The position numbers and the translations under genes are program-made. The notes below the pieces were generated by a model that was not told where the DNA came from, did not search any database, and was given only the letters and a program-made list of their open reading frames with translations. A stretch of 64,000 nucleotides of DNA, from IMG/VR virus record IMGVR_UViG_3300046328_000321, positions 49,369-113,368 of that record; one strand, written 5' to 3'. This stretch comes from a virus. Numbering within the stretch: the stretch's first letter is position 1; every line of letters begins with the position of its first letter. This document shows, in pieces, positions 1 to 64,000 of the stretch.

Positions 1-411
1 GTAAAATCGTTGCAAACAATTGTGGATTCTCAGTTTGTTAAGACACTTTGTCTTATGGAACATGAGGATGTGTTAGAACTGGTAAATGAACATAGTTTTA
101 ATAATGAATTTAAACAAGCCATTCTTGCTATGGATGCAGCAATCCATGCAGTATTATGGTCTCGTGGTACTTATGATGCTCTGACCATATCTCATTTTAA
201 TCAAATTCAATCTGATAAGAATATAAAACTAGCGATGAGGAATGTATCTGTAACAGATGCATTCATGGAACGAAACCGTGAGAAGTTAAATTCAGCTCCT
301 TCTCATGTTGCTCGCTGGCAAATTATTCTTGAATCTGAATTTAATAACGTTGTGTTGATGGATCGTACCGTTGCTATTATTTTGAAAGGTGAAAAAAATG
401 GTAAAAGGTAA
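1..411 (+). CDS. 5'-truncated unknown protein
   Basis: The frame is open from base 1 of the window, so the true start lies upstream; 136 codons are visible before the TAA. The product looks soluble and largely helical, with no signal peptide, membrane segment or motif that I recognise. Its last codons overlap the ribosome binding site and start of the thymidylate kinase gene, so the two are probably translationally coupled in one operon. Function unknown. A TTG at base 10 could in principle be a start, but the open frame upstream of it makes truncation more likely. Confidence 0.7.
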   Translation, partial: VKSLQTIVDSQFVKTLCLMEHEDVLELVNEHSFNNEFKQAILAMDAAIHAVLWSRGTYDALTISHFNQIQSDKNIKLAMRNVSVTDAFMERNREKLNSAPSHVARWQIILESEFNNVVLMDRTVAIILKGEKNGKR

Positions 412-1120
412 ATTAATCGTTATAGAGGGTGTGGACGGTGTGGGTAAAAACACACAAGCTAAATTCATGACAACCTTGTTATCAGAGATAGTTCCTGTAA
501 GGTTTTTCTCATTTCCTCAATACCATACAGAAACTGGATTAGAGATTTCAAAATATCTTAACGGCAAAGCATCTGATCTTACAAGAATGCAAATTGCTGA
601 ACTCTATGCTAATGACAGGTTAGCTGTAAGAGATGAAATCAATGAATGTCTTGACAAAGGTATTTTTGTAATATGTGATCGATACGTCATGTCTAACATA
701 GCGTTTCAATCATCTTGGTATCTTAGCCGTGATGGAGCTGGTGAGGAACAAGTCAAACTAGCTCAGAAAATAATTAACGATATTGATGAGTTAGAATATC
801 AGCAAAATCAAATGCCTGTTCCTGATTTGACATTGAGTTTGATTCTACCTGTAGATGTAACTATGGTTAGGGTTACAGGTAAAGATAGACGAGAATACAC
901 AGATGCAATTCAAGATATTCACGAAGTAGATGTGAAGTTACAAACACATGCTGCTGATTTTTTCAGTAAGATGGCTAACATGGGATTTTCAGAAACAATT
1001 AAAGTGATCAATTGTTGGAATTTTGTTAAAAAAGAACAATATTCTAAACAAGAGATTCATGAGAAAATTTGGTTTCCAAATGTTGTCAACCTCATTAAGA
1101 GTGTACGCGGGGATCGGTAA
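398..1120 (+). CDS. tmk: thymidylate kinase
   Basis: Phosphorylates dTMP to dTDP with ATP, feeding phage DNA synthesis. The N-terminus has the P-loop GVDGVGKNTQ at about residues 12-21 (family usually GKSTQ or GKGTQ), then a CDRYVMSNIAFQ segment near residue 95 matching the DRY substrate/LID-region motif of TMP kinases, and a DLTLSLIL strand near residue 145 corresponding to the usual PDLT motif. At 240 residues it is slightly longer than bacterial Tmk (about 210). The ATG at 398 is preferred over a GTG at 389 because a purine-rich AAAGGTG lies at the right distance. The gene overlaps the preceding gene by 14 nt and the following one by 41 nt. Family assignment is confident; activity is inferred. 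Confidence 0.9.
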   Translation: MVKGKLIVIEGVDGVGKNTQAKFMTTLLSEIVPVRFFSFPQYHTETGLEISKYLNGKASDLTRMQIAELYANDRLAVRDEINECLDKGIFVICDRYVMSNIAFQSSWYLSRDGAGEEQVKLAQKIINDIDELEYQQNQMPVPDLTLSLILPVDVTMVRVTGKDRREYTDAIQDIHEVDVKLQTHAADFFSKMANMGFSETIKVINCWNFVKKEQYSKQEIHEKIWFPNVVNLIKSVRGDR

Positions 1121-1625
1121 CAGAGATACACCTGAGTTCTACCTGAATAGAATGCGTAAAATAGCAACCCTTCTAGAGTTGCGAGGTTATGTGTTGCGAT
1201 CAGGTGGGGCAGATGGAGCAGACTCTGCTTTCTACGAAGGTCTGTCAGACAAAGCCAACGCTGAGATATATTTGCCATGGGATGGTTATAATGGTCATTC
1301 CCATAAAGCATGTATCCCAGCGGAAGCTTACAGATTGGTGGAAAATCTGGTGCCAGACTTTCAATACAGATCACAAGCTGTACAACATCTGTTTGCCGGA
1401 AATGCGCAACAGATATTGGGTAAAGATCTGGATTCACCTTCTGAATTTGTGATCTGTTATACCAGAGATGGTTATACAGGTCCTCACGACAGGAGCTTCA
1501 GGACAGGTGGTACCAAGATAGCCATAGACTTAGCAGTCAGTATAGGTATACCTGTGTTTAATATAAAAAGGATAGATCATCATAATACAGTGGTGAACTA
1601 CTTCAACGATGATCACCTCCTTTAA
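1080..1625 (+). CDS. SLOG-fold (DprA/YspA-like) nucleotide-binding protein
   Basis: Begins with VYAGIGNRDTP, followed by LRSGGADGADSAF and a C-terminal TGGTKIAIDLA...GIPVFNI segment. Together these are the glycine-rich signature of the SLOG superfamily (DprA, LOG and YspA/YpsA-type Rossmann folds), which binds nucleotides or nucleotide-derived ligands. An upstream in-frame ATG at 1023 is rejected because it lies deep inside tmk. The ATG at 1080 starts just before the first beta strand. The gene ends the tmk operon; a long gene-free RNA unit follows. A second, more diverged copy of the same domain is encoded at 51693-52550. The ligand and role in the phage are unknown. Confidence 0.75.
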   Translation: MLSTSLRVYAGIGNRDTPEFYLNRMRKIATLLELRGYVLRSGGADGADSAFYEGLSDKANAEIYLPWDGYNGHSHKACIPAEAYRLVENLVPDFQYRSQAVQHLFAGNAQQILGKDLDSPSEFVICYTRDGYTGPHDRSFRTGGTKIAIDLAVSIGIPVFNIKRIDHHNTVVNYFNDDHLL

Positions 1626-1648
1626 ATCCCCTTTGTAAAAATACATAG

Positions 1649-1668
1649 TCATATATACTATACTTGAC
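1649..1668 (+). promoter_or_regulatory. recurrent phage promoter-like motif
   Basis: ATATATACTATACTTGACA matches the motif (consensus roughly TATACTTTAYTTGA) found upstream of many genes in this window, for example at 18307, 35830, 40694 and 58041. It sits about 50 nt before the hammerhead ribozyme and would drive the gene-free RNA unit. Promoter activity is inferred from recurrence and position. Confidence 0.5.
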
Positions 1669-1720
1669 AATTGGGTCAATTTTTAATTGATACGGTTATT
1701 AAATGAGTGAAAACTTAGTC

Positions 1721-1798
1721 GTAATTCTCTGATGAGTTCTGCGACTTTAAATAAAAGAACGAAACACCGTCCACAAGACGGTGTAAGAAATGTGTTAG
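1721..1798 (+). ncRNA. hammerhead ribozyme (type I)
   Basis: All core positions of the hammerhead are present in order. CTGATGA is at 1729-1735. Stem II is GTTCT (1736-1740) with AGAAC (1756-1760) closing a 15-nt loop. GAA is at 1761-1763. Stem III is a perfect 8-bp helix, ACACCGTC (1764-1771) with GACGGTGT (1777-1784), with loop CACAA. The cleavage nucleotide is A1785 (a GUA triplet). Stem I is TTCT (1725-1728) with AGAA (1786-1789) and extends imperfectly outward. Stem III is capped and stem I is open, which makes it type I. Predicted self-cleavage is after A1785, leaving a 5-prime-OH on the downstream RNA. Found by eye; activity not tested. Confidence 0.88.
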
Positions 1799-2113
1799 CT
1801 TACGGTGATTACACACCATAAATCTTATTGGCTTATGGTCTAGCTGATGTTCTAACCAAACGTCAAACCGTGTGTCTATAGTTAGTTTCGCGAAAGAATA
1901 CCCTTGGTCGGGATCTTAGCGCCGCTTCTATAGAAAGTTGTAAACTCTGGACTTGATCGCTCTAGAGAGCAGCCTATCATCCATTCGTATCTAATATGAG
2001 TGGATTTTAGAGTGCTATAAGATCTTACCGACTATCAATCTACAGAACAATGTCAGCAGTTTATTCTGCGAAAATGACTTTGGTTCTTGATTGATAGTCG
2101 GTATTTTTTTTTT
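1786..2113 (+). ncRNA. structured non-coding RNA downstream of the hammerhead
   Basis: About 330 nt with no credible reading frame on either strand, bounded by the predicted ribozyme cleavage site and a strong terminator. Visible helices include GTTAG (1794-1798) with CTAAC (1852-1856), enclosing ACCATAA (1815-1821) with TTATGGT (1833-1839). There is also a three-tier hairpin at the end (2026-2103). I do not recognise it as RNase P RNA, tmRNA, 6S RNA or a group I intron. Its function is unknown; a stable phage regulatory or decoy RNA is one possibility. Confidence 0.6.
2026..2113 (+). terminator. intrinsic terminator of the structured RNA
   Basis: A 15-bp stem (2026-2040 with 2089-2103) encloses two smaller helices (AGAAC/GGTTCT and GCAG/CTGC) and is followed directly by about ten T residues. 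Confidence 0.85.
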
Positions 2114-2130
2114 TCTTTGGAAATATAAAT

Positions 2131-2164
2131 AGTACCATACGGAGCATCTGCTCCGTATGGTACT
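2131..2164. terminator. perfect 15-bp hairpin between convergent units
   Basis: AGTACCATACGGAGC and GCTCCGTATGGTACT form an uninterrupted stem with loop ATCT. It lies just beyond the stop of the minus-strand fibre gene, which it probably terminates. Confidence 0.7.
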
Positions 2165-2173
2165 TTATTATGT

Positions 2174-2758
2174 TTATGTATAAGTAAATGAAGTATCCTG
2201 ACCTTCATGTAACTGGACTATTAACCCAGTAGCATCTGTACCAGCACTTACAACATCGATGGATATAATATCATCATCGTTTATAACAATACCGTTAGAA
2301 GGTAATGAATTGTTAAAATTTACAACAGCTGTTAGACTTGAGGTTTCATTAGCGTCAATAGACAGTAATGTACTTCCAGCTATATTAACACCATTCAAAT
2401 TTACTTGTATGGTTACAAGTCCCATATTTGAAGGTATAAAAACACTGGCTCTTACATGTTTTAACAAGAAAGTTCGTGGAGATCTTAAATAAGCTACATT
2501 AACGCCTGCGGTTATAAACGTAGTAGTGTCTTTATACGCTAAAGCTAAAACTAGAGGATTAAAGATAGGTGAGTATTTTTTAACTGTGTCAGATCGAAGT
2601 CGTTCACTTGAAATATCAAGTAATGCTGTCGCATTAACATCTGAGATATATGCATCTGTTTTATACTCATTACCGGTTTTAACATAGTAAAGAGTGGAAG
2701 CCTGTATGGCTGAAAGTAACGGTTTAGTCAAAACCTTAGCTATACTAAGAATGTTCAT
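2174..2758 (-). CDS. putative tail or fibre-associated protein
   Basis: 194 residues, beta-rich, with no recognised catalytic motif. It is the last gene of a three-gene minus-strand block whose other members look like large extracellular adhesins. The spacing to the upstream 1135-residue gene is only 12 nt, so the genes are co-transcribed. The sequence has alternating hydrophobic strands and many Asn, Thr and Ser residues, as in fibre tips or small receptor-binding or chaperone proteins. Its exact role is unknown; the assignment rests on context and composition only. Confidence 0.5.
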   Translation of the reverse strand: MNILSIAKVLTKPLLSAIQASTLYYVKTGNEYKTDAYISDVNATALLDISSERLRSDTVKKYSPIFNPLVLALAYKDTTTFITAGVNVAYLRSPRTFLLKHVRASVFIPSNMGLVTIQVNLNGVNIAGSTLLSIDANETSSLTAVVNFNNSLPSNGIVINDDDIISIDVVSAGTDATGLIVQLHEGQDTSFTYT

Positions 2759-2770
2759 ATTGTTCCTTTT

Positions 2771-5700
2771 TTATTTATTCCAAACTCTAGTACAGTTTAT
2801 CTCAACAGTTTTACCTTCATCAGTGGGATGAAAAGTTAAAGTTAGAGAATCTGTATCTAAAGATATTTCACCTGGAGATGGTAAGGCACCAGATATGATT
2901 ACAGGGACCGTGTTATTATTAAGTTTGCCAGAAATAGCTGTATCTATAACCACTTCTTTACAGTTCATATCGAAAGATTCGGTACCCTGTAATTCATTTC
3001 CTAACTTAATGGCATTATCACTACCATTTGAAACTATGGTTGTAACACCACAGAACTTATCAGATACCACATGGTCATTGGTACCATCGTATCCCAAACC
3101 AAACATAACATCAAGTCTACTATCTGCTTGCCTTATTGCTGAAACGACTATTGTATAAACAGTGTTACCATTTTTAGTAATAAATATTGTTGTACCAATG
3201 CGTTTTATACCGACATTATCCGAACTTGAAACAGAGAACGATGAAATACCGGCAACAGCTCCATTTTTATTTGAGCTATCTCTAATGCTATAATGTAAGA
3301 CGTCACTTGTACATATGTTAACAGTAGAAGATGTGCTGAATAGTAAATAAATAAGTGGTCTATCACCACGCTTATGTTTACCCACACCTACAAAAGTAAA
3401 TCTATTTAAAATATTTGACATATCTGCACATGACACAGTCAACTCAAAATCACCCGTGACTTGTTTATCACCTACAGCAAATTGACCTACATTGTTACCA
3501 GGAAAAGTAACTCTATTGGATCCATCTAAATAAACATCTTTAGATTTAAATACAGAGTGCGCACTCACGATACCAGTGGGTAAATTGGATAATGCAGGTA
3601 CTGTATTGCTTGTAAGTACAGGTACACCAGTTTCTGTTCTTGTAAAGAATGTAGGTACTTTGATACTCAGCCTTGTAGCGTTATCTTTTAAAACACCTTC
3701 AGCTAAACCAAATTTATAATAATTACCAGAAATAAAAGATGTACCAGAAACACCGTTGGTAAAAGCTATGTTAATGCCGTATGCTAAGGGTTCAGGAGTC
3801 GACGATGTTAATTTAGAACCACTGTGATCGAGTTCCCAATTAGTCCCATTCCAACCATAATTCTTAGTACATATCCATCTAGAAGCACCACCGTGTGGGG
3901 TGTTGTTTAACCCAGCTGTAATAACACCAGCTCTGAAAGAGTACTTATCAATATTCAGATGTGCTATGAACATAGTGAATAAAACACCATCACTCAGCAT
4001 AAATGACATTTGGCAATCGTAATTTGAAGAATCAGAGACAATGTTACTACGTAACGTAGCATAGCTACCAGACGAATTATCGATCGATCTTAATATCGAC
4101 ATTACAGGGTAACCATAACCATTGTTACCACGTATCACTGTGTTGATAGTACCATCTAAATTAATAAGGTTATAACCTTCATTATTTTCAACTGTAAATC
4201 TATACCAAACACCATTATTTTTTACAAAATTGTAAGTTGATATAGACTTGTCACTTGAACTTGGGTAATTTGTTTTATTTACAGGTGATGTTGTTTGTCC
4301 AAATGTCATATAACTAACATGATTGTACAACCAATGTCCTTGTAAACCGTATATTTGACCTTTATTTCTTTTACAATCCTGATAATAACTGGTTACATAG
4401 TTAGATGTTTCAACAACGGTTGTATCTACCGACCACCAGAATCCCAGTTTGGTACTAGATTCTGTCTTATAAACACAAAGCATCTGATCTGCACTAGATT
4501 CGAAGTCAACAACTAGATAGTTGATATATGTATAATCAACAGGTATGAAAGGATTAGTCGTTGTGGAATCATAAAGGGTCCAACTTGTACCATCAAACGA
4601 AGCTAACGCGTCTAAACCAACTGCCCATATTTTATTATCATAACCAATGGCAACACCATTACAAGAACTAAAATTAGCATTTCTGTAACCTGTTACTGTG
4701 ACTTGCTGCGCGGTTAAAGAGACTCTCGGATTAACAGTCCATAATCCAGTATCCCGACAAGCTATAAACACAACATCGTTTCTAACTGCTATTTGATGTA
4801 TGTTAGTAAACGAACCAGTTATTCTCCAATATCTAGATCCAGGTATCGAATAAAGAATAATCTCATTTTTTTTCGGTAATAAAACACTAGAAGCATCGTA
4901 TGGTTTAGCTGCGGATATTTGTTCAGGTCCGTAAATATCAGGACTGACAACACCCATAACACCTTTGTTATTGTGAACAACAGCATAATCTGTGTCACTT
5001 AAAAGACCCGTGATAAGTTCAGGAACCTGTTTATTTTTAGGTATGAGATTATACCCACTAACATAATCAACACCATTACTAACCTTAATAAAAGGTTGTA
5101 CGCTATATTTATAAGAAGCTGATCCTACTGGACCACCCGTTGTAATTTCTAAAGAGATTCGTTTTGCAAAGTCTTTCCTAAAATATAGATTAGGATTATT
5201 TGTAATTTCCTCATTCTCCCAGTCTCCAGTTAACTGTATGGATCCGGAACCATTTGCAAGTGCGTCTATATCTAAGAAGTAGTCAGAATTAGTGTTACTA
5301 CTTTCAAAAGCATAACCAAATATGTTTTGTATCTTAGATCTGTTTCTATATACGTCTGAAAAATGTGTAAAATTTTGAACACGTTCTTCTCTGGTACCAA
5401 TAGAGTTAAAAATACATCCTGATCTTTGATTGAAACCTAGATTCACAGAACCATCTGCGTGTTTTAAAGAATAATTTCTTTTATTTATAACAGGAAGATT
5501 AATATTTGGAATTATGGTTTCAGTGTAACACGATGTTGTATTAGGGTGTGATCTAGTTGTTACTCTTACTATGTCTTCAGAAGAGTTTATATTTAAAATT
5601 GGAAAACAACTATAAGAATCAAAATAACCTAAAGTATTAGAATAAAAATTGTTAACCAACAGATTTTTTATCATTGACTTGTAAATTACCCAAGGGATTC

Positions 5701-6178
5701 CATTTGGGACATCAGTGTAGTCAAAAATAATTCTATAATAAATATCGTAATATTGACTTGTAGTTTGAATGCAAGGAGTAGCTAATTCAGTCAGTGTTAA
5801 TAATTTTCCACTGCTACTTTCTAACATCACAGATTTGATGGTTCTAGATACAGTTGAAGGAGGAGCAAAACGTGCCGAATATTGAAGTATCGCTGGTGTT
5901 GATTGTGTTTCATCAATGAAAGACCAGGCGGGGACACCAAATACATCACCAGAACGAACTAAAGACTCAAATCCATTTGAATCATTTGTATGAACAGTAT
6001 ATGGATACAAAGTAGGTTTATAAATCGCTGTGGATAATCGGACATTTAACTGTAGATTTCCACCCTCGACAGTAAAGTTTCTAATAAATCCATCACCTAT
6101 GATGTTTTTACATTCAAATTCATTTTCTACTTCACTGGTTTGAATATTTACAGCTTTGATTGTAATGATACCTTGCAT
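2771..6178 (-). CDS. large tail-fibre or receptor-binding protein
   Basis: 1135 residues rich in Ser, Thr, Asn, Tyr and Gly with almost no Cys or Lys clusters, typical of phage fibres. A middle section (about residues 440-640) has repeated strand patterns such as VFIACRDTGLWTV and IWAVGLDALASFDG that suggest a beta-propeller. A region around residues 880-1060 (YLDGSNRVTFPG through VDVMFGLGYDG-like strands) resembles a concanavalin-type lectin sandwich, which suggests glycan binding. The C-terminus ends in a short beta-rich tail. Start ATG with TATTTAAGGAAAATC upstream on the coding strand. The domain names are fold guesses; the structural role is likely. Confidence 0.65.
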   Translation of the reverse strand: MQGIITIKAVNIQTSEVENEFECKNIIGDGFIRNFTVEGGNLQLNVRLSTAIYKPTLYPYTVHTNDSNGFESLVRSGDVFGVPAWSFIDETQSTPAILQYSARFAPPSTVSRTIKSVMLESSSGKLLTLTELATPCIQTTSQYYDIYYRIIFDYTDVPNGIPWVIYKSMIKNLLVNNFYSNTLGYFDSYSCFPILNINSSEDIVRVTTRSHPNTTSCYTETIIPNINLPVINKRNYSLKHADGSVNLGFNQRSGCIFNSIGTREERVQNFTHFSDVYRNRSKIQNIFGYAFESSNTNSDYFLDIDALANGSGSIQLTGDWENEEITNNPNLYFRKDFAKRISLEITTGGPVGSASYKYSVQPFIKVSNGVDYVSGYNLIPKNKQVPELITGLLSDTDYAVVHNNKGVMGVVSPDIYGPEQISAAKPYDASSVLLPKKNEIILYSIPGSRYWRITGSFTNIHQIAVRNDVVFIACRDTGLWTVNPRVSLTAQQVTVTGYRNANFSSCNGVAIGYDNKIWAVGLDALASFDGTSWTLYDSTTTNPFIPVDYTYINYLVVDFESSADQMLCVYKTESSTKLGFWWSVDTTVVETSNYVTSYYQDCKRNKGQIYGLQGHWLYNHVSYMTFGQTTSPVNKTNYPSSSDKSISTYNFVKNNGVWYRFTVENNEGYNLINLDGTINTVIRGNNGYGYPVMSILRSIDNSSGSYATLRSNIVSDSSNYDCQMSFMLSDGVLFTMFIAHLNIDKYSFRAGVITAGLNNTPHGGASRWICTKNYGWNGTNWELDHSGSKLTSSTPEPLAYGINIAFTNGVSGTSFISGNYYKFGLAEGVLKDNATRLSIKVPTFFTRTETGVPVLTSNTVPALSNLPTGIVSAHSVFKSKDVYLDGSNRVTFPGNNVGQFAVGDKQVTGDFELTVSCADMSNILNRFTFVGVGKHKRGDRPLIYLLFSTSSTVNICTSDVLHYSIRDSSNKNGAVAGISSFSVSSSDNVGIKRIGTTIFITKNGNTVYTIVVSAIRQADSRLDVMFGLGYDGTNDHVVSDKFCGVTTIVSNGSDNAIKLGNELQGTESFDMNCKEVVIDTAISGKLNNNTVPVIISGALPSPGEISLDTDSLTLTFHPTDEGKTVEINCTRVWNK

Positions 6179-6190
6179 GATTTTCCTTAT

Positions 6191-7174
6191 TTAACCCAAA
6201 GAAGAGTATTCGAAAGCTTTGACTTCTACAACAGATTGAGATCCCAGAACATAACCGATAGATGAAAATAACATATCGTTAGCAGTATTATTGGATACAA
6301 GTTGTCGTTCAATGACTTCTAAAACATTAGATATTGATTCAACATATGTTAAATTTGTTACAATACCATGTTCTGAATCTGATGTATAAGTGGATTCTAT
6401 GGTTCGCGTAACAGTTTCTAAAACCTCATTTATACCAGATGTGTATTTAATAGATGTATTTACAGTAGTATCATCAGTTATACCTAAATCAGGATCTGTT
6501 ATAAAATTCAGAGAGGAATAACTTTTAGCAGACGTTTGACTTGCTTCGTAATTAGTACGTGAATAAAATTTATAACTAACATCAGTTAACAATCCGTTTA
6601 GATATAGCAATACAGATGATGCATCATTATAGAAAGTTGTACTTATAATAACATCATTACCATTTAATAGTTGGGTTAGCAATACGTCAGAACCAACCAC
6701 CTTAGAGTTTGTGACAAGCACAGCACGTTGTATGTCATTCAATGCTGCGGAACCAGGCGGTCTAAATGATGGTATTAAATCACTGAACGCATCATCTATG
6801 TACAATCCAGATTGGTGTGGCCCGTCTCTATACCCTAAATAAGTCTTTAAAATATCAGTAGGTACTGCGCTGACTAAAATCTGTCTAGACTTAACTATAC
6901 TTGTACCACGATCTAAAGTAAATTTAAATACTTTATTGTCTCGAACAGCAGGTTGTTGAAATAACACAGTCTGTTGATTTTGCGGCTCCAACCAAATAAC
7001 AGGAGTTCCAGTTAACTGTTCCCAAAGAAATGTATGATTTGTTAGATCTCCTATCAGCGTTGCATTTAATGTAATGATATCATCGCAAGAAACAGTCATG
7101 ACTGCATCAAGCTGTATAGAAATGTTATCGAGAACGTTTCTAAATATATGACTTTGTGGATTGACAAATGGCAT
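6191..7174 (-). CDS. tail fibre or baseplate-associated protein with PKD-like domain
   Basis: About 327 residues. Residues 25-110 contain a PKD/K319L-like pattern (ITLNATLIGD, FLWEQLTGTPVIWLEP, FKFTLDRG), the Ig-like fold common in phage and surface adhesins. The rest is beta-rich and repetitive in Thr and Ser. The internal ATG at 7174 is chosen over one at 7225 because it follows a good AGAGGGA ribosome binding site. First gene of the minus-strand fibre block, 12 nt before the large fibre gene. Likely a fibre linker or adhesin; the precise location in the virion is unknown. Confidence 0.6.
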   Translation of the reverse strand: MPFVNPQSHIFRNVLDNISIQLDAVMTVSCDDIITLNATLIGDLTNHTFLWEQLTGTPVIWLEPQNQQTVLFQQPAVRDNKVFKFTLDRGTSIVKSRQILVSAVPTDILKTYLGYRDGPHQSGLYIDDAFSDLIPSFRPPGSAALNDIQRAVLVTNSKVVGSDVLLTQLLNGNDVIISTTFYNDASSVLLYLNGLLTDVSYKFYSRTNYEASQTSAKSYSSLNFITDPDLGITDDTTVNTSIKYTSGINEVLETVTRTIESTYTSDSEHGIVTNLTYVESISNVLEVIERQLVSNNTANDMLFSSIGYVLGSQSVVEVKAFEYSSLG

Positions 7175-7516
7175 AAATCCCTCTTTATTTACTATCAAGT
7201 AATCACAAGATGATCGTAAAATCAAGACTGCTTGACATTAATAGTTTAACAGAGAATGTCGGTACCGACTTCCTGTATTTTTTTTTTTCTGTCTTTTAGA
7301 GAATATATTAATACTACATACTTTATTTGAACTAACTTTAAAAAGGGTTCAAATGGTTAAATGATTATCAGGTTCAAATCTTACAGCCTAAAATATCGAA
7401 TCTCACCAATGTGTTTCAACGTTTTTCAAAATGGTGGATACCCAAGATTTAAATATAAACATTTTAGACAATTTATTCAACACGCTGGAATGTTGAAAAA
7501 CCATAAAGAAAGTAAC
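7175..7516. promoter_or_regulatory. divergent intergenic region with promoter motif
   Basis: About 340 nt between the minus-strand fibre block and the plus-strand accessory genes. It contains the palindrome GTCGGTACCGAC followed after a few bases by a T-run (near 7259-7289), and the recurrent promoter-like ACTACATACTTTATTTGAA at 7313-7331. An alternative upstream start for the next gene (ATG 7361) would place part of this region in coding sequence. Confidence 0.45.
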
Positions 7517-7969
7517 ATGACAATAGAAATCAAATTTAAAACCCGTAGAGTTGTTAAGAAGAGGTATAAGACTTACAACCCTGTGACCTTTGCTGTTCCC
7601 AAAGAACTAAAGGATAAGATCCGTCGGGTATTTGAGTTGACGATCGCAGCGATCAAGACTAACACTGGTACTGTCACGGATTGGTACAACGTTGCCTTTC
7701 GCACCAAGCATGCTCTTGAGATAGCCAAAGTAGTCTATACAGATGAAACTGTTAAAGAATTTCAAACCATCTTTGACATGTTGGTATTGAAAGCTTCTGA
7801 ACATGAATCGAATCTCAACTGGTTTCGATTCAATGAAAACGAAGTGGCGTTGGTAGAAGACATGCATGAAGCCATGTGTGTGATGGAAGACGATGTTACC
7901 AGACGTATACAGTTAGAAACCATACACATAACTGACAGGTACATGAAACAGTTTATAAACAAATCATGA
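7517..7969 (+). CDS. unknown accessory protein
   Basis: About 150 residues beginning MTIEIKFKTRRVVKKRY, with a basic N-terminus followed by helical, fairly acidic sequence. There is no recognised domain, signal peptide or membrane segment. The ATG at 7517 is preferred because AAAGAAAG precedes it; an in-frame ATG at 7361 would add 52 residues of atypical composition. It overlaps the next gene by 4 nt (ATGA type), so they are coupled. First gene of the plus-strand accessory region driven by the motif at 7313. Function unknown. Confidence 0.65.
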   Translation: MTIEIKFKTRRVVKKRYKTYNPVTFAVPKELKDKIRRVFELTIAAIKTNTGTVTDWYNVAFRTKHALEIAKVVYTDETVKEFQTIFDMLVLKASEHESNLNWFRFNENEVALVEDMHEAMCVMEDDVTRRIQLETIHITDRYMKQFINKS

Positions 7970-8361
7970 ATCAATTAAATTTATTTACCAAACAGACAGG
8001 TAAACCCAAAAACAATTTACTAAAACCAGTTCTATCTCCTTCTAATATTAAACCCACTGCTTCAGGTTTATTTTATACAAGTATTGATAAAACATATAGT
8101 TGGGCCAATCGAATAAGAACTAACTATTGTTTTACGATTAAGGATAAAATTTCATTTGGAAAAGTTAAAATAGTTGAGTTGATTTTAAACCAAGATATTT
8201 TATCTGCTGAAGAATATAGTAAGCTTTCTAAATGGGAAAAAAGAAATGTAGATCATTGGTTAAATGAAGATAAAACAAAAGCCATGATTAAAACACCTAT
8301 GACAGTCAGAGTTCTGACAGAAACAGAAGCTTGGTACTACTGGGTAACTAAAGATTTTTAA
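7966..8361 (+). CDS. unknown protein, distant paralogue of the 8789 gene
   Basis: 131 residues. The middle and end read GLFYTSIDKTYSWANRI, KVKIVELILNQDIL and TVRVLTETEAWYYWV. The gene at 8789 has the same layout (TVTKDFKEALRWAERI, CVIEIIFDERKL, EYRVLTDEEVWDMF). I therefore infer a small accessory family with a conserved RVLTxxExW C-terminus. No function recognised. It overlaps the preceding gene by 4 nt and is followed by a strong bidirectional terminator. Confidence 0.65.
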   Translation: MNQLNLFTKQTGKPKNNLLKPVLSPSNIKPTASGLFYTSIDKTYSWANRIRTNYCFTIKDKISFGKVKIVELILNQDILSAEEYSKLSKWEKRNVDHWLNEDKTKAMIKTPMTVRVLTETEAWYYWVTKDF

Positions 8362-8375
8362 AATAAATAAACATA

Positions 8376-8412
8376 TTTTACAAGACTGAGCCACATTTGG
8401 CTCAGTCTTGTA
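8376..8412. terminator. bidirectional hairpin terminator
   Basis: CAAGACTGAGCC and GGCTCAGTCTTG form a 12-bp stem with a short loop between convergent genes, with T- or A-rich flanks on both sides. Confidence 0.85.
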
Positions 8413-8415
8413 TAT

Positions 8416-8631
8416 TTATTTTTTTACATTATCATTCTGCTGCCATTTATCATCAATTGTGGCAAACCCTATATATGTTCCCACCACACCCATAACAAAA
8501 ATATAAAAAGGACCAGCAACAGCACCTAATTGCGTATTGTTGCTATATAACAACAGCAATGGAAATCCTAAACCAGCGAGTAGTGATAACCAAGCCATTC
8601 GTCTTCTATTTCTCCATCTGTCTTGTTGCAT
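8416..8631 (-). CDS. small two-helix membrane protein
   Basis: 71 residues beginning MQQDRWRNRRRMAW. A short positively charged N-terminus is followed by two hydrophobic segments (LSLLAGLGFPLLLLY and VAGPFYIFVMGVVGTYIGFA) and a hydrophilic tail. The layout is that of a small phage inner-membrane protein; holin-like or superinfection-related roles are possible but not shown. The internal ATG at 8631 is preferred to an upstream ATG at 8682 because AAAGAGG lies just before it. It is isolated on the minus strand between plus-strand accessory genes. Confidence 0.6.
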   Translation of the reverse strand: MQQDRWRNRRRMAWLSLLAGLGFPLLLLYSNNTQLGAVAGPFYIFVMGVVGTYIGFATIDDKWQQNDNVKK

Positions 8632-8788
8632 ATAACCTCTTTGAAAATAATGAGTATACTTTATACTCAAAAAATTTATCATAAATTAACTGTTTGTAAA
8701 TTATTTTGACCACATGTATTTTAATTGAAGTTTGGTATTTCACCAAGCATTATTAACACATAGGCTAATAACCAACTGTGTTTAAATC

Positions 8789-9160
8789 ATGGCAATTTTT
8801 TACAAGGGTGTTTTACGCTCATTGTTGAATGATAACTTTCGTCCTGGCACTGTGACGAAAGACTTCAAAGAAGCGTTGCGGTGGGCAGAACGTATCAAAG
8901 GATCTGTTAAGAAGGGGCCTTCGCGACACATCAGTCATGGTAAGTCATGTGTCATCGAGATCATTTTTGATGAAAGAAAACTTCATCACCATGATGAGTT
9001 TCAAAAGTCAGGAGTGTCTGAACATGATCGAAAAAATTGTTGGACTTCAATAGCACATGTCAAAGCTCAGATCAACTCCAAAGTTGAATATCGAGTACTG
9101 ACAGATGAAGAAGTCTGGGACATGTTTACTCTCAACACGAGTCAATCATGTTTATTTTGA
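8789..9160 (+). CDS. unknown protein, distant paralogue of the 7966 gene
   Basis: 123 residues sharing the three-block layout of the gene at 7966 (an ALRWAERI helix, a CVIEIIFDE strand, the VLTDEEVW end). The region 8683-8788 upstream holds no gene. It overlaps the next gene by 13 nt. No recognised domain. A small duplicated accessory family with possible divergence of target specificity is the most I can infer. Confidence 0.6.
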   Translation: MAIFYKGVLRSLLNDNFRPGTVTKDFKEALRWAERIKGSVKKGPSRHISHGKSCVIEIIFDERKLHHHDEFQKSGVSEHDRKNCWTSIAHVKAQINSKVEYRVLTDEEVWDMFTLNTSQSCLF

Positions 9161-9393
9161 TTTTCACCCGTCACAAAGATCCTAAATGGATTAACAAAAT
9201 TGTGGTCTGCGATATCAGAACCCTTTTCAATCTTGCAAAAAGTCTGGACAGTTCTTCTGAAATAAAATCTTGGAACATACCAGAAATTCAGCGAAAAGGT
9301 GGAGTTAAGAAAGTTTTTGGTTGGAACGATAGGTCGGATCATTGGAAAAAATTCGACCTTAGTCTCACAGATGATGTCAGCGTAGTCTCTTAA
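9148..9393 (+). CDS. unknown small protein
   Basis: 81 residues, starting inside the end of the preceding gene (ATG 9148, upstream stop at 9160) and stopping 18 nt before the DHH phosphoesterase gene, which suggests a single operon. The product begins MFILIFTRHKDPKW and has basic and aromatic residues in the middle. No motif recognised. Composition and coupling support that it is real; function unknown. Confidence 0.55.
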   Translation: MFILIFTRHKDPKWINKIVVCDIRTLFNLAKSLDSSSEIKSWNIPEIQRKGGVKKVFGWNDRSDHWKKFDLSLTDDVSVVS

Positions 9394-9410
9394 AACAGAA
9401 AGGATCAATC

Positions 9411-10334
9411 ATGGAACGTTTCTATGGAAAGAAAGTGGAGATTCATTTCCACAAAAATTGTAAAGATGGTTTTACCTCAGCATATCTGTTCTACAGATAT
9501 ATGACAAATGTTTGCCGAGAAATCATCTTTACACCTGTTCAATATGACATGAGTCCTCCTATGTTGGCTGATGATGTTGATGCCTTGGTGATTGTCGATT
9601 TCAGTTATTCTGTTGAACAAACAGAAAAGTACAGAACTGAAGTTAAGAACCTTGTCTTCATGGACCATCACCTCAAAGCAGCTAAAGACCATGGAGGTTA
9701 TTGTTTTTGTGAAGTGAAGAGTGAATTTGGTCTATTCACAAAGATCATCAAAGAAGAGCGTTCAGGCGCTGGTCTCATGATGGATTTTTTGGAAGATATT
9801 GGGTTCGACATCATCGACATTCATAAAGAGGTAGCCCTCGCTGTGGAAGATCGGGATTTGTGGAATTTTAAACTTCCAAAAACAAAGTACTGGACACAAG
9901 TCTTGAACAACGTACATATGACGTTTGAGGCTTGGGATCAACTCTTAAATAACAAGGTTGCTTTGTCAGATGCATTTTCAAAGGCAGTTATTCAGGTAGA
10001 ACAGTATGAGTTTATGGTGGCAGGTTATGTCAAACATTCTGTGACTGTTAATACATCTGAGGGACCTATGGCTTTGATCAATTGTGCTTCTAACTTTGCA
10101 TCTTCTGTTGGTGAGACTTTGAGTAAAACCCATGCATTTGCTTGCATGTTCATTGTTTCACCTAAGGACAAAATTGTAATTTGTTCTCTGAGAAGTGACA
10201 AAGAAACAGGTGTGGACGTGTGCGCAATCGCCGAAAAACATGGTGGTGGCGGACATCGCAATGCTGCTGGATTCTCATTCAGCTTATCTGACACCATGAC
10301 TATGGCTAAGTTGATGGACGGATCTTTGTTTTAA
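9411..10334 (+). CDS. DHH/DHHA1-family phosphoesterase (NrnA-like)
   Basis: 307 residues. Visible motifs in order are HKNCKDGFTSA (motif I position, where DHD is usual), VIVDFSY (motif II), MDHH (motif III, the name-giving DHH), ALAVEDRDLW (motif IV) and, near the C-terminus, GGGGHRNAAGF, the DHHA1 substrate-binding loop. Family members are Mn2+-dependent exonucleases of nanoRNA, pAp or cyclic-dinucleotide products. Here it could recycle short oligonucleotides or degrade signalling nucleotides. Good ribosome binding site (GAAAGGA) before the ATG. The altered motif I (HKNCKD) may still bind metal through its H and D. The family is sure; the substrate is not. Confidence 0.85.
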   Translation: MERFYGKKVEIHFHKNCKDGFTSAYLFYRYMTNVCREIIFTPVQYDMSPPMLADDVDALVIVDFSYSVEQTEKYRTEVKNLVFMDHHLKAAKDHGGYCFCEVKSEFGLFTKIIKEERSGAGLMMDFLEDIGFDIIDIHKEVALAVEDRDLWNFKLPKTKYWTQVLNNVHMTFEAWDQLLNNKVALSDAFSKAVIQVEQYEFMVAGYVKHSVTVNTSEGPMALINCASNFASSVGETLSKTHAFACMFIVSPKDKIVICSLRSDKETGVDVCAIAEKHGGGGHRNAAGFSFSLSDTMTMAKLMDGSLF

Positions 10335-10345
10335 CAAACTGTAAA

Positions 10346-10374
10346 AAAGAAGAGGGTAAACCTCTTCTTTTTTA
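10346..10374 (+). terminator. intrinsic terminator after the DHH gene
   Basis: AAGAAGAGG with CCTCTTCTT around a short loop, followed by TTTT. Confidence 0.8.
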
Positions 10375-10387
10375 TTAAAGGATTAAA

Positions 10388-10774
10388 ATGAAACTATATT
10401 TTACCACAGATTTTCTTTGTGAGTTGATAGACCGTACTACCAAGAAAGTATTTTTCTCAGAAATAATTAGAATTAAACACATAGGTTACATTCATGAAGG
10501 TCAAAACATTGATAATTTTGATTTCACAAAAAACATAGGAGTAACTTTAGATTTTAAGAATGTGATATTATCAGCATTAGATGACCGTAGTAAATTTGTT
10601 CCGTCTTTGAAAAACACAGTAAAAACAAAAAATTTTTATATTGACATTTGTCAGCTGTCAAATACCACGCATACTGTTGAGACAGATGTAAAAAACGACA
10701 ACAATCCATATCTGATAAAAATTGTTGACAATTATTGCATAGTAAACATGTCTGACCTTTTTTTATCAAAGTAA
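10388..10774 (+). CDS. unknown accessory protein
   Basis: 128 residues starting MKLYFTTDFLCELIDRTT, with an AAAGGATTAAA ribosome binding site just after the upstream terminator. AT-rich and soluble, with no recognised motif. Isolated by terminators on both sides, so it is likely transcribed from upstream read-through or its own weak promoter. Function unknown. Confidence 0.6.
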   Translation: MKLYFTTDFLCELIDRTTKKVFFSEIIRIKHIGYIHEGQNIDNFDFTKNIGVTLDFKNVILSALDDRSKFVPSLKNTVKTKNFYIDICQLSNTTHTVETDVKNDNNPYLIKIVDNYCIVNMSDLFLSK

Positions 10775-10820
10775 CCTACATTGTGGAAATAAAAATTTCC
10801 ACAATGTAGGTCAATCTTTT
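10772..10820 (+). terminator. long perfect hairpin terminator
   Basis: CCTACATTGTGGAAAT and ATTTCCACAATGTAGG form a 16-bp uninterrupted stem starting right at the stop codon. The trailing T-run is short (CTTTT). It could equally be an RNA-processing or stabilising hairpin. Confidence 0.65.
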
Positions 10821-10841
10821 AGAAGGAAACAAAAGGACAAA

Positions 10842-11279
10842 ATGCATTCATTTATAATAGATAAGACATTACCAGACTTTAAAGACTGTACGTGTCTTAC
10901 AACATTTTTCAATTTAATTGGTGAATATCTATTTCTGTGTTTCAGCAATGATACAGATGATGTTTATTTGTTTGATGGAAATTTTAGAATTTTAATGGAG
11001 TTTTCATCGGGCGGTGAGGTGTACTCTATAGCTACTGACTGTAAAACAAAAATAAAACTTGGATCATTTACAGCTCCACACAGCAATAAATGGGACAGTC
11101 AGTTAGAATTCACACCAAATTCTTCATTCAGTTTAATATTAAATGTTTTTCAACAACATGCTGAAGCCTACATAGAAAGAGAAAAGAAACTTTGTAAGTT
11201 TCTAATAAATGGTAAAGATCCACAGATCTTAAAAGATTTTATAGCTGGACATTGGGATAAATTCCCTAAGAAAGGTTAG
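10842..11279 (+). CDS. unknown accessory protein
   Basis: 145 residues starting MHSFIIDKTLPDF, preceded by AGAAGGAAACAAAAGG. Contains beta-type segments (YLFLCFSNDTDDVYLFDG, FRILMEF) and a helical C-terminus. No recognised domain. It is followed after 1 nt by the next gene, so the two are coupled. Role unknown. Confidence 0.6.
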   Translation: MHSFIIDKTLPDFKDCTCLTTFFNLIGEYLFLCFSNDTDDVYLFDGNFRILMEFSSGGEVYSIATDCKTKIKLGSFTAPHSNKWDSQLEFTPNSSFSLILNVFQQHAEAYIEREKKLCKFLINGKDPQILKDFIAGHWDKFPKKG

Positions 11280-11280
11280 T

Positions 11281-11511
11281 ATGTTCATCGTTTTCGATAT
11301 TCTTTATAAAAGTAATGGTGTTGAACGAATCGAAATGGCTGTATCTTCAGCTAAAGAAGCTGTGACAACTATCTGCTTACTATATGATCATCCCAGGGTC
11401 AAGGCTTTCAAAATGAGTCAATTTAGCCCTTCTGATTTGGGTATGGGTCCGAACGAAAATTATGAAAAATATCGTAAAGATAGTTTCACACAGCAAGACT
11501 ATCGAGATTAA
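11281..11511 (+). CDS. unknown small protein
   Basis: 76 residues starting MFIVFDILYKSNGVERIEM; small alpha/beta pattern, no motif. It starts 1 nt after the preceding stop, and another gene follows after 12 nt, making part of a tight accessory operon (10842-12218). Function unknown. Confidence 0.55.
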   Translation: MFIVFDILYKSNGVERIEMAVSSAKEAVTTICLLYDHPRVKAFKMSQFSPSDLGMGPNENYEKYRKDSFTQQDYRD

Positions 11512-11523
11512 AAGAAAAATAAC

Positions 11524-11982
11524 ATGGAAAACGTTTTGAGAATGTACAAACAGCAACTTGATGAAATCATCCGGGAAGCTGAAAGCGACGGTGTGGTTCT
11601 GACCATTGAGTTGGTCAGCAAAAAGCCATTAGCTATGGGTAATCACCGTATGGTTTCGTTTGTTCGTGAAAAACGAAAATTAGCCACAGCGAATTCTGAG
11701 ATGCATAAAGCATTAGATGAATCTGTTAAACAGGCTGGTAGTGTTTTAGCCGGTGATTCTGTTAAAGAACCCCCGTTTAAAATTTCCAAGTCCTCTATCG
11801 ATCTGTATAGATGTGTATATCCCAGCAACCCCGCACTTCGTTTGGGTCAAACTTTTCACCAGTATTTCAAACTGGAAAAAATCACCAATCCCGAAGCTAA
11901 GGTACTTGCCGATCGTATTTACAACGCTGACGAGGTTGAGATCAAAGATTTGATTGACTACATCACAGATTGGAGCAATTGA
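11524..11982 (+). CDS. unknown accessory protein
   Basis: 152 residues, mostly helical, starting MENVLRMYKQQLDEIIREAE. No recognised motif. The stop codon TGA overlaps the ATG of the next gene by one base (TGATG), a clear sign of translational coupling. A shorter reading of the downstream frame inside this gene is rejected as a shadow. Function unknown. Confidence 0.6.
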   Translation: MENVLRMYKQQLDEIIREAESDGVVLTIELVSKKPLAMGNHRMVSFVREKRKLATANSEMHKALDESVKQAGSVLAGDSVKEPPFKISKSSIDLYRCVYPSNPALRLGQTFHQYFKLEKITNPEAKVLADRIYNADEVEIKDLIDYITDWSN

Positions 11983-12218
11983 TGATTCCGAAAAGCAGGA
12001 TCGCTGATGCGTGGAACAGATTCTTCAACATTCCACCCTTTAAAGACTATAAAGTCAAAGCCAGCAGTGAAGAAGAGCGTACGGCCATTTCACAAACTGT
12101 GGATCAAAAGAAACTTGCTTGCGACTACGACAAAATAGCCATGTCAGACAAGTGTACTTTCTATCTCACAGATGGTGAAGTGGTTTGCGCTACATGTGGC
12201 AAGACTATCAGAGTCTAA
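11982..12218 (+). CDS. unknown small protein with C-terminal CxxC
   Basis: 78 residues starting MIPKSRIADAWNRFF. It ends with a Cys-rich stretch (KLACDYDKIAMSDKCTFYL and VVCATCGKTIRV); the CATC pair and upstream cysteines could bind one zinc ion. The start at 11982 overlaps the preceding stop. Followed by an intrinsic terminator that closes the operon. Possibly a small nucleic-acid-binding or adaptor protein, but this is not shown. Confidence 0.55.
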   Translation: MIPKSRIADAWNRFFNIPPFKDYKVKASSEEERTAISQTVDQKKLACDYDKIAMSDKCTFYLTDGEVVCATCGKTIRV

Positions 12219-12252
12219 AGAAGAACAGGCCGAAGCCTGTTCTTCTTTTTCA
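12219..12252 (+). terminator. intrinsic terminator
   Basis: AAGAAGAACAGGC pairs with GCCTGTTCTTCTT around CGAA, followed by T-rich sequence. Confidence 0.85.
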
Positions 12253-12269
12253 TTTAAATAAGGTAACAC

Positions 12270-12596
12270 ATGCATACGTATGAAGAATTGATGGCCTGTG
12301 ACAAGTTCACTTTGGTTGAATACATCAAAGATCTGGAAACAGAACTTGAAGGATTAAGCACCAGAATAGGTCCTCTTATCATGTCAAAAGAATCTTACGA
12401 TAGAGTAGAGGTGGTGTTCCCTGACAATGTTTACAAACCTTTTGAAGAAATCATAGGTAAAGCTGTTTGGGAAATGCAAAATTTGTTACAACTGCGTGAA
12501 GCAGCAGCTGTGTCAGGAGCCATGCGTTGGTCTTGGTCCCAAGAAGCTGGTATTGTTTCCGATAATCCATCAGTTAAAAAGTTTCGTTATGTCTAA
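12270..12596 (+). CDS. unknown helical protein
   Basis: 108 residues starting MHTYEELMACDKFTLVEYI after an AAGGTAACAC leader. The first 30 residues look like a short coiled coil (DLETELEGLSTRIG). No recognised domain. The stretch 12597-12719 after it has no convincing gene. Function unknown. Confidence 0.55.
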   Translation: MHTYEELMACDKFTLVEYIKDLETELEGLSTRIGPLIMSKESYDRVEVVFPDNVYKPFEEIIGKAVWEMQNLLQLREAAAVSGAMRWSWSQEAGIVSDNPSVKKFRYV

Positions 12597-12719
12597 ATGA
12601 GAGAGATCTATTTTACTTATTCAGAAGTTCAACATGGAATTTCATAAGGTCCGTGAAGTCAAATAAGGTAAATTTTATATATCTGAACAAGAATCCAGAC
12701 TGACATCTTTAAGAAGAAG

Positions 12720-13547
12720 GTGTCAAATACTGACTTACTATCGTTACCACCTCATCGAGAAAAGCAAATCGTGAAAATTCAATTTGACAACGAACAAACC
12801 TCAGTACGCCCACCTATGGATATCGATCTGTATAACAGGTGTGTTGATAAAACAATGGAATTTCTGAACTTCAAAGAAGATCCTAAAGATAAACGCAAAC
12901 TCGACAGGTACATCAAAACCAAGTTACCTAATCTGATTAAACTTCTCACCTATCCTGAACCAGGTGCCTTTACAGCCGTCAAACTGACGATCTCAGACAT
13001 GATGCATCTTAATGACGCAGGTGTCTTGAAACATCTGACAGAAGGATCAGCTATCGATAAAGCCAAGACTTATGTGTCTGAGTTGAAAATTATCGGAGAA
13101 GAGACTCTTGCTACAGGTAAAGTTCTACCTGTTTACTGTTATCACCCTACAGTGGAACATATGGTGAATTATTTTACCCATTGTTTCAACAACCATAAAG
13201 GTGACTTGATGGCCAGAGACCTTTTGTTCTTTAGCCCCATGGGGTTGATTAACAAAGAAGGTAATGTGTTGTCTGAACTTGAAGTAGCAGATACTATGAT
13301 CTCAGGTACTTATAAACTTAACGGTAAGTGGAGAGAATTCTCATCATGGATGGTTGCTCATAATAAAACTGTTAATAATACATTCAGCAGGGTTAAATAT
13401 ATAAAATTGTTAAAAATGATGCTGGCCATGTTGACTATAAAGGTTATATGGGATACCAAACAAAATGATAAAATGACTGATATAAGTATTATGAACCATG
13501 TTGAGTTTATTTTATCAAGTGTAACTAAAGACTGGTTATATGCATAA
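12720..13547 (+). CDS. unknown protein (GTG start)
   Basis: 275 residues. It begins at GTG (12720) right after AAGAAGAAG, a strong purine-rich ribosome binding site, and no ATG fits near it. Mainly helical and basic, ending MNHVEFILSSVTKDWLYA. The last 60 codons are more AT-rich than the rest. It shares a general appearance with the gene at 17065, but I cannot align them. Last protein gene before the tRNA cluster. Function unknown. Confidence 0.6.
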   Translation: MSNTDLLSLPPHREKQIVKIQFDNEQTSVRPPMDIDLYNRCVDKTMEFLNFKEDPKDKRKLDRYIKTKLPNLIKLLTYPEPGAFTAVKLTISDMMHLNDAGVLKHLTEGSAIDKAKTYVSELKIIGEETLATGKVLPVYCYHPTVEHMVNYFTHCFNNHKGDLMARDLLFFSPMGLINKEGNVLSELEVADTMISGTYKLNGKWREFSSWMVAHNKTVNNTFSRVKYIKLLKMMLAMLTIKVIWDTKQNDKMTDISIMNHVEFILSSVTKDWLYA

Positions 13548-13640
13548 CCCTTTCTAAAAAGACACAATCATATAAACTATAATTGGTAATCTATCTCGGA
13601 TAATTTTTATTCCGAGATATTATCTAATGAAGAACAGATT

Positions 13641-13667
13641 GGGCGGATGGCGAAATAGGTAGACGCA
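13641..13667 (+). pseudogene. 5' fragment of a Leu-type tRNA gene
   Basis: GGGCGGATGGCGAAATAGGT followed by AGACGC is the acceptor strand and D-arm of a tRNA-Leu-like gene. It stops abruptly where the anticodon arm should begin and an HNH gene follows after three bases. Its acceptor strand GGGCGGA pairs with TCTGCCC at 14603-14609, about 940 nt downstream, not with any nearer sequence. Confidence 0.7.
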
Positions 13668-13670
13668 AAA

Positions 13671-14168
13671 ATGGATAAAGAAAAACTTCTTGGATTATAT
13701 CCAGGTTACACTTCTGTTTTGGGACCTTACACAAGGCCGGACGGTAGAAAACACGTTATACTTAATAATTCTAACGCTTCTAACGGAACTAAGGGTAAGA
13801 CTAAAACTATCTCTTACCCCAAAGCCTTAATGGAAGTTGAATTAAATAAGAAACTCAATCCAGATGAAACTGTCGATCACCATGACAGAGATTTCACTAA
13901 CGATAACAGTATTAATTTAAAAGTGAAGACGCGCTCTTTACACGCGTCTGAAGATGCTTTACGAATTAAGGTAGAAGATATTAGATGTCCACAATGTGGA
14001 AAATATTTTACACCTAGTGTAAGTCAAAGAAATAAAGTAAACAGTATAATTGCTGGTCCATTTTGTAGTAAACAGTGTTCCGGGTTATATGGAACAAATA
14101 TTCAAAAAGGTATGCAGCCTTTTAAGAGAACAGAAATTAGAAAATATTACTATCGTAAAGATAAATAA
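13671..14168 (+). CDS. HNH homing endonuclease inserted in a tRNA
   Basis: 165 residues. The catalytic core reads ETVDHHDRDFTNDNSINL (about residues 68-85), an HNH motif in the style of phage homing endonucleases. It is followed by a CPQCGK...CSKQC zinc-binding tail (about residues 107-138). It begins four bases after the tRNA 5-prime fragment at 13641. Such enzymes cut tRNA genes or intron-less alleles and spread by repair. No group I intron core surrounds it, so this looks like a free-standing insertion that broke the tRNA. The HNH assignment is confident; the cleavage target is inferred from position. Confidence 0.85.
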   Translation: MDKEKLLGLYPGYTSVLGPYTRPDGRKHVILNNSNASNGTKGKTKTISYPKALMEVELNKKLNPDETVDHHDRDFTNDNSINLKVKTRSLHASEDALRIKVEDIRCPQCGKYFTPSVSQRNKVNSIIAGPFCSKQCSGLYGTNIQKGMQPFKRTEIRKYYYRKDK

Positions 14169-14191
14169 ATATTTTATTAGAGAACATTGGT

Positions 14192-14521
14192 GGCCCGCTG
14201 ATGAAATTGGTAGACATAACGGAAAACCAGAAAGTTAGTCCGCCTTTACTAGTAATAGTAAAGTAAACTGTGGGTGAACTCAGGAGAATCTAAAGCGCAA
14301 GCCATGATAATCGTGAGCCAAGCTAGAAGTACACTTCTAGAAGGTGCAGAGACTACTGGAAAGGTAAAGTCCTTTTAATAACCAGCTAGAGCGCCCACTA
14401 CCGTAATAGAATTTCTATCGGTAAAGAGATAGTCCATGTCCATTGGAAACTTTGGAACACATGCTTAAAATCCGTCGCTTCCGAAAGGAGCATTCCGGTT
14501 CGATTCCGGAGCGGGCCACCA
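14192..14521 (+). tRNA. tRNA-Leu(UAA) with group I intron
   Basis: Acceptor GGCCCGC (14192-14198) pairs with GCGGGCC (14511-14517), with encoded ACCA to 14521. The anticodon stem is ACGGA (14219-14223) with TCCGT after the loop CTTAAAA, anticodon TAA. There is a long variable arm, and the T-arm TCCGG/CCGGA is perfect. The exon joint lies at the 5-prime edge of the anticodon loop, so the tRNA needs splicing. UUA codons are frequent in this AT-rich genome, which would give the tRNA a clear benefit. Confidence 0.85.
14224..14463 (+). ncRNA. group I intron in tRNA-Leu(UAA)
   Basis: About 240 nt with no open frame. P7 strands are recognisable (GAGACTAC near 14351 and GATAGTCC near 14427), and the intron ends in the expected G (14463). 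P1 probably uses CGGA at the exon end with TCCG near 14239. The last exon base appears to be A rather than the usual U, so the exact 5-prime splice site is uncertain by a few bases. The site also differs from the cyanobacterial tRNA-Leu intron site inside the anticodon. Confidence 0.7.
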
Positions 14522-14543
14522 ATGTTCTCTTCAATCTTTAATA

Positions 14544-14613
14544 CTGCTCGTAGTTAAATGGATATAAAGCTTCTAAGTTTTAGTTCCAAGTTCGATTCCC
14601 GTTCTGCCCACCA
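14544..14613 (+). pseudogene. chimeric tRNA: Arg-like 5' part joined to foreign 3' end
   Basis: The 5-prime part (CTGCTCGTAG..., a TTCTAA anticodon loop region, T-stem strand CCAAG) looks like tRNA-Arg(UCU). After the T-loop TTCGATT the sequence switches to CCCGT and TCTGCCC, which do not pair with CCAAG or CTGCTCG. TCTGCCC instead pairs fully (one G-U) with GGGCGGA at 13641. This suggests recombination between two tRNA genes within the conserved T-loop. Probably non-functional as a tRNA. Confidence 0.65.
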
Positions 14614-14639
14614 TGTATTATTGTTTATTAATACACGAT

Positions 14640-14716
14640 AGGTCTGTAACTCAATAGGATAGAGTAACTCCCTTCTAAGGAGTAAGTTGCTGGTTCGAAT
14701 CCAGTCAGACCTACCA
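14640..14716 (+). tRNA. tRNA-Arg(UCU)
   Basis: Acceptor AGGTCTG pairs with CAGACCT. Anticodon stem ACTCC/GGAGT surrounds loop CTTCTAA, giving anticodon TCT. T-stem GCTGG/CCAGT, encoded ACCA end. All arms are intact. Confidence 0.9.
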
Positions 14717-14732
14717 TTTATTAATAAATAAC

Positions 14733-15398
14733 GCCGGTTTAACTCAGTTGGTAGAGTAATCGCCTTAAAAAAAAAATAATGTTTAAAAGGATTGATTATG
14801 TATAAAAATCAAAAGAGAAGATTAGATACTAACGGTTATATAATAGTTCACTGTCCAGAACACCCAAAAGCAATGAAGAACGGGAGTTTTGAAGGATATG
14901 TTTACGAACATGTTTTGATGGCAGAAGAAATTTTGGATAGATCTGTTAAAGAAGGTGAAGTAGTTCACCATCTTGATGAAAATAAAAGTAATAATTCCCC
15001 TGATAATTTATTGATTTTATCAAACCCAATGCATGTTAAACTTCATGGTTGGTTAAACAAACATGAAATAAAACCTAAAGAAAAACAAGAAGAGCGAATC
15101 AGATTAGGTTGTATCAGATGTAAAACATGTGAAAAACCAATTTTACCTAATTTAATATACTGTTCTCCTCAGTGCACATTCTTTGATAAAAGAAAATATG
15201 ATCATCCGAATAAAGAAACTTTGACTCAAATGGTCTGGTCTGAACCTACTTCTAAAGTTGCTATGAAATTAGGTGTTTCAGACAAAGCCATAGAAAAACT
15301 TTGTAAGAAATTTGAAGTTGAAAAACCTCCCAGAGGTTATTGGATGAAAAATAAATCAAAAGTGTAAGTCGTCTGTTCGAGTCAGACAACCGGCACCA
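14733..15398 (+). pseudogene. tRNA gene split by an HNH gene
   Basis: The 5-prime part GCCGGTT, D-arm ACTCAGTTGGTAGAGT and half an anticodon stem end near 14766. The 3-prime part (variable loop, T-stem GTCTG/CAGAC, acceptor AACCGGC, ACCA) runs from about 15364 to 15398. The acceptor halves match perfectly. The 600-nt insert holds an HNH gene whose stop codon overlaps the tRNA 3-prime part. I see no group I core and no 3-prime anticodon-stem strand, so the anticodon cannot be read. The tRNA is likely dead unless the insert is removed by an unknown route. Confidence 0.7.
14798..15367 (+). CDS. HNH endonuclease inserted in a tRNA
   Basis: 189 residues. The core EVVHHLDENKSNNSPDNL (about residues 47-64) is a textbook HNH motif, followed by a CKTCEKPIL...CSPQC zinc pair (residues 109-126) and a short helix-turn-helix-like stretch with VAMKLGVSDKAIEKLC (about residues 148-165) that may read DNA. 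ATG 14798 follows AAAAGG; a TTG six bases upstream is less likely. It sits exactly inside a tRNA gene, and its last codons double as tRNA sequence. It resembles the HNH gene at 13671 in size and architecture, so both may belong to one mobile family specific for tRNA genes. Confidence 0.85.
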   Translation: MYKNQKRRLDTNGYIIVHCPEHPKAMKNGSFEGYVYEHVLMAEEILDRSVKEGEVVHHLDENKSNNSPDNLLILSNPMHVKLHGWLNKHEIKPKEKQEERIRLGCIRCKTCEKPILPNLIYCSPQCTFFDKRKYDHPNKETLTQMVWSEPTSKVAMKLGVSDKAIEKLCKKFEVEKPPRGYWMKNKSKV

Positions 15399-15416
15399 AC
15401 AAACAAAAAGATTAAA

Positions 15417-15493
15417 GGGTGTGAAGCTTAAGTGGTATAAGCATCGGTCTCATAAACCGGAGATAGTCGATTCGAGTTCGACGGCACCCACCA
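15417..15493 (+). tRNA. CAU-anticodon tRNA (Met, or Ile2 if lysidinylated)
   Basis: Acceptor GGGTGTG with GGCACCC (one mismatch at the inner pair), D-stem GCTT/AAGC, anticodon loop CTCATAA with stem TCGGT/ACCGG (one G-G/T edge mismatch), T-stem GTCGA/TCGAC, encoded ACCA. The CAT anticodon means Met or, if C34 is changed to lysidine, Ile reading AUA. A TilS-like gene follows 0.9 kb downstream, which favours tRNA-Ile2. Confidence 0.85.
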
Positions 15494-15520
15494 TTTAAAT
15501 TTAATAGAAGTACTTAACTA

Positions 15521-15554
15521 AAGCCCTCCGCTATTACTGCGGAGGGCTTTTTTT
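15521..15554 (+). terminator. terminator closing the tRNA cluster
   Basis: AAGCCCTCCGC and GCGGAGGGCTT around a short loop, followed by seven T residues. Confidence 0.9.
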
Positions 15555-15643
15555 ATTTGCAATAGGACTTACACAGAAATTCGTCAGCATTCACCGTTGA
15601 TGACACGGGACGGTAAATGTGCCGTCTCCACATGGAGCAAAGA

Positions 15644-16243
15644 ATGAAACTTTTTATTGAGGGTGACAAATTCAAGGCAATTTGCAGTCACTGTAAAGAT
15701 TGGGTTGACACGACCTTCAAATATCGGGATGTGTCGTTCAGCAACGGTTCCGGTGTGGTGAAAGACATCCTGGTTGCGGTGTGCGACAGCTGTGGTCAAG
15801 TGGTGGCCACCCCGCCCCAGTCCACTCCAAAAATAAAGAAATCGCGCGCCAAAGCGCTCAAGTCGGTGGAAGTCAGTGTCCCAGCCACTCTGGACGATGC
15901 GGTGAACGTAGCGATGCACGCTATTGATGTCGACTTCTCACAAGAATTCAAAAAGAAGGCCTTGTGGCTGTTTGTGCGAACCTACGCCAATGGTCCTAAA
16001 GACCCGATCGGGTTGAAGGCGGAATATGCAGCCAAGATTGGTGCTTTTGGGAAAGTCAAGTCTCGGTTTTCTTTCAAGGTTTCAGAGGCGATGCTGGTGG
16101 ATCTCAAAAAGGCTTCCGAAACCTTCGGTGAGAATCAAACAGAAACACTCAAGATTGCCGCCTTTGACCTTTACAACAAAGTCATTGAGCAGAAAGACAA
16201 GCGGCTGATTGCCAAGCTGCGGGACATCGCCTACATGGCGTGA
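15644..16243 (+). CDS. zinc-ribbon protein, GC-rich outlier
   Basis: 199 residues. Residues 12-45 carry a four-Cys ribbon (ICSHCKDW ... VCDSCGQV), then a Lys/Ala-rich linker and a helical domain. The codon choice is markedly more GC-rich than the neighbours, suggesting separate acquisition. ATG 15644 is chosen because GGAG lies six bases upstream; ATGs at 15617 and 15632 are less well placed. The ribbon resembles those of small regulators, such as YgiT/MqsA-type antitoxin N-termini, but no partner toxin is visible. Stands alone between terminators. Function unknown. Confidence 0.65.
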   Translation: MKLFIEGDKFKAICSHCKDWVDTTFKYRDVSFSNGSGVVKDILVAVCDSCGQVVATPPQSTPKIKKSRAKALKSVEVSVPATLDDAVNVAMHAIDVDFSQEFKKKALWLFVRTYANGPKDPIGLKAEYAAKIGAFGKVKSRFSFKVSEAMLVDLKKASETFGENQTETLKIAAFDLYNKVIEQKDKRLIAKLRDIAYMA

Positions 16244-16355
16244 GCTGGTGTCACCGAAGGTCCAACTCTTTAGCCTTTGTCCTTTCCCACTATCCCAACT
16301 GCTCCTGCAGCCATTCCCTAGTGCATAGCGTAGAAATTATGCGTAGGTCCTATTT

Positions 16356-16394
16356 AAAAAGAAAACCTGGCTTTGGCTGGGTTTTCTTTTTTCC
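16356..16394 (+). terminator. intrinsic terminator
   Basis: AAAGAAAACCTGGC and GCTGGGTTTTCTTTT form a stem with a TTTG loop, followed by further T residues; it ends the zinc-ribbon unit. Confidence 0.8.
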
Positions 16395-16407
16395 CTATAC
16401 ATTCATA

Positions 16408-17019
16408 ATGTGTCAAAAAATGAAAATTCCTTTATTTAAAAAGATTCCTCGAAGTGTCTATTTGGCATTTTCTGGGGGTGTTGATTCAACAGTATTATTA
16501 AATATTCTTCTTGAAAAGAAAATCGATGTGACATTACTTACAGTGGATCACGGAACTGACTACAGTTTTACAGAAGTTGAATTTGCTTTTGAGACTTCTG
16601 TTAGACATGGATTGGAAATCGTTTTTAAAGATATTCCTAAGTTTGATAAATCAACTTCTTTGGAATCTTTTTGGTCTAGAAAAAGAAATTTAATTTTTCA
16701 ATCCATGGATAAACCGGTGTTAACGGGACACCATTTGAACGATGCTGTTGAATGGTATTTCATGACATTTTGCCAGGGTAATGCCAGGGTTATTCATTAT
16801 CAGAATGAAAATGTGTTAAGACCTTTAATCATAACTCCTAAAGAGAAAATTATCAAATACGCAGAAGAGAGAAAAATAGAACATCTGACAGATCCGACCA
16901 ACAGCGACAGTGACTTTAATCTGCGTAACAAGATTAGAAATAATGTACTACCTGTAGTTAAAACAGCATTCCCAGGTTTAGAAACTACTGTTAGAAAGAT
17001 ACTCTTAAATTCAGAATGA
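16408..17019 (+). CDS. tilS: tRNA(Ile)-lysidine synthetase (TilS-like)
   Basis: 203 residues. It has the PP-loop AFSGGVDSTVLL at about residues 20-31, VDHG near residue 49, the TGHHLNDAVEW block (about residues 108-118) and the RPLI...DPTN...NLRNKIRNNVLP C-terminal signature, all typical of the TilS N-terminal catalytic domain. The family converts C34 of tRNA-Ile(CAU) to lysidine with ATP and lysine. The bacterial C-terminal domains are missing, which gives a minimal enzyme. Start ATG 16408, or 16420 just downstream. Its position after a tRNA cluster with a CAU tRNA suggests that it modifies that tRNA. Confidence 0.85.
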   Translation: MCQKMKIPLFKKIPRSVYLAFSGGVDSTVLLNILLEKKIDVTLLTVDHGTDYSFTEVEFAFETSVRHGLEIVFKDIPKFDKSTSLESFWSRKRNLIFQSMDKPVLTGHHLNDAVEWYFMTFCQGNARVIHYQNENVLRPLIITPKEKIIKYAEERKIEHLTDPTNSDSDFNLRNKIRNNVLPVVKTAFPGLETTVRKILLNSE

Positions 17020-17064
17020 CATAAAGTTTATAGTTTGGTGTGTTGTTTTTTCTTAAGGGTTATT

Positions 17065-17730
17065 ATGGTTAAACGAAATTATGCTTTAGAAGAATTGATG
17101 AAACGTGGTGTTATGGATGAACGTGACATTGACTACCTTGATCATTTAAAAGTACCCGAAGTTGAAGTGAACGATGTGGCTGTCGAAGGTATATTTCGTG
17201 CCGTGGTTCACGATGGAGCTACAGTTTATACTGATGCTTATCGTGAGATGAAGGGTTGGTTCCTTGGCATGGAATCCAAGCGCAAGTATATAGAAGAGAT
17301 CTGTATCGATTTGATCGACTGGCTCAAAGACAAAGAGCTTGAGGAAAAAGGTCTGGATCTTGATATGGGTACCTTCAAAACCTGGATGAAAACAAGTGAG
17401 ACCTTCTTCTGGAGGTACTATTTTCTTCTGGACGATGGCACCTGGAAACGCATTGAAACAGATCTGAGAACTGACCGTATCTCTGGTCTGGAACAGATGT
17501 ACGATATAAATTTTAAGGATCGTACTGAAATTGCCCGTTATCTTGATTCAGTCAAAGACATTAAAGGTTTGATAGAAGTTGTGGAAACTTATAAAGACAG
17601 ATCTAATAAGTTCTTCACTCTGATCTCTAAACGTAGGACTACAGTTAAGAGTTTCCCTTTTCAGGTTATTCTGTTGGGCGCTGCTGACTTACGCCGTACC
17701 GTGAAAAAGATTGTCAATTTGGCAATTTAA
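17065..17730 (+). CDS. unknown helical protein
   Basis: 221 residues starting MVKRNYALEELMKRGVMDERD, after TTAAGGGTTATT. An upstream in-frame start at 17035 would add a hydrophobic but poorly initiated leader. Highly charged and helical throughout, with no recognised motif. Followed by a clear terminator. Accessory gene of unknown role. Confidence 0.6.
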   Translation: MVKRNYALEELMKRGVMDERDIDYLDHLKVPEVEVNDVAVEGIFRAVVHDGATVYTDAYREMKGWFLGMESKRKYIEEICIDLIDWLKDKELEEKGLDLDMGTFKTWMKTSETFFWRYYFLLDDGTWKRIETDLRTDRISGLEQMYDINFKDRTEIARYLDSVKDIKGLIEVVETYKDRSNKFFTLISKRRTTVKSFPFQVILLGAADLRRTVKKIVNLAI

Positions 17731-17737
17731 TCACTAA

Positions 17738-17770
17738 GATACCACAACCTATTGGGGTTGTGGTATCTTT
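17738..17770 (+). terminator. intrinsic terminator
   Basis: AGATACCACAACC and GGTTGTGGTATCT make a 13-bp stem, followed by TTTT. Confidence 0.9.
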
Positions 17771-17821
17771 TAAACCCCAAACTTCATCTATTGAAGTAAA
17801 TCATTCAACGAAAGAATCATC

Positions 17822-18151
17822 ATGCAAGTATATAAAGATCACAACGGACTTATCGTCAATAACTTTGAACAAGTACCACAAGACAAAGGACATCTGTATC
17901 ATGTCTTTCTGGCCGAATCCACAGCCTGTGTTTCTTTTCAACGCGGACCTGTACCTAACCATGGTGTTAACGGTTTGACCAACGAGTGTCTGTTAGCTAT
18001 TCTTATTCACAGAACGAGATTCATCAACGATCAATTTCCTTGTGAGGAAAACAGAATGGCCATTGAACATATGGAAAAAGCTCTTCAGAGTTTCAACGAT
18101 CGTACGAATAATAGAATTGCCCGTGGGGTAGAAGGTAAGAATCTATTATGA
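17822..18151 (+). CDS. Acb2/Tad1-like cyclic-oligonucleotide sponge
   Basis: 109 residues. The second half reads NGLTNECLLAILIHRTRF, FPCEENRMAIEHMEKAL and RTNNRIARGVEG. This matches from memory the conserved two-helix hairpin pattern of the Acb2/Tad1 family (NGxTNExLLAI...RL, CxEN, AL...RTxxRxxRGVEGT). Members form oligomers that sequester cyclic di- and trinucleotides or gcADPR and so block CBASS or Thoeris defence. The N-terminal 50 residues form a small beta extension ending FQRGPVPNHGVNG, which is also usual for this group. Good start with GAAAGAATCATC upstream. Monocistronic between terminators. The family call is fairly firm; which nucleotide is bound is unknown. Confidence 0.78.
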   Translation: MQVYKDHNGLIVNNFEQVPQDKGHLYHVFLAESTACVSFQRGPVPNHGVNGLTNECLLAILIHRTRFINDQFPCEENRMAIEHMEKALQSFNDRTNNRIARGVEGKNLL

Positions 18152-18240
18152 AAAATCAATAGAGGATATTGAAAGTACCTATATAGCCTGTAAGGTTTAC
18201 AGAATGTTAATCAACAGCTATTTTAATATTTAGTGAGATT

Positions 18241-18325
18241 GATCAGAATACCAAGGTCACCCCTGGTATTCTGATTAAATATTTCTTTTTGTAAAAAATC
18301 TCAATAACATATAATATACTTGACA
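18241..18325 (+). promoter_or_regulatory. terminator followed by recurrent promoter motif
   Basis: ATCAGAATACCAAGG and CCTGGTATTCTGAT form a strong stem (about 18241-18277). Then TCTCAATAACATATAATATACTTGACA (18301-18325 region) matches the recurrent bipartite promoter-like motif in front of the gene at 18356. Confidence 0.6.
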
Positions 18326-18355
18326 ATTCTGTCAAATCCATATAAGGAAAGTATC

Positions 18356-18727
18356 ATGTCCGATGATGTTAAAACAGTAACAGAGTTGAAAGAAAAGATT
18401 GACGCATTCTTGATGTTGGATATACCAACGATCAAGAATGAAAATACTGGAATTGTTTGGTTCAAAGAAAAGAAAGAAACAATCGGATACGCAGTTACTC
18501 CTGTGGATTCTGAATATTCCATAGCTGATGATTGTCCTACCACAGCTTTGTCTTATGAGCTTTCTGGATATTTGATTACCTCTGAAGGACAAGCTTGGTT
18601 TAGAAGACATACCATTCTAAGAACTATTTCTAACGATAATTATAAAATTATCAGAGGAGAATATGATTCTTTCGGCTGGTTGTCAGGTGTGTTGATAACA
18701 CCCAAAGGACGAGTTAGTTTCGGTTAA
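18356..18727 (+). CDS. unknown early-type protein
   Basis: 123 residues starting MSDDVKTVTELKEKI, with AAGGAAAGTATC as ribosome binding site directly after a recurrent promoter motif. The middle is beta-rich (TGIVWFKEKKETIGYAV, SGYLITSEGQAWF). An upstream in-frame start at 18320 falls inside the promoter and is rejected. No recognised domain. Likely an early host-takeover protein from its context; function unknown. Confidence 0.65.
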   Translation: MSDDVKTVTELKEKIDAFLMLDIPTIKNENTGIVWFKEKKETIGYAVTPVDSEYSIADDCPTTALSYELSGYLITSEGQAWFRRHTILRTISNDNYKIIRGEYDSFGWLSGVLITPKGRVSFG

Positions 18728-18740
18728 CTCTTGTAAAAGA

Positions 18741-18822
18741 TTTCAGTCACATATATTCTATTTGAGCTATCGCTGTGGTTTAAGCTGATATATCTGTCAG
18801 TACTATCAGCTAAGGAGATAAA
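18741..18822 (+). promoter_or_regulatory. promoter plus structured 5' leader
   Basis: TTTCAGTCACATATATTCTA then TTTGAGC (18741-18767) is the recurrent promoter. It is followed by the two-stem leader: outer TGGT/ACTA, inner around CTGA...TCAG, then TAAGGAG. The same module precedes 19043, 23828, 47817, 48707, 58115 and 63736. Confidence 0.65.
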
Positions 18823-18823
18823 T

Positions 18824-18904
18824 GTGGATACCATCGACGTAGTTGTCAGCATTGGTAGTTTTATTTACATTATCTTTCTGGTGAAAGATACATTGAAAAA
18901 GTGA
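18824..18904 (+). CDS. 26-residue membrane peptide (GTG start)
   Basis: Reads (M)DTIDVVVSIGSFIYIIFL followed by VKDTLKK. A short acidic N-terminus, one hydrophobic segment long enough to span a membrane and a basic tail give the layout of a small inner-membrane peptide. GTG start with TAAGGAG five bases upstream, inside the same promoter-leader-terminator cassette used for the repeat-family genes. The ATG two bases earlier is out of frame and stops after six codons. Function unknown. Confidence 0.55.
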   Translation: MDTIDVVVSIGSFIYIIFLVKDTLKK

Positions 18905-18905
18905 T

Positions 18906-18946
18906 ATAAATATATACACAGCCTGATAAGCTGTGTATATATTTTT
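18906..18946 (+). terminator. cassette terminator
   Basis: ATATACACAGCTGA-type stem: ATACACAGCCTGATAAGC then TGTGTAT, followed by a T-run. Nearly identical terminators follow at 24320, 47685 and 48570. Confidence 0.8.
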
Positions 18947-18954
18947 TTAGCTCT

Positions 18955-19041
18955 TCTAGACTATCTCAATCACTTATACTTTATTTGAGCTATTATAGTT
19001 TAAACTGATGTATCTGTCAGTAGTGTATATAAGGAGATACA
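18955..19041 (+). promoter_or_regulatory. promoter plus structured 5' leader
   Basis: TCTCAATCACTTATACTTTA then TTTGAGC, followed by the leader with inner stem ACTGA/TCAGT and the ribosome binding site AAGGAG. In this copy the outer stem is weaker than elsewhere. Confidence 0.65.
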
Positions 19042-19042
19042 A

Positions 19043-19186
19043 ATGACTATCGTTACTAATCAAGAAGGTACCTTTCATTATAATGAAAAGGGTGAATATC
19101 ACCGTGAAGATGGACCTGCTATCAAAGATACGCATAGTGGTAAAAAATACTGGGTTTGTGGTGTTAAACAAGTAGATCTTGTTTAA
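19043..19186 (+). CDS. minimal MORN-like repeat protein
   Basis: 47 residues: the N-terminal family block TIVTNQEGTFHYNEKGEYHR, one HREDGPA half-repeat, and the family C-terminal block YWVCGVKQ. It is the smallest member of a dispersed family (see 23828, 47396, 47817, 48277, 63736) and looks like a version from which nearly all internal 23-residue repeats were deleted. Same promoter, leader and start context as its larger relatives. Function unknown. Confidence 0.65.
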   Translation: MTIVTNQEGTFHYNEKGEYHREDGPAIKDTHSGKKYWVCGVKQVDLV

Positions 19187-19358
19187 CTAATGTGTGGTGA
19201 TTTATATTTTAAATCTTTTTACAGATGTAGGTCATAATTTGAAACTCATGTTTTAAACCCTATAAAACATGATTCAATTGTTTATACATAATATCGTTTA
19301 TTAAAATAAACAGTAAACACCATTAACATTAAATTAAATCTAAATAAAGAGAACCATT

Positions 19359-20204
19359 ATGTTTCTTAATTTTCTTCAAAATAACAATACCACTGTTATA
19401 AAGACAGCTGACGATGCTAAATTATTTTTAGGATTTTTCAATGACTATAAACAAAATAGACAAAAAATTGAGAACAGATTAAAATATCTCTCAGGTGATG
19501 GAAACTCATCCATCACTATACTCACTGAACAACGTGATAATTTTCTAAAGCAAGAAAATATTTGTTTAACAGCTTTAACTAAATATGCTAAAAATCATCA
19601 CATGGCAAGTTGGTTTAAAGGTGTTTACGGATTAAGCCATGTTTTAGAAGCTGGTCTTGTTGCACATATTGATATAACAAAGGCTCCAACTGTCGGCCAT
19701 ATTTGGTCTTACTGTGGTTTAGATCCTAAAAAAATTGATATGATTGGTCAACAAAATCACAGTCAAACTTTAAAAAGAATTACTTGGTTAATAGGTTTTA
19801 GTTTTAAACATTTTAGTCATCATGATGAATGTCTATATGGTAAATTGTATCTTAAACGTAAAGAATACGAAACAAATAAAAATTTAAATTTAGAATATTC
19901 TAAAACAGCTAAACGTTATTACGACAGTGAAAAATATACAGATGATAAGTCTAAAGAGATATTAAAAAATGGTATGCTGACTGAACCACATATCGATGCT
20001 CGTGCACGTAGATGGACAGTAAAAATATTTTTATCCCATTTACATCAAGTTTGGTACGAACGTCATTATGGTAGACCACCACCCATGCCTTTTGACAATT
20101 CAAAACTGTCAGAAGATGATTTTAAACTATCTCATGAACATTTTGTTTCAAAACCAATTGCTAAAACAGATAAAAACACACTGACGAGCATACATGTATT
20201 GTAA
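19359..20204 (+). CDS. IS110-type Transposase_20 domain protein without DEDD domain
   Basis: 281 residues. The region around residues 85-200 (FKGVYGLSHVLEAGLVAHID, then HIWSYCGLDP and LKRITWLIGFS) matches the helix-hairpin-helix Transposase_20 domain of IS110-family DEDD recombinases. The first 85 residues are helical and lack a RuvC-like DEDD nuclease fold, and total length is shorter than IS110 enzymes (about 340-400). It may be a domesticated DNA- or RNA-binding remnant. Upstream 19187-19358 is gene-free and AT-rich. A structured non-coding stretch follows directly, reminiscent of the RNA-encoding ends of IS110 elements. Domain call moderate; activity unlikely. Confidence 0.65.
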   Translation: MFLNFLQNNNTTVIKTADDAKLFLGFFNDYKQNRQKIENRLKYLSGDGNSSITILTEQRDNFLKQENICLTALTKYAKNHHMASWFKGVYGLSHVLEAGLVAHIDITKAPTVGHIWSYCGLDPKKIDMIGQQNHSQTLKRITWLIGFSFKHFSHHDECLYGKLYLKRKEYETNKNLNLEYSKTAKRYYDSEKYTDDKSKEILKNGMLTEPHIDARARRWTVKIFLSHLHQVWYERHYGRPPPMPFDNSKLSEDDFKLSHEHFVSKPIAKTDKNTLTSIHVL

Positions 20205-20264
20205 TCAATAATGATGTCAGTTAATAATTTTCAATGTAATTTAAAATAGCTATAATACTATGGA

Positions 20265-20452
20265 AGAAAAAGTAGATCTTTTAATTCAAGAGGCAGGTAC
20301 GATTTCTCCCACTTAAATTTACCTTGACAAGTCATAACCGACCAAGGACGTAACGAGAATTTCTACCTATAGTTAATTGAATTAAATTTCCACCTACATC
20401 CTGTTTATCGGTAGTTTGTATGTTTTACATGCATTTAAATTTACCGATAAAA
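20265..20452 (+). ncRNA. candidate structured RNA next to the IS110-like gene
   Basis: A sigma70-like TATAATACTATGG (20250-20262) precedes it. TTTAATTCAA (20280-20289) pairs with TTGAATTAAA (20377-20386) over 10 bp and encloses AGGTA/TACCT. A second hairpin is TTTATCGGTA (20405-20414) with TACCGATAAA. The sequence TTAAATTTACC occurs twice (about 20313 and 20435). No reading frame fits. It may be a small RNA or a remnant of a bridge-RNA-like element; both are inference. Confidence 0.45.
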
Positions 20453-20460
20453 AATTGAAC

Positions 20461-20498
20461 TCCAGAGAAGCTTCGGCTTCTCTGGTTTTCTTTTTTTT
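20461..20498 (+). terminator. intrinsic terminator
   Basis: CCAGAGAAGC and GCTTCTCTGG around TTCG, followed by TTTTC and eight T residues. Confidence 0.9.
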
Positions 20499-20541
20499 TA
20501 GAAATTATCTGGCCCTTAGACTTAACCAGGATGTTTTCATC

Positions 20542-20730
20542 ATGTCAGAATCTGAAACAATTGTAACTGAACTTAAAATGAGACTAACAGATTGTCAGAT
20601 AAGACTAAAAACTTTAGAAGAAAACTCTATAAGACAAACCAATGAACTTTCATATCTGGCAATACAGCTTGGTAAGATGGGTCTGAATAACACAGCTAAA
20701 ATACCCGCTCTGTTAAAACCTAAGGTTTAA
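20542..20730 (+). CDS. small coiled-coil protein
   Basis: 62 residues, MSESETIVTELKMRL..., with a continuous heptad-like helix (LKMRLTDCQIRLKTLEENS) and a basic C-terminus. Start chosen at the ATG after GATGTTTTCATC; longer in-frame extensions run through the terminator at 20461 and are rejected. Reminiscent of small phage coiled-coil regulators or scaffold pieces. Function unknown. Confidence 0.55.
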   Translation: MSESETIVTELKMRLTDCQIRLKTLEENSIRQTNELSYLAIQLGKMGLNNTAKIPALLKPKV

Positions 20731-20810
20731 TAATATTTATAGAATTTATATGTAAATATGATTTTAAAATAAGTTTTATTTACATTCTATAACAATATGT
20801 TGGTGGTATA

Positions 20811-21512
20811 ATGACACGAATGACTTTACGTGAAATGAGTGAAATGGGAAAACAGCATAAAAAATCAACAGTTAACTATACGGAATTAACAAAATCGTAT
20901 AAAACAGGTCATGATATATCTTTGCTAGATACTATTGCTTCAGATTTAGATTTAATTGATTATATTAAAGCACATAAGAAAATATATTGTTTAGATGCAC
21001 ATTGTGTCCACCCTAATTATAGGTTAGATATAATCTATGCTTTAAATGTATTTGAAGGTTGTCAACATTATGATCTGACTTTAAAAGAAAAGAAATTAGC
21101 CATTATAGCTGCTCTTTTTAGAAATATTAAAAAGTCAACAGTTACTTCAAATGTGTACAGGCAATTACAGCAAGATGGTAGAAGTATTGATGTTAAAGAC
21201 ATAGATATTTTAGATACTGTATTTCATCTGAATAAACGAAAAACAAAACCATCTAAAAATGATACAGTCATATCTATGATTCTTTGGGATGCTAGATATA
21301 TGTATCTTTATAATCCAGATTTAAATAGATTAGATTATTTGCTAGAAGTGTTTCAGGGTAAAGAAGTTAATGAACTTGCTGCAAGTTACATGGCTAGAAA
21401 AATTATTAATATTGAATTTACTACCAATTGGGGCAGATTAAAAGCTTTTAAACTCAATTGGTCAGATGTTGTTATCAACATCTATAAAGATTGGAAAATG
21501 GCAGTTATTTAA
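20811..21512 (+). CDS. unknown helical protein, possibly HD-like
   Basis: 233 residues. The segment LDAHCVHPNYRLDIIYALNVF followed by LAIIAALFRNIKKS resembles the opening helices of HD-domain phosphohydrolases, with a possible metal-type D in ILWDARYMY later, but the diagnostic HD pair is not clear. AT-rich and monocistronic, ending in a terminator. Calling it an HD enzyme would be a guess; it may simply be a helical accessory protein placed before the polymerase gene. Confidence 0.5.
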   Translation: MTRMTLREMSEMGKQHKKSTVNYTELTKSYKTGHDISLLDTIASDLDLIDYIKAHKKIYCLDAHCVHPNYRLDIIYALNVFEGCQHYDLTLKEKKLAIIAALFRNIKKSTVTSNVYRQLQQDGRSIDVKDIDILDTVFHLNKRKTKPSKNDTVISMILWDARYMYLYNPDLNRLDYLLEVFQGKEVNELAASYMARKIINIEFTTNWGRLKAFKLNWSDVVINIYKDWKMAVI

Positions 21513-21515
21513 ATA

Positions 21516-21552
21516 TTGACACCTTACCACCTGAAAGGGTGGTAAGGTGTCT
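21516..21552 (+). terminator. intrinsic terminator
   Basis: GACACCTTACCACC and GGTGGTAAGGTGTC form a 14-bp stem, followed by TTCATCTTATTTT. Confidence 0.85.
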
Positions 21553-21598
21553 TCATCTTATTTTATATCTCAGTTCTATCGTTTGATAAGGAGTGAAT

Positions 21599-23722
21599 AT
21601 GTCTAGTAATCCATTTTTGAAATCAGCAGATGAATATGATAGGGATATAGATCCTATCAAACATTATATTTCCCAATCAGCTTATTTTCTTCATAAGCAA
21701 AAAGGTAAATCCATAGCCTACTATGAGGAACAGCTAAGGAAAAAACTGTTTGATGGTTCTATTCCAGATATACGTAACCCCACCGTAACTCATTACGAAC
21801 GTGGAGAAAATGGTGACCGTTATGTTACCAAATCAGGTCTTTATCAATATATCACCGGTGTGCAAAAAACCAATAGAATCATAGCTCCTACATTCACTAC
21901 ATATTTATCATCCAAGGAACAACCTTCTATTCTTGTAGACTTTGTAGACGATAACGTAGCTGGTAGGTCTAAATCTAAGAAAGAAGCATTTGTTGCTAAA
22001 ACAGATGGTAACATGGTGCTGTTTGCCATCAAAGATAATGAACAGAATAATAAGAAGACTTATAATAACTCTTTGTCTGGTGCTTTTGGATCTAAGGGTT
22101 CACCTTTTTATAACCCAACAGCCCACAGTACTTTAACCAGCACAGTCAGAACAGAAAGTTCATTAGGTAATGCACTCAATGAAAAAATCGTAGCTGGCAG
22201 TAGACATTATAAAGACATCCAAACTACTTTAAACAATGTGATTACACTTTCAATGAGTGTGGATCAAGAGTTTAAAAATACTATTCATAAATACAAATTA
22301 CACATGCCTACAATAGATGAGACCATGGATTGTATTCAGTACTCATCTAAGTTGTATTGGTTAGACAGCAGAGGTACTGCCTCTATACGCAGATTAGTAG
22401 AAAAATTAGATGGATATGAAAGAGCTGCTGTGGTTTATATCAGCGATCTTTATCATATTCGTAAACATAATGAAAATTTCATCAGACAATTTTTGTTCAG
22501 AATATCCAGGAAAATTACTGATAAAATTTATGACGAACCCATTAAAGTCATCCATAATCTTGATGAAAGCTTTGTAAATTACGGACATCAGATATGTCAG
22601 ACAGAGATGAGAGGGTTTGGTAAGAAATATAATGAACTTTCTTTAGAATCTGTTAATACCGTAGCTGCTACTTGTGTGAACATAAAAACAATAGTGGATG
22701 AATATCTAGATTTCATAAGAAGTTTTTTTCTAACTAATAACGTACCTGCTAGTACAGCATTTATACCCAACATGATGCGTAGAGCTGTGGTTCTAAGTGA
22801 CACAGATTCCACCATGTTTTCAGTAGATGATTATGTGCAATGGTATTTTGGCGAATTGTGTTTTCACGATGAGGCTTTTGCAATAGCAGGTGCTGTAGTT
22901 TTTTTGGCTACTCAATGTATCGCGCATACGTTGGCTATTTTTTCTTCCAACATGGGTGTGGATAAGAAAAAGCTTTTTCAGATAGCTATGAAACCAGAGT
23001 TTGTGTTTCCTGTATTTGCCCAAACACCTGTATCTAAACATTATTTTACTTTTAAAACCATTCAAGAAGGTAATGTTTATAAGAAACCAGATTTTGAAAT
23101 CAAAGGTGTGCATCTGAAAAATTCCGCTTCCCCAGTGGAAGTGATTAAAGATGCCACAGGTTTGATGGAGAAATTACTTTTAGATATTTACGCAGGTAAG
23201 AAAATTAGATTGGCTGAAGTGATTAAACATATAGCCGATCTAGAAAAAACCATTATTAAATCTTTGCTTACTGGTGAGGTTACTTATTATAAGAGAAGTA
23301 AAGTCAAATCCAAAGAAAGTTATTCTCAAGATGAGGATCAGTCTAATTTTAAATGGCATAAATTTTGGCAACTTGTTTTTCAACCTACATATGGTGAAAT
23401 ACCCCTACCACCTTACAGTGTTTTGAAAGTACCAACCACAGTGACCAATATCACTGGGTATAAAGAGTGGTTAGATAAGATAGATAACGATTCTTTTAAG
23501 CAAGCTTTAATGGGATGGATGGCATCCCGTAATAAAGTAGATTTACCTACTTTATATATACCCATGGATTATGTATTAGCTAGAGGTATGCCTAAAGAAG
23601 CTTTGGCTGTGTTAGATGCAGAAAAAATTGTATTGGATCTTACAAGTACGTATAGACTTATATTAGGCAGTTTGGGATTTTACGGTAAAACAAACATGTC
23701 TTTGACAGCTCAAGGTTATTAA
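21599..23722 (+). CDS. family B DNA polymerase, C-terminal half (motifs B and C)
   Basis: 707 residues. Motif B is KKTYNNSLSGAFG (about residues 152-164, the fingers NSxYG-type helix). Motif C is VVLSDTDSTMF (about 397-407), containing two catalytic aspartates. Downstream sequence corresponds to the thumb. There is no exonuclease domain and no motif A, which are encoded separately at 58859-60586. The two proteins must assemble to give a working polymerase. ATG 21599 follows AAGGAG at five bases; an in-frame GTG at 21593 is less likely. The roughly 240-residue spacing between motifs B and C is longer than usual, implying an insertion. Sits alone after a terminator. Confidence 0.82.
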   Translation: MSSNPFLKSADEYDRDIDPIKHYISQSAYFLHKQKGKSIAYYEEQLRKKLFDGSIPDIRNPTVTHYERGENGDRYVTKSGLYQYITGVQKTNRIIAPTFTTYLSSKEQPSILVDFVDDNVAGRSKSKKEAFVAKTDGNMVLFAIKDNEQNNKKTYNNSLSGAFGSKGSPFYNPTAHSTLTSTVRTESSLGNALNEKIVAGSRHYKDIQTTLNNVITLSMSVDQEFKNTIHKYKLHMPTIDETMDCIQYSSKLYWLDSRGTASIRRLVEKLDGYERAAVVYISDLYHIRKHNENFIRQFLFRISRKITDKIYDEPIKVIHNLDESFVNYGHQICQTEMRGFGKKYNELSLESVNTVAATCVNIKTIVDEYLDFIRSFFLTNNVPASTAFIPNMMRRAVVLSDTDSTMFSVDDYVQWYFGELCFHDEAFAIAGAVVFLATQCIAHTLAIFSSNMGVDKKKLFQIAMKPEFVFPVFAQTPVSKHYFTFKTIQEGNVYKKPDFEIKGVHLKNSASPVEVIKDATGLMEKLLLDIYAGKKIRLAEVIKHIADLEKTIIKSLLTGEVTYYKRSKVKSKESYSQDEDQSNFKWHKFWQLVFQPTYGEIPLPPYSVLKVPTTVTNITGYKEWLDKIDNDSFKQALMGWMASRNKVDLPTLYIPMDYVLARGMPKEALAVLDAEKIVLDLTSTYRLILGSLGFYGKTNMSLTAQGY

Positions 23723-23738
23723 ACCATATTCACTCCTC

Positions 23739-23826
23739 TTCTAGACTATTTTAAGTATACATACTTTATTTGAGCTATTACAGTTTAAACTGATGTATCT
23801 GTCAGTACTGTATATAAGGAGATGAA
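23739..23826 (+). promoter_or_regulatory. promoter plus structured 5' leader
   Basis: TACATACTTTATTTGAGC is followed by outer stem TACAGT/ACTGTA and inner stem ACTGA/TCAGT, then AAGGAG. The outer stem differs from other copies but still pairs fully. Confidence 0.7.
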
Positions 23827-23827
23827 G

Positions 23828-24316
23828 ATGACTGTAATTACAAACCAGTATGGTACCTTTCATTATAATGAAAAGGGTGAATATCACCGTGAAGATGGTC
23901 CTGCTATAGAAGGTACCAATGGTGATAAAGCCTGGTATCTGAACGGTAAACTTCATCGCACAGATGGTCCTGCTGTCCAAGATGTGAGTGGTACTAAAGA
24001 ATGGTGGGTCAACGGCAAACGGCACCGGATCGACGGTCCTGCTATTGAAACATTAGGTGGTTATAAAGCCTGGTTCGTTAACGATCAACGACATCGTACA
24101 GATGGTCCTGCTGTCGAATATGTAAATGGTGATAAAACATACTGGGTCAATGATCAACACCATCGTGAAGATGGACCTGCTGTGGAAGGTGCGGATGGTT
24201 ATAAAGCCTGGTATCTGAACGGTAAACTTCATCGTACAGATGGTCCTGCTGTAATATGGATAAATGATTATAAACAATACTGGGTTAACGGTGTTAAACA
24301 AAACCCACCTGGTTAA
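23828..24316 (+). CDS. MORN-like repeat protein (six repeats)
   Basis: 162 residues: block TVITNQYGTFHYNEKGEYHR, then tandem 23-residue repeats of the form DGPAxExxxGDKAWYLNGKLHR, and the family end YWVNGVKQNPP. Repeats of this kind resemble MORN or YwqK-type repeats, short beta-hairpin units that stack into an elongated sheet and often mediate protein or lipid contacts. ATG 23828 has AAGGAG at six bases; the ATG at 23822 is too close. The largest of six relatives in the window, differing mainly in repeat number. Function unknown. Confidence 0.7.
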   Translation: MTVITNQYGTFHYNEKGEYHREDGPAIEGTNGDKAWYLNGKLHRTDGPAVQDVSGTKEWWVNGKRHRIDGPAIETLGGYKAWFVNDQRHRTDGPAVEYVNGDKTYWVNDQHHREDGPAVEGADGYKAWYLNGKLHRTDGPAVIWINDYKQYWVNGVKQNPPG

Positions 24317-24319
24317 CTG

Positions 24320-24362
24320 ATATAAATATACACACAGCTTATCAGGCTGTGTGTATATTTTT
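24320..24362 (+). terminator. cassette terminator
   Basis: ATACACACAGC and GCTGTGTGTAT stem with loop TTATCAG, followed by a long T-run. Confidence 0.85.
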
Positions 24363-24368
24363 TTTGTT

Positions 24369-25178
24369 TTAAATACCAGGACTTATTTGCAGTCTAATAA
24401 ATCTACTATAATTCGTAGCAGAGTTCATGAAATTAACAGCTTGCCAAACTTCCCTTAATTGAGTCTGATACATTTCTTCACTATCTGCCAAACCATCCAC
24501 ATAATTCTTAAACGCACCCAATTCTTGACCACCAGACAAAAATGCCTGATCAATCCGAATTAACATAGTGTTATAAATATAAGCTTTAACAGCTAATTCA
24601 CATAACTTACAAAATACATGCCAAGATCTTGGATTGATATTTTCCATATTCTGTTCATTACCCACTACACATCTCAATACATAATAGTAATTGGGATGTG
24701 AGCTATCTCTAATAACTACAGTGGACCGCTCTACCAATTCAGCTGTAGCATTGGACATAATAGGTACCGAGGAGAAGGAATTACCTACTCTAGCAGCAAC
24801 ACCCAATACATCACTGGAACATTCATTATTAATAGCAGGAAATCCGTTGTTACCTATTCCATAAGGAGCTAATCCCACACTTAACACAGACATAATACTT
24901 CTATTATTCAATCTTTCAGGTGGGATGTGATATAAGAGACTATATCTGTCTATATATTCAGGATTTAATCCATCTAAAGGAATCAAAGTGATTTGACCTC
25001 CCACGATATTGGTGTCCAATACCACTCTAGGTTTAATAACTTTACTTAATATTTCAGAATCCATACTCACAGGAGCCATAGGTCTCCAAGATCCATAGTT
25101 AGGACGAAATGTTTCTTGTAACACTTGGATAGGTATTCTATATTTGACCTCATCCAAAGCTTTTGTCATGATGGACAT
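24369..25178 (-). CDS. unknown, possibly virion protein
   Basis: 269 residues starting MSIMTKALDEVKYRIPIQV, preceded on its strand by AAGGATAC. Mixed alpha/beta with no catalytic motif. Paired with the gene at 25188 (9-nt gap) on the minus strand, just divergent from the shell-protein gene; the corresponding place in phiKZ-like genomes often holds virion or assembly genes. That context, not similarity, is the only basis for calling it structural. Confidence 0.5.
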   Translation of the reverse strand: MSIMTKALDEVKYRIPIQVLQETFRPNYGSWRPMAPVSMDSEILSKVIKPRVVLDTNIVGGQITLIPLDGLNPEYIDRYSLLYHIPPERLNNRSIMSVLSVGLAPYGIGNNGFPAINNECSSDVLGVAARVGNSFSSVPIMSNATAELVERSTVVIRDSSHPNYYYVLRCVVGNEQNMENINPRSWHVFCKLCELAVKAYIYNTMLIRIDQAFLSGGQELGAFKNYVDGLADSEEMYQTQLREVWQAVNFMNSATNYSRFIRLQISPGI

Positions 25179-25187
25179 AAAGTATCC

Positions 25188-26318
25188 TTATTTAGAAAAT
25201 TCATTAGCAAATATGATGTCATCCATAAACAGTTCATCTTTTTTCATAAAATCTAAACTGTTGTCTCTGTCTAATCTAGCAAGGTCATTTCTAAGATCTT
25301 GAATATAGAAATTATTTAATCTCCTACCCTTCTCAGGATTTTGAGTCAATAACAGTTCCATAGTGCGTCGTTTAGCCATTAACAAATACCACCAGACTTG
25401 TTTAGTAGGTGCTAAATCAGGCATCAAACCAAACTCTTGAAAGTCTTCTGAATAGACAGAAGGTATCAGTTTTAATACACTATAGTAATGCATAGGTTTA
25501 CGTTTTACATGTTTGACTAACTCATATAAGACATTATCCAAACTCGTATCTTGATCGATTATAGGAAAAGGGTGATTCTTATAAGTATCACCCATAGGCT
25601 GACCTGTTAGTAAATTATTAAACCTATTAAAGATCACCAACTCTAAATGAGATCTCATCATGTTAGGTAGCACATACCGCATGATAAATTGCGAGATAGG
25701 GGCAATTCCACCATCTGTATTTATTCTAATGTCAAGTTGTTTTTCATAAAAAGCACGATACATCAGTAACAGTTTAGGTATATCTATCTTGACATAATTA
25801 ATACCTTCTTCTGAATTATAATTAGGATTATCAGGTATTAGAAACCTAGTGTTACTTACATTGTGGGTAATAACCTCTACAGGTCTCATATTTTCCCAAT
25901 TTCTATAAGCTTCTTCTACATCAAAGTAATCAGAAACAGAAAGTAAACAAGTCAATCCTCTGTATAAAAAATCTTTTCTGAATCTTCCAAAACTAACTTC
26001 TGATGTAAGTTCGAAATGGCGAGCGTAGTTATTAACTCTTAAGTTATTAAGTTGGTTGAATCTGTATATATCCAAAGACATACCAGACAAAGCTGTTGTG
26101 ATGATCCTGCAAAATAAATGTTTACTTCTAACAGAAAATCCAGATGTCCTATAATAGTTTTCAATTTTAGTAATTTGTTTTTGAAAATTTCTTTTTATCA
26201 AATCAAATTGGCCTGGACGTATGAGGTCGTTGTTTTCTTGATAGTGTTTTGTGAACAACTCGTACATGATGATGTCTTTTTTAATAGAACTATAGGATTG
26301 CTGGTAAGATTGGAACAT
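25188..26318 (-). CDS. unknown, possibly virion protein
   Basis: 376 residues, rich in Arg, Asn and Tyr, mainly helical at the N-terminus. No domain recognised. It begins at ATG 26318 (an internal ATG at 26267 is an alternative; neither has a clear ribosome binding site) and is transcribed divergently from the shell-protein gene with the gene at 24369. Likely assembly or structure-related by neighbourhood only. Confidence 0.5.
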   Translation of the reverse strand: MFQSYQQSYSSIKKDIIMYELFTKHYQENNDLIRPGQFDLIKRNFQKQITKIENYYRTSGFSVRSKHLFCRIITTALSGMSLDIYRFNQLNNLRVNNYARHFELTSEVSFGRFRKDFLYRGLTCLLSVSDYFDVEEAYRNWENMRPVEVITHNVSNTRFLIPDNPNYNSEEGINYVKIDIPKLLLMYRAFYEKQLDIRINTDGGIAPISQFIMRYVLPNMMRSHLELVIFNRFNNLLTGQPMGDTYKNHPFPIIDQDTSLDNVLYELVKHVKRKPMHYYSVLKLIPSVYSEDFQEFGLMPDLAPTKQVWWYLLMAKRRTMELLLTQNPEKGRRLNNFYIQDLRNDLARLDRDNSLDFMKKDELFMDDIIFANEFSK

Positions 26319-26327
26319 TTTTTACGG

Positions 26328-26553
26328 ATAGTGTACTTATAATATGGAACTTAACGTTCAATCAATTCAGAGGGTAACCTCTGAGTAAATCATTGGTCGC
26401 GAATTTTCCCGTTTCTAAAAAAACTAGGACTTACATACTTAATATGGAGTCGCTGGTTGATTAGTTTCAACGGGTAGTTCTACTTAGTCTTTAGTCATAA
26501 AGGCTGATTGTGCACAATCATTATTTAACTTCCATACTTCAAGGAAAATCAAA
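26328..26553 (+). promoter_or_regulatory. long regulatory region upstream of the shell-protein gene
   Basis: About 225 gene-free bases. Two similar boxes, CTTATAATATGGA (26336-26348) and CATACTTAATATGGA (about 26434-26448), look like promoters; the TATG core fits what is known of phiKZ late-type promoters. A hairpin CAGAGGGTAACCTCTG lies between them. A long leader with AAGGAAAATCAAA precedes the ATG. Together this suggests strong, separately controlled expression. Confidence 0.5.
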
Positions 26554-28389
26554 ATGGCTATCATTCACGACGACAAAATCACCACCTCTGCTCCTAAGGT
26601 ACAAGACCAGCATGTTAATACCAACACTGCTGCCGTACAGCGTAATAGCTGGAACTTTGGTTCCGGTGGTAATATTTTTGCGGCACCTATTGGTCGCAGT
26701 ATCGGTTCAGAAGTTTACAACGAGCTGAAAGGTTCGCTGATTGAGATTTATAAGAATGCTCAAAGTGATGCGTCTATCTCCATCTTGGACATGGATAATC
26801 AAAACGAAAGTGCTCTTGCATTTTCATGTCTGATTGTTGCCATGCGGTTGAAGAACGTCCCCAATAAGGTTGCATATCACATTCTGATGTTGGAAGCTAC
26901 CGGTGAACGTCCAAATCCAGTAATCCAATATAATGGATCTAAGCAGATTGAACTACATCGTACTGCCGGCGATGCGATCGATGATATCCTTATTGGTAAG
27001 GCAAAGAGTATTGTTCAACGTGCATTTCCTTCTCATGAAACCCATTATACCGACACCACTGTCGTACCAGCGGGTTTCAATATGAAGGACAAAGCGGCTG
27101 TATACAAGTTGGCGTTGAATGCTGGTCTAGCCAACGGTACCGAATTGGAAACTTCTTCCAACACGTTCCAGGATCTGAATGTGAGTCAGATTCCCCAAGG
27201 TCAGCAATTGGTAGTGAACATGACCTTCGGGTCCACACCCATCGCCGATGATGTCGGTAACCTGATGCGTTCTGACTTCCAATTGAGCTTTGCTGCACAA
27301 AACAGTAAAGCTCAAAACAATCAGTCGTTGAACAGTGGGGGTCGTGAGACTCGTATTGCTGACGTGGCTGGTTTTGTGGAAATGCTTTGGGCACCTGTGG
27401 AACCCATGGTCAATCCATACATGCCTGTGCAACAACGACAGACACAGAAATTTGCTGCTCGTTCTGTCATCACCAGCATGACTTCTACACACAGCTATAC
27501 TCCTGGATCTATGCTGTTGGCTGTGGCTATGTTGGACGCTTTGGCTCTCCATAATAACTATTACCAAGTCTTCCGTCCCTCTATGACGAAAGATCTGGAT
27601 ATTCGTGATGTGGGTGCCCTGAATATTGAAGGTAACTACGATAACAACCCAACCGGTGTGTCGTCTGTACTGGATACCAAGTCCTCCAGCTTCTCTCATG
27701 AGAACCTGGGTATGTTCTTGAATGCTTTAGTGCGTCCTGGTATGTTGGTGGCTATCGATTGTCCAGTCGGCGGTGCTCAATCTTGGTATACAGGTCTGTA
27801 CGATGCAGCTTCCACTCGTGGTGGTTCTGCCTATGACATCTTATACACAGCTGCGCAAGAACTGACGAATGGTAACTTTGCTCGTTTGTTCCCCAAGGGT
27901 GCACAGATGTTCTTGGATGCGGGTAATCGTATTCATACGGGTATCTATACTGATCGCCAAGGTGCTCAGCGTGATATTCGAGATATCGACTATCTTGCAG
28001 CAGCAAACATTCTGGGTGCTAATAACGTGCAAGCGTTGCGTCAGTACACTGAAACATTCTGGAATCAGAACATCAGCTTGGCTGAGCGTTTGTCGGATCG
28101 TAAGCGTATGATTTCCAGCATGACCAACGAGACTGCTACTTTTACCGGGTATGCAAATCGAGTTACTTTTTCTGGTACTTTCATCGAAGCACTACGTAAA
28201 GGTATCCAGGCATGTAACATGAATGTACGGATCAACAGTCCGATGAGCGGTGCAGATTTCAACGCTCAACGCGGCGTTGCAACATTTGCTAACGCAGGTC
28301 TGATTGTACCTACCGGTTCGTTCATGGGTTTTGGCATTGCTCCTCAACACATGCAAAACATGATGCACATGGGTGGTTACCGCTATTAA
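26554..28389 (+). CDS. chmA: phage nucleus shell protein (chimallin-like, phiKZ gp54 position)
   Basis: 611 residues, close to the usual length (about 600-630) of chimallin, which self-assembles into the protein lattice that encloses replicating jumbo-phage DNA. The call rests on size, on the invariant order shell gene then RNAP beta-prime N-terminal gene (gp54-gp55 in phiKZ), on the isolated promoter and terminator, and on codon use that looks selected for high expression. An N-terminal disordered stretch is followed by SGGNIFAAPIGRSIGSE, and the end is Met/Gly-rich (QHMQNMMHMGGYRY). A major capsid protein is the main alternative, but these are longer and lie elsewhere in phiKZ-like phages. 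Confidence 0.75.
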   Translation: MAIIHDDKITTSAPKVQDQHVNTNTAAVQRNSWNFGSGGNIFAAPIGRSIGSEVYNELKGSLIEIYKNAQSDASISILDMDNQNESALAFSCLIVAMRLKNVPNKVAYHILMLEATGERPNPVIQYNGSKQIELHRTAGDAIDDILIGKAKSIVQRAFPSHETHYTDTTVVPAGFNMKDKAAVYKLALNAGLANGTELETSSNTFQDLNVSQIPQGQQLVVNMTFGSTPIADDVGNLMRSDFQLSFAAQNSKAQNNQSLNSGGRETRIADVAGFVEMLWAPVEPMVNPYMPVQQRQTQKFAARSVITSMTSTHSYTPGSMLLAVAMLDALALHNNYYQVFRPSMTKDLDIRDVGALNIEGNYDNNPTGVSSVLDTKSSSFSHENLGMFLNALVRPGMLVAIDCPVGGAQSWYTGLYDAASTRGGSAYDILYTAAQELTNGNFARLFPKGAQMFLDAGNRIHTGIYTDRQGAQRDIRDIDYLAAANILGANNVQALRQYTETFWNQNISLAERLSDRKRMISSMTNETATFTGYANRVTFSGTFIEALRKGIQACNMNVRINSPMSGADFNAQRGVATFANAGLIVPTGSFMGFGIAPQHMQNMMHMGGYRY

Positions 28390-28421
28390 TCTGTTACCGT
28401 GAAAAGTAACTGAGTGTAAAG

Positions 28422-28457
28422 ATACCCAGCTTCGGCTGGGTATCTTTTTTTTTTTTC
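28422..28457 (+). terminator. strong terminator after the shell-protein gene
   Basis: AAAGATACCCAGC and GCTGGGTATCTTT around TTCG, followed by more than ten T residues. Confidence 0.92.
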
Positions 28458-28481
28458 TGCTATATAACCTTTGAAAAATAT

Positions 28482-28506
28482 ACTAATACTATATACTTTA
28501 TGTGAT
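28482..28506 (+). promoter_or_regulatory. promoter motif before RNAP beta-prime gene
   Basis: ACTAATACTATATACTTTAT then GTGATGG resembles the recurrent TATACTTTAYTTGA motif; CCAAAGGAG follows before the ATG at 28549. Confidence 0.5.
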
Positions 28507-28548
28507 GGTATTTCCTAATATCATCAAACAACCAAAGGAGTATCGCCT

Positions 28549-31380
28549 ATGCCTGTCATACAGGAAATCATTCAGTTTGATGATATGTTTCATAAACTAC
28601 ATCACACACCTACTCTTATTAACCACATAGCTTGCGCCACATTGGAAGATAGGGAGAAGGTAAAAGAAATTCTTACCACTCATCTTAACAGTGATCAGAT
28701 AAGTTTAGTACCTTCATGTCAATGCGGAGCTACTAAAGGTGAATATTCCAAGAGTATGGTTTGTCCCGTCTGTAATACAGAAGTAAAAACTTCTGTGACT
28801 ACAGATATCGAACCAGTAGTCTGGCTGAAGCAACCAGAGAGTGTGGATAAGTTGATCAGTCCTATCTTTCTGATGATGTTAATCAAAAGGTTTACCAAAT
28901 CAGGATTCTCAGTGATCGAATGGTTATGTAATACAAATTACTCTTCGACATCTAAACCTCCTGATAAAGTATTAGCTAAAATCCAGACATGTGGGATTGA
29001 ACGAGGTTATAACAACTTCGTTAGGAATTTTGATCCTATTATGGATTTGTTGTTTTCATTCATTGAGTTTGCTCCTAAAACTCAAAAGTTTGAAATGAAA
29101 CAAGAAGACAAAATAGATCATTTACAACAACTAATCAGAGATCACAGAAACGCGATCTTTAGTGAGTATTTACCCATCCCAAATAAGATCATTTTGATCT
29201 TTGACACCCAGCCATTAGGGACTTATACTGATCCTTCAGTAATGAAAGCTGTGGATGCTATTAACACAATGGTGTCCATTGATCGAGATTTCTATGATCA
29301 GAGTTCAAAAACCAAACAGAACCGTACGATCAAAGCTTTGATGTTACTTTGTGATTTTTATAACGATACCTTATTGTTAATGGCACATAAGCATGGTCAT
29401 TTCCGTAAGCACATGTTTGGTAGTAGAACCAATTTTTCTTTCCGAGCTGTAATCACATCGATTACAGCCGGTAAGAATTATGATGAGATCGAAGCTCCAT
29501 GGTGTATGGCAATCACAGCATTCCGTATTCATTTGTTGAATAAACTTTTGAAATACGGTATGGGTCATAACGAAGGGTTAGGATTTTTGTATAAACATAC
29601 GTACAAACACCATTCTCTTCTGGAAAGATTCATGCAGGAGATGATTGATGAGACCCCAATGAAAGGTATTTTCATTTGTTTGCAACGCAATTAACTATTT
29701 AGGTTGCCTTTATCAGTAATGGTAAAGTAAAATTCTCCTTAATTGACGGGAACATCCTGCTAAAAACTTGTACACCAAACTACAATAGAAATATATGTAG
29801 CGGCCAAGGTAACTACTTGGGTATGGTAAAAGAAACAAGTCTGGGATAATCCGCAGCCGAACTCTTAACCAGAAATGGAAAGAGATGGGTTCAACGACTA
29901 GTCGAAAGACGTAACTCTTAGCAAGAGTGAAACAGGAGACCCCTTTTGTATAAAAGGGTGAAGATATAGTCTGCTCTCGTATGAATAATACGAGCGGGTG
30001 TCGTAGCACACCGGGTAAAGAGAGTAAGCTGTTTAAGCTGAGCGACTTTACTGGACAATGGCCGAGTTTGTTACAAGGGTCAGCTCAACGAGTGAAAATC
30101 ACAAAGTTCAAAACTAACCCTATGGACTTGACTATAGGGATGCACATCTTAACAGTGCGTGCTAATCATTATTGGCATTTAACCAGGTAACTGGTTAAAG
30201 AATCTCTTCGAATTGCTGGAAACTCCTTAGAGTCTCATTACCACTGCGAGCTGTAAAGCAAAGCCACGGTTTAAAAAGTATGAGAATTGGACAATCAGCA
30301 GCGAAACTTCCTACGGGAAGTACGTTCAACGATCATCGGAGTTACGCCCGAGTAGAACCTCAAGCGAGGAAGAAGTGGAGAGCACCCTACTATTTATGAG
30401 GGTGAAGATATGATCTGTTCCTGTATGAAAATACAGGCGGGTGTCTTAGCACACCGAGTAAAGAGAGTAAGCTATTATAGCTGAGCGGCTTTACTGGACA
30501 ATAAGCCAAATGCTGATCAAAAGGTCCTCTTAACTTGCGAAGGTTAAGATGTATTTCCTGAATTGCTGGGAACTCTCGTTAGACTGTTGAACTAAAGCGG
30601 AGTGTGAAAACACAAACGTAAATGTTTGAAAATCAGCAGGTAGAGACAATCAGCAGCTAAGACGCTAAAGACAGTTGTGAAACTGGCTATGCGTAAAGTT
30701 CAACGACTATCCGGTAGCACGGAGTAGACCCATGAGGGTCAAAGTAGGAAACGTCTCTAGGAAGACGGTGATATAGTCTGCTCTCACATGAGAATGTGAG
30801 CGGGTGTCAAAGCACACCGGGTGAGGAATCGAAAGATGGCTTCACTGGACAAAAGGTTTGATGGTAGAGTATTGCCATCTCTAAACATTCTTAACTGCGG
30901 GAAACTCCTTAGAGCTTTGTTGACCAACCTGTGGTAGAAATACACACAGCGGCTGAACTAACTATTCAGATATGGTAAAACTAACAAAGATTGGACAATC
31001 CGCACCGAAGCTCCTAACTAAGTATATTAACATATACTTACATGGAGTGTGGCCAACGACTATCCCGTAAGGGAGTACACTCAAGCGAGTGGAAACAGAA
31101 TGTACCGAAAGGTAAAGATATAGTCTAATCAGATATGAAAGTATCTGGATCCTTAAGCAAGATCGATGAGTAGTAGCGTACTCAGGTTGGTGCTAGAGAG
31201 TTATGGTTTATGGATGCTCTCAACGTATCCATAGCTCTTGATCAGAAAATGTCAGATATGTGGTATCCACTTTCACCGGAGTTCAACATCTTCCAAATGA
31301 CAAAACCATTTCAAGTATCGGGAAACATAGCGATCCCTAAACCTAACATCGCTACCATTTCATCTTGGTTGGAAAACTAG
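28549..31380 (+). CDS. RNA polymerase beta-prime N-terminal subunit (gp55-like), five exons
   Basis: Predicted exons: 28549-29691, 30062-30163, 30506-30517, 30857-30865 and 31213-31380, giving a 477-residue protein. Exon 1 has a zinc ribbon (CQCGATKGEY ... CPVCNTEV, residues 57-79) and GSRTNFSFRAVIT, the beta-prime RVDYSGRSVI-like segment. The joined exons read MKGIFICLQRN-PSLLQGSAQ ... LTVRA-PNAD-FDG-DALNVSIALD, restoring the universal NADFDGD Mg2+ motif with its three catalytic aspartates and the preceding R-x-PSL element. All joints are in frame, every intron ends in G, and each 5-prime site ends in U. It forms the non-virion phage RNAP with the products at 35881, 41229 and 43719 plus a beta N-terminal subunit not in this window. 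Confidence 0.88.
29692..30061 (+). ncRNA. group I intron 1 of the beta-prime gene
   Basis: 370 nt without its own gene. P1: exon end GCAAU with intron GUUGC (29704 region), with the conserved U-G at the splice site. P7 strands GACTAG (near 29897) and ATAGTC (near 29966). Ends in G before CCG (Pro). The 3-prime third (ACCGGGTAAAGAGAGTAAGC) is shared with intron 2. Confidence 0.8.
30164..30505 (+). ncRNA. group I intron 2 of the beta-prime gene
   Basis: 342 nt. P1: exon GUGCU with intron GGCAU, U-G at the splice site. Contains the ATGATCTG/GCGGGTGTC core like intron 1 and the related ACCGAGTAAAGAGAGTAAGC segment. Ends in G before CCA (Pro). No reading frame of note. Confidence 0.78.
30518..30856 (+). 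ncRNA. group I intron 3 of the beta-prime gene
   Basis: 339 nt between GAT (Asp of NAD) and TTT (Phe of FDG). P1 is short: exon GAU with intron GUC, U-G at the splice site. Carries GATATAGTCTGC (P7) and an end, ACCGGGTGAGGAATCGAAAG then ATGGCTTCACTGGACAAAAG, almost identical to the end of the beta-gene intron at 42411. Confidence 0.78.
30866..31212 (+). ncRNA. group I intron 4 of the beta-prime gene
   Basis: 347 nt between GGT (Gly of FDG) and GAT (last Asp of the motif). P1 is excellent: exon GAUGGU with intron GCCAUC, six pairs ending in U-G. Bases 30996-31077 are identical to 42562-42643 in the beta-gene intron. P7 strands GACTAT and ATAGTC are visible. Ends in G. Confidence 0.82.
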
Positions 31381-31381
31381 T

Positions 31382-32005
31382 ATGTATCAAATCAATGTAG
31401 TTGAAGCTGCACCCATGGCTTTTGATTACCTTGCATTCCCTAACCAGTCTCCGATAACCGCTCTGTATTTCCAAAACCAACTTCAAAACTTCAACGCTGC
31501 GTTGACTGAAACTGGTCAAAGATTTATGCAAGGTGCGAGAGAACTCTATCAGCGTATCAACGACAGTACAGCCATCCGTATGGCTAAAGCTGCCATACGA
31601 CATGCTAAAGGGATGTATCAACCTAATGTTATCATTCAGATAGACGACATCGAAGGATTTAGAAGTGCCACACCCATGATGCAAAACTACATCATGGCAC
31701 AACCTGATCTTCGAGACTTGTATCATCAACAACGTGTAAACGGATACAGTGATACGTATATAGACATTGATCCTCAACGAAATTATGGACAACATTACTA
31801 TTATCGCAGGGTAATGGATGGTGTGGTACAAGATACTGAAGTCGATGGTGAATTTCAATGGGTAGCTAAACAATATTGTGACGAGCTTCTAGAAGGTCAT
31901 ACGGATTTGACCAATCAAGAACGTCATGACATCTTGTTGACCTGGGACAAGATTCAAGCGATCCTAGCTGAGGAACGTGATCCTACAGACATATTCGGTA
32001 ATTGA
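31382..32005 (+). CDS. unknown protein downstream of RNAP beta-prime
   Basis: 207 residues starting MYQINVVEAAPMAFDYLAFP one base after the beta-prime stop codon (TAGTATG), so translation is probably coupled. Helical and glutamine-rich in the first half; no motif recognised. Its position right after gp55-like RNAP could mean a polymerase-associated or early replication role, but nothing in the sequence proves it. Confidence 0.6.
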   Translation: MYQINVVEAAPMAFDYLAFPNQSPITALYFQNQLQNFNAALTETGQRFMQGARELYQRINDSTAIRMAKAAIRHAKGMYQPNVIIQIDDIEGFRSATPMMQNYIMAQPDLRDLYHQQRVNGYSDTYIDIDPQRNYGQHYYYRRVMDGVVQDTEVDGEFQWVAKQYCDELLEGHTDLTNQERHDILLTWDKIQAILAEERDPTDIFGN

Positions 32006-32007
32006 CA

Positions 32008-32050
32008 ACATAAAAATACAGGGGGAAATCCCTGTATTTTTTTTTTCACT
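32008..32050 (+). terminator. intrinsic terminator
   Basis: AAATACAGGG and CCCTGTATTT with a short GGAAAT loop, then a run of T residues. Confidence 0.88.
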
Positions 32051-32091
32051 AGCTGTCATCATGTTATGATCTTTTACAAATAAAGGCTTAT

Positions 32092-32502
32092 ATGACTTTA
32101 TCAGCTACCATGCCAAGTCTTAGTACAGATGGTTGGGTAAACAGTAGTCTTAAGACAGCGGACTATCTATTTTCACATTTCTTTGCTTCTGACTACAGTC
32201 AAACTTATGTCTTTCCTGGTCAAATTGCTTCCTTTGCATATATCCTACACAGCAATCAAGGTAATATACAAGGTACCATGACTGCTCTTCGACAAACTTT
32301 ATCTACTTATTTCAGCAAGTACTATAAAGATGTGATTGTGGAAGTGGATGACAGTCCTACAGTATCGGGATCGAGTTTTATTGCTTTAAACATTTTCATG
32401 AACTTTACTGATGACAAAGGGGTGATTCATTCCTTAGGTAAAATGATTGAATACACTAACACAACTGTTAATAAAGTTGTTACTCTTAACAATGGACAAT
32501 AA
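32092..32502 (+). CDS. unknown, possible tail or baseplate component
   Basis: 136 residues, MTLSATMPSLSTDGWVNSSL..., with alternating strands (DVIVEVDDSPTVSGSSFIAL) and a GVIHSLGKMIEY segment that resemble small baseplate or tail-sheath-initiator folds in myoviruses. Two bases separate it from the next gene. The baseplate suggestion comes from general pattern only. Confidence 0.5.
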   Translation: MTLSATMPSLSTDGWVNSSLKTADYLFSHFFASDYSQTYVFPGQIASFAYILHSNQGNIQGTMTALRQTLSTYFSKYYKDVIVEVDDSPTVSGSSFIALNIFMNFTDDKGVIHSLGKMIEYTNTTVNKVVTLNNGQ

Positions 32503-32504
32503 TC

Positions 32505-33032
32505 ATGGAAAATAATCTACAAAAAGAATTAGAAGATAGTATCAACCAAGGTTTCAAAGCTTTGGTATCTGATATACCTGTGGCTAAATTACCTGAAGAA
32601 ATCTTCTCTAAACATTTTCTTCCTTATTTCTCAGGTGAAAAAACCCCTACTCAAGATAAACCTGTTTTTGCCGAATGGATATCTGTAGCTGGTACTCCTA
32701 TGTCTCCTGTCGATATCATCGATAAAAACAACGAGGTACTATTCAGAGTACCACCTATGTTTGACACAGGAATGATGACTCAGTTGCAAGGTCGTACCAT
32801 GCGTGAGATCTTTAAACAATACGAGTTGTATAACAACAACTTACCTCAAGTAGCCAATAATTTCCTGACCAAAGCTTTAACTGCTAAGTCTGAAGGTTAT
32901 GATTCTGTGTCTTTAACCAAAGCCCAAGAAGAATGGAATAGTATTCTTCAGCGATATGACTTAGGTGAGAAAACTAAGATTGCTGAAAAAAATGCTAATG
33001 TGCAAATAGATGATGATTTAATCTATGACTAA
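32505..33032 (+). CDS. unknown acidic protein
   Basis: 175 residues starting MENNLQKELEDSINQGFKAL, acidic and helical with a Pro-rich middle (VAGTPMSPVDIIDKNNEVLF). It overlaps the following nuclease gene by 8 nt, which suggests joint expression. No domain recognised. Confidence 0.55.
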   Translation: MENNLQKELEDSINQGFKALVSDIPVAKLPEEIFSKHFLPYFSGEKTPTQDKPVFAEWISVAGTPMSPVDIIDKNNEVLFRVPPMFDTGMMTQLQGRTMREIFKQYELYNNNLPQVANNFLTKALTAKSEGYDSVSLTKAQEEWNSILQRYDLGEKTKIAEKNANVQIDDDLIYD

Positions 33033-34173
33033 ACTCAAGTATTTGGTGTTGAGTGATATACATCTAGGTAGTAAGAACAACACCACTGCTGAGATCATCA
33101 ACAACTTAGATATTTTTTTTAAAAACTATACTCAAGACGGTGAGTTTTCCGAGTTGGATATTATTTTCATAGCAGGTGATTTGTTCGACAGATTGCTTGA
33201 CATGAACGATGATGACACACATTTGATCAAACTTTGGTTAGACAGATTTTCTCGTTATTGTTCTAGATTTGATATTTCGATAAGAATACTGAAAGGTACG
33301 CCCAGTCATGATTGGAATCAATCTGCTCAGGTAGAAACAATTTGGAAAATCTCTAGATTGACAGGAGATTTCAAATATATAAATACATTATATATAGAGT
33401 ACATGGAAAAACATAATATCCATGTACTCTATGTACCTGATGAATGGGCAGGTACTACTGAAGAAACTTTAGAACAAGTTAAAACTCTAATGCGTGAGAT
33501 GCAGTTAAAACAAGTAGACATTGCTATCATGCATGGTTTGTTTAACTATCAACTACCTGGTATAGGTAAAGCTTCTAGTAAACACGACGAAGTTTCTTAT
33601 CTTGAGATTGTCAGGTATTTTATTAACATTGGTCATATTCATACTCATTCTACCTATGAGCGCATATTAGCTCAAGGATCTTTTGACCGGCTGTCTCACG
33701 GTGAAGAAGAACCTAAAGGTGGTATGATCATGATCATAGACCCTGATGAGGGAAACAAATATTTCTTTATCGAGAACAAGGGTGCTAAGATTTTTAAGAC
33801 TATTACCTTAAAGAATGCAGATGTTGAAAAATCAATGGAATTTATAGAGCGACAGCTTTTAAAGATTCCTATAAACGCATATATTAGAATTAAGGCAGCT
33901 AAAGATCACGGTGTTTATATCGGATTTGAAGAACTAAAAATCAAGTTCCCTTTTTATAATTTCAGCAAGAAAAGCATAGAAGATGAAGAGGAAGCTGCCT
34001 ATAATTCTCGTGTCAACGATATGCTAGATCTAGAATACACATCCATACAGATCGATAGAGATAACATCCAAATACTTTTATGGGATGAAATTTCTAAAAA
34101 ACATATATTTAACACACAGCAACAAGCTATTTATAGTCGAGTCGTCGAAAGTACTTTAGCAATTACAAGGTGA
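33025..34173 (+). CDS. SbcD/Mre11-like metallophosphoesterase
   Basis: 382 residues. The calcineurin-like signature is complete: SDIHLGS (motif I, residues 9-15), AGDLFDR (motif II), KGTPSHDW in the place of GNHD (motif III), IMHGLF (motif IV) and NIGHIHTHS (motif V). The C-terminal 120 residues could be a capping or partner-binding domain. SbcD/Mre11-type nucleases process DNA ends and hairpins during recombination-dependent replication. The unusual motif III keeps the catalytic His-Asp pair as HD. A matching SbcC-like ATPase is not in the window. Family sure, DNA role inferred. Confidence 0.82.
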   Translation: MTKLKYLVLSDIHLGSKNNTTAEIINNLDIFFKNYTQDGEFSELDIIFIAGDLFDRLLDMNDDDTHLIKLWLDRFSRYCSRFDISIRILKGTPSHDWNQSAQVETIWKISRLTGDFKYINTLYIEYMEKHNIHVLYVPDEWAGTTEETLEQVKTLMREMQLKQVDIAIMHGLFNYQLPGIGKASSKHDEVSYLEIVRYFINIGHIHTHSTYERILAQGSFDRLSHGEEEPKGGMIMIIDPDEGNKYFFIENKGAKIFKTITLKNADVEKSMEFIERQLLKIPINAYIRIKAAKDHGVYIGFEELKIKFPFYNFSKKSIEDEEEAAYNSRVNDMLDLEYTSIQIDRDNIQILLWDEISKKHIFNTQQQAIYSRVVESTLAITR

Positions 34174-34176
34174 TAT

Positions 34177-35028
34177 ATGAACCCTTTATTTAACAGAGAT
34201 ATTTCTGCATTTCCCTTAAGCATCGGTACGTCACTTGCATTTGAGTCTGTCTTTACAGGCAGACTCCCTGCTTTTGACCCAGAGCGTACAATACCTAACA
34301 AAGTCATACTGAGTAGCTATGATAGTTGTTACATTAATATAGCTACTCTTTATAGAAACATAGCTGGTGCTGTAGATAAAGAAGTCAAGTTACAGTCTAA
34401 TGAAAATCATTATGCAGAAGTAGTAGAACAAGAAATGGATATCATTCAAAGTTTGTTCAAAGTAGAAGGTGGGGGTACAACTACACCTATTTTCTATACC
34501 ATGACTTATGACAAAGCTGTTTCTAAAGCAAAATCTAAGATTGTAGATCTGCGTCAAGACAGAACAGATCTTCAGAAGCACGAAAGAGCTATTTTGGTTA
34601 AAACCATAGAGAAGCTTAAACAGATACCTTCAATTGAAAAGTACAAAGATTATCTCAAGACTTCTATTTCAACCAAAGCTTTGATCATGACTCATGTACC
34701 TTTTGATCTTCTGTCTCATCAAAAAATGGGTAAGTTGGATCTACTAGAAAGCCATACAGGTAAACTGAAACCTAGATATGAATGGGGGAGTAAATTTTAT
34801 CCTTTAGGTGATCGAGATATGTCACACCTACCTTTTATTGAAAAATTGCTTTTAATCTTTGGTGATAAAGTTTTGATACAACCCGCATTGACAAAAATCA
34901 GACAGCAAGTTTACGATGTTTCTATAAAAAGAGGTTGGACCTCCATGACAACAAAAGCCAAAGTAGTGATGGACTTATCTACAGATATTCCTGAACCCAT
35001 GATAGCTCGTATGTTGGCTCAGCTATAA
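34177..35028 (+). CDS. unknown protein co-transcribed with the nuclease
   Basis: 283 residues starting MNPLFNRDISAFPLSIGTSL, 3 nt after the metallophosphoesterase stop. Long basic helices in the middle (KAKSKIVDLRQDRTDLQKHE). No recognised motif. Coupling to the nuclease hints at DNA metabolism or assembly, without direct evidence. Confidence 0.55.
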   Translation: MNPLFNRDISAFPLSIGTSLAFESVFTGRLPAFDPERTIPNKVILSSYDSCYINIATLYRNIAGAVDKEVKLQSNENHYAEVVEQEMDIIQSLFKVEGGGTTTPIFYTMTYDKAVSKAKSKIVDLRQDRTDLQKHERAILVKTIEKLKQIPSIEKYKDYLKTSISTKALIMTHVPFDLLSHQKMGKLDLLESHTGKLKPRYEWGSKFYPLGDRDMSHLPFIEKLLLIFGDKVLIQPALTKIRQQVYDVSIKRGWTSMTTKAKVVMDLSTDIPEPMIARMLAQL

Positions 35029-35086
35029 ATTAATTTCCCTAATAATGTATTGATTGTAAAAACACTAACCATTTTAAGGCACCATC

Positions 35087-35776
35087 ATGTCAACAGAAAA
35101 TAATTCACCTAAAGTTATCGAACCTCCAAAAATCAACGAACTTGCTAAGTTCTTGATGTTTGCACCTAATCCTAACAACGCAACCCGTCGCAGTCGTTTG
35201 GTATGGGCCATTCGCGACGGTAACCCCCGCATCACAATTTGGACCAATGATCCTTCTGATAAAGACGGTCGTGGTTCTATCAATGCCCCGATGAATCCTG
35301 AAACCTTCTTCATGTTTTTAGATATGTTTGAAGAGATTGTCAAGGGTGAAAATAATAAGAAAATGTCAATTGACATGTTGACGGCAGTACGCAGTGAAAA
35401 TCCAACTGAACGAAATGTCAATCCAGAAAAGATTCCTTTGTCTAAATTGTTCTTCGGTAAAGATGATCAAGGGTTGGCCTGGATGTCTGTTATTTCTCTA
35501 GAAAGTGATACCCGTCCACGTTTAAAATTCACATTTCGATTGTCTGATTATCACAAAATCTATCGGTCTGATGGCAGTGTTTTGTCAGAAAGTGAAGCTT
35601 CTTGTCTACACGCATTGTCAACTATTCGAGCCATCCGTAGTATTTATACCCAAAACGTTAATTTCTACAAACCGCCTTATGATAAAAATGCGGTCATGGG
35701 AAGTTATGGTAAGAAACCTTTTGAATCTAAAACTTCATCAAAATCAATTGCTAATTTTGACGACCTAACTTTTTAA
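35087..35776 (+). CDS. candidate single-stranded DNA-binding protein
   Basis: 229 residues. Beta-rich body with aromatic and basic positions (RLVWAIRDGNPRITIWT, RPRLKFTFRLSDYHKIY), then a Ser/Lys-rich flexible linker and an acidic, Phe-ended tail ANFDDLTF. This overall plan, an OB-like core with an acidic C-terminal tip ending in Phe, is that of phage and bacterial SSBs, whose tail recruits replication partners. Isolated between its own leader and a strong terminator, consistent with high expression. No direct family match, so this remains a hypothesis. Confidence 0.5.
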   Translation: MSTENNSPKVIEPPKINELAKFLMFAPNPNNATRRSRLVWAIRDGNPRITIWTNDPSDKDGRGSINAPMNPETFFMFLDMFEEIVKGENNKKMSIDMLTAVRSENPTERNVNPEKIPLSKLFFGKDDQGLAWMSVISLESDTRPRLKFTFRLSDYHKIYRSDGSVLSESEASCLHALSTIRAIRSIYTQNVNFYKPPYDKNAVMGSYGKKPFESKTSSKSIANFDDLTF

Positions 35777-35787
35777 TACCAACTTTA

Positions 35788-35820
35788 CAGACAGGCCCTC
35801 ATTAGAAGGGCCTGTCTAGA
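35788..35820 (+). terminator. intrinsic terminator
   Basis: GACAGGCCCT and AGGGCCTGTC around CATTAGA, followed by TAGATATTTT. Confidence 0.8.
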
Positions 35821-35827
35821 TATTTTA

Positions 35828-35852
35828 GGTAGTATATATTTTACTTGAGCTG
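35828..35852 (+). promoter_or_regulatory. recurrent promoter motif
   Basis: GTAGTATATATTTTACTTGA then GC, about 30 nt before the start codon at 35881. Confidence 0.5.
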
Positions 35853-35880
35853 TATATCAACTTCTTTAAGAAAGTAACAA

Positions 35881-37434
35881 ATGCGAATAGTGACAAGTAT
35901 TGCTCAACAAACACCAAAAGCCATGGTTGAACATAAAGGTCAAACAATTGACTTTCAAGTCAGTGTGTTTGGTAAAGGGGCCATGATTTCAGATGAGGAT
36001 GATGATGTAGATTTGAAAGACGATGTCTTTCATTATTTAAATTTCTATTGGTCAAGTTTGCCTGCTGAAGATCAGGATAAACTATTTGAAGTTTATGGAC
36101 GGTTGAAAGAAATATTGACACTTTCGTACACCATATCAGAATTGAATGAAAATTTAGCAAGAGCAAGTGCTGAACTTTTATCTTTCCATAAACTCGATAC
36201 TATTAAAATGTGGATGTCGTTCAGTTCTGGGATTATGATTCCAGAAGCTTTTCTTCCAGATTACATTCCCAATACGGATAATAACTCAACAAGAGAAAAA
36301 ACATATACTAAGTCCGATTATGTTGGTCTTGTATCTTTGTCATTGGCTTTGCGTTGTATGATTCCAATTTGGGGTGAATACATTGCGGGTACACGACGTT
36401 CCTATGGTAACTATTATAAAGAGTTTTGGGCATTCATGTTGTTGAAGTATTCTGATATTCTTCACAGCTTAGACATGCAAAAACTGAAAATTTATATTGA
36501 AAACAATCTTGCTCAATCAAAAGACGACAGTGAAAAATTACTAAATGTACTTCCAATTGAAGATTACCCGCAATGGTTGTTATCTCTAACAGTAGTTAAG
36601 AAACTTTGTATCGGTGATATTTCAGGCAATTATCCGAAAGATCCACAGTACAGTTTAATCAAGTACATTTACAAGTTCTTGATGCAACGTATTAAATCAC
36701 CTGAAGCTGATCACGCTAACAAAATTCAAAAGAATCGCTTGGATGAGATCGGTCGTGATAATAAAGGTACCGTCTTAGAACGATACCGTATGAAAACAAA
36801 TTTGTCACCGGGTGAGGTGGTAGAACTAGAATACTCCGTAGAGAATCTTCCCTATGTGGCCAGTCGACTGACCACTAAGATGACAGAAGAAATTTTCACA
36901 TCTGCACAACATACTTGTTGTCAACTTCGTGACCATCAAATCACAGACGTACAGGTATTGTTGTTATCATGGGTGTTAAAACCTGTTATATCTCCAAGAG
37001 GAATTCCTTATCTTAACAGAGATATTATCATTCAGTTACTTGGTGTGTTGCAAAGTGTTCTTTGGGTTCGAGGACATAAATATTTGGCATTATTGGTTTC
37101 TTCTTTTCCGAGAATTTCAGATAGGGAATATGTCTTAGCCCCACAAAGTTCTAAAGACAGAATTCCTAAGGAGCTCTCAGATAAATTGGAATCATTATAT
37201 CCTTATAGTAAACCAGTTGGTCGAATCACCACAGGTAAAGTTTCCAATTACGCGTTAGAAGCTATTGAACAAGTTGTGACTGCTTTGGTAGCTCATAGTT
37301 GGGTACCTACAGCTGAAGATAAATGGCTGAAGGAAGTTTTAGGTTCTAACAGTCGTGTATTTATTATCAAGTCAGACATTAGGTCTGATTTATCAAAACT
37401 GCTCATTGAGTTGGGCGAAAGGAGTTGGTCATGA
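35881..37434 (+). CDS. RNAP promoter-specificity subunit candidate (gp68 position)
   Basis: 517 residues starting MRIVTSIAQQTPKAMVEHKG. Largely helical with Trp- and Tyr-rich patches and no classical sigma motifs. The call rests on place: it is three genes before the RNAP beta C-terminal gene, as gp68 is before gp71-73 in phiKZ, and it has about the same length. gp68-type proteins are the fifth subunit of the non-virion RNAP and are needed for promoter use. ATG preceded by AAGAAAGTAAC. It overlaps the next gene by 4 nt. Sequence alone does not prove the identity. Confidence 0.5.
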   Translation: MRIVTSIAQQTPKAMVEHKGQTIDFQVSVFGKGAMISDEDDDVDLKDDVFHYLNFYWSSLPAEDQDKLFEVYGRLKEILTLSYTISELNENLARASAELLSFHKLDTIKMWMSFSSGIMIPEAFLPDYIPNTDNNSTREKTYTKSDYVGLVSLSLALRCMIPIWGEYIAGTRRSYGNYYKEFWAFMLLKYSDILHSLDMQKLKIYIENNLAQSKDDSEKLLNVLPIEDYPQWLLSLTVVKKLCIGDISGNYPKDPQYSLIKYIYKFLMQRIKSPEADHANKIQKNRLDEIGRDNKGTVLERYRMKTNLSPGEVVELEYSVENLPYVASRLTTKMTEEIFTSAQHTCCQLRDHQITDVQVLLLSWVLKPVISPRGIPYLNRDIIIQLLGVLQSVLWVRGHKYLALLVSSFPRISDREYVLAPQSSKDRIPKELSDKLESLYPYSKPVGRITTGKVSNYALEAIEQVVTALVAHSWVPTAEDKWLKEVLGSNSRVFIIKSDIRSDLSKLLIELGERSWS

Positions 37435-38891
37435 ATTTTATCGGTATGTCTAAACAATCTTTGCGTGTGGCTAAACTCACCATGCAGGAGACGGGTACTT
37501 ATAACCCAGTACATCAGCGTCCCTATATGACGCATGTTTCAGGGGACTTAATGCAGTCTATCGGTCAACGTCTAGAACAAGTTGGTAATAACACTATTTC
37601 TGGATCTGTGCTGGGTGGCATCGCAAGTTCGATCATGTCTCCATCTGCCACTCCTGGTAATGTGGTGCAAATCCCTTATGGTTGGGCTGAGCGTCGCATT
37701 CGTTTCATTCTTGAAGTCCATGCGACGAGCAATACAGGTATCACCACCATCTTTTATTTTCAAGGTTTCACAGACCATTTGGGTGTAAGTGTTAATGGAC
37801 ATGTAGATCCTAATATGAGTTTTGTACTTAACAGTTATATTCGAGTTAATCGAATTGAGCAGTTGGGACCTATGGGGTACACAGTGCGCGACACAGTGAC
37901 TCAATCGTCACAGGTGATCAACCCCGATCCATCGGAAGCCATGAAACAGACGTACAAAATGCGTCCGCAAGAAGTATTTACAGGCATTCAATCCGGATAC
38001 ATTGAGAATGCACACAGCTACACAGAACCAGGCGTTGGTTTTATTGATGGACGATTGCGTTTAGGTACAGAAGCTATTGGTAGTAATAGAGATAATAACT
38101 TACCAGCTTCATACGTAAGTAAAGTTTTTGAATCGCATCGGCAAGCGTGTGCACTTGCAGATTTTGGTCAAAATGACGCGGACATTTTGACACGAGGTAG
38201 TCAACTGGCTCTTGACACCATGATAGGTGAGAATCCGTTTGTTCGAGCCTTAGGTGCTGTTCGCGGTATGATGAATGCTACAACATTCACATATGGAGAT
38301 CTGATGAAGATTGACCCTAATACATCCGCTGTGACCAACATGATTCGTTTAGGATACACACATCAAACGGCGGTTCATCAGACTGGTCAAACTGAGTATT
38401 GGAATGGAGCTAATCGTGAAACTGTAGTGGCTACTATGTTGTCCAATGCGGTACCAGCCATCATGATGAGTTTGTTCATTTCAAAAGTGTCATTCATGAG
38501 TACTAACCACAGCTCTATGGGTCAAATCCATACGCAATTATTGGGTGGTTCTTCTGTAACTGCTGCTGACATGACCCACGCATTTCAGATTCTTCGAAAT
38601 CGCTTAGATAATGAAATCTTCATGGATATCTCTTACGGCGGTCAACAGTTGTACACCTTAGAAATGGAAGTAGATATTTTTGGTGAGACAAAAATTAATA
38701 TTGCCATCGACGGTGGTCCTTCGATTATCTATGTGACACCATCATTCTGCGATGGTTTGCTTGTACCTGTTTTGGCTCCTAATCGTCAGGTGTTCGATCA
38801 CAACGTACATAATTTCGAACAAATGTTTAAAGTTGTAGAACAAGTATCGACACCAATGCAAACTGGTAATACCATCAATAACACAATCTGA
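37431..38891 (+). CDS. conserved phiKZ-like protein (gp69 position), possibly virion
   Basis: 486 residues starting MNFIGMSKQSLRVAKLTMQE. Beta-rich with Gly, Asn and Thr (VHATSNTGITTIFYFQGFTD, VTAADMTHAFQILRNR), a composition like head or tail structural proteins. ATG 37431 has AAAGGAG at six bases; the TTG six bases earlier is rejected. Overlaps the gp68-like stop by 4 nt and is followed after 10 nt by the 38902 gene. Structural assignment is tentative. Confidence 0.55.
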   Translation: MNFIGMSKQSLRVAKLTMQETGTYNPVHQRPYMTHVSGDLMQSIGQRLEQVGNNTISGSVLGGIASSIMSPSATPGNVVQIPYGWAERRIRFILEVHATSNTGITTIFYFQGFTDHLGVSVNGHVDPNMSFVLNSYIRVNRIEQLGPMGYTVRDTVTQSSQVINPDPSEAMKQTYKMRPQEVFTGIQSGYIENAHSYTEPGVGFIDGRLRLGTEAIGSNRDNNLPASYVSKVFESHRQACALADFGQNDADILTRGSQLALDTMIGENPFVRALGAVRGMMNATTFTYGDLMKIDPNTSAVTNMIRLGYTHQTAVHQTGQTEYWNGANRETVVATMLSNAVPAIMMSLFISKVSFMSTNHSSMGQIHTQLLGGSSVTAADMTHAFQILRNRLDNEIFMDISYGGQQLYTLEMEVDIFGETKINIAIDGGPSIIYVTPSFCDGLLVPVLAPNRQVFDHNVHNFEQMFKVVEQVSTPMQTGNTINNTI

Positions 38892-38901
38892 AAGTACCAC
38901 C

Positions 38902-40272
38902 ATGAAATTGCTATCAGTTTATCAAGCTATTCTAGAATACGCAACAATGTCTGCGGATATCAAAGGTTTTGTGCATAATAAATACGGCGCAGACTCGAAG
39001 GAACCTGTGTTGATTGAAGGTAAGCAACTTGTATTACCGTATAGTGAACAGCTTCGAAATTTTGATCCAGACGCTAAAATGATCTTTCACCCTATGGCAG
39101 AAAATATTTTCAAGGGTGAGTCTGAGGTCATCAAACATTTGAAAGAACGTATCATGACCAAAGCTAATATCAGCTTTGCCATGATCTTTCAATCACTGTT
39201 AAACATTCTGGCAAGTCCGGATCTGCATTCTCAGATGAATCCTCAGCAGGCTGAATTGTTCAATATGGGAATGGATGCAGATGTAAAGGCTTTAGCTAAT
39301 TTTACCCGCATCATGACACAAAGTTTGAAGACGAAACCAGATCGCGGATTCATCTCTTCATATCTTAATCGTGGTGCAAGTTATGAGGGTAAACGTTGTA
39401 CTCGTGTAAACGTGGTGTCGTTTCCTCTATATGAACAATTGACCAAGGAGAAACCATCTCCAAATGGTATTACAATTGACCATCTGCGTGTGAAGGATCG
39501 TGAATGTTTCATTAAGTTGTATGAATTTATCTTTCCTGATCTGGAAAAAATTGAAGTCTATAACTACGGTACTAATAATACCACAGCACCTTACTTAGAT
39601 GCTTTGTTATTGGGTTCGACTAAAATCACATCTCGATTGAATGATCTGGTAGAGCTCTATGGGGACTATATTGGAGATACTGAGAAAGTATTGTTTAGTA
39701 CAGACTGGTATGACGATGTAAAATCCATGGAGTCATTGAAATCTGATATTCTTCGTATACCTGTACAGTATGGCAGCGATGGTACTTTGGCACCTCAAAC
39801 AGTTGTAGAACAATCGCAAGATAATAAAACTCCTGTAGTAAATGTGTCTCAGATGTCCACAATGCCTGTTGCTCAATCTCAACGTCAAGCAGTTGCCCCT
39901 GTTGTAAAAGGTAAGATCAGTTTCCAAGATGCGGTGCAAAGTAACGGAGTGGCTCAACAAATGCAGTATCCACCACAGCACATGATGCCTGTCGGATATC
40001 CTCATCAGCAACCCATGGCTCCGGTGGGATATCCGCAACATCAACAACCTATGATGCAACCGCATCCTCAACAAATGCAACCTCAAATGTATCAGCAACC
40101 TATGCAACAACCTATGATGCAACCTATGATGCAACCGCAAATGTATCCTCAACAAATGCCTATGCAGCCTCAGATGTATCAGCAACCTATGCAACAACCG
40201 ATGATGCAACCGCAGACTAGTATGGGTAGTTGGCCAGCACCAGCTGCCGGATCACAAGTCTATTATAGATAA
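38902..40272 (+). CDS. phiKZ-like protein (gp70 position) with PQM-rich tail
   Basis: 456 residues. The first 340 form a helical folded part. The last 105 are a low-complexity tail made of Pro, Gln, Met, Tyr and His repeats such as QPMMQPQMYPQQ and MPVGYPHQQPM. The tail is encoded by degenerate direct repeats (39960-40230) built on CAACCTATGATGCAACC. Such tails tend to be disordered and to drive phase separation or multivalent binding, which could help localise the protein in the phage nucleus or virion. No catalytic motif. Confidence 0.6.
   Translation: MKLLSVYQAILEYATMSADIKGFVHNKYGADSKEPVLIEGKQLVLPYSEQLRNFDPDAKMIFHPMAENIFKGESEVIKHLKERIMTKANISFAMIFQSLLNILASPDLHSQMNPQQAELFNMGMDADVKALANFTRIMTQSLKTKPDRGFISSYLNRGASYEGKRCTRVNVVSFPLYEQLTKEKPSPNGITIDHLRVKDRECFIKLYEFIFPDLEKIEVYNYGTNNTTAPYLDALLLGSTKITSRLNDLVELYGDYIGDTEKVLFSTDWYDDVKSMESLKSDILRIPVQYGSDGTLAPQTVVEQSQDNKTPVVNVSQMSTMPVAQSQRQAVAPVVKGKISFQDAVQSNGVAQQMQYPPQHMMPVGYPHQQPMAPVGYPQHQQPMMQPHPQQMQPQMYQQPMQQPMMQPMMQPQMYPQQMPMQPQMYQQPMQQPMMQPQTSMGSWPAPAAGSQVYYR
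39957..40230 (+). repeat. degenerate tandem repeats coding a Pro-Gln-Met tail
   Basis: Units around CAACCTATGATGCAACC and CAGCCTCAGATGTATCAGC recur about a dozen times with few mismatches. Repeat number is likely to vary between relatives. Confidence 0.7.
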
Positions 40273-40282
40273 CCTAATAGGT

Positions 40283-40326
40283 TAAATAACCCAGAGCCCC
40301 ACAAGGAGCTCTGGGTATATTTAAAA
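40283..40326. terminator. bidirectional terminator
   Basis: ACCCAGAGC and GCTCTGGGT stem between convergent genes with AT-rich flanks. Confidence 0.8.
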
Positions 40327-40334
40327 CATATAGG

Positions 40335-40658
40335 TTATTTTTTTGTACGGTAAATGTCTTTAATGGATTCTATCTCTGTGAAGTCTGGCAGTATTATGGC
40401 TGTCATGGTGGATCTATAGTTATCACTACTTTCCAAACCATTGACTCTCATAACTGTATAATGATATTGTTTGTCAATACCCAGTTCATCTAAAAGACCG
40501 TAGAAGTCACCTCTGTACTTATCCAACAAATGTGTATCTATGACTTTAAACTGTGTGTTTGTATTTCTCAAATAAGTTAAATGAGATTCTACTGTGTTGA
40601 TGAAACCTTCTTCAAAATAAAAAGTTTCAATATTAGGAAGTTGTTTAAGGATGTTCAT
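40335..40658 (-). CDS. small tail or baseplate-like protein
   Basis: 107 residues. The middle reads VIDTHLLDKYRGDFYGLLDE followed by LGIDKQYHYTVMRVNGLESS. This pattern (YxGDFxxLL...LGI...MRVNG) recalls small baseplate-wedge or LysM-linked proteins of myoviruses. It is alone on the minus strand between plus-strand RNAP genes and shares a promoter region with the 40739 gene. The similarity is by eye and weak. Confidence 0.5.
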   Translation of the reverse strand: MNILKQLPNIETFYFEEGFINTVESHLTYLRNTNTQFKVIDTHLLDKYRGDFYGLLDELGIDKQYHYTVMRVNGLESSDNYRSTMTAIILPDFTEIESIKDIYRTKK

Positions 40659-40691
40659 GATAGATTTTATTCCTGTATCTATAACATCTAG

Positions 40692-40715
40692 GTTACATAT
40701 ACTTTACTTGACTTA
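40692..40715 (+). promoter_or_regulatory. recurrent promoter motif
   Basis: GTTACATATACTTTACTTGA then CTTAT is one of the best matches to the motif, 25 nt before ATG 40739. Confidence 0.55.
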
Positions 40716-40738
40716 TATCCCTTCAATAAAATTGTATC

Positions 40739-41242
40739 ATGAACATCTTTGTTCTGGATTTAGATCCTAAGACATCAGCAAGATATTTGTGTAATGAACA
40801 TTGCTGTAAGATGGTTGTGGAATCCGCTCAAATGTTATCTACAGCACACAGACTTAAGTCAGATGACACAGACGGACTTTACAAATTAGCTCACATCAAT
40901 CATCCATCTACTATTTGGACCAGAGAATCGGTAGAAAATTACTTGTGGCATTATGAATACTTTTGCTATATGGCAGAAGAGTATGAGGAACGTTATGGTA
41001 AGATTCATTTAACATACATGATGTTAAAGAACAGACTTCAGTTACCTCCAGAGAAAATAACGGAAACTAAAAGGACTCCGTTTACTTTGTGTATGCCGGA
41101 AATTTATAAACAGGACGATCCCGTTCAAGCTTATAGAGCTTTTTATATAGGTGAAAAACTTAAGTTTGCTCACTGGTCTTTACCATCAACAATACCATCA
41201 TGGATCATCAAACACGTAAGGAACAATCATGCAGAACAATGA
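40739..41242 (+). CDS. conserved phage protein, MNIFVLDxDP family
   Basis: 167 residues. Begins MNIFVLDLDPKTSARYLCNE and continues CCKMVVESAQMLSTAHR, then WTRESVENYLWHYEY and a C-terminal FAHWSLPSTIPSW. This arrangement is seen in a widespread phage family of uncertain role, in some phages encoded near DNA-base-modification genes. The conserved His, Cys and Glu residues (NEHCC, VESAQ, TAHR) look catalytic or metal-binding. No other base-modification gene is recognisable here. Overlaps the RNAP beta gene by 14 nt. Confidence 0.6.
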   Translation: MNIFVLDLDPKTSARYLCNEHCCKMVVESAQMLSTAHRLKSDDTDGLYKLAHINHPSTIWTRESVENYLWHYEYFCYMAEEYEERYGKIHLTYMMLKNRLQLPPEKITETKRTPFTLCMPEIYKQDDPVQAYRAFYIGEKLKFAHWSLPSTIPSWIIKHVRNNHAEQ

Positions 41243-43711
41243 ACTGAAACTTCAATATGTGGGTATACAAGGACTTAATTCTTACTGTATGCATAATTCA
41301 TCATCACGAGCTGTGATGTTTTCTTCTCACATTGGACAACGTCTGGTAATTGAAGGAGCTCAACAGAAACTTGTACAAACTGGGCTTGAACAAGAATTTG
41401 GTAAATATACGTTCAATGTCAAGATGCCTGAGAATGGTCGTATTGTTGCTATCTTAGACAGGTATCCTCGTGGTGTAGGTAGTAAATCTCTTAATTTCAA
41501 TCCAGAGACCTATGTCTTCTTTGAACGTGAAGACAACAAGCAAGTAGATTATATTCTCATCCCGTACAAAGCTCAGTTCCATCAGAATTTTGGTTTTAAG
41601 TACAAGATGAATAAGAAAAATATCGGAAAGCTTCAGCCAGGTGCTTATATTGCAAAAGATACTATTTTTGCAGACAGTCCTGCTGTTTCTGACAATGGTA
41701 ATTTCATGTTTGGTATCAATGCCAACATTGCCCTGATGTCCATTCCCTCAGTGGCTGAAGATGGCATTATGATCTCCAGAGACTTTCTACCTAAGTTAAA
41801 GTTCAAGATTTATGATACTCGACAAGTCAACTTTGGATCTAAACAATTTCCATTGAACCTTTATGGTACTTTGGATGAAGTAAAACCATTTCCTGAGATC
41901 GGAGATAAGATTCGAGAAGATGGTATTTTGATGGCTTTTAGAGACTTTAACACAGCTCTGTCTCCTGTTGAAATGTCTAAGATGGATTTAATGGAAGTAG
42001 ATCACACTTTTGATGAATGTGTATATGTACGAGGTGGTGTGGGTACTGTGGTTGACATTAAGATTACCAGAAACAACTCACCTATTAAGAACATGCCTGT
42101 GGAAATGTCATGTTATCTGAACCGTTACTGGGAAGCCAATCAAGCTTTTTATAAGAAAGTTATTGATTTAGAAGCCGGTCTGCGTAAAGATAACCGAATG
42201 AAATTTGGAACCACTGATATTTTAACAACATCAAAGTTTGATAAATTAGTTTATGAGGCTATGGTGCATACTAACCATAACTTCAATCAGTTTAAACAAC
42301 CTCTTCAACTCCAATCACGTAAGTCTACTGTAGACGAATACCAGATACAATTTACTATTGAATACACCATTGAACCCTGTGAAGGATTCAAATTGACTGA
42401 TAATCACGGTTTTTACTAGCCGCTTTTGACAGAGATGTCAATCGATCATTTTCCTAATTGCGGGGAACCACCTAAAGCTTCATTGACCAACTTAGTTACG
42501 AAAGTAAGTTAAGGGCTACGCTAACTACGTAGGTATGGTAAAACTAATGAAGATATATGGGCAATCCGCACCGAAGCTCCTAACTAAGTATATTAACATA
42601 TACTTACATGGAGTGTGGCCAACGACTATCCCGTAAGGGAGTAGGCTCATGAGAGTCGAAATGGAAAGCGTCCTACTGTTGAACAGAGGATGAAGATATA
42701 GTCTGTTCCTACATGAAAGTGTGGGTGGGTGTCACAGCACACCGGGTGAAGAATCGAAAGACGGCTTCACTGGACAAAAAGGGAAAAGGTGTTATTTGTA
42801 AAGTAGAAGAACCTGAGAACATGCCTGTCGATGAAAATGGCAACCGTGCCGACATCGTCATGGATGCAGCTTCTACTATCTCACGTATGAACTTAGGCAG
42901 GCTTTACGAGCAACACATGGCATCTGCCTTGCGCGACGTTACTCAAAATGTTCGCATGTTGTTTGGATTTGAACGATTGAAACCAACATCCATTAAAGCT
43001 GAGAATTTGCTAGACAGTTTTCCAATTCAAAAGATCGAAGAAGCTCATCAGTACGTGTTAGGTTTCTATAACCTTATTTCAGAAAAGCAATATAACTTTT
43101 ATTCTAAACTGACAGATCCTAAGCAAATTGCCGAGCATATCTGTGATATCATATCCGATCACGTTTATGCATATATTCCTATTGATAAACAGATCAGTAG
43201 TAAAGATATCGTGAAACGCATCGAGAATTCCATATACAAACCCGTTTATGGAAAAATTACCTATCGAGGTAATTCTGGTGAGGTCGTGCTTACTGAACGA
43301 AATGTGCGCATTGCTCCTTTATACATGATGTTATTGGAAAAAATCGCTGATGATTGGACAGCTGTAGCCACTGGTAATCTTCAGCTACATGGTTTACTGG
43401 CTCAGGTCAACAGACGTGAAAAGCATTCAAGACCTCATAGGAACACTCCTGTTCGCACCATCGGTGAAACAGAGGGACGTTTATTTGTAGGTTATTGTGG
43501 AAGAGAAGCGGTCGCTGAGATGTTGGATCGTTCAGGTAATCCTCTTGTACAAAGACACATGACTAGGAACATTCTTGAAGCCAATCGTCCAACAAATATC
43601 AATGAGATTGTAGATCGTAACTTGGTTAACTACGGTAATACCAAGTCTGTACAGATCATCAACCATATGTTTACTTGTATGGGTTTTAAAACCAAATACG
43701 TTCCAGAATGA
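41229..43711 (+). CDS. RNA polymerase beta C-terminal subunit (gp71-73-like), two exons
   Basis: Exons 41229-42410 and 42782-43711 give 703 residues. Near the N-terminus MHNSSSRAVMFSSHIGQR corresponds to the beta H-DANRALMGxNMQRQ segment. SVAEDGIMIS matches the EDSIxVSE region. At the joint, KLTDNHG-GKGVICKV restores the GDKxxxRHGNKGVI motif whose lysine lies in the active site. Both joints are in frame. phiKZ gp71-73 is also interrupted by an intron. The start overlaps the 40739 gene. It forms the non-virion RNAP with the gp55-, gp68- and gp74-like products. Confidence 0.88.
42411..42781 (+). ncRNA. group I intron in the RNAP beta gene
   Basis: 371 nt, ORF-less (an apparent ATG at 42713 only reads through the 3-prime end of the intron). 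P1: exon CGGU with intron GCCG, U-G at the splice site. P7 strands GACTAT and ATAGTC. Ends in G. Shares 82 identical bases with beta-prime intron 4 (42562-42643) and its 3-prime end with beta-prime intron 3. Confidence 0.82.
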
Positions 43712-43718
43712 GAACATC

Positions 43719-45725
43719 ATGATAAATGCAAGAGAAATTTGTAATAAACCAGTAGAAGAGTTGGTCCATCTTCCTATCAAATTCAATCTGGTTTTTGAAG
43801 ATGGGTCAACTGTAGCAAGTAGTCGTAATAAGACTATTTATAATTGGTATTTCTGGCAGATCCATCGATCTTATCCAGGATTACCTTTGACATCTCGTCA
43901 CTGTGTGGAGAGTATACTTAAAGGGCAACCTTTGAGTTCGGATACACATATAGAATTACTTAGTAAAATAGCCGAGGACACTGTCTGGCATTTCAAACTG
44001 AGTAATCCTGCCGATCGTGAAGTCCTTAACAAACTGATTTATCAAATTACCAACAACATCCATGATAAGGTAACATGTACAGCTGAGGCTTCTGTATCAT
44101 CCATTGACATTCTTGATTTCATTGAGGTAGTAGATCACCCAATGGTCAAACAAATCAATGATTCCACACAACCTCATAATGATTCAATTGTTGACAGCTA
44201 TAATAAAATTTTAACTATTATTAAAAATAATGATGAACTGGCTAATAACAATTTGGCTAGAGCTGTACGATCAAAGATGGTAAATGCCAACCAGGTGACA
44301 CAATGTGTTGCTGTGCGTGGATTCATGACTGAAGTAGATGGTAAGATTCTTCCTACTCCTATTATGAGTAATTTCACAGAAGGTTTTACTCGATTACACG
44401 ATTATGTCGCTGAGTCAAGATCAGCTGCTAAGAGCCATTATTTCTCTGAGTCCCCTCTGGAAGATGCTGAGTATTTTGCTCGACGGCTTCAACTATTGTG
44501 TATGACTGTAGAACGACTGACTTATACAGACTGCGGAAGTAACGAGTACATGGAGTGGTTGGTTCTTCCTCCTACTAAAGATGAAAACGGAGCAACTGTT
44601 TATCAGGGTGATTTAGCTTATATGGCTGGTAAATATTACCTAGACGAAACATCAGGATCTTTAAAAATGATTCGTGGGGATGATCCGTCACTTCATGGTA
44701 AAATTCTAAAAATTCGGTCTGTATTAGGTTGTAGGGAATCTGATAAACATGCAGTTTGTGCCGTGTGTTTTGGTGGTTTATCCTTTAATTTGTCAGCATA
44801 CACAAACTTAGGTCATATTTGTGCAGCTACGATGACTCAACAGACTTCTCAATCTGTGTTGTCAAACAAACATTATCAGGCAAGTTCGGTTTCTCCAACG
44901 ATCAATTTATCTGAAAACACAGGTAGATTTTTCACACTTACCAAGGAGAAAACAGGTTACATTATGGATGGTAAGTATAGAAAATTGAAACCAACAATTA
45001 CGATCAGCCGCGAGTCACTTCCAGGACTTGTAGATTTACACATTGCTCAAGATGTAACAAAGATTAATCCTACACGGGTATCTGCCATCACAACCATTGA
45101 TATTTGCATCACGGATACTAAAGGTAAGCAATTGGTAGATACAGTTGATTTGTCACAAGGTAATCGTGGGGCTAATTTATCACAAGAGTTCTTGTACTAT
45201 CTCAAGGACAATGGATGGCAGACTGATGCAAGAGCTAATTTTGTGTTAGATTTGGCTAAGTGGAACTTTAGTCTTCCATTGTTTAAGATGCCTGACATCG
45301 AATATTCGTTCTCAGATCACTCTAAACAAGTGGCGGAGATCATCGAATCTAAATTGGAGAACTTAAACGATCGTCAAACTCCAGAGTCAGCGGTTTATAC
45401 ACTGCAACAGCTATTCATGTTGGTCAATGCTAAGCTCAATGTAAATATAGCGTGTTTGGAAGTAATCATCTACGCAAGTATGGTGAGTAAAGCAGGTACT
45501 TATGGTTTGTCTCGTGGATCTGCTGAGGCTGTGATGTCAATCGCTGCTCGCGTTATGAAGAACCGCAGTCTATCTGTGGCATTTGCCTATCAAGGCCAAC
45601 AAGATGTCATTCTAAATCCGTCAAGCTATTACAAGCTGGACAGACCAGATAGTCCGTTTGATGTGTTCGTAATGCCTCATGAGGTACTCGAAGCAGAGAA
45701 ACAGCGTAGAATGATGTCAGTCTGA
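43719..45725 (+). CDS. RNA polymerase beta-prime C-terminal subunit (gp74-like)
   Basis: 668 residues, 7 nt after the beta gene. CRESDKHAVCAVCFGGLSF followed by GHICAATMTQQTSQSVLSNK corresponds to the beta-prime CxxC...[20 protein letters not shown] region around the trigger loop and bridge. Order and size fit phiKZ gp74, the C-terminal beta-prime piece of the non-virion RNAP. No intron here. A terminator follows the stop. Confidence 0.82.
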   Translation: MINAREICNKPVEELVHLPIKFNLVFEDGSTVASSRNKTIYNWYFWQIHRSYPGLPLTSRHCVESILKGQPLSSDTHIELLSKIAEDTVWHFKLSNPADREVLNKLIYQITNNIHDKVTCTAEASVSSIDILDFIEVVDHPMVKQINDSTQPHNDSIVDSYNKILTIIKNNDELANNNLARAVRSKMVNANQVTQCVAVRGFMTEVDGKILPTPIMSNFTEGFTRLHDYVAESRSAAKSHYFSESPLEDAEYFARRLQLLCMTVERLTYTDCGSNEYMEWLVLPPTKDENGATVYQGDLAYMAGKYYLDETSGSLKMIRGDDPSLHGKILKIRSVLGCRESDKHAVCAVCFGGLSFNLSAYTNLGHICAATMTQQTSQSVLSNKHYQASSVSPTINLSENTGRFFTLTKEKTGYIMDGKYRKLKPTITISRESLPGLVDLHIAQDVTKINPTRVSAITTIDICITDTKGKQLVDTVDLSQGNRGANLSQEFLYYLKDNGWQTDARANFVLDLAKWNFSLPLFKMPDIEYSFSDHSKQVAEIIESKLENLNDRQTPESAVYTLQQLFMLVNAKLNVNIACLEVIIYASMVSKAGTYGLSRGSAEAVMSIAARVMKNRSLSVAFAYQGQQDVILNPSSYYKLDRPDSPFDVFVMPHEVLEAEKQRRMMSV

Positions 45726-45730
45726 GGACA

Positions 45731-45765
45731 TAGAAAAAGTCTACATATGTAGACTTTTTCTTTTA
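45731..45765 (+). terminator. intrinsic terminator
   Basis: GAAAAAGTCTACAT and ATGTAGACTTTTTC form a long stem ending in a T-rich stretch, just before the helicase start codon. Confidence 0.85.
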
Positions 45766-45770
45766 CCATC

Positions 45771-47318
45771 ATGGAAATAAATGTAGATAAACACTTTCAC
45801 CTGGTTAAATACACACATTCATTTAGTGTCTCTTTACCATCACCCAGAACTGTAGCCATGTTGCTTAAGTTCTGTATTAAATTTGTTCAAGTTAATTATG
45901 TTAACGTAGGTAATCGACAAAATGTGATTCAAAAAACCTACGCATGGAAAAATAAGTCCAGTACAGAGTTTCGATTTCACATAGCTCAATATGCAGATTT
46001 CCAAAAGATTTTAGCATATGATCATTTTGACGACAGTATGTACACCATTGCAGAAGCTGAACCCTATGAAGCTGTAAAGTGTGACATTAAGTTAAACCCA
46101 GGTTGGGAATTGAGAGACTATCAAAAAGAAGTAGTCGATTTCTGTTCCAATAAGTATGAAGGTGATTTTAACAGTAGATTGGTGTCTTTACCAACAGGTA
46201 CAGGTAAAGGTATAAGTTCATTAGCGACAGCCGCTAATTTAGGTGAACGAGTTTTTGTTCTCGTATTACCTAAGTATATTGAGAAATGGGCAGAAGAGAT
46301 CACTTCAGTTTTAAATGTCAAACCTAAAGAAGTGATGACGGTACAAGGTGGGGATCAGCTAAAAGGATTAATTTCTTTGGCTTCAGATGGACAGCTCACT
46401 AGTAAATTCGTCATTTGTAGTTTGACCACATTCATGTACTATATAGATGCTTATTCACAATCTGTAGATGAGTTTGCTGCAAGTGGTTATGAATGTAAAC
46501 CTTGTGATTTTGCCAAAATCATTAAAGCCGGTACGATGATCGTGGATGAGGGACATCAACATTTCCATGCCGTATTCAAAGCCCTTACTCACATGCACAT
46601 CAATAATCTGGTGTTTCTGACGGCCACTTTGGTGTCAGAAGATGCATTTATGAAAAGGATGTATCAGCTTATATTCCCCAAACAGATTCGTTTCGACAAA
46701 ATCGAAATGAAAAAATATATTAAGCTATATCCGATCAGTTATGAGATGTCTGATTTTGCTAATTCTAAGATACGCACGTCACCTTATGGGAGTAACAACT
46801 ACAATCATATCGAATTTGAGAAAAGCTTGTGTAAAAATCGACGCAAAAAAGATAATTATTACACCATGCTAAATCGGTTAGTTAAAGAAATGTATATAAC
46901 CGATAAAAAAGAAAACGATAAACTGGTTGTGTTCTGTGGAAGTATTGATATGTGTACGGAGTATAGTAACATACTCAAAGAAGAGTATCCTAATTTAGAT
47001 GTAAGAAGATATGTGGAAGACGACCCTTATGAAAACATCATAGAGGCAGATATACGTGTAACTACTATCCAGTCAGGTGGGACGGCTATTGATATTCCCA
47101 ATTTAAGGGTAGCGATCATGACTGTTTCTGTAGATAGCCCTGTATCTAATTTACAAGCGTTAGGAAGACTTCGAGAATTAAAAGATCGAGATGTTAGATT
47201 TTATTATCTATATTGCGTTCAAATACCAAAACAAGTCCAATACCACAGAAATAGAAAAACATTATTTGAATCTAAAGTAGCTTCTATTAATGAATTACAT
47301 TATCCTAGTTTGATTTAA
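45771..47318 (+). CDS. SF2 DNA helicase (gp75 position, UvsW-like)
   Basis: 515 residues. Motif Q/I region LRDYQKEVV then SLPTGTGKGISS (Walker A, about residues 139-150), motif II VDEGHQHF (about 260), motif III LTATLVSED, and motif VI region LQALGRLREL. The DEGH box and accessory N-terminal 100 residues resemble UvsW-type recombination helicases, which act on branched DNA. Lies directly after the RNAP genes, as in phiKZ. Family confident; substrate inferred. Confidence 0.82.
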   Translation: MEINVDKHFHLVKYTHSFSVSLPSPRTVAMLLKFCIKFVQVNYVNVGNRQNVIQKTYAWKNKSSTEFRFHIAQYADFQKILAYDHFDDSMYTIAEAEPYEAVKCDIKLNPGWELRDYQKEVVDFCSNKYEGDFNSRLVSLPTGTGKGISSLATAANLGERVFVLVLPKYIEKWAEEITSVLNVKPKEVMTVQGGDQLKGLISLASDGQLTSKFVICSLTTFMYYIDAYSQSVDEFAASGYECKPCDFAKIIKAGTMIVDEGHQHFHAVFKALTHMHINNLVFLTATLVSEDAFMKRMYQLIFPKQIRFDKIEMKKYIKLYPISYEMSDFANSKIRTSPYGSNNYNHIEFEKSLCKNRRKKDNYYTMLNRLVKEMYITDKKENDKLVVFCGSIDMCTEYSNILKEEYPNLDVRRYVEDDPYENIIEADIRVTTIQSGGTAIDIPNLRVAIMTVSVDSPVSNLQALGRLRELKDRDVRFYYLYCVQIPKQVQYHRNRKTLFESKVASINELHYPSLI

Positions 47319-47395
47319 AATATACAGATGTAAATTTATCATAGAGTAAGTTTTACCAGACTCATTATAATTTAAACAACTAAAGGACATAAGAA

Positions 47396-47677
47396 ATGCA
47401 AATCATTAGAAATAAGAATGGTGTATTCTATATTAATGATAAAAACCAATTTCATCGTATCGATGGTCCTGCTGTTGAAACATTAGGTGGTGATAAGCGT
47501 TGGTATCAGAACGGTAAACTTCATCGTATCGATGGACCTGCTGTGACATGGATAAATGGTTATAAAGCCTGGTATCTGCATGGTCAGCGACATCGTGAAG
47601 ATGGACCTGCTGTCGAATATCCAGATGGTAGTAAAGAATACTGGCTCCATGGTGTTAAACAAGATCCACCTGTTTAA
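47396..47677 (+). CDS. MORN-like repeat protein
   Basis: 93 residues: N-terminal block MQIIRNKNGVFYINDKNQFHR, three 23-residue repeats (DGPAVETLGGDKRWYQNGK and relatives) and the end YWLHGVKQDPPV. It lacks the shared promoter-leader, having instead AAAGGACATAAGAA upstream, so it may be controlled differently from its relatives. First of three consecutive family members. Confidence 0.68.
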   Translation: MQIIRNKNGVFYINDKNQFHRIDGPAVETLGGDKRWYQNGKLHRIDGPAVTWINGYKAWYLHGQRHREDGPAVEYPDGSKEYWLHGVKQDPPV

Positions 47678-47682
47678 CTGTA

Positions 47683-47722
47683 TAAATATATACACAGCCT
47701 GATAAGCTGTGTATATTTTTTA
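47683..47722 (+). terminator. cassette terminator
   Basis: ATATACACAGC and GCTGTGTATAT stem with loop CTGATAA, followed by T residues. Confidence 0.85.
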
Positions 47723-47731
47723 GCTCTTCTA

Positions 47732-47815
47732 GACTATTTCAGTTACACATACTTTAACTGAGCTATTATAGTTTAAACTGATCTATCTGTCAGTACTATC
47801 AGCTAAGGAGATAAA
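47732..47815 (+). promoter_or_regulatory. promoter plus structured 5' leader
   Basis: TTTCAGTTACACATACTTTA then ACTGAGC, followed by outer stem ATAGT/ACTAT, inner stem ACTGA/TCAGT and AAGGAG. Nearly identical to the copy at 63652. Confidence 0.7.
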
Positions 47816-47816
47816 G

Positions 47817-48236
47817 ATGACTGTAGTTACTAATAAAGAAGGTATCTTTCATTATAATGAGAAAGGTGAACTCCATCGTACAGATGGTCCTGCTGCGGAA
47901 TATGTAAATGGTGATAAACTATGGTTTGTTAATGGTCAACTCCATCGTGAAGATGGACCTGCTGCAGAAGGTGCAGATGGTGATAAAGCCTGGTGGGTCA
48001 ATGATCAACTCCATCGTGAAGATGGACCTGCTATCGAATATGTAAATGGTGATAAGCGTTGGTATCTACATGGTCAACTCCATCGTACCGATGGTCCTGC
48101 TGTTAAAACATTAGATGGTTTTAAAGCCTGGTATCTGAACGGTAAGTATCATCGTATCGATGGTCCTGCTGTCGAATATCCAGATGGTACTAAAGAATAC
48201 TGGGTTAACGGTGTTAAACAAAACCCATCTGTTTAA
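47817..48236 (+). CDS. MORN-like repeat protein (five repeats)
   Basis: 139 residues with the family N-block (TVVTNKEGIFHYNEKGELHR), five 23-residue repeats such as DGPAAEGADGDKAWWVNDQ, and the end YWVNGVKQNPSV. Ribosome binding site AAGGAG six bases upstream. The next family member begins only 40 nt after the stop with a shortened leader, so the pair may be co-transcribed. Confidence 0.7.
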   Translation: MTVVTNKEGIFHYNEKGELHRTDGPAAEYVNGDKLWFVNGQLHREDGPAAEGADGDKAWWVNDQLHREDGPAIEYVNGDKRWYLHGQLHRTDGPAVKTLDGFKAWYLNGKYHRIDGPAVEYPDGTKEYWVNGVKQNPSV

Positions 48237-48276
48237 CTGATGTATCTGTCAGTACTGTTAATTAAAGGAGATGAAG

Positions 48277-48564
48277 ATGACTGTAGTTACTAATCAAGAA
48301 GGTACTTTTCATTATAATGAAAAGAATGAGCTCCATCGTGAAGATGGACCTGCCATCGAAGATGCAGATGGTTATAAAGGCTGGTATCTGAATGATAAGC
48401 TTCACCGGGTTGATGGTCCTGCTGTGGAAGATGTGAACGGTTACGGTTATAAAGCCTGGTATCTGCATGGTCAACGCCATCGTACTGATGGTCCCGCTAT
48501 TGAGCGGGCGGATGGCTATAAAGAATACTGGTTACACGGTGTTAAACAGGATCCACCTGTTTAA
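48277..48564 (+). CDS. MORN-like repeat protein (three repeats)
   Basis: 95 residues: TVVTNQEGTFHYNEKNELHR, then repeats including one with a two-residue insertion (VNGYGYKAWYLHG), and the end YWLHGVKQDPPV. The leader keeps only the inner stem (ACTGA/TCAGT) and AAAGGAG. ATG 48277 preferred to 48271 by spacing. Confidence 0.68.
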   Translation: MTVVTNQEGTFHYNEKNELHREDGPAIEDADGYKGWYLNDKLHRVDGPAVEDVNGYGYKAWYLHGQRHRTDGPAIERADGYKEYWLHGVKQDPPV

Positions 48565-48567
48565 CTG

Positions 48568-48612
48568 ATATAAAAATATACACAGCCTGATAAGCTGTGT
48601 ATATTTTTTTCC
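48568..48612 (+). terminator. cassette terminator
   Basis: ATACACAGC and GCTGTGTAT with loop CTGATAA, followed by T-run. Confidence 0.85.
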
Positions 48613-48621
48613 TGTTTGTAA

Positions 48622-48705
48622 ACTATTTCAGTCACATATATTCTATTTGAGCTATCGCTGTAGTTTAATTCACATCTCTGTGAAACTATCAGCCAAGGAG
48701 ATAGA
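48622..48705 (+). promoter_or_regulatory. promoter plus structured 5' leader (divergent copy)
   Basis: TTTCAGTCACATATATTCTA then TTTGAGC. The outer stem is TAGTTT/AAACTA and the inner stem TTCAC/GTGAA. Both differ in sequence from other copies yet pair, which supports a conserved RNA fold. Ribosome binding site AAGGAG. Confidence 0.7.
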
Positions 48706-48706
48706 C

Positions 48707-49063
48707 ATGAATTTCGTAAACCTGTGCCCCCACACCATCCACATCTGCAACAGCAGATTTATTGTCTCATTTCAACCCTCGGGCATCGTAGCCCGGGTAA
48801 CGGCAGCATATGAAACCCTGCCGTCCCTGGCAGGATTTCGTGTAAGTCGACAAGTATTCGGGGAGGTGGAAAACCTCCCTGATCCAGCTCCTGACACCAC
48901 GTATGTCGTGTCAGGAATGGTTTTGGCTGCTCTCAAGGGCAGTCGACCTGATGTCGTGGCTCCTGATACAGGAACCACACAGGTCCGTTTCACACCGGCC
49001 GACGAAGCCGCCGGGCTCGGCAAAGCTGGTCAAACCCGCTATGTCACAGGTTGGGTTTCATAA
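48707..49063 (+). CDS. small conserved phage-type protein, hairpin-dense GC-rich gene
   Basis: 118 residues starting MNFVNLCPHTIHICNSRF. The opening NLxPHxIxI and later PSGIVARV are features of a small protein family seen in many unrelated phages, of unknown role. The gene is GC-rich relative to its surroundings and contains a chain of perfect short inverted repeats: ATCTGC/GCAGAT, CGGCAG/CTGCCG, CCTGCC/GGCAGG, GGAGGT/ACCTCC and CCTGACAC/GTGTCAGG. It is likely acquired from another phage. Expressed from the shared promoter-leader module. Confidence 0.65.
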   Translation: MNFVNLCPHTIHICNSRFIVSFQPSGIVARVTAAYETLPSLAGFRVSRQVFGEVENLPDPAPDTTYVVSGMVLAALKGSRPDVVAPDTGTTQVRFTPADEAAGLGKAGQTRYVTGWVS

Positions 49064-49072
49064 CCTAACCTG

Positions 49073-49109
49073 GATCACATCTTAACTTTACGAACGTTAA
49101 GATGTGATA
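49073..49109 (+). terminator. hairpin terminator or RNA hairpin
   Basis: ATCACATCTTAAC and GTTAAGATGTGAT form a 13-bp perfect stem. No T-run follows, so termination is less certain. Confidence 0.55.
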
Positions 49110-49205
49110 AGAATGGCCAATTAACCCTGTCGCCTGGCCAGCAAAAAAGGGATTGAATTAACTGTTTAAATGTATAATCGTACATACAGTTAAATAGGAG
49201 AAACC

Positions 49206-49460
49206 ATGGAACTAGTCATTCCAATGGGAGTCGCGACTCACTACGAGTCGTGGACTGACGAAGCCGGTGATGGCTTCATCCTCTGTGACAGGTCGGTCAA
49301 ATCGACCGTGGACGGTAAAGAGGTTACCGTGACAGACCGGTGGGAATCCGGTCCCTGTAACTTTGACAGTGTGCTTGAAGCCACTGTCAAAGTGGGGGGA
49401 GAGATTGTGAAAGCAATCTCTGTCGAAGCCTCAGAAGGGAGATACATTATTTCTCTCTGA
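49206..49460 (+). CDS. small protein encoded by a hairpin-dense GC-rich gene
   Basis: 84 residues starting MELVIPMGVATHYESWTDEA, acidic and beta-rich, ending EGRYIISL; no known domain. Ribosome binding site AGGAGAAACC. The coding DNA is almost tiled with inverted repeats: GAGTCGCGACTC, GAAGCC/GGCTTC, CGGTC/GACCG, CGGTAA/TTACCG, ACCGG/CCGGT, GACAGTG/CACTGTC, GAGATTG/CAATCTC. Base composition sets it apart from neighbours, as for 48707 and 58115. Function unknown. Confidence 0.6.
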   Translation: MELVIPMGVATHYESWTDEAGDGFILCDRSVKSTVDGKEVTVTDRWESGPCNFDSVLEATVKVGGEIVKAISVEASEGRYIISL

Positions 49461-49463
49461 GAG

Positions 49464-49505
49464 AAAACACTCCAACCCTTACAGGTCGGAGTGTTTTTTT
49501 TTTTA
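49464..49505 (+). terminator. intrinsic terminator
   Basis: AACACTCC and GGAGTGTT stem, followed by about ten T residues; it lies convergent to the fibre gene. Confidence 0.88.
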
Positions 49506-50918
49506 ATTTTTTATTAAGTAAATAGGAGACAATATTTTAACAGAAGAAAAGTTTGTAATTATAGTGGGATTTATAATATATTCACCAGCAGTCTGTCCAT
49601 TTAACAAAACAGTAATAGGTACGGACATGCTCTGACCATAAGTGGTAATTACCATTATTCCACTCTCTCCCACTTTACTAAGTTCCCATTCTACAGCTAA
49701 TGTAATTTCTGTAGGCCAAATACTATTTAGAGGTTCTAACTCTATAACAGAACTATTAGATGCAGTATGCATTCCATTATTAAAAACAGCATTTGAAACA
49801 GTTTTTAATACAGGTGGCTCACTGTAAGAATTGACCATGGTAAATAAAACAGATTGAGACCATTCTGACCAATTTGATAAACTACCGCGATGTCGAATTT
49901 TTAGTTCTAAAGTTCTACCAGACTCTAAATAGTTAAAAATTTCACACACTTTTCCCGATGTTAAAAATACATTACTCAATACAGATACACTGTCCACAGA
50001 CCATTCTGTTTCCACATGTCTATCGTTAGCAGAAATTGGTTTGAACAACGATGTTTGCAATAGATCGTTAGGTAAAACATTATCACTTCCATAAACTGGA
50101 AATGTGATATCAGGTGTAAAATTAATTATACTGTTTGAAAAATTACTTGTATTAAATCTTCTGACATAAGACCAATTACTATGTCCAAAATTGATATCGC
50201 GATATCTTATTTTTAAGAAGTATTCAGCAGATTGATTTAAACCTTGAATGAGAAAGTTATTATTCAATATTGGTACATCAATTCCATAGTCCACAATGTT
50301 ATTAAATTGATTATCTGTAGAGACTTGATAATCAACACCAACAGCAGAGTACACTTTACCTTCATAACTGCCGGTGGGTAGAGTGTAAGAAACTGTAAAT
50401 TTATTATTGTGTATTACTAAGTTTTGTGTCGGATGAGAAATAGTTGCTATGGGTAAAACAGGATTACTTAATCCAACTCTTATAAGGAAATTATGATCAT
50501 TTAATTTAAAACCATAGAGACCACCTGATCCTACGATTAAAGAATTTGGAGATGTATAGGTAATGACATTATCGTTTCTAACTACAGTACCAGCTCCCAA
50601 GACCAACAGACTTAAATCATAAGAATTTTTACTATCATAGTTGGTGATAGTATACGTGGCAGAAGTTTCCACAGATAAAGAAACTGGACCTAAAATAGTT
50701 GGTCTTTGTTTTATGGACTTAGGTAAAAATACTTCAGGTATGATTCCATATTCATTTAATTGAACTGGTCCACCTGCACGATTGATTGAATTTTTATCAA
50801 TACCATTTAAATTTTGCAAAGCCGTATTGACTCTTGTGGCACTTGTACCACCAATATTTAAATTAAAAAGTCCTTCATGAGAACCTGGTGCTTTTGCATT
50901 AACTATACTTCTCATTTC
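49503..50918 (-). CDS. fibre or adhesin protein with FnIII-like repeats
   Basis: 471 residues. The N-terminal 60 residues (RVNTALQNLNGIDKNSINR, NEYGIIPEVFLPKSI) look like a virion-attachment segment. Two later regions show fibronectin-III-type patterns (SYTLPTGSYEGKVYSAVGVD ... YFLKIRYRDINFGHSNWS, and LELKIRHRGSLSNWSEW). ATG 50918 follows AAGGAATATCGAA; the ATG at 50951 is less suitable. Likely exposed on the tail or head surface. Domain names are by pattern. Confidence 0.6.
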   Translation of the reverse strand, partial: EMRSIVNAKAPGSHEGLFNLNIGGTSATRVNTALQNLNGIDKNSINRAGGPVQLNEYGIIPEVFLPKSIKQRPTILGPVSLSVETSATYTITNYDSKNSYDLSLLVLGAGTVVRNDNVITYTSPNSLIVGSGGLYGFKLNDHNFLIRVGLSNPVLPIATISHPTQNLVIHNNKFTVSYTLPTGSYEGKVYSAVGVDYQVSTDNQFNNIVDYGIDVPILNNNFLIQGLNQSAEYFLKIRYRDINFGHSNWSYVRRFNTSNFSNSIINFTPDITFPVYGSDNVLPNDLLQTSLFKPISANDRHVETEWSVDSVSVLSNVFLTSGKVCEIFNYLESGRTLELKIRHRGSLSNWSEWSQSVLFTMVNSYSEPPVLKTVSNAVFNNGMHTASNSSVIELEPLNSIWPTEITLAVEWELSKVGESGIMVITTYGQSMSVPITVLLNGQTAGEYIINPTIITNFSSVKILSPIYLIKN

Positions 50919-50964
50919 GATATTCCTTAAAAGATAATTTAATCCTATCAAAAGATTTGCCGAA

Positions 50965-51002
50965 ACAAAGATAAAGAGGGTTTGACCCTCTTTATCTTAT
51001 TC
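50965..51002. terminator. hairpin between minus-strand genes
   Basis: AAGATAAAGAGGG and CCCTCTTTATCTT form a 13-bp stem; read on the minus strand it terminates the upstream operon. Confidence 0.8.
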
Positions 51003-51006
51003 TTTA

Positions 51007-51696
51007 TTAAGAATTATAATAGTTAGCAATACGTTGTTTAGCTTTCTCAGAAAAACCTTCAGCAAAAGTACGAGAAATACTTACACGTCGTACATCATCC
51101 TTACGAGTTGCCGGATTGCAAGTTGTGATGACCAAATTTATAACGCGTTGCATATTACTGAGTTCATCCAAACCCCATACCCATTGATCAGCAAAACGAT
51201 ATACATAACGATCATTAAATACACCGTTGATGTTTTGATGCACGTAAGCCAGTAAAACAGACCAAAGCTTTTTAAATTCAGCTTCTGGTGCACCTTCAAG
51301 TAGAGTTTCGAAAAGTTTCCAAAGACCGTACTGTTGACGAGCACCATCTTCAGGACTTACTGGAAAACCAGGCTGCATCTTAGCCACATAAAAATCTAGA
51401 CTGGCCATGGTCATTTTTTCATAAACAGTACCAGACTGACGCATCTTTTCAAAAACACTAGAAAAATCATTGGTAACAGAAGTGTTTATCGTGATGGGTT
51501 TAACCTCAACGTTTTTGACAACAACTGGTGCAACAGAAATGACCGGAACTTCCATCACAGGAGTTGTTTCAGCCGTCAATTCAGAAGTGTTTTCAATAAC
51601 TGGAAGGGTGTCAGTGGTTTCATTTTCTTCAGTGGTCATAGGTTTCTCCATTACAGGTGGTTTAACGTAAAGCTTCTTAGCTTGGAATTTATTCAT
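51007..51696 (-). CDS. unknown protein
   Basis: 229 residues. The first 70 are Pro/Thr/Val/Glu-rich and probably disordered (ENETTDTLPVIENTSELTAE); the rest is a folded helical part with Trp and Tyr (DRYVYRFADQWVWGLDEL). The start overlaps the stop of the upstream SLOG gene by 4 nt. Last gene of a minus-strand operon that also encodes an RNAP piece. Function unknown. Confidence 0.55.
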   Translation of the reverse strand: MNKFQAKKLYVKPPVMEKPMTTEENETTDTLPVIENTSELTAETTPVMEVPVISVAPVVVKNVEVKPITINTSVTNDFSSVFEKMRQSGTVYEKMTMASLDFYVAKMQPGFPVSPEDGARQQYGLWKLFETLLEGAPEAEFKKLWSVLLAYVHQNINGVFNDRYVYRFADQWVWGLDELSNMQRVINLVITTCNPATRKDDVRRVSISRTFAEGFSEKAKQRIANYYNS

Positions 51697-52550
51697 CGAG
51701 CATATCCTTCTGATAATGATTTTGTTTGTGTTTCGGCATCTGGGTTAAAACCTATATAGGTATATAGACGATGTTCAGCATCTGGTCGAACTAGATTGAA
51801 TACAGGAATTCCAATTGCATCTGCAATGGCAATTGCATTACCAGAATTACCTGTCTTAAAAGTTTTTTCAATTGCCTTTTCAGTGCCATCTTCGGTCCAG
51901 ACTATCAGGAACATAGCAGGACTTTTACCTTCCTTGCCTAAAACCAATCGTACATTTTTAGCAAGGAAGGTTTGAACCACGGGTTTTAATGTGTCAAAAG
52001 ATGTGTGAAACATTTTAGCGACACCTTTGACAAAGTCAGAAGTATAAGTAAATTTACTCTGCTTGCCATCGAAATCTTTAAAAGGTAAATGTAATTCTAA
52101 CTTAGTAACAGATTTTTCAATCACATCCTCTAAACCTTCCATACCTCCGGTACGTAGGATGTAACCAGCTTTCTCAAGATTACGTCCAATGCGTTGTACT
52201 TGGGGTTTAAAAGACTCAGGCATCTCTTTATTACCAGTAGCTGCATAAGGTTTATATAGATAGGGTTCTTCTTGCTCAGCAGGAGACTTAGGACGGAAAC
52301 CACCATTGTTACCTTGAAAACCACCAGAACGCTGTTGGTAACCACCGCCTGGTGTGTGAGGTTTCTTCTGATAACCGTTAGCTTGGTAACCGCCGTCACT
52401 GCGATCTTTAGGATAACCGTTGTTGTTATAAGATTGATGAGGTCCAGAGTTCTCTTGTCTTGGTTGATAACCATCATTACGTGGTTCTTGCTCACGTTGC
52501 TGGTATGGTTGTTGAGGGGGATTGTTTTCGCGAGGTTCAAAGAAACTCAT
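51693..52550 (-). CDS. Gly/Asn/Gln-rich low-complexity protein with SLOG-like domain
   Basis: 285 residues. The first 90 are repetitive (GYQPRQENSGPHQSYNNNGY and RSGGFQGNNGGF), like disordered RGG/prion-type tails that favour condensates or RNA binding. The last 180 show the SLOG pattern: AGYILRTGGMEGLEDVIE, then LVLGKEGKSPAMFLIVWTED, TGNSGNAIAIADAIGIPVFN. This domain is a relative of the one at 1080. The fusion of a low-complexity tail to a SLOG domain is unusual. Ligand unknown. Confidence 0.65.
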   Translation of the reverse strand: MSFFEPRENNPPQQPYQQREQEPRNDGYQPRQENSGPHQSYNNNGYPKDRSDGGYQANGYQKKPHTPGGGYQQRSGGFQGNNGGFRPKSPAEQEEPYLYKPYAATGNKEMPESFKPQVQRIGRNLEKAGYILRTGGMEGLEDVIEKSVTKLELHLPFKDFDGKQSKFTYTSDFVKGVAKMFHTSFDTLKPVVQTFLAKNVRLVLGKEGKSPAMFLIVWTEDGTEKAIEKTFKTGNSGNAIAIADAIGIPVFNLVRPDAEHRLYTYIGFNPDAETQTKSLSEGYAR

Positions 52551-52561
52551 TTTTTATTCTC

Positions 52562-53866
52562 TTATGAAAAATGTTGATCCAAAGAAATCTTAGCTGTTGA
52601 CAAAACTACACCATGCATGCGCTTCATGGATGAGGTCATGATGATTGCAGAAATTTCTGTCAAGGGAATAGAGAGACCTGTTGGCAATGTCGAAAGCTTA
52701 GCGCCTGCACAAACAGAGCAAATAGTGTCACCTTTTAATTTACAAAACATAGGTGATCTGACAGCGATGGCTTTACCCAAATAGACACCAGCTTCTTCAC
52801 CTGTATTTACTACTTTAGATCCACCTGTTAAAACTGTTTTTCCAATTAACTGTTTGTAGTTAGATTTATCATAAATACGAGTTAGACCTAACTTAGACCC
52901 ACAGTCTCCTTCTTTAATGGAAAAATTATTAGCAGCTCTCAATAAAGTTTTGGCAGACACACCGCCTTTAACAGTTTCAGCTCCTCGAAAGAAACTGGCC
53001 ATACGAGCGTCATTGACCATAGAAGTCATGTCATCAGGATCTGTAGACCATCCGTCTACAAGAGAGTTAGTGATAGGTTTTTTATTACCACCCTCATCAA
53101 AAGAAAGACCCTGACCCAATGTGAGAAACAGTTTTTTTCTAGCGATATTTTTAATTTTACCTTTGACAAATTTTCCATCAGTGGGATCATCTGCCATATA
53201 AGCGTCATCAAAAGCTTTTAACTCACCTTCAAATTTAGCTAATTCAATTGGATCGTTTAACTTACCATCATATTTTATCATTACCTGTTTCTTAAAAGCG
53301 TCGATACCGGTAGGTTTACGAATGTTCTTACGAGTAGCTGATAAAGAAACAAGATGGGAGAAATCTCTCACATATAACATAGCATCTGTGAACTTGATAT
53401 ATTCGTCCACATAGTAATAAGCGTCTGATCGATCTGTTTCATTTTTAGGAGTATCTCTAAGTTTATCTACAATTATATTCTCAAAAGTACTCACAGAAAT
53501 AGTACCGGTCTGATAAGGAAACTTAGTGCCAAAAGCTTCTAACACAGTGACAGCATTTAAAAATAAATTACCAACACTGGTTTCAACAGGCTGTTTAATG
53601 TTAGGAGCCCAGGTCTCATCCGCCGTGACTCTTTCTGAAAATTTAAACAGAGGTTCACCAGGTTTGGGACTGTCTTCAAATTGTTCAAAGATAGATTCAC
53701 TATTTATATACCCAAAACCAAAAGGTTGGCATATAGGTTTTAAATAGTAAGAATCTTTAATACTATCTGTATCTGGTTTCAGAATGGCAAAACATCGAAT
53801 CACCCAATCGTGATCGCTGTATTTCTTATGTTTAAGAGCTAGTTTTAGATAGTCTATTCTTTTCAT
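52562..53866 (-). CDS. RNA polymerase beta-prime C-terminal subunit, second RNAP (gp80-like)
   Basis: 434 residues. The end reads GDTICSVCAGAKLSTL, then LTEISAIIMTSSMKRMHGVV, which corresponds to the beta-prime CxxC...GEAVGIIAAQSIGEPGTQ region also seen at 43719. Because a gp74-like copy already exists, this is best read as the matching piece of the virion RNAP (gp80 in phiKZ), packaged to transcribe early genes. Other virion RNAP pieces are outside the window. Overlaps the gene at 53832. Confidence 0.7.
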   Translation of the reverse strand: MKRIDYLKLALKHKKYSDHDWVIRCFAILKPDTDSIKDSYYLKPICQPFGFGYINSESIFEQFEDSPKPGEPLFKFSERVTADETWAPNIKQPVETSVGNLFLNAVTVLEAFGTKFPYQTGTISVSTFENIIVDKLRDTPKNETDRSDAYYYVDEYIKFTDAMLYVRDFSHLVSLSATRKNIRKPTGIDAFKKQVMIKYDGKLNDPIELAKFEGELKAFDDAYMADDPTDGKFVKGKIKNIARKKLFLTLGQGLSFDEGGNKKPITNSLVDGWSTDPDDMTSMVNDARMASFFRGAETVKGGVSAKTLLRAANNFSIKEGDCGSKLGLTRIYDKSNYKQLIGKTVLTGGSKVVNTGEEAGVYLGKAIAVRSPMFCKLKGDTICSVCAGAKLSTLPTGLSIPLTEISAIIMTSSMKRMHGVVLSTAKISLDQHFS

Positions 53867-54692
53867 ATACAGCTTTCTGGTATTCGTTAAAATTAGCTAA
53901 ATGAGCAGCCAGTCTATTTTCCACTATACCGATCACATTCATTTCATCAAAGAAAACATGACTGTATTTTCTGTAAGCTAAAATAGGACTGTTGTAACCC
54001 TCTGGGGACATATAGAGTAAGGACAGAATGTTCCAAGCCAAACCATCCATATCACCGACATCTATGCTCTGTATAAAAGATGCATAGACTATAAGGTTTT
54101 GACCCAAGAGCATTCCGCTCTCGGTCAGTTTAAGACCTAACAGGTCATTGCGTTTAGTGTATTCTTTCAAGTCTTTAAGTATTTTTACATACTTTTCTAC
54201 TTTTGGAATTGATTCTTCTATTTCTTTAGTTTGTAAATATTCTTTAAGAGTTCTCAAGACAGTAGGTCTGAATGACGCTATAGCTGTCATCACATCTACA
54301 ACTTCCAATGTGGAGAGTTCACTAATGATAAAAGCAAGAATCTCTTCATCATTTTCATTAGACTCTAACGCTATTTGAAAAGGTCTAGAATCTTCTAAAT
54401 GTTGCACTAAAAACAATGCGGATAAAATTTCATTCTTAATATATAAAGAAGTACTATTGTACGTTTCGATCGTATGGGCTTCTAATATACTATCAGCTAT
54501 GAGATGAATGGCTTTATATACCCCATCTTTCTGTTCTACTGAAGTCATATTACTGTCCATAATGACTTCAATTAATTTTTCTTCATGATCTTGATTGTTA
54601 AAAACTTCAAACAGTTCAAATGAACGTTTGATGTCCTCAATGGTTTCAGGTGTGAATTGGTAACCAACGAACTCAGATATTAGTTCATTCAT
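53832..54692 (-). CDS. unknown helical protein upstream of the gp80-like gene
   Basis: 286 residues, almost entirely helical and acidic, starting MNELISEFVGYQFTPETIED. It overlaps the gp80-like gene by 35 nt, so expression is coupled and a virion or RNAP-associated role is plausible. No motif recognised. Confidence 0.55.
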   Translation of the reverse strand: MNELISEFVGYQFTPETIEDIKRSFELFEVFNNQDHEEKLIEVIMDSNMTSVEQKDGVYKAIHLIADSILEAHTIETYNSTSLYIKNEILSALFLVQHLEDSRPFQIALESNENDEEILAFIISELSTLEVVDVMTAIASFRPTVLRTLKEYLQTKEIEESIPKVEKYVKILKDLKEYTKRNDLLGLKLTESGMLLGQNLIVYASFIQSIDVGDMDGLAWNILSLLYMSPEGYNSPILAYRKYSHVFFDEMNVIGIVENRLAAHLANFNEYQKAVYEKNRLSKTSS

Positions 54693-54778
54693 AATGCTTT
54701 CTCACTTTGATAAAAAATAAGTCTCAGAATCATACTATAGCTCCAGGGCTTAATTTCTTTTGACAACAAGGATTTAAA
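54693..54778. promoter_or_regulatory. divergent promoter region
   Basis: Short region between divergent genes with CATACTATAGCTCC on the plus strand, similar to the TATAATACTATGG box at 20250. Transcription directions suggest late promoters on both strands. Confidence 0.35.
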
Positions 54779-55357
54779 ATGACACAAGCATACAAACAAA
54801 AACCATCTCAAGGACCTGTAACATTCCCTCTTTTGCAACAGCTTATGGATCGTGCTGGTATTGTACCAGATGAGAAACCTTTCACAATGCTTTGGGAAGA
54901 ACTTGAGGAACTTTACAATGTAGTGGCTGGTGGTCTTATCGATCAAGCCATTTCTGTAAATCAAGCAATTGGTTTGTTTAAGCAATATGCTGTAAGCATG
55001 AATTCAGAACTGACTATTACAATACAAGGACTGACTCGTGACATTGAAACCATGACACAAGAACTCATGGCCATTCATAAACACCATGTTGGTAAAGTTG
55101 GTAAAGTGGGTGATGATGACATTTCAGCTTTTTTGACTTTGGGTTCAGACTATAAGACTGCGGCTGATCGTATCCAATCACTTTTAGTTTCACCTATGCT
55201 CACAGTGACTGAACATTTGATTGAAATGCAAACACAGCTTCAAGCTAAAGTAGAAGAAGATAAGAAAATGAAAGATTTGGTGGATCCTACTGTTATTTCT
55301 GACGCTATTGTCAAGACAGTTGAAAACACAACTAAGGGAGTTATTGTAAATGAGTGA
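54779..55357 (+). CDS. unknown helical protein, probable virion block
   Basis: 192 residues, with long amphipathic helices (VTEHLIEMQTQLQAKVEED) suggesting a coiled coil. It overlaps the next gene by 8 nt. The 54.8-57.3 kb block is arranged like virion-structure genes next to gp80 in phiKZ-like phages, so a structural role is likely but unproven. Confidence 0.55.
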   Translation: MTQAYKQKPSQGPVTFPLLQQLMDRAGIVPDEKPFTMLWEELEELYNVVAGGLIDQAISVNQAIGLFKQYAVSMNSELTITIQGLTRDIETMTQELMAIHKHHVGKVGKVGDDDISAFLTLGSDYKTAADRIQSLLVSPMLTVTEHLIEMQTQLQAKVEEDKKMKDLVDPTVISDAIVKTVENTTKGVIVNE

Positions 55358-56882
55358 AGAACTTAATGTGAAAATTGATACTAACGTATCTTTAACCACT
55401 GAAGAACTGCCTAAAGGTGTTCCTGTGATCGACGAACCTGAACATGAATCTCCTACTGTTGTAGAAGAAGTTATTCATGGTGATGGTTCATGTGTGATGG
55501 ATTATGAATATTCATCTGTAACAGACAGTGCTCCTGACACCATTGCCCTTCCTTCAGATACAGCCAAACGCACTCGTGAAATTGTTTCTGGTATTCCTAA
55601 CATCAATATGTTAGATAATCCAGAGTCTCGTAAATGGGCTAGTGCGCTGACTGAAGGTCTGGGTCGTACTATGTACTCAGATGTGTTTGGTGACACAGTT
55701 ACAAAACCTGGTATTAACTTCAATCAAAAAATTGAATATAAAGGTACCAGTCTGAATGCGGCTTCTCCTAAATTCAAAGCTTTAGAGAACCAGCAGATCA
55801 AAGGTGAACGAGCCATCATCCGAATGATTTCTCAGTTGGGACTGGGTACTTTGATCCAAATCCCTCTGTGGCATACTGGTATATGGGTAACAATTAAACC
55901 TCCGACTGAAGCTGAATTGCTTGAATTGAATCGCATCATGTTGAATGATAAAATTCGTTTTGGACGTTTCACTCATTCGTTAGCTTTCTCCAATGTGAGT
56001 TCATACACCACGGATCGTTTGACTGACTTTGCTTTAAGCCATGTTTACGATACAACACTAAAGTCTGATGATCTAAATACAGAATTGTTGAAGACTACTA
56101 TTGTTTCTCAAGATATTCCTACTTTGATCTGGGGTTTGATGTGTTCGGTATATCCTCGTGGATTTAAATACCAACGAGCGTGTGTGGCTGATCCTGAGAA
56201 GTGTCATCACGTTTTGGAAGAGACTCTGAATTTATCCAAGCTTCAGTGGGTCAACACAGCTCCTTTGACTGAATGGCAAAAAGCTCATATGGCTTCTCGT
56301 CAGGCACGTACAAAAGATCTAGAATCCGTCAAACGCTATAAAGAAGAACTCGCCACCACCCATAACAAACGTGTCTCTGTCGATACCAGCAATGGTAGTA
56401 AAATTTTCTTCACGCTACGTACTCCTTCTATTAAAGAATACGTAGATGCAGGACATGTTTGGATCTCTGATATGGTTGAGTCAATGGAAAAGGCTTTGAC
56501 TTCTGAGACTTCATCTACAGAACGTGAAGCCATGCTGACTAAATATGGTCAAGCATCAGCCATGCGACAATATCGTCACTGGGTGGAAAGTGTAGAGATT
56601 GGTACTAATATTATCTCTGACCCAGAAACTATCTCTCAGTCTCTGGATGTTCTGTCCAGTGAAGATATGATTCTAGGTAACTTCATTAAAGAAGTGATTT
56701 CTTATATCGGTGAAAGTACGATCTCTGTAATCGGTATTCCTGTATATGACTGTCCTAATTGTGGTAAAAAACAAGAGGTAGAACATAAACTACCACGTCA
56801 TACCAACATCATTCCGTTGGATACTATGACAGTTTTTTTCGACCTCTATACTCAGCGTCTAACGAGATTGACCGAACGCTGA
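55350..56882 (+). CDS. probable virion structural protein with CxxC knuckle
   Basis: 510 residues. An acidic N-terminal 60 is followed by a mixed domain (RAIIRMISQLGLGTLIQIPL) and, near the C-terminus, YDCPNCGKKQEVEHKLPRH, a possible half zinc ribbon. High, even codon quality and location in the putative virion block suggest a structural or baseplate component. The TGA stop forms CTGA with the start of the following gene. No clear family match. Confidence 0.55.
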   Translation: MSEELNVKIDTNVSLTTEELPKGVPVIDEPEHESPTVVEEVIHGDGSCVMDYEYSSVTDSAPDTIALPSDTAKRTREIVSGIPNINMLDNPESRKWASALTEGLGRTMYSDVFGDTVTKPGINFNQKIEYKGTSLNAASPKFKALENQQIKGERAIIRMISQLGLGTLIQIPLWHTGIWVTIKPPTEAELLELNRIMLNDKIRFGRFTHSLAFSNVSSYTTDRLTDFALSHVYDTTLKSDDLNTELLKTTIVSQDIPTLIWGLMCSVYPRGFKYQRACVADPEKCHHVLEETLNLSKLQWVNTAPLTEWQKAHMASRQARTKDLESVKRYKEELATTHNKRVSVDTSNGSKIFFTLRTPSIKEYVDAGHVWISDMVESMEKALTSETSSTEREAMLTKYGQASAMRQYRHWVESVEIGTNIISDPETISQSLDVLSSEDMILGNFIKEVISYIGESTISVIGIPVYDCPNCGKKQEVEHKLPRHTNIIPLDTMTVFFDLYTQRLTRLTER

Positions 56883-57301
56883 GTATTAATAACATTACAC
56901 ATCCTGAGTTTGGTGCTGGGTTCAGTATAGATGCTTTTAGAGATAAACTCTTTGGGAATCTGCCTAAGTTAGACAGAACGGATGTGAAGATAGTGCTTGG
57001 AGATCTCTATGAAACAGAAATAGGGATATTCAATCATTTCGGTCAACAGGCTAAATCTAAACCTCTTGCCTCTGTGGCTTTTCATCCTATCGAAGATATT
57101 AACGATGGAAGTGGGTTACAACTGGCCATGCGTGTGTATGTAGACAGAGGTATACGGGAATACTTTGGTTTGTCTTTTGAAGAGTATCTGGCCGTACCCA
57201 GAGATATTCATGAGATGATGAATCAAGTAGCTCTTGAGTATATCAAGAAGAAGTCTGCTGCCATGACTAATATAGAGAATGAATTAAAGACACAGACATA
57301 A
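56879..57301 (+). CDS. unknown protein with non-ATG start
   Basis: The frame carries convincing coding sequence (SINNITHPEFGAGFSIDAF and LPKLDRTDVKIVLGDLY) well upstream of the GTG at 56984. No ATG exists in the frame near the upstream gene end. CTG at 56879 overlaps the preceding TGA as CTGA, which would mimic ATGA coupling and gives a 140-residue product; an ATT further up is another option. Mixed alpha/beta, with no recognised motif. Probably co-translated with the 55350 virion-type gene. Confidence 0.55.
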   Translation: MSINNITHPEFGAGFSIDAFRDKLFGNLPKLDRTDVKIVLGDLYETEIGIFNHFGQQAKSKPLASVAFHPIEDINDGSGLQLAMRVYVDRGIREYFGLSFEEYLAVPRDIHEMMNQVALEYIKKKSAAMTNIENELKTQT

Positions 57302-57560
57302 ATACCCTATCCACCTTAGGGTGGATAGGGTACTATGCTGCACTTTTAACTATCGACGCACTCACGGGAAAAAACTCCTGTGTTTTACGTTATGTGAAAC
57401 ACAGGAGTATAAACGGTGTATTATCACCGAATCCACCTCAAGGACATCACGACAACACTGGAAACCAGCATCTTCACTCTGTCATAATATAGACTTTCTA
57501 ATACCTTTCAGCCATTTAAACTTTATTTGATCAGTGACTCAATTCTTAAAGGAAAGTATC
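57302..57560 (+). promoter_or_regulatory. intergenic region with terminator and promoter motif
   Basis: CCCTATCCACC and GGTGGATAGGG (about 57304-57331) terminate the virion block. CTCCTGTGTTT (57376) and AAACACAGGAG (57399) form a second 11-bp hairpin. GCCATTTAAACTTTATTTGA (57511-57530) matches the recurrent promoter. A possible 69-codon frame here runs through the hairpins and is not accepted. Confidence 0.6.
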
Positions 57561-57962
57561 ATGAACTTATTGCAGAAACTCTACCAAACCTCTCGACAGA
57601 CTGATCGTCCATTTGTATTCAGCAAAGAACTAGCGACTGTATTCGTCAACAAACATGCATACATAACTTCTCACAGCTTCCATAAGAAAGTTGGGTGTAA
57701 CATGTATGTGCGGTATGTGTTCTTTAACTCAGATCACTTATTCGCGTATGGTTGGGAAACAAAAACCAAAGTTCTTGACAGCGTACCCGCTACAACCTAT
57801 CTGCCTACAAAGATAGTTCCACGACCTGGTGTTGAGGATGGCATCATTGCTGACTTCGAAACATACCTGAATGTTTTTGAAAGTGAAGGTAATGTCATCT
57901 ACAGCTTGAATCAGCTGTTGGATGTATTTGATTGTAAACCAAACGGGGATTTAAAAACATGA
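57561..57962 (+). CDS. unknown early-type protein
   Basis: 133 residues starting MNLLQKLYQTSRQTDRPFVF with AAAGGAAAGTATC upstream, the same ribosome-site context as the gene at 18356. Beta-rich middle (CNMYVRYVFFNSDHLFAYGW). No recognised domain. Driven by the motif at 57511; likely an early accessory gene. Confidence 0.6.
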   Translation: MNLLQKLYQTSRQTDRPFVFSKELATVFVNKHAYITSHSFHKKVGCNMYVRYVFFNSDHLFAYGWETKTKVLDSVPATTYLPTKIVPRPGVEDGIIADFETYLNVFESEGNVIYSLNQLLDVFDCKPNGDLKT

Positions 57963-57981
57963 AAATTCGCATGGGTTGTTG

Positions 57982-58022
57982 AAAGAAAACCTGGCTTCGG
58001 CTAGGTCTTCCTTTTTTTTATC
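57982..58022 (+). terminator. intrinsic terminator
   Basis: AAAACCTGGC and GCTAGGTCTT-type stem around TTCG, then a run of eight T residues. Confidence 0.8.
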
Positions 58023-58029
58023 TTTGTAA

Positions 58030-58113
58030 AATGTTTCAATGATATATAATTTACTTGAGAGTTGCAATGGTTTAAGTTGACGTATTGTCGATACCATTTG
58101 CTAAGGAGACTCT
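58030..58113 (+). promoter_or_regulatory. promoter plus structured 5' leader (divergent copy)
   Basis: TTTCAATGATATATAATTTA then CTTGAGA. Outer stem AATGGT (58066-58071) with ACCATT (58093-58098); inner stem TTGAC/GTCGA; then TAAGGAG. Its stems differ in sequence from all other copies but pair, which is the strongest covariation evidence. Confidence 0.7.
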
Positions 58114-58114
58114 A

Positions 58115-58804
58115 ATGTTGAACCTTATGTCTGAGGCGTTTTTTGTGGTTGTCACACTGTGTGCGGTGGCTGATATCCAGCTTCTGCTGACCCTTAAGTT
58201 GGGTCTGGGGAAGATTGTTCGAAGGTGGGTCACCGCCGCTGCGACAGCCACGGCTGTGGTGATGAAGTTGGTCGGTACCACGCTGGTGCTCTTCTGTACC
58301 AGCAAGGGACACAGGACTAAGTTTGGTCGCAAGACCAGCATGGTCTCTGTCCCTAATTGGGACTGGCTCACTGTTCTGGCCAAGGATGCCAGCGGCAAGT
58401 TCCAGGTCCATAGTCTTGTGGGTTACACCAAAGCCATGGGCGGAGCCTTCGCAACGACGGTTAAACGTCACGACATGGTGTTCGTGTTGAAAGGGTATTA
58501 TAGTCCTGAGACCGAACGCTTCGTTACGGAGCATGAACTCGGCCATGTTCGTCACAACCATCTGCCTCGCATGATGGCAGTGGGTCAATTTGGTGTCATG
58601 GATCAACCCAAGTTCGAGGTGGAAGCAGACATGCACGCCGCTTCTGTGGTGGGGTGGTCAAACGCCTACTACGCCTTGACAGAAGTTCAGCAGAAGATCT
58701 GTCAAGAGTTTGGCCGCGAGGCTGAAGATGGTGTTCGCAAGATCGCTGTTCGTAAGGTAGCGATGATGGAGAAGTGGAAGTCCACATCCATGATCCCTGT
58801 CTAA
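58115..58804 (+). CDS. membrane-anchored HELGH metallopeptidase
   Basis: 229 residues. One or two hydrophobic segments at the N-terminus (AFFVVVTLCAVADIQLLLTL and about residues 40-60), then a soluble domain with VTEHELGHVRHNHL (residues 138-150), an HExxH zinc site, and a downstream EVEADMHAA that could give the third ligand, as in M48/M56-type peptidases. GC-rich and hairpin-dense compared with neighbours. Probably cleaves host or phage membrane proteins. Expressed from the shared promoter-leader. Confidence 0.7.
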   Translation: MLNLMSEAFFVVVTLCAVADIQLLLTLKLGLGKIVRRWVTAAATATAVVMKLVGTTLVLFCTSKGHRTKFGRKTSMVSVPNWDWLTVLAKDASGKFQVHSLVGYTKAMGGAFATTVKRHDMVFVLKGYYSPETERFVTEHELGHVRHNHLPRMMAVGQFGVMDQPKFEVEADMHAASVVGWSNAYYALTEVQQKICQEFGREAEDGVRKIAVRKVAMMEKWKSTSMIPV

Positions 58805-58814
58805 CCAACAGGGA

Positions 58815-58858
58815 AAAATAACACCCCAGCCCACAAGGCCAGGGTGTTATTTTTTTTT
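58815..58858. terminator. bidirectional terminator
   Basis: AATAACACCC and GGGTGTTATT with CAGCC/GGCC extension, flanked by a T-run; it separates convergent genes. Confidence 0.88.
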
Positions 58859-60586
58859 TCAGTCTATCAAATCCAATAACTGATAAGGCTCAGGCATCTT
58901 AAACATGTTGGTACAATACTCCAATGAGTTTGTAGAACCCAACACCATATTCAGATTCTGCATCCTAAACACACTCTCATCCACACCGTTGATATCGATG
59001 ATCTCTCTGTGTGTCGTGGCTTTACTTACATTGCAGACAGATGTCGCTGATGGGTAAGCAGCTGAACTATCTGAATCGTAGACAAAAGCTCTGAAGTTAG
59101 TTTGTATGGTCGGATCTTCTTCAATAAGATTTAATCCCAATACAGACATATAAGAAGGTAATGTAACGATCCATCCTGCTAAAGATAGACAGCGGGCTCC
59201 TTCATCATAGATTAAATCATCTTCGTCACCCACATCTTCGTCCAGAGTAATGTCTTCTTCCATGTCTTCAGCGATAACTTTATCCCTGACCATTCCAACA
59301 GTACCTAAAATATGATCTTTTTTACTATTGGCAAAATAAAAAAAAGCATCTGCAATTTTTTTAGGCTGTGAATTAAATCTGCTAAACTCAGTTGTGTCGC
59401 AAGAAGAAGTGAAGGCATAGGCAAGATCTGTAGTTTTAGCATCCAGTTCTATCATGGAAATACAATCGAACATGTTATAAATAACATATTCCATCTTGTA
59501 ATGGGACTGCATAAAACTGTGCCATTGAGCTTTTTCATAGGCATCAGCCTCTTTGAACTTTAATTTACGTATACCAAGTTCAAGATTTAGAATCCAATCC
59601 AAAGAATAGTGCGGTTGTTCTGCTTTAGCCAATCTTAACAATTTGTAAACACACATAGCATCAATTACATAAAAAGATGCTGTTAAGTTTAAAGTATGCC
59701 ATTGAGCAGCAATGTTGATAGGCATGACCTTACCAGAAGCTGTCACTCGTTTAGTTTTACCTAACTTATAGTTACAAACTCTGTAAGTTTTAGGTATTGC
59801 AGGGTCACAAAAAATATCCGCAGGGTCCAGACCAGCATCTTCTATCTCAGCTATGATCTTAGGAATATCGTAATTAATGTTCCAGATGGCTAAGATATCT
59901 GGCTTAATTTGATGCAGTCTTTTAAAAGCTTCTGTGAATGCGGCAATGTTATCTTCTACAACCAACAACTCACATTCTAGATTATGTTTTTCAATATATT
60001 CTTGTATGTACTTTTTCTTGCAAATGTCATACAAAGATTGTATATCAGCCAAACCTGAAATATATTCTTTAGTAACGGCTGTAAAACATTTACCTTTACT
60101 GACAATAGTAATAAGGACAGTTTTATTATGTCCTATCACCATATCAGTTTCAATATCAAGAAAAGCCAGACTATTAGCAGACACGCATCCTGGATGTTTG
60201 GTTTTGTAGTCATTTTTAATAAACGACATAGAAGAAACATCAGCACCGTAAACATAAGGAGAAACTAACAGTTCTTTCAAATGTTCTTTGGTCCAAGATT
60301 TATCTAAAGCTCTGGCTATGTTGTTTCTCAAACTGGATTCGGTACATTCAAACCTATCTAACTTAGAGATGCGCTCACATTCTTTTTTTTGTTTATGATT
60401 GCGAAAAGCTCTTTTAGTAATCCAGTAAGGTCTTTTATAATTTTTAATCAAACGAATGCTTGGTACTAAAGTCCCATCTGAGAAATGTGTGACTTCTTTA
60501 ATCAAATGGATGTCTTCAATGTCCGGGTGGATGCTCGGAACATGAACGACAAATTTACATTCTTTGCCCTTGATTTCAGTAGTCAT
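58859..60586 (-). CDS. family B DNA polymerase, N-terminal half (exonuclease and motif A)
   Basis: 575 residues. Exo I FLDIETDM (about residues 142-149), Exo II WNINYDIP (235-242) and Exo III YNMFDC (370-375) give a complete 3-5 proofreading domain. Motif A, DSSAAYPSA (about 506-514), holds one catalytic Asp, but the protein ends about 70 residues later with no motif B or C. Those lie in the separate gene at 21599. The start is uncertain: ATG at 60586 is preferred, with GTG at 60655 possible; neither has a strong ribosome binding site. An acidic insert (EDMEEDITLDEDVGDEDD) precedes motif A. Confidence 0.82.
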   Translation of the reverse strand: MTTEIKGKECKFVVHVPSIHPDIEDIHLIKEVTHFSDGTLVPSIRLIKNYKRPYWITKRAFRNHKQKKECERISKLDRFECTESSLRNNIARALDKSWTKEHLKELLVSPYVYGADVSSMSFIKNDYKTKHPGCVSANSLAFLDIETDMVIGHNKTVLITIVSKGKCFTAVTKEYISGLADIQSLYDICKKKYIQEYIEKHNLECELLVVEDNIAAFTEAFKRLHQIKPDILAIWNINYDIPKIIAEIEDAGLDPADIFCDPAIPKTYRVCNYKLGKTKRVTASGKVMPINIAAQWHTLNLTASFYVIDAMCVYKLLRLAKAEQPHYSLDWILNLELGIRKLKFKEADAYEKAQWHSFMQSHYKMEYVIYNMFDCISMIELDAKTTDLAYAFTSSCDTTEFSRFNSQPKKIADAFFYFANSKKDHILGTVGMVRDKVIAEDMEEDITLDEDVGDEDDLIYDEGARCLSLAGWIVTLPSYMSVLGLNLIEEDPTIQTNFRAFVYDSDSSAAYPSATSVCNVSKATTHREIIDINGVDESVFRMQNLNMVLGSTNSLEYCTNMFKMPEPYQLLDLID

Positions 60587-60679
60587 GGTAAAGAGTGGTT
60601 GGTTGTTATACACATAACATCTGACCGGAGCATGGTTTTTTCTTTTTCCGACCACCCAGACATCATAGGAGATATTATA

Positions 60680-62029
60680 ATGTTTTTAGAGAGAAGAAAT
60701 AAATTTAATTTTGCCATGGAAATGATCGATTTCCAAAACGATAAGTTTGGTGAACGGCTTGAAGGCGTGGTCACTCGAATCTATAAAGTCATTGACAACA
60801 CCATCGGTATCACCAGTGATCGTGTGGCATTACTATCTGAAACTAAAGAATTGGCTATGTTAGTCAAGTCTCGTTTGGGATTTGGTGTGGATATCATCAC
60901 ACATAAAGCTTTAGCTGCTGTGATGCCTTTTTATGGACAGGCTCATAGCATCTTTATTCCTAAAAAATGGCATGGTGAATTGGCTGATGATTTTGTTCAA
61001 GAACAATTAAATGCAGTCAAATCAAATAAAAAAGATAAGGGTACTGTTAACACAGCCGAGGCGAGAGTCGGGGGTGTTTTTGCAGATGTAGTTATTCAAT
61101 TGTTTATAGATTTTCTTCAGTTAAAGAATGTTTATAGATGTACCCCTGCTGAAACCACAGGTATTATGCTGCATGAGCTTGGTCATGCTTTTTGCGGTAT
61201 GGAATACAGCGATCGCATGGACACCAATAATCAGGTATTAGCTGATTTAACTAAAGCAATATTGGGTAAAAAATCTAATAAAGATGTTAACTATATTTTT
61301 AGAGAACTTAAAACTGTTAACCCAAAGATTAAACGTGAAGAAGCAGATAAACTAATGTCTTCAGATAAGACAGTGGCTTCTTATAATTGGTTTAAGTATA
61401 TCATTGATATCTCTGGTGACGGCACTGGTACTCAGATAGAAAATGGTAAGTATAGTTCTACTAGTTTTGAACAAATGGCCGATAACTTTGCCAGTCGATT
61501 TGGTTACGGAAGACATGTTACCACCGGTTTAGATAAATTAATTAAATCTGGATGGTCACCCGAAAAACAACGAAGTGCTTGGTTGTTTTGGCAAATTTTT
61601 ATTTTAATTGGTATTGTAACCATGGTTTGGTGGTTAGCTGTTGCTATTTCTGGGGGTTTCTTACTTGAAATATTAATAGGTGCACTTTTAACGGTCATGT
61701 TTGTTTCAACGTCTGGTGAGGATGGTAGGGACTACACCTATGATAAATTAAAGTTACGTTATATACGAATCCGTAATGACCTTGTGGAATCTCTTAAAGA
61801 CCCCAAGATGGATAAAAAAGAAGTTAAGACAATAGTTGATAACATCTATGTCATAGACGGATGTATCAAAGAAACTTTTGAATATAATAATTTGTTAGAT
61901 GGTTTCTTGAATGTGTTCTGGAGTTCAGATCGCAGAGCAGGTAAATCTATTCAAGAAGAACAACTTCTTGAAGAATTGGCTTCTAACATGTTGTTTGTAA
62001 GAGCAGCAGAACTTCGTCTCAAGATTTAA
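60680..62029 (+). CDS. membrane HELGH metallopeptidase
   Basis: 449 residues. GIMLHELGHAFCG (about residues 161-173) is an HExxH site; YSSTSFEQMADNFASRFGYG about 90 residues later may supply the third ligand (E in FEQMADN). Two hydrophobic helices follow (WQIFILIGIVTMVWWLAVAI and LLEILIGALLTVMFV). ATG 60680 is chosen for its AGGAGAT site; longer frames to 60485 overlap the polymerase gene on the other strand and lack such a site. Second HELGH enzyme in 2.6 kb, on the other side of the polymerase gene from the first. Substrate unknown. Confidence 0.68.
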   Translation: MFLERRNKFNFAMEMIDFQNDKFGERLEGVVTRIYKVIDNTIGITSDRVALLSETKELAMLVKSRLGFGVDIITHKALAAVMPFYGQAHSIFIPKKWHGELADDFVQEQLNAVKSNKKDKGTVNTAEARVGGVFADVVIQLFIDFLQLKNVYRCTPAETTGIMLHELGHAFCGMEYSDRMDTNNQVLADLTKAILGKKSNKDVNYIFRELKTVNPKIKREEADKLMSSDKTVASYNWFKYIIDISGDGTGTQIENGKYSSTSFEQMADNFASRFGYGRHVTTGLDKLIKSGWSPEKQRSAWLFWQIFILIGIVTMVWWLAVAISGGFLLEILIGALLTVMFVSTSGEDGRDYTYDKLKLRYIRIRNDLVESLKDPKMDKKEVKTIVDNIYVIDGCIKETFEYNNLLDGFLNVFWSSDRRAGKSIQEEQLLEELASNMLFVRAAELRLKI

Positions 62030-62037
62030 GGATTAAT

Positions 62038-62499
62038 ATGTTACTCACTCTTAATGCAAAATCAAATGAATTTTTGGTAAACATTGGTTCTACAGGTAAG
62101 TCTAAAACCAAAGGTGTGACTTTAGGTTTGGCTCGTGCCATTGCCTATCGATTAGATCTTCCTCCAGGTCCTGTGGAAGATATCTTTCAATATTACCGTA
62201 CCGAACATTTAACAGATGTATCTCGTGATGTGGGATCTATTAATGAGATCTGTTTGTTAGATACCTCTGCCGTATTAAAAGAAGTAGAAGCTTTCTACAT
62301 GTTTAGATGCCAGGCTGTCTATGATAACGGCATGTTCCATACTCAAAGCACTATTGGTAATGGTATTATAGATATATTTAAACTGTACAAATATTTCTCT
62401 GAAGAAACTCTGAACTTCATGAAAGACAACTCTATGGAAGTGTCAGTTATGAACAATGGTTTTTTGAAAGTATTTGAACAAATAAAGAAAGTCAATTGA
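62038..62499 (+). CDS. unknown protein
   Basis: 153 residues starting MLLTLNAKSNEFLVNIGSTG, 8 nt after the peptidase stop with AAGGATTAAT upstream. Mixed alpha/beta; no motif recognised. Part of a three-gene operon with 60680 and 62501. Confidence 0.55.
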   Translation: MLLTLNAKSNEFLVNIGSTGKSKTKGVTLGLARAIAYRLDLPPGPVEDIFQYYRTEHLTDVSRDVGSINEICLLDTSAVLKEVEAFYMFRCQAVYDNGMFHTQSTIGNGIIDIFKLYKYFSEETLNFMKDNSMEVSVMNNGFLKVFEQIKKVN

Positions 62500-62500
62500 T

Positions 62501-63598
62501 ATGTTAAATGATGACATCATGGACGATCTGGAAAACTCTGTGGTAGATCACGATTTAATTCAAGCTCCATCGCAAATTACCTCCAGCTCCAAAGCAGTTG
62601 TACTTATCGGTAATCCCAAAGACCAAACAACTACACCTTTAGTTACTCACCAACTAACCCAAGCAAACGTACAGTTTCAGATAATTGGTCAACACAGCAA
62701 CAAGATAATCGAAATGCAAGCTGTGCATGACGAAATTGCTGCCGAGGGTGTGGTATCTAAAATAGATGTGGCTTATGCTCTTGAAGAATTTCCACATCTA
62801 CTTGGTACTAAAATGAGTTTGGAGCAATTTACAAATAGTAAAACCAAAGTCAACTACGATATGATCATTTCTAATATGAAGCGTTCTATTGGGTTGGAAG
62901 AAGCTTTACTATTTGAAAATGCTAAGACTTTTCTTAAAGATCCGATGGACATGGCTATCGCATCTGTGGCCGTTTTGTTATCTGATCATTTACCCGCTGT
63001 TAAAAACACAGGAAATGATCTTCATATCAACGCCAAAGATATCGCTTCTAAATTAGAAGGATCTAAACATACTGTAGTTAAATATAAAGAAGAATTTAAA
63101 TCTTTCTTAAATATTCCTATACGTGAGTTGATTCCTGATATGTTCATAGGTGGTACCATGGATCAGGAAGCTTTTAAGAGAGCCGTTGCTAATATAGAAA
63201 TTGTTTATGAATGTAAGGCTTTAAAGACTTGTATCGCCAGTGTGATCTATGGTGAAGATCTTAAGAACGTATTTTCTTCTGAAAACATGCGTGGTGAAAC
63301 TATTCACGATCTGTCTTTTAAAGATCTATTAAACTTTTTTTCCAATGAAAAGTTTCCTGAGCTTTTCATTGGAATTGAAGATACTCTAAAAGATCTGAGT
63401 ACTAAGTTAGACTTTCTAAAAAATAGTGCTAAAACTGAAACAGCTACTCCTATTGAACTCCATAAATTTCTCATTGAAAACAATAGCATGTTCGTCAGAA
63501 CCATGAGAACATCTGTGACTATTGTTAATGCTGTATTTAGTTTAGGTCAATTAAATTTTAATACTCGTATTTTATTTGAAGAGCTTAAGAAAGCTTAA
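62501..63598 (+). CDS. unknown helical protein
   Basis: 365 residues, helical, acidic at the N-terminus (MLNDDIMDDLENSVVDHD) and with several Lys-rich helices later. Starts 1 nt after the preceding stop. No recognised domain. Co-transcribed with a peptidase; role unknown. Confidence 0.55.
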   Translation: MLNDDIMDDLENSVVDHDLIQAPSQITSSSKAVVLIGNPKDQTTTPLVTHQLTQANVQFQIIGQHSNKIIEMQAVHDEIAAEGVVSKIDVAYALEEFPHLLGTKMSLEQFTNSKTKVNYDMIISNMKRSIGLEEALLFENAKTFLKDPMDMAIASVAVLLSDHLPAVKNTGNDLHINAKDIASKLEGSKHTVVKYKEEFKSFLNIPIRELIPDMFIGGTMDQEAFKRAVANIEIVYECKALKTCIASVIYGEDLKNVFSSENMRGETIHDLSFKDLLNFFSNEKFPELFIGIEDTLKDLSTKLDFLKNSAKTETATPIELHKFLIENNSMFVRTMRTSVTIVNAVFSLGQLNFNTRILFEELKKA

Positions 63599-63611
63599 AC
63601 AACATATTTTT

Positions 63612-63650
63612 CATATCAAGCCTACGTAGGCTTGATATGAACCTTTTATA
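63612..63650 (+). terminator. intrinsic terminator
   Basis: ATATCAAGCCTAC and GTAGGCTTGATAT form a 13-bp stem, followed by CCTTTTAT. Confidence 0.75.
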
Positions 63651-63651
63651 A

Positions 63652-63734
63652 CATATCTCAATCACTTATACTTTAACTGAGCTATTATAGTTTAAACTGA
63701 TCTATCTGTCAGTACTATCAGCTAAGGAGATAAA
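63652..63734 (+). promoter_or_regulatory. promoter plus structured 5' leader
   Basis: TCTCAATCACTTATACTTTA then ACTGAGC, followed by the same leader as at 47732 (outer ATAGT/ACTAT, inner ACTGA/TCAGT) and AAGGAG. Confidence 0.7.
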
Positions 63735-63735
63735 G

Positions 63736-64000
63736 ATGACTATCGTTACTAATGAAGAAGGTACTTTTCATTATAATGAAAAGGGCGAATACCATCGTGA
63801 AGATGGACCTGCTGTAGAATATAACAATGGTACTAAAGAATGGTATCTGAATGATCAACGACATCGTGTAAATGGTCCTGCTTTTGAACGGTCAGATGGT
63901 TATAAAGCCTGGTTCGTCGACGATCAACCACATCGTACAGATGGTCCTGCTGTTGACGATGTAAATGGTTATAAAGCCTGGTTTGTTAATGGTGTGTACC
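63736..64000 (+). CDS. MORN-like repeat protein, cut by window end
   Basis: First 88 residues visible: N-block TIVTNEEGTFHYNEKGEYHR and three repeats (DGPAVEYNNGTKEWYLNDQ, NGPAFERSDGYKAWFVDDQ, DGPAVDDVNGYKAWFVNG). Sixth family member in the window and the closest in leader sequence to 47817. The C-terminus lies beyond base 64000. Confidence 0.68.
   Translation, partial: MTIVTNEEGTFHYNEKGEYHREDGPAVEYNNGTKEWYLNDQRHRVNGPAFERSDGYKAWFVDDQPHRTDGPAVDDVNGYKAWFVNGVY

What the first reader, a model, noticed from the sequence alone, without database searches (positions are those of the whole stretch)
29692..31212. RNAP catalytic motif NADFDGD spread over three exons by group I introns, with 12-nt and 9-nt micro-exons
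Seen in the sequence: four ORF-less introns of 370, 342, 339 and 347 nt interrupt about 120 coding bases of the beta-prime gene. Predicted exons 3 (30506-30517, Pro-Asn-Ala-Asp) and 4 (30857-30865, Phe-Asp-Gly) are tiny, and exon 5 starts with the third Asp. Thus each of the three Mg2+-binding aspartates sits in a different exon. Every joint is in frame, each exon ends in U with a complementary P1 guide (strongest for introns 1 and 4), and each intron ends in G. Known: group I introns favour conserved active-site codons. Inferred: such dense packing forces ordered splicing and may gate production of the phage RNAP.
Basis: partly seen in the sequence, partly recalled or inferred. Interest (0 to 1): 0.95.

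Follow-up and report, generated by a model that had tools for sequence, protein, structure and literature searches.

The report
Phage polymerase active site in micro-exons
In this nucleus-forming giant phage, four self-splicing introns cut the gene for its RNA polymerase exactly at the catalytic motif NADFDGD, leaving coding pieces of 12 and 9 bases, so the enzyme's three metal-binding aspartates are encoded in three separate exons and the enzyme exists only if RNA splicing works.

Summary
Rfam finds four group I introns at the stated places (68-88 bits, cut-off 50). The lengths, frames and micro-exons PNAD (12 nt) and FDG (9 nt) are exact. The joined 477-aa protein is a full-length phiKZ gp55 homologue (nvRNAP beta' N-terminal part; 41.5% to phage FLC9; PDB 7ogp at 7e-73). 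A 79%-identical relative lacks introns 1 and 3 and is contiguous at exactly those joints. Exon-guide pairing covaries at sites 1, 2 and 4.

New here: all four sites are recurrent. Other phages carry introns at one to three of these or neighbouring positions. Three of them have 9- or 12-nt micro-exons. The same contig's virion RNAP beta' gene splits GAD|FD|GD around a 6-nt exon that two relatives share. Eight of the contig's nine introns sit in RNAP genes.

'Forced ordered splicing' and 'gating' are not shown. The guides are mutually orthogonal, and the 9-nt exon divides cleanly into 3 nt for P10 and 6 nt for P1. Mobile group I introns crowding an active-site hot spot explain it best. Short exons between group I introns are known (Twort 23 nt; fungal cox1 3 nt), so this is a new variant. 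No RNA data exist.

The parts
28549..29691 (+). exon 1 of nvRNAP beta' N-terminal subunit (gp55-like), ends ...LQRN
   Evidence: contiguous homologues
29692..30061 (+). group I intron 1 (370 nt, ORF-less), site N381|P382
   Evidence: Rfam 79.1 bits; absent at the same position in L010; same site occupied in kmuB, ANB1, L094
29703..29707 (+). intron 1 guide GUUGC pairing exon end GCAAU (P1)
   Evidence: covaries with GAAAU/GUUUC (kmuB, ANB1) and GGAAU/GUUCC (L094)
30062..30163 (+). exon 2 (102 nt, PSLLQGSAQRVKITKFKTNPMDLTIGMHILTVRA)
30164..30505 (+). group I intron 2 (342 nt, ORF-less), site A415|P416
   Evidence: Rfam 87.7 bits; orthologue in L010 carries a long ORF 5' of the ribozyme core; same site in phage LucasX
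30174..30178 (+). intron 2 guide GGCAU pairing exon end GUGCU (P1)
   Evidence: exon U/guide A here, exon C/guide G in L010
30506..30517 (+). micro-exon 3 (12 nt, Pro-Asn-Ala-Asp; first catalytic Asp)
30518..30856 (+). group I intron 3 (339 nt, ORF-less), site D419|F420
   Evidence: Rfam 68.5 bits; absent in L010; same site in L050, L064, L035, L086, vB_pir03, AVP1
30524..30526 (+). intron 3 guide GUC pairing exon end GAU (weak P1); 30521-30523 pairs UUU of exon 4 (P10)
   Evidence: GUCCU conserved in L050 and L064
30857..30865 (+). micro-exon 4 (9 nt, Phe-Asp-Gly; second catalytic Asp)
   Evidence: a 9-nt FDG exon (TTTGACGGT) also in L064
30866..31212 (+). group I intron 4 (347 nt, ORF-less), site G422|D423
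   Evidence: Rfam 68.4 bits; orthologue in L010 82% identical; same site in many other loci
30866..30879 (+). intron 4 internal guide AGAGUAUU-GCCAUC complementary to the ligated junction GAUGGU^GAUGCUCU (P1 6 bp + P10 8 bp)
   Evidence: covariation in both helices
31213..31380 (+). exon 5 (third catalytic Asp to the stop codon, DALNVSIALD...WLEN)
42411..42781 (+). related group I intron in nvRNAP beta gene at DNHG|GKGVI
   Evidence: Rfam 76.4 bits; flanks match PHROG 3295 profile positions 6-402 and 403-690
26554..28389 (+). chimallin / nuclear shell protein gene upstream, as in phiKZ gp54-gp55
   Evidence: PHROG 4795 E 2e-69; phiKZ order

Best explanation
Four separate, ORF-less group I ribozymes have accumulated in an 8-codon hot spot (and one site 34 codons upstream) of an essential chimallivirus RNA polymerase gene. 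Each excises itself by guanosine-initiated transesterification, using its own internal guide. The five exons, two of them 12 and 9 nt, join into one mRNA for an intact gp55-type beta' with NADFDGD. The micro-exons arose because related introns settled at neighbouring positions of the same conserved motif, by endonuclease homing from other phages or by moving between sites within one genome. Shown in silico: the introns, the joints, the homology, covariation at three of four sites, purifying selection, and related introns at different sites of the same genomes. Inferred: actual splicing, its efficiency and order, and the route of spread.
For: Rfam hits for all four introns. Joined protein full length to gp55 homologues and to PDB 7ogp_A, which itself joins PHIKZ055 and PHIKZ056.1 across a phiKZ intron. 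Intron-minus joints in L010 and fully contiguous relatives. Site-4 P1: exon C/guide G in 11 loci and exon U/guide A in 3, and an 8-bp P10 that changes together with exon 5. Site-1 pairs C-G, A-U, G-C, and site-2 pairs U-A, C-G, in different phages. Strong purifying selection between window and L010 (pN 0.13, pS 0.85). No intact second copy in the record. Introns are related across sites: I1 to the beta-gene intron of the relative (71%), I3 to a vRNAP beta' intron of the same contig (73%), and the two introns flanking L064's 9-nt exon to each other (81%).
Against: No cDNA exists. The guides of introns 1-3 are not individually better than shuffled junctions, and intron 3's P1 is only 3 bp. Whether two ribozymes can both fold and act around a 9-nt exon is not shown. 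The record is a 113-kb IMG/VR metagenomic fragment, so a separate intact copy elsewhere in the genome is not excluded.
Confidence: 0.9

Rival explanations
1. Splicing is a regulatory checkpoint: crowding enforces an order or causes frequent exon skipping, so active polymerase is made only under certain conditions (guanosine, Mg2+, or a stage of nucleus maturation).
For: All internal exons are multiples of 3 (102, 12, 9), so skipping gives in-frame, catalytically dead protein. The 3' parts of introns 1 and 2 are 82% identical, and exon skipping between similar group I introns is documented (Twort orf142: PMC10136302, PMC3073962; SIOphi: PMC11878797).
Against: Guides are largely orthogonal, and distinct splice-site elements suppress skipping in engineered tandem introns (PMC10136302). 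Many relatives lack introns here, so regulation by them is not conserved. No expression data.
Confidence: 0.15
2. The region is decaying: the gene is inactivated by insertions and the real beta' is encoded elsewhere.
For: The record is a fragment of 113 kb; chimallivirus genomes are usually above 200 kb.
Against: Purifying selection across all exons. Every joint is in frame. Neighbouring gene order matches phiKZ. The relative keeps two of the four introns with intact exons, and compensatory exon/guide changes keep the ribozymes matched.
Confidence: 0.03
3. Fewer, larger introns (for example introns 3 and 4 acting as one twintron that removes the micro-exon), the micro-exons being coincidental.
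For: Very short exons and similar cores could allow ribozyme parts to pair across introns.
Against: The micro-exons encode exactly the missing conserved residues. L010 has intron 4 without intron 3 with PNADFDG contiguous. L050 has a site-3 intron without a site-4 intron.
Confidence: 0.03

Closest known systems
phiKZ gp55 (PHIKZ055 / HNH gp56 / PHIKZ056.1) intron
   Same: Group I intron inside the NADFDGD motif of the same nvRNAP beta' gene; the solved nvRNAP chain joins the two pieces (DFDGD at 417-421, PMC7618050)
   Different: One intron, between Asn and Ala, with an endonuclease gene between the exons; no micro-exon
PhiPA3 gp211-gp210-gp209 (vRNAP beta intron; PMC11620839)
   Same: Group I intron at a conserved site of a chimallivirus RNAP subunit; this contig has a vRNAP beta intron after two conserved aspartates too
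   Different: Single HNH-bearing intron, shown to act in competition with phiKZ; not in beta'
Staphylococcus phage Twort orf142
   Same: Three group I introns in one gene, a short exon between two similar introns, self-splicing, exon skipping (PMC10136302, PMC3073962)
   Different: Short exon is 23 nt; not a catalytic motif; experimentally spliced
Bastillevirinae introns (phiNIT1 rNDPL, SIOphi TerL; PMC11878797)
   Same: Several group I introns per gene, a small exon between two introns, exon skipping
   Different: Different phages and genes; exon size not given in the passages read
Organellar cox1 genes (Agaricus bisporus exon of 3 nt, PMC2987802; placozoan 1-bp exon, PMC5436844)
   Same: Tiny exons in intron-crowded conserved genes
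   Different: Mitochondrial; in A. bisporus the introns are above 1 kb, many with endonuclease genes, and one neighbour of the 3-nt exon (iAbi2) is a group II intron

Membership tests
Group I self-splicing introns (RF00028) | Conserved core secondary structure by covariance model | tested here: met
   Four full-length model matches, 68.4-87.7 bits against a cut-off of 50
Group I self-splicing introns (RF00028) | 5' exon ends in U opposite a guide G; intron ends in G | tested here: met
   All four
Group I self-splicing introns (RF00028) | P1 pairing of 5' exon with internal guide | tested here: met
   Covariation at sites 1, 2, 4; intron 3 only 3 bp, no variation to test
Group I self-splicing introns (RF00028) | P10 pairing of 3' exon with guide | tested here: inconclusive
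   8 bp and covarying for intron 4; 3 bp for intron 3; 0-1 bp for introns 1 and 2; P10 is not universal
Group I self-splicing introns (RF00028) | Guanosine-dependent splicing of RNA | not testable with these tools
   needs a transcript assay
Chimallivirus nvRNAP beta' N-terminal subunit (gp55) | Full-length homology including conserved Cys and NADFDGD | tested here: met
Chimallivirus nvRNAP beta' N-terminal subunit (gp55) | Gene next to the nuclear shell protein | tested here: met
   window 26554-28389 PHROG 4795; phiKZ gp54-gp55
Mobile (endonuclease-bearing) introns | Homing endonuclease ORF inside the intron | tested here: not met
   No such ORF in the four introns; the orthologue of intron 2 in L010 has a long ORF ahead of its core

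The most novel reading that the evidence does not exclude
In this lineage both phage RNA polymerases, nvRNAP and vRNAP, have all three catalytic aspartates in three different exons (NAD|FDG|D and GAD|FD|GD), with exons of 12, 9 and 6 nt that would be the shortest known between group I introns in a virus. Splicing of both enzymes then forms a shared checkpoint that depends on guanosine and on transcription being separated from translation inside the phage nucleus.
Probability: 0.15. Interest if true: 0.9.

Novelty: new variant of a known kind. Interest (0 to 1): 0.74.

Why it matters
It shows how far group I introns can crowd an essential active site. One 8-codon stretch carries three introns, and the ribozymes are left with 9-nt (in the sister enzyme 6-nt) exons, a natural test of the minimum exon a group I intron can use. 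Micro-exons of this kind are invisible to standard gene finders, so jumbo-phage polymerase genes in metagenomes are likely to be annotated as truncated. It also makes testable whether the separation of transcription and translation in the phage nucleus permits intron build-up that ribosomes would otherwise hinder.

Tried and rejected
Simple P1+P10 run statistics could not support introns 1-3 singly, so their joints rest on intron-minus alleles, homology and covariation. A megablast of the region found only a 41-nt match, to an intron of Pseudoalteromonas phage HP1. Literature searches for micro-exons between phage group I introns gave only Twort and Bastillevirinae cases. For L015 (PS119XW) the site first looked like site 4; the U-ending exon GGAGAU and guide GUCUCC place it one codon later (read from the output). 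RNA folding of two linked introns and a structure prediction of the joined protein were not run: the first would not be reliable, and the second adds little to the PDB alignment. The intron subgroup was not assigned.

Full report
What was checked. Rfam's group I model matches the window six times above its cut-off: four times in 29691-31147, once at 42401-42725 and once at 14208-14456 (alignments). The joined 477 aa align full length to the nvRNAP beta' N-terminal subunit of chimalliviruses: FLC9 41.5% over 99%, E 1e-119, with 294 phage records matching; PHROG 2987 over residues 1-476; PDB 7ogp_A, E 7e-73, straight through NADFDGD. The 7ogp chain is named PHIKZ055 + PHIKZ056.1, so the phiKZ protein is itself joined across an intron. 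The gene upstream is the nuclear shell protein, as in phiKZ.

Joints proved by relatives. IMG/VR contig L010 (79% identical; the same arrangement recovered from a second sample as L011) has no intron 1 (AGAAAT^CCGAGC contiguous) and no intron 3 (CCAAATGCTGATTTTGACGGT contiguous), but has introns 2 and 4. Most of the 80 relatives fetched are contiguous over the whole gene, the closest (L031) at 53% identity. The codons evolve under strong purifying selection between window and L010 (pN 0.13, pS 0.85; exons 2-5 pN 0.06). No second copy of the gene is in the 113-kb record, which is a fragment.

Guides. Intron 4 begins with 14 nt complementary to the ligated junction GAUGGU^GAUGCUCU; 1 of 5000 shuffled junctions does as well. 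Across 14 loci compared for this site, the third codon base of Asp and its guide partner change together (C/G 11, U/A 3), and the 8-bp P10 follows changes in exon 5. At site 1 the pair four bases from the joint is C-G in the window, A-U in kmuB and ANB1, and G-C in L094; at site 2 it is U-A in the window and C-G in L010. Intron 3 has a 3-bp P1 whose GUCCU guide also stands in L050 and L064.

The four sites are a hot spot. Site 1 (N|P) is occupied also in kmuB, ANB1 and L094; L051 breaks there too. Site 2 (A|P) is occupied in LucasX and L010. Site 3 (D|F) is occupied in L035, L050, L064 and L086, and the reading frame breaks there in vB_pir03 and AVP1. Site 4 (G|D) is occupied in SNUABM_54, Totoro, 2050HW, L010, L049, L064, L066, L068, L072, L094, L099 and L100. 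phiKZ, NK1, kmuB and ANB1 use N|A; L072, L091 and L094 use A|D. Not every one of these has a Rfam match above cut-off; SNUABM_54, AVP1, L068 and L091 are placed by the frame break alone. Other phages with micro-exons: L064 has a 9-nt FDG exon between two introns that are 81% alike; L072 and L094 have three introns each and a 12-nt DFDG exon. No other locus examined has four.

The sister enzyme. The record holds nine group I introns. Two lie in the virion RNAP beta' gene and split GAD|FD|GD around a 6-nt exon TTCGAT. The same 6-nt exon stands between introns in relatives G001 and L120, while FLC9 is contiguous (LGADFDGD) and L136 and L139 have only the first of the two introns. One intron lies in vRNAP beta after two aspartates, the position described for PhiPA3 gp210 (PMC11620839). 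One lies in nvRNAP beta at DNHG|GKGVI. The ninth interrupts what looks like a tRNA gene. So eight of nine are in RNAP subunit genes, and in both beta' genes each catalytic Asp is in a different exon.

Origin. Introns 2 and 4 are closest to their orthologues in L010 (74% and 82%). Intron 3 is closest to a vRNAP beta' intron of the same contig (73%), and intron 1 to the nvRNAP beta intron of the relative (71%). The L064 and L094 pairs that flank a micro-exon are paralogues (81% and 73%). I infer movement between sites in one genome, helped by endonuclease-driven homing: the L010 orthologue of intron 2 carries a long ORF ahead of its core. Reverse splicing and ectopic recombination are both possible and not distinguished.

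Order and gating. Each exon end pairs best with its own guide in Watson-Crick terms, and exon 4 splits into UUU (P10 of intron 3) and GAUGGU (P1 of intron 4). Nothing in the pairing enforces an order. Skipping any internal exon would keep the frame and remove catalytic or neighbouring residues, so mis-splicing would make dead protein; this is a possibility, not a finding.

Known or new. Chimallivirus RNAP introns are known (phiKZ, PhiPA3). Short exons between group I introns are known in phage Twort (23 nt, with skipping; PMC10136302), in phiNIT1 (PMC11878797) and in mitochondria (3 nt; PMC2987802). I found no report of 6-12 nt exons between phage group I introns, nor of a catalytic triad divided among three exons, in the library searched; most subscription papers are not in it.

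Noticed in passing
G000:C1:11435-12330 (L109 2436-3331), outside the window: Virion RNAP beta' gene split GAD|FD|GD by two group I introns around a 6-nt exon TTCGAT, shared with relatives G001 and L120.
   Followed up: yes
G000:C1 about 15675-16253 (L109 6676-7254): Group I intron in the virion RNAP beta gene after two conserved aspartates (DD|GKR), the position described for the PhiPA3 gp210 intron.
   Followed up: partly
window 14192-14521: Group I intron (Rfam 62.4 bits) inside what looks like a tRNA-Leu gene, apparently in the anticodon loop; ARAGORN does not call this tRNA.
   Followed up: partly
window 13640-14168 and 14732-15397: tRNA-like halves interrupted by HNH endonuclease ORFs (13671-14168 PHROG 14913; 14792-15367 PHROG 15471) with no recognised ribozyme around them.
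   Followed up: no
window 42411-42781: Group I intron in nvRNAP beta at DNHG|GKGVI, 77% alike over 271 nt to intron 4 of beta'.
   Followed up: partly
window 31054-31094: 41 nt at 97.6% identity to a group I intron of the 45-kb Pseudoalteromonas phage HP1, hinting at intron exchange between unrelated phages.
   Followed up: partly
L064 6237-7618; L072 6108-8636; L094 6084-7264: Other environmental chimalliviruses with two or three introns in the same motif and 9- or 12-nt micro-exons; in L064 the intron after the micro-exon is about 1 kb and holds an ORF.
   Followed up: yes
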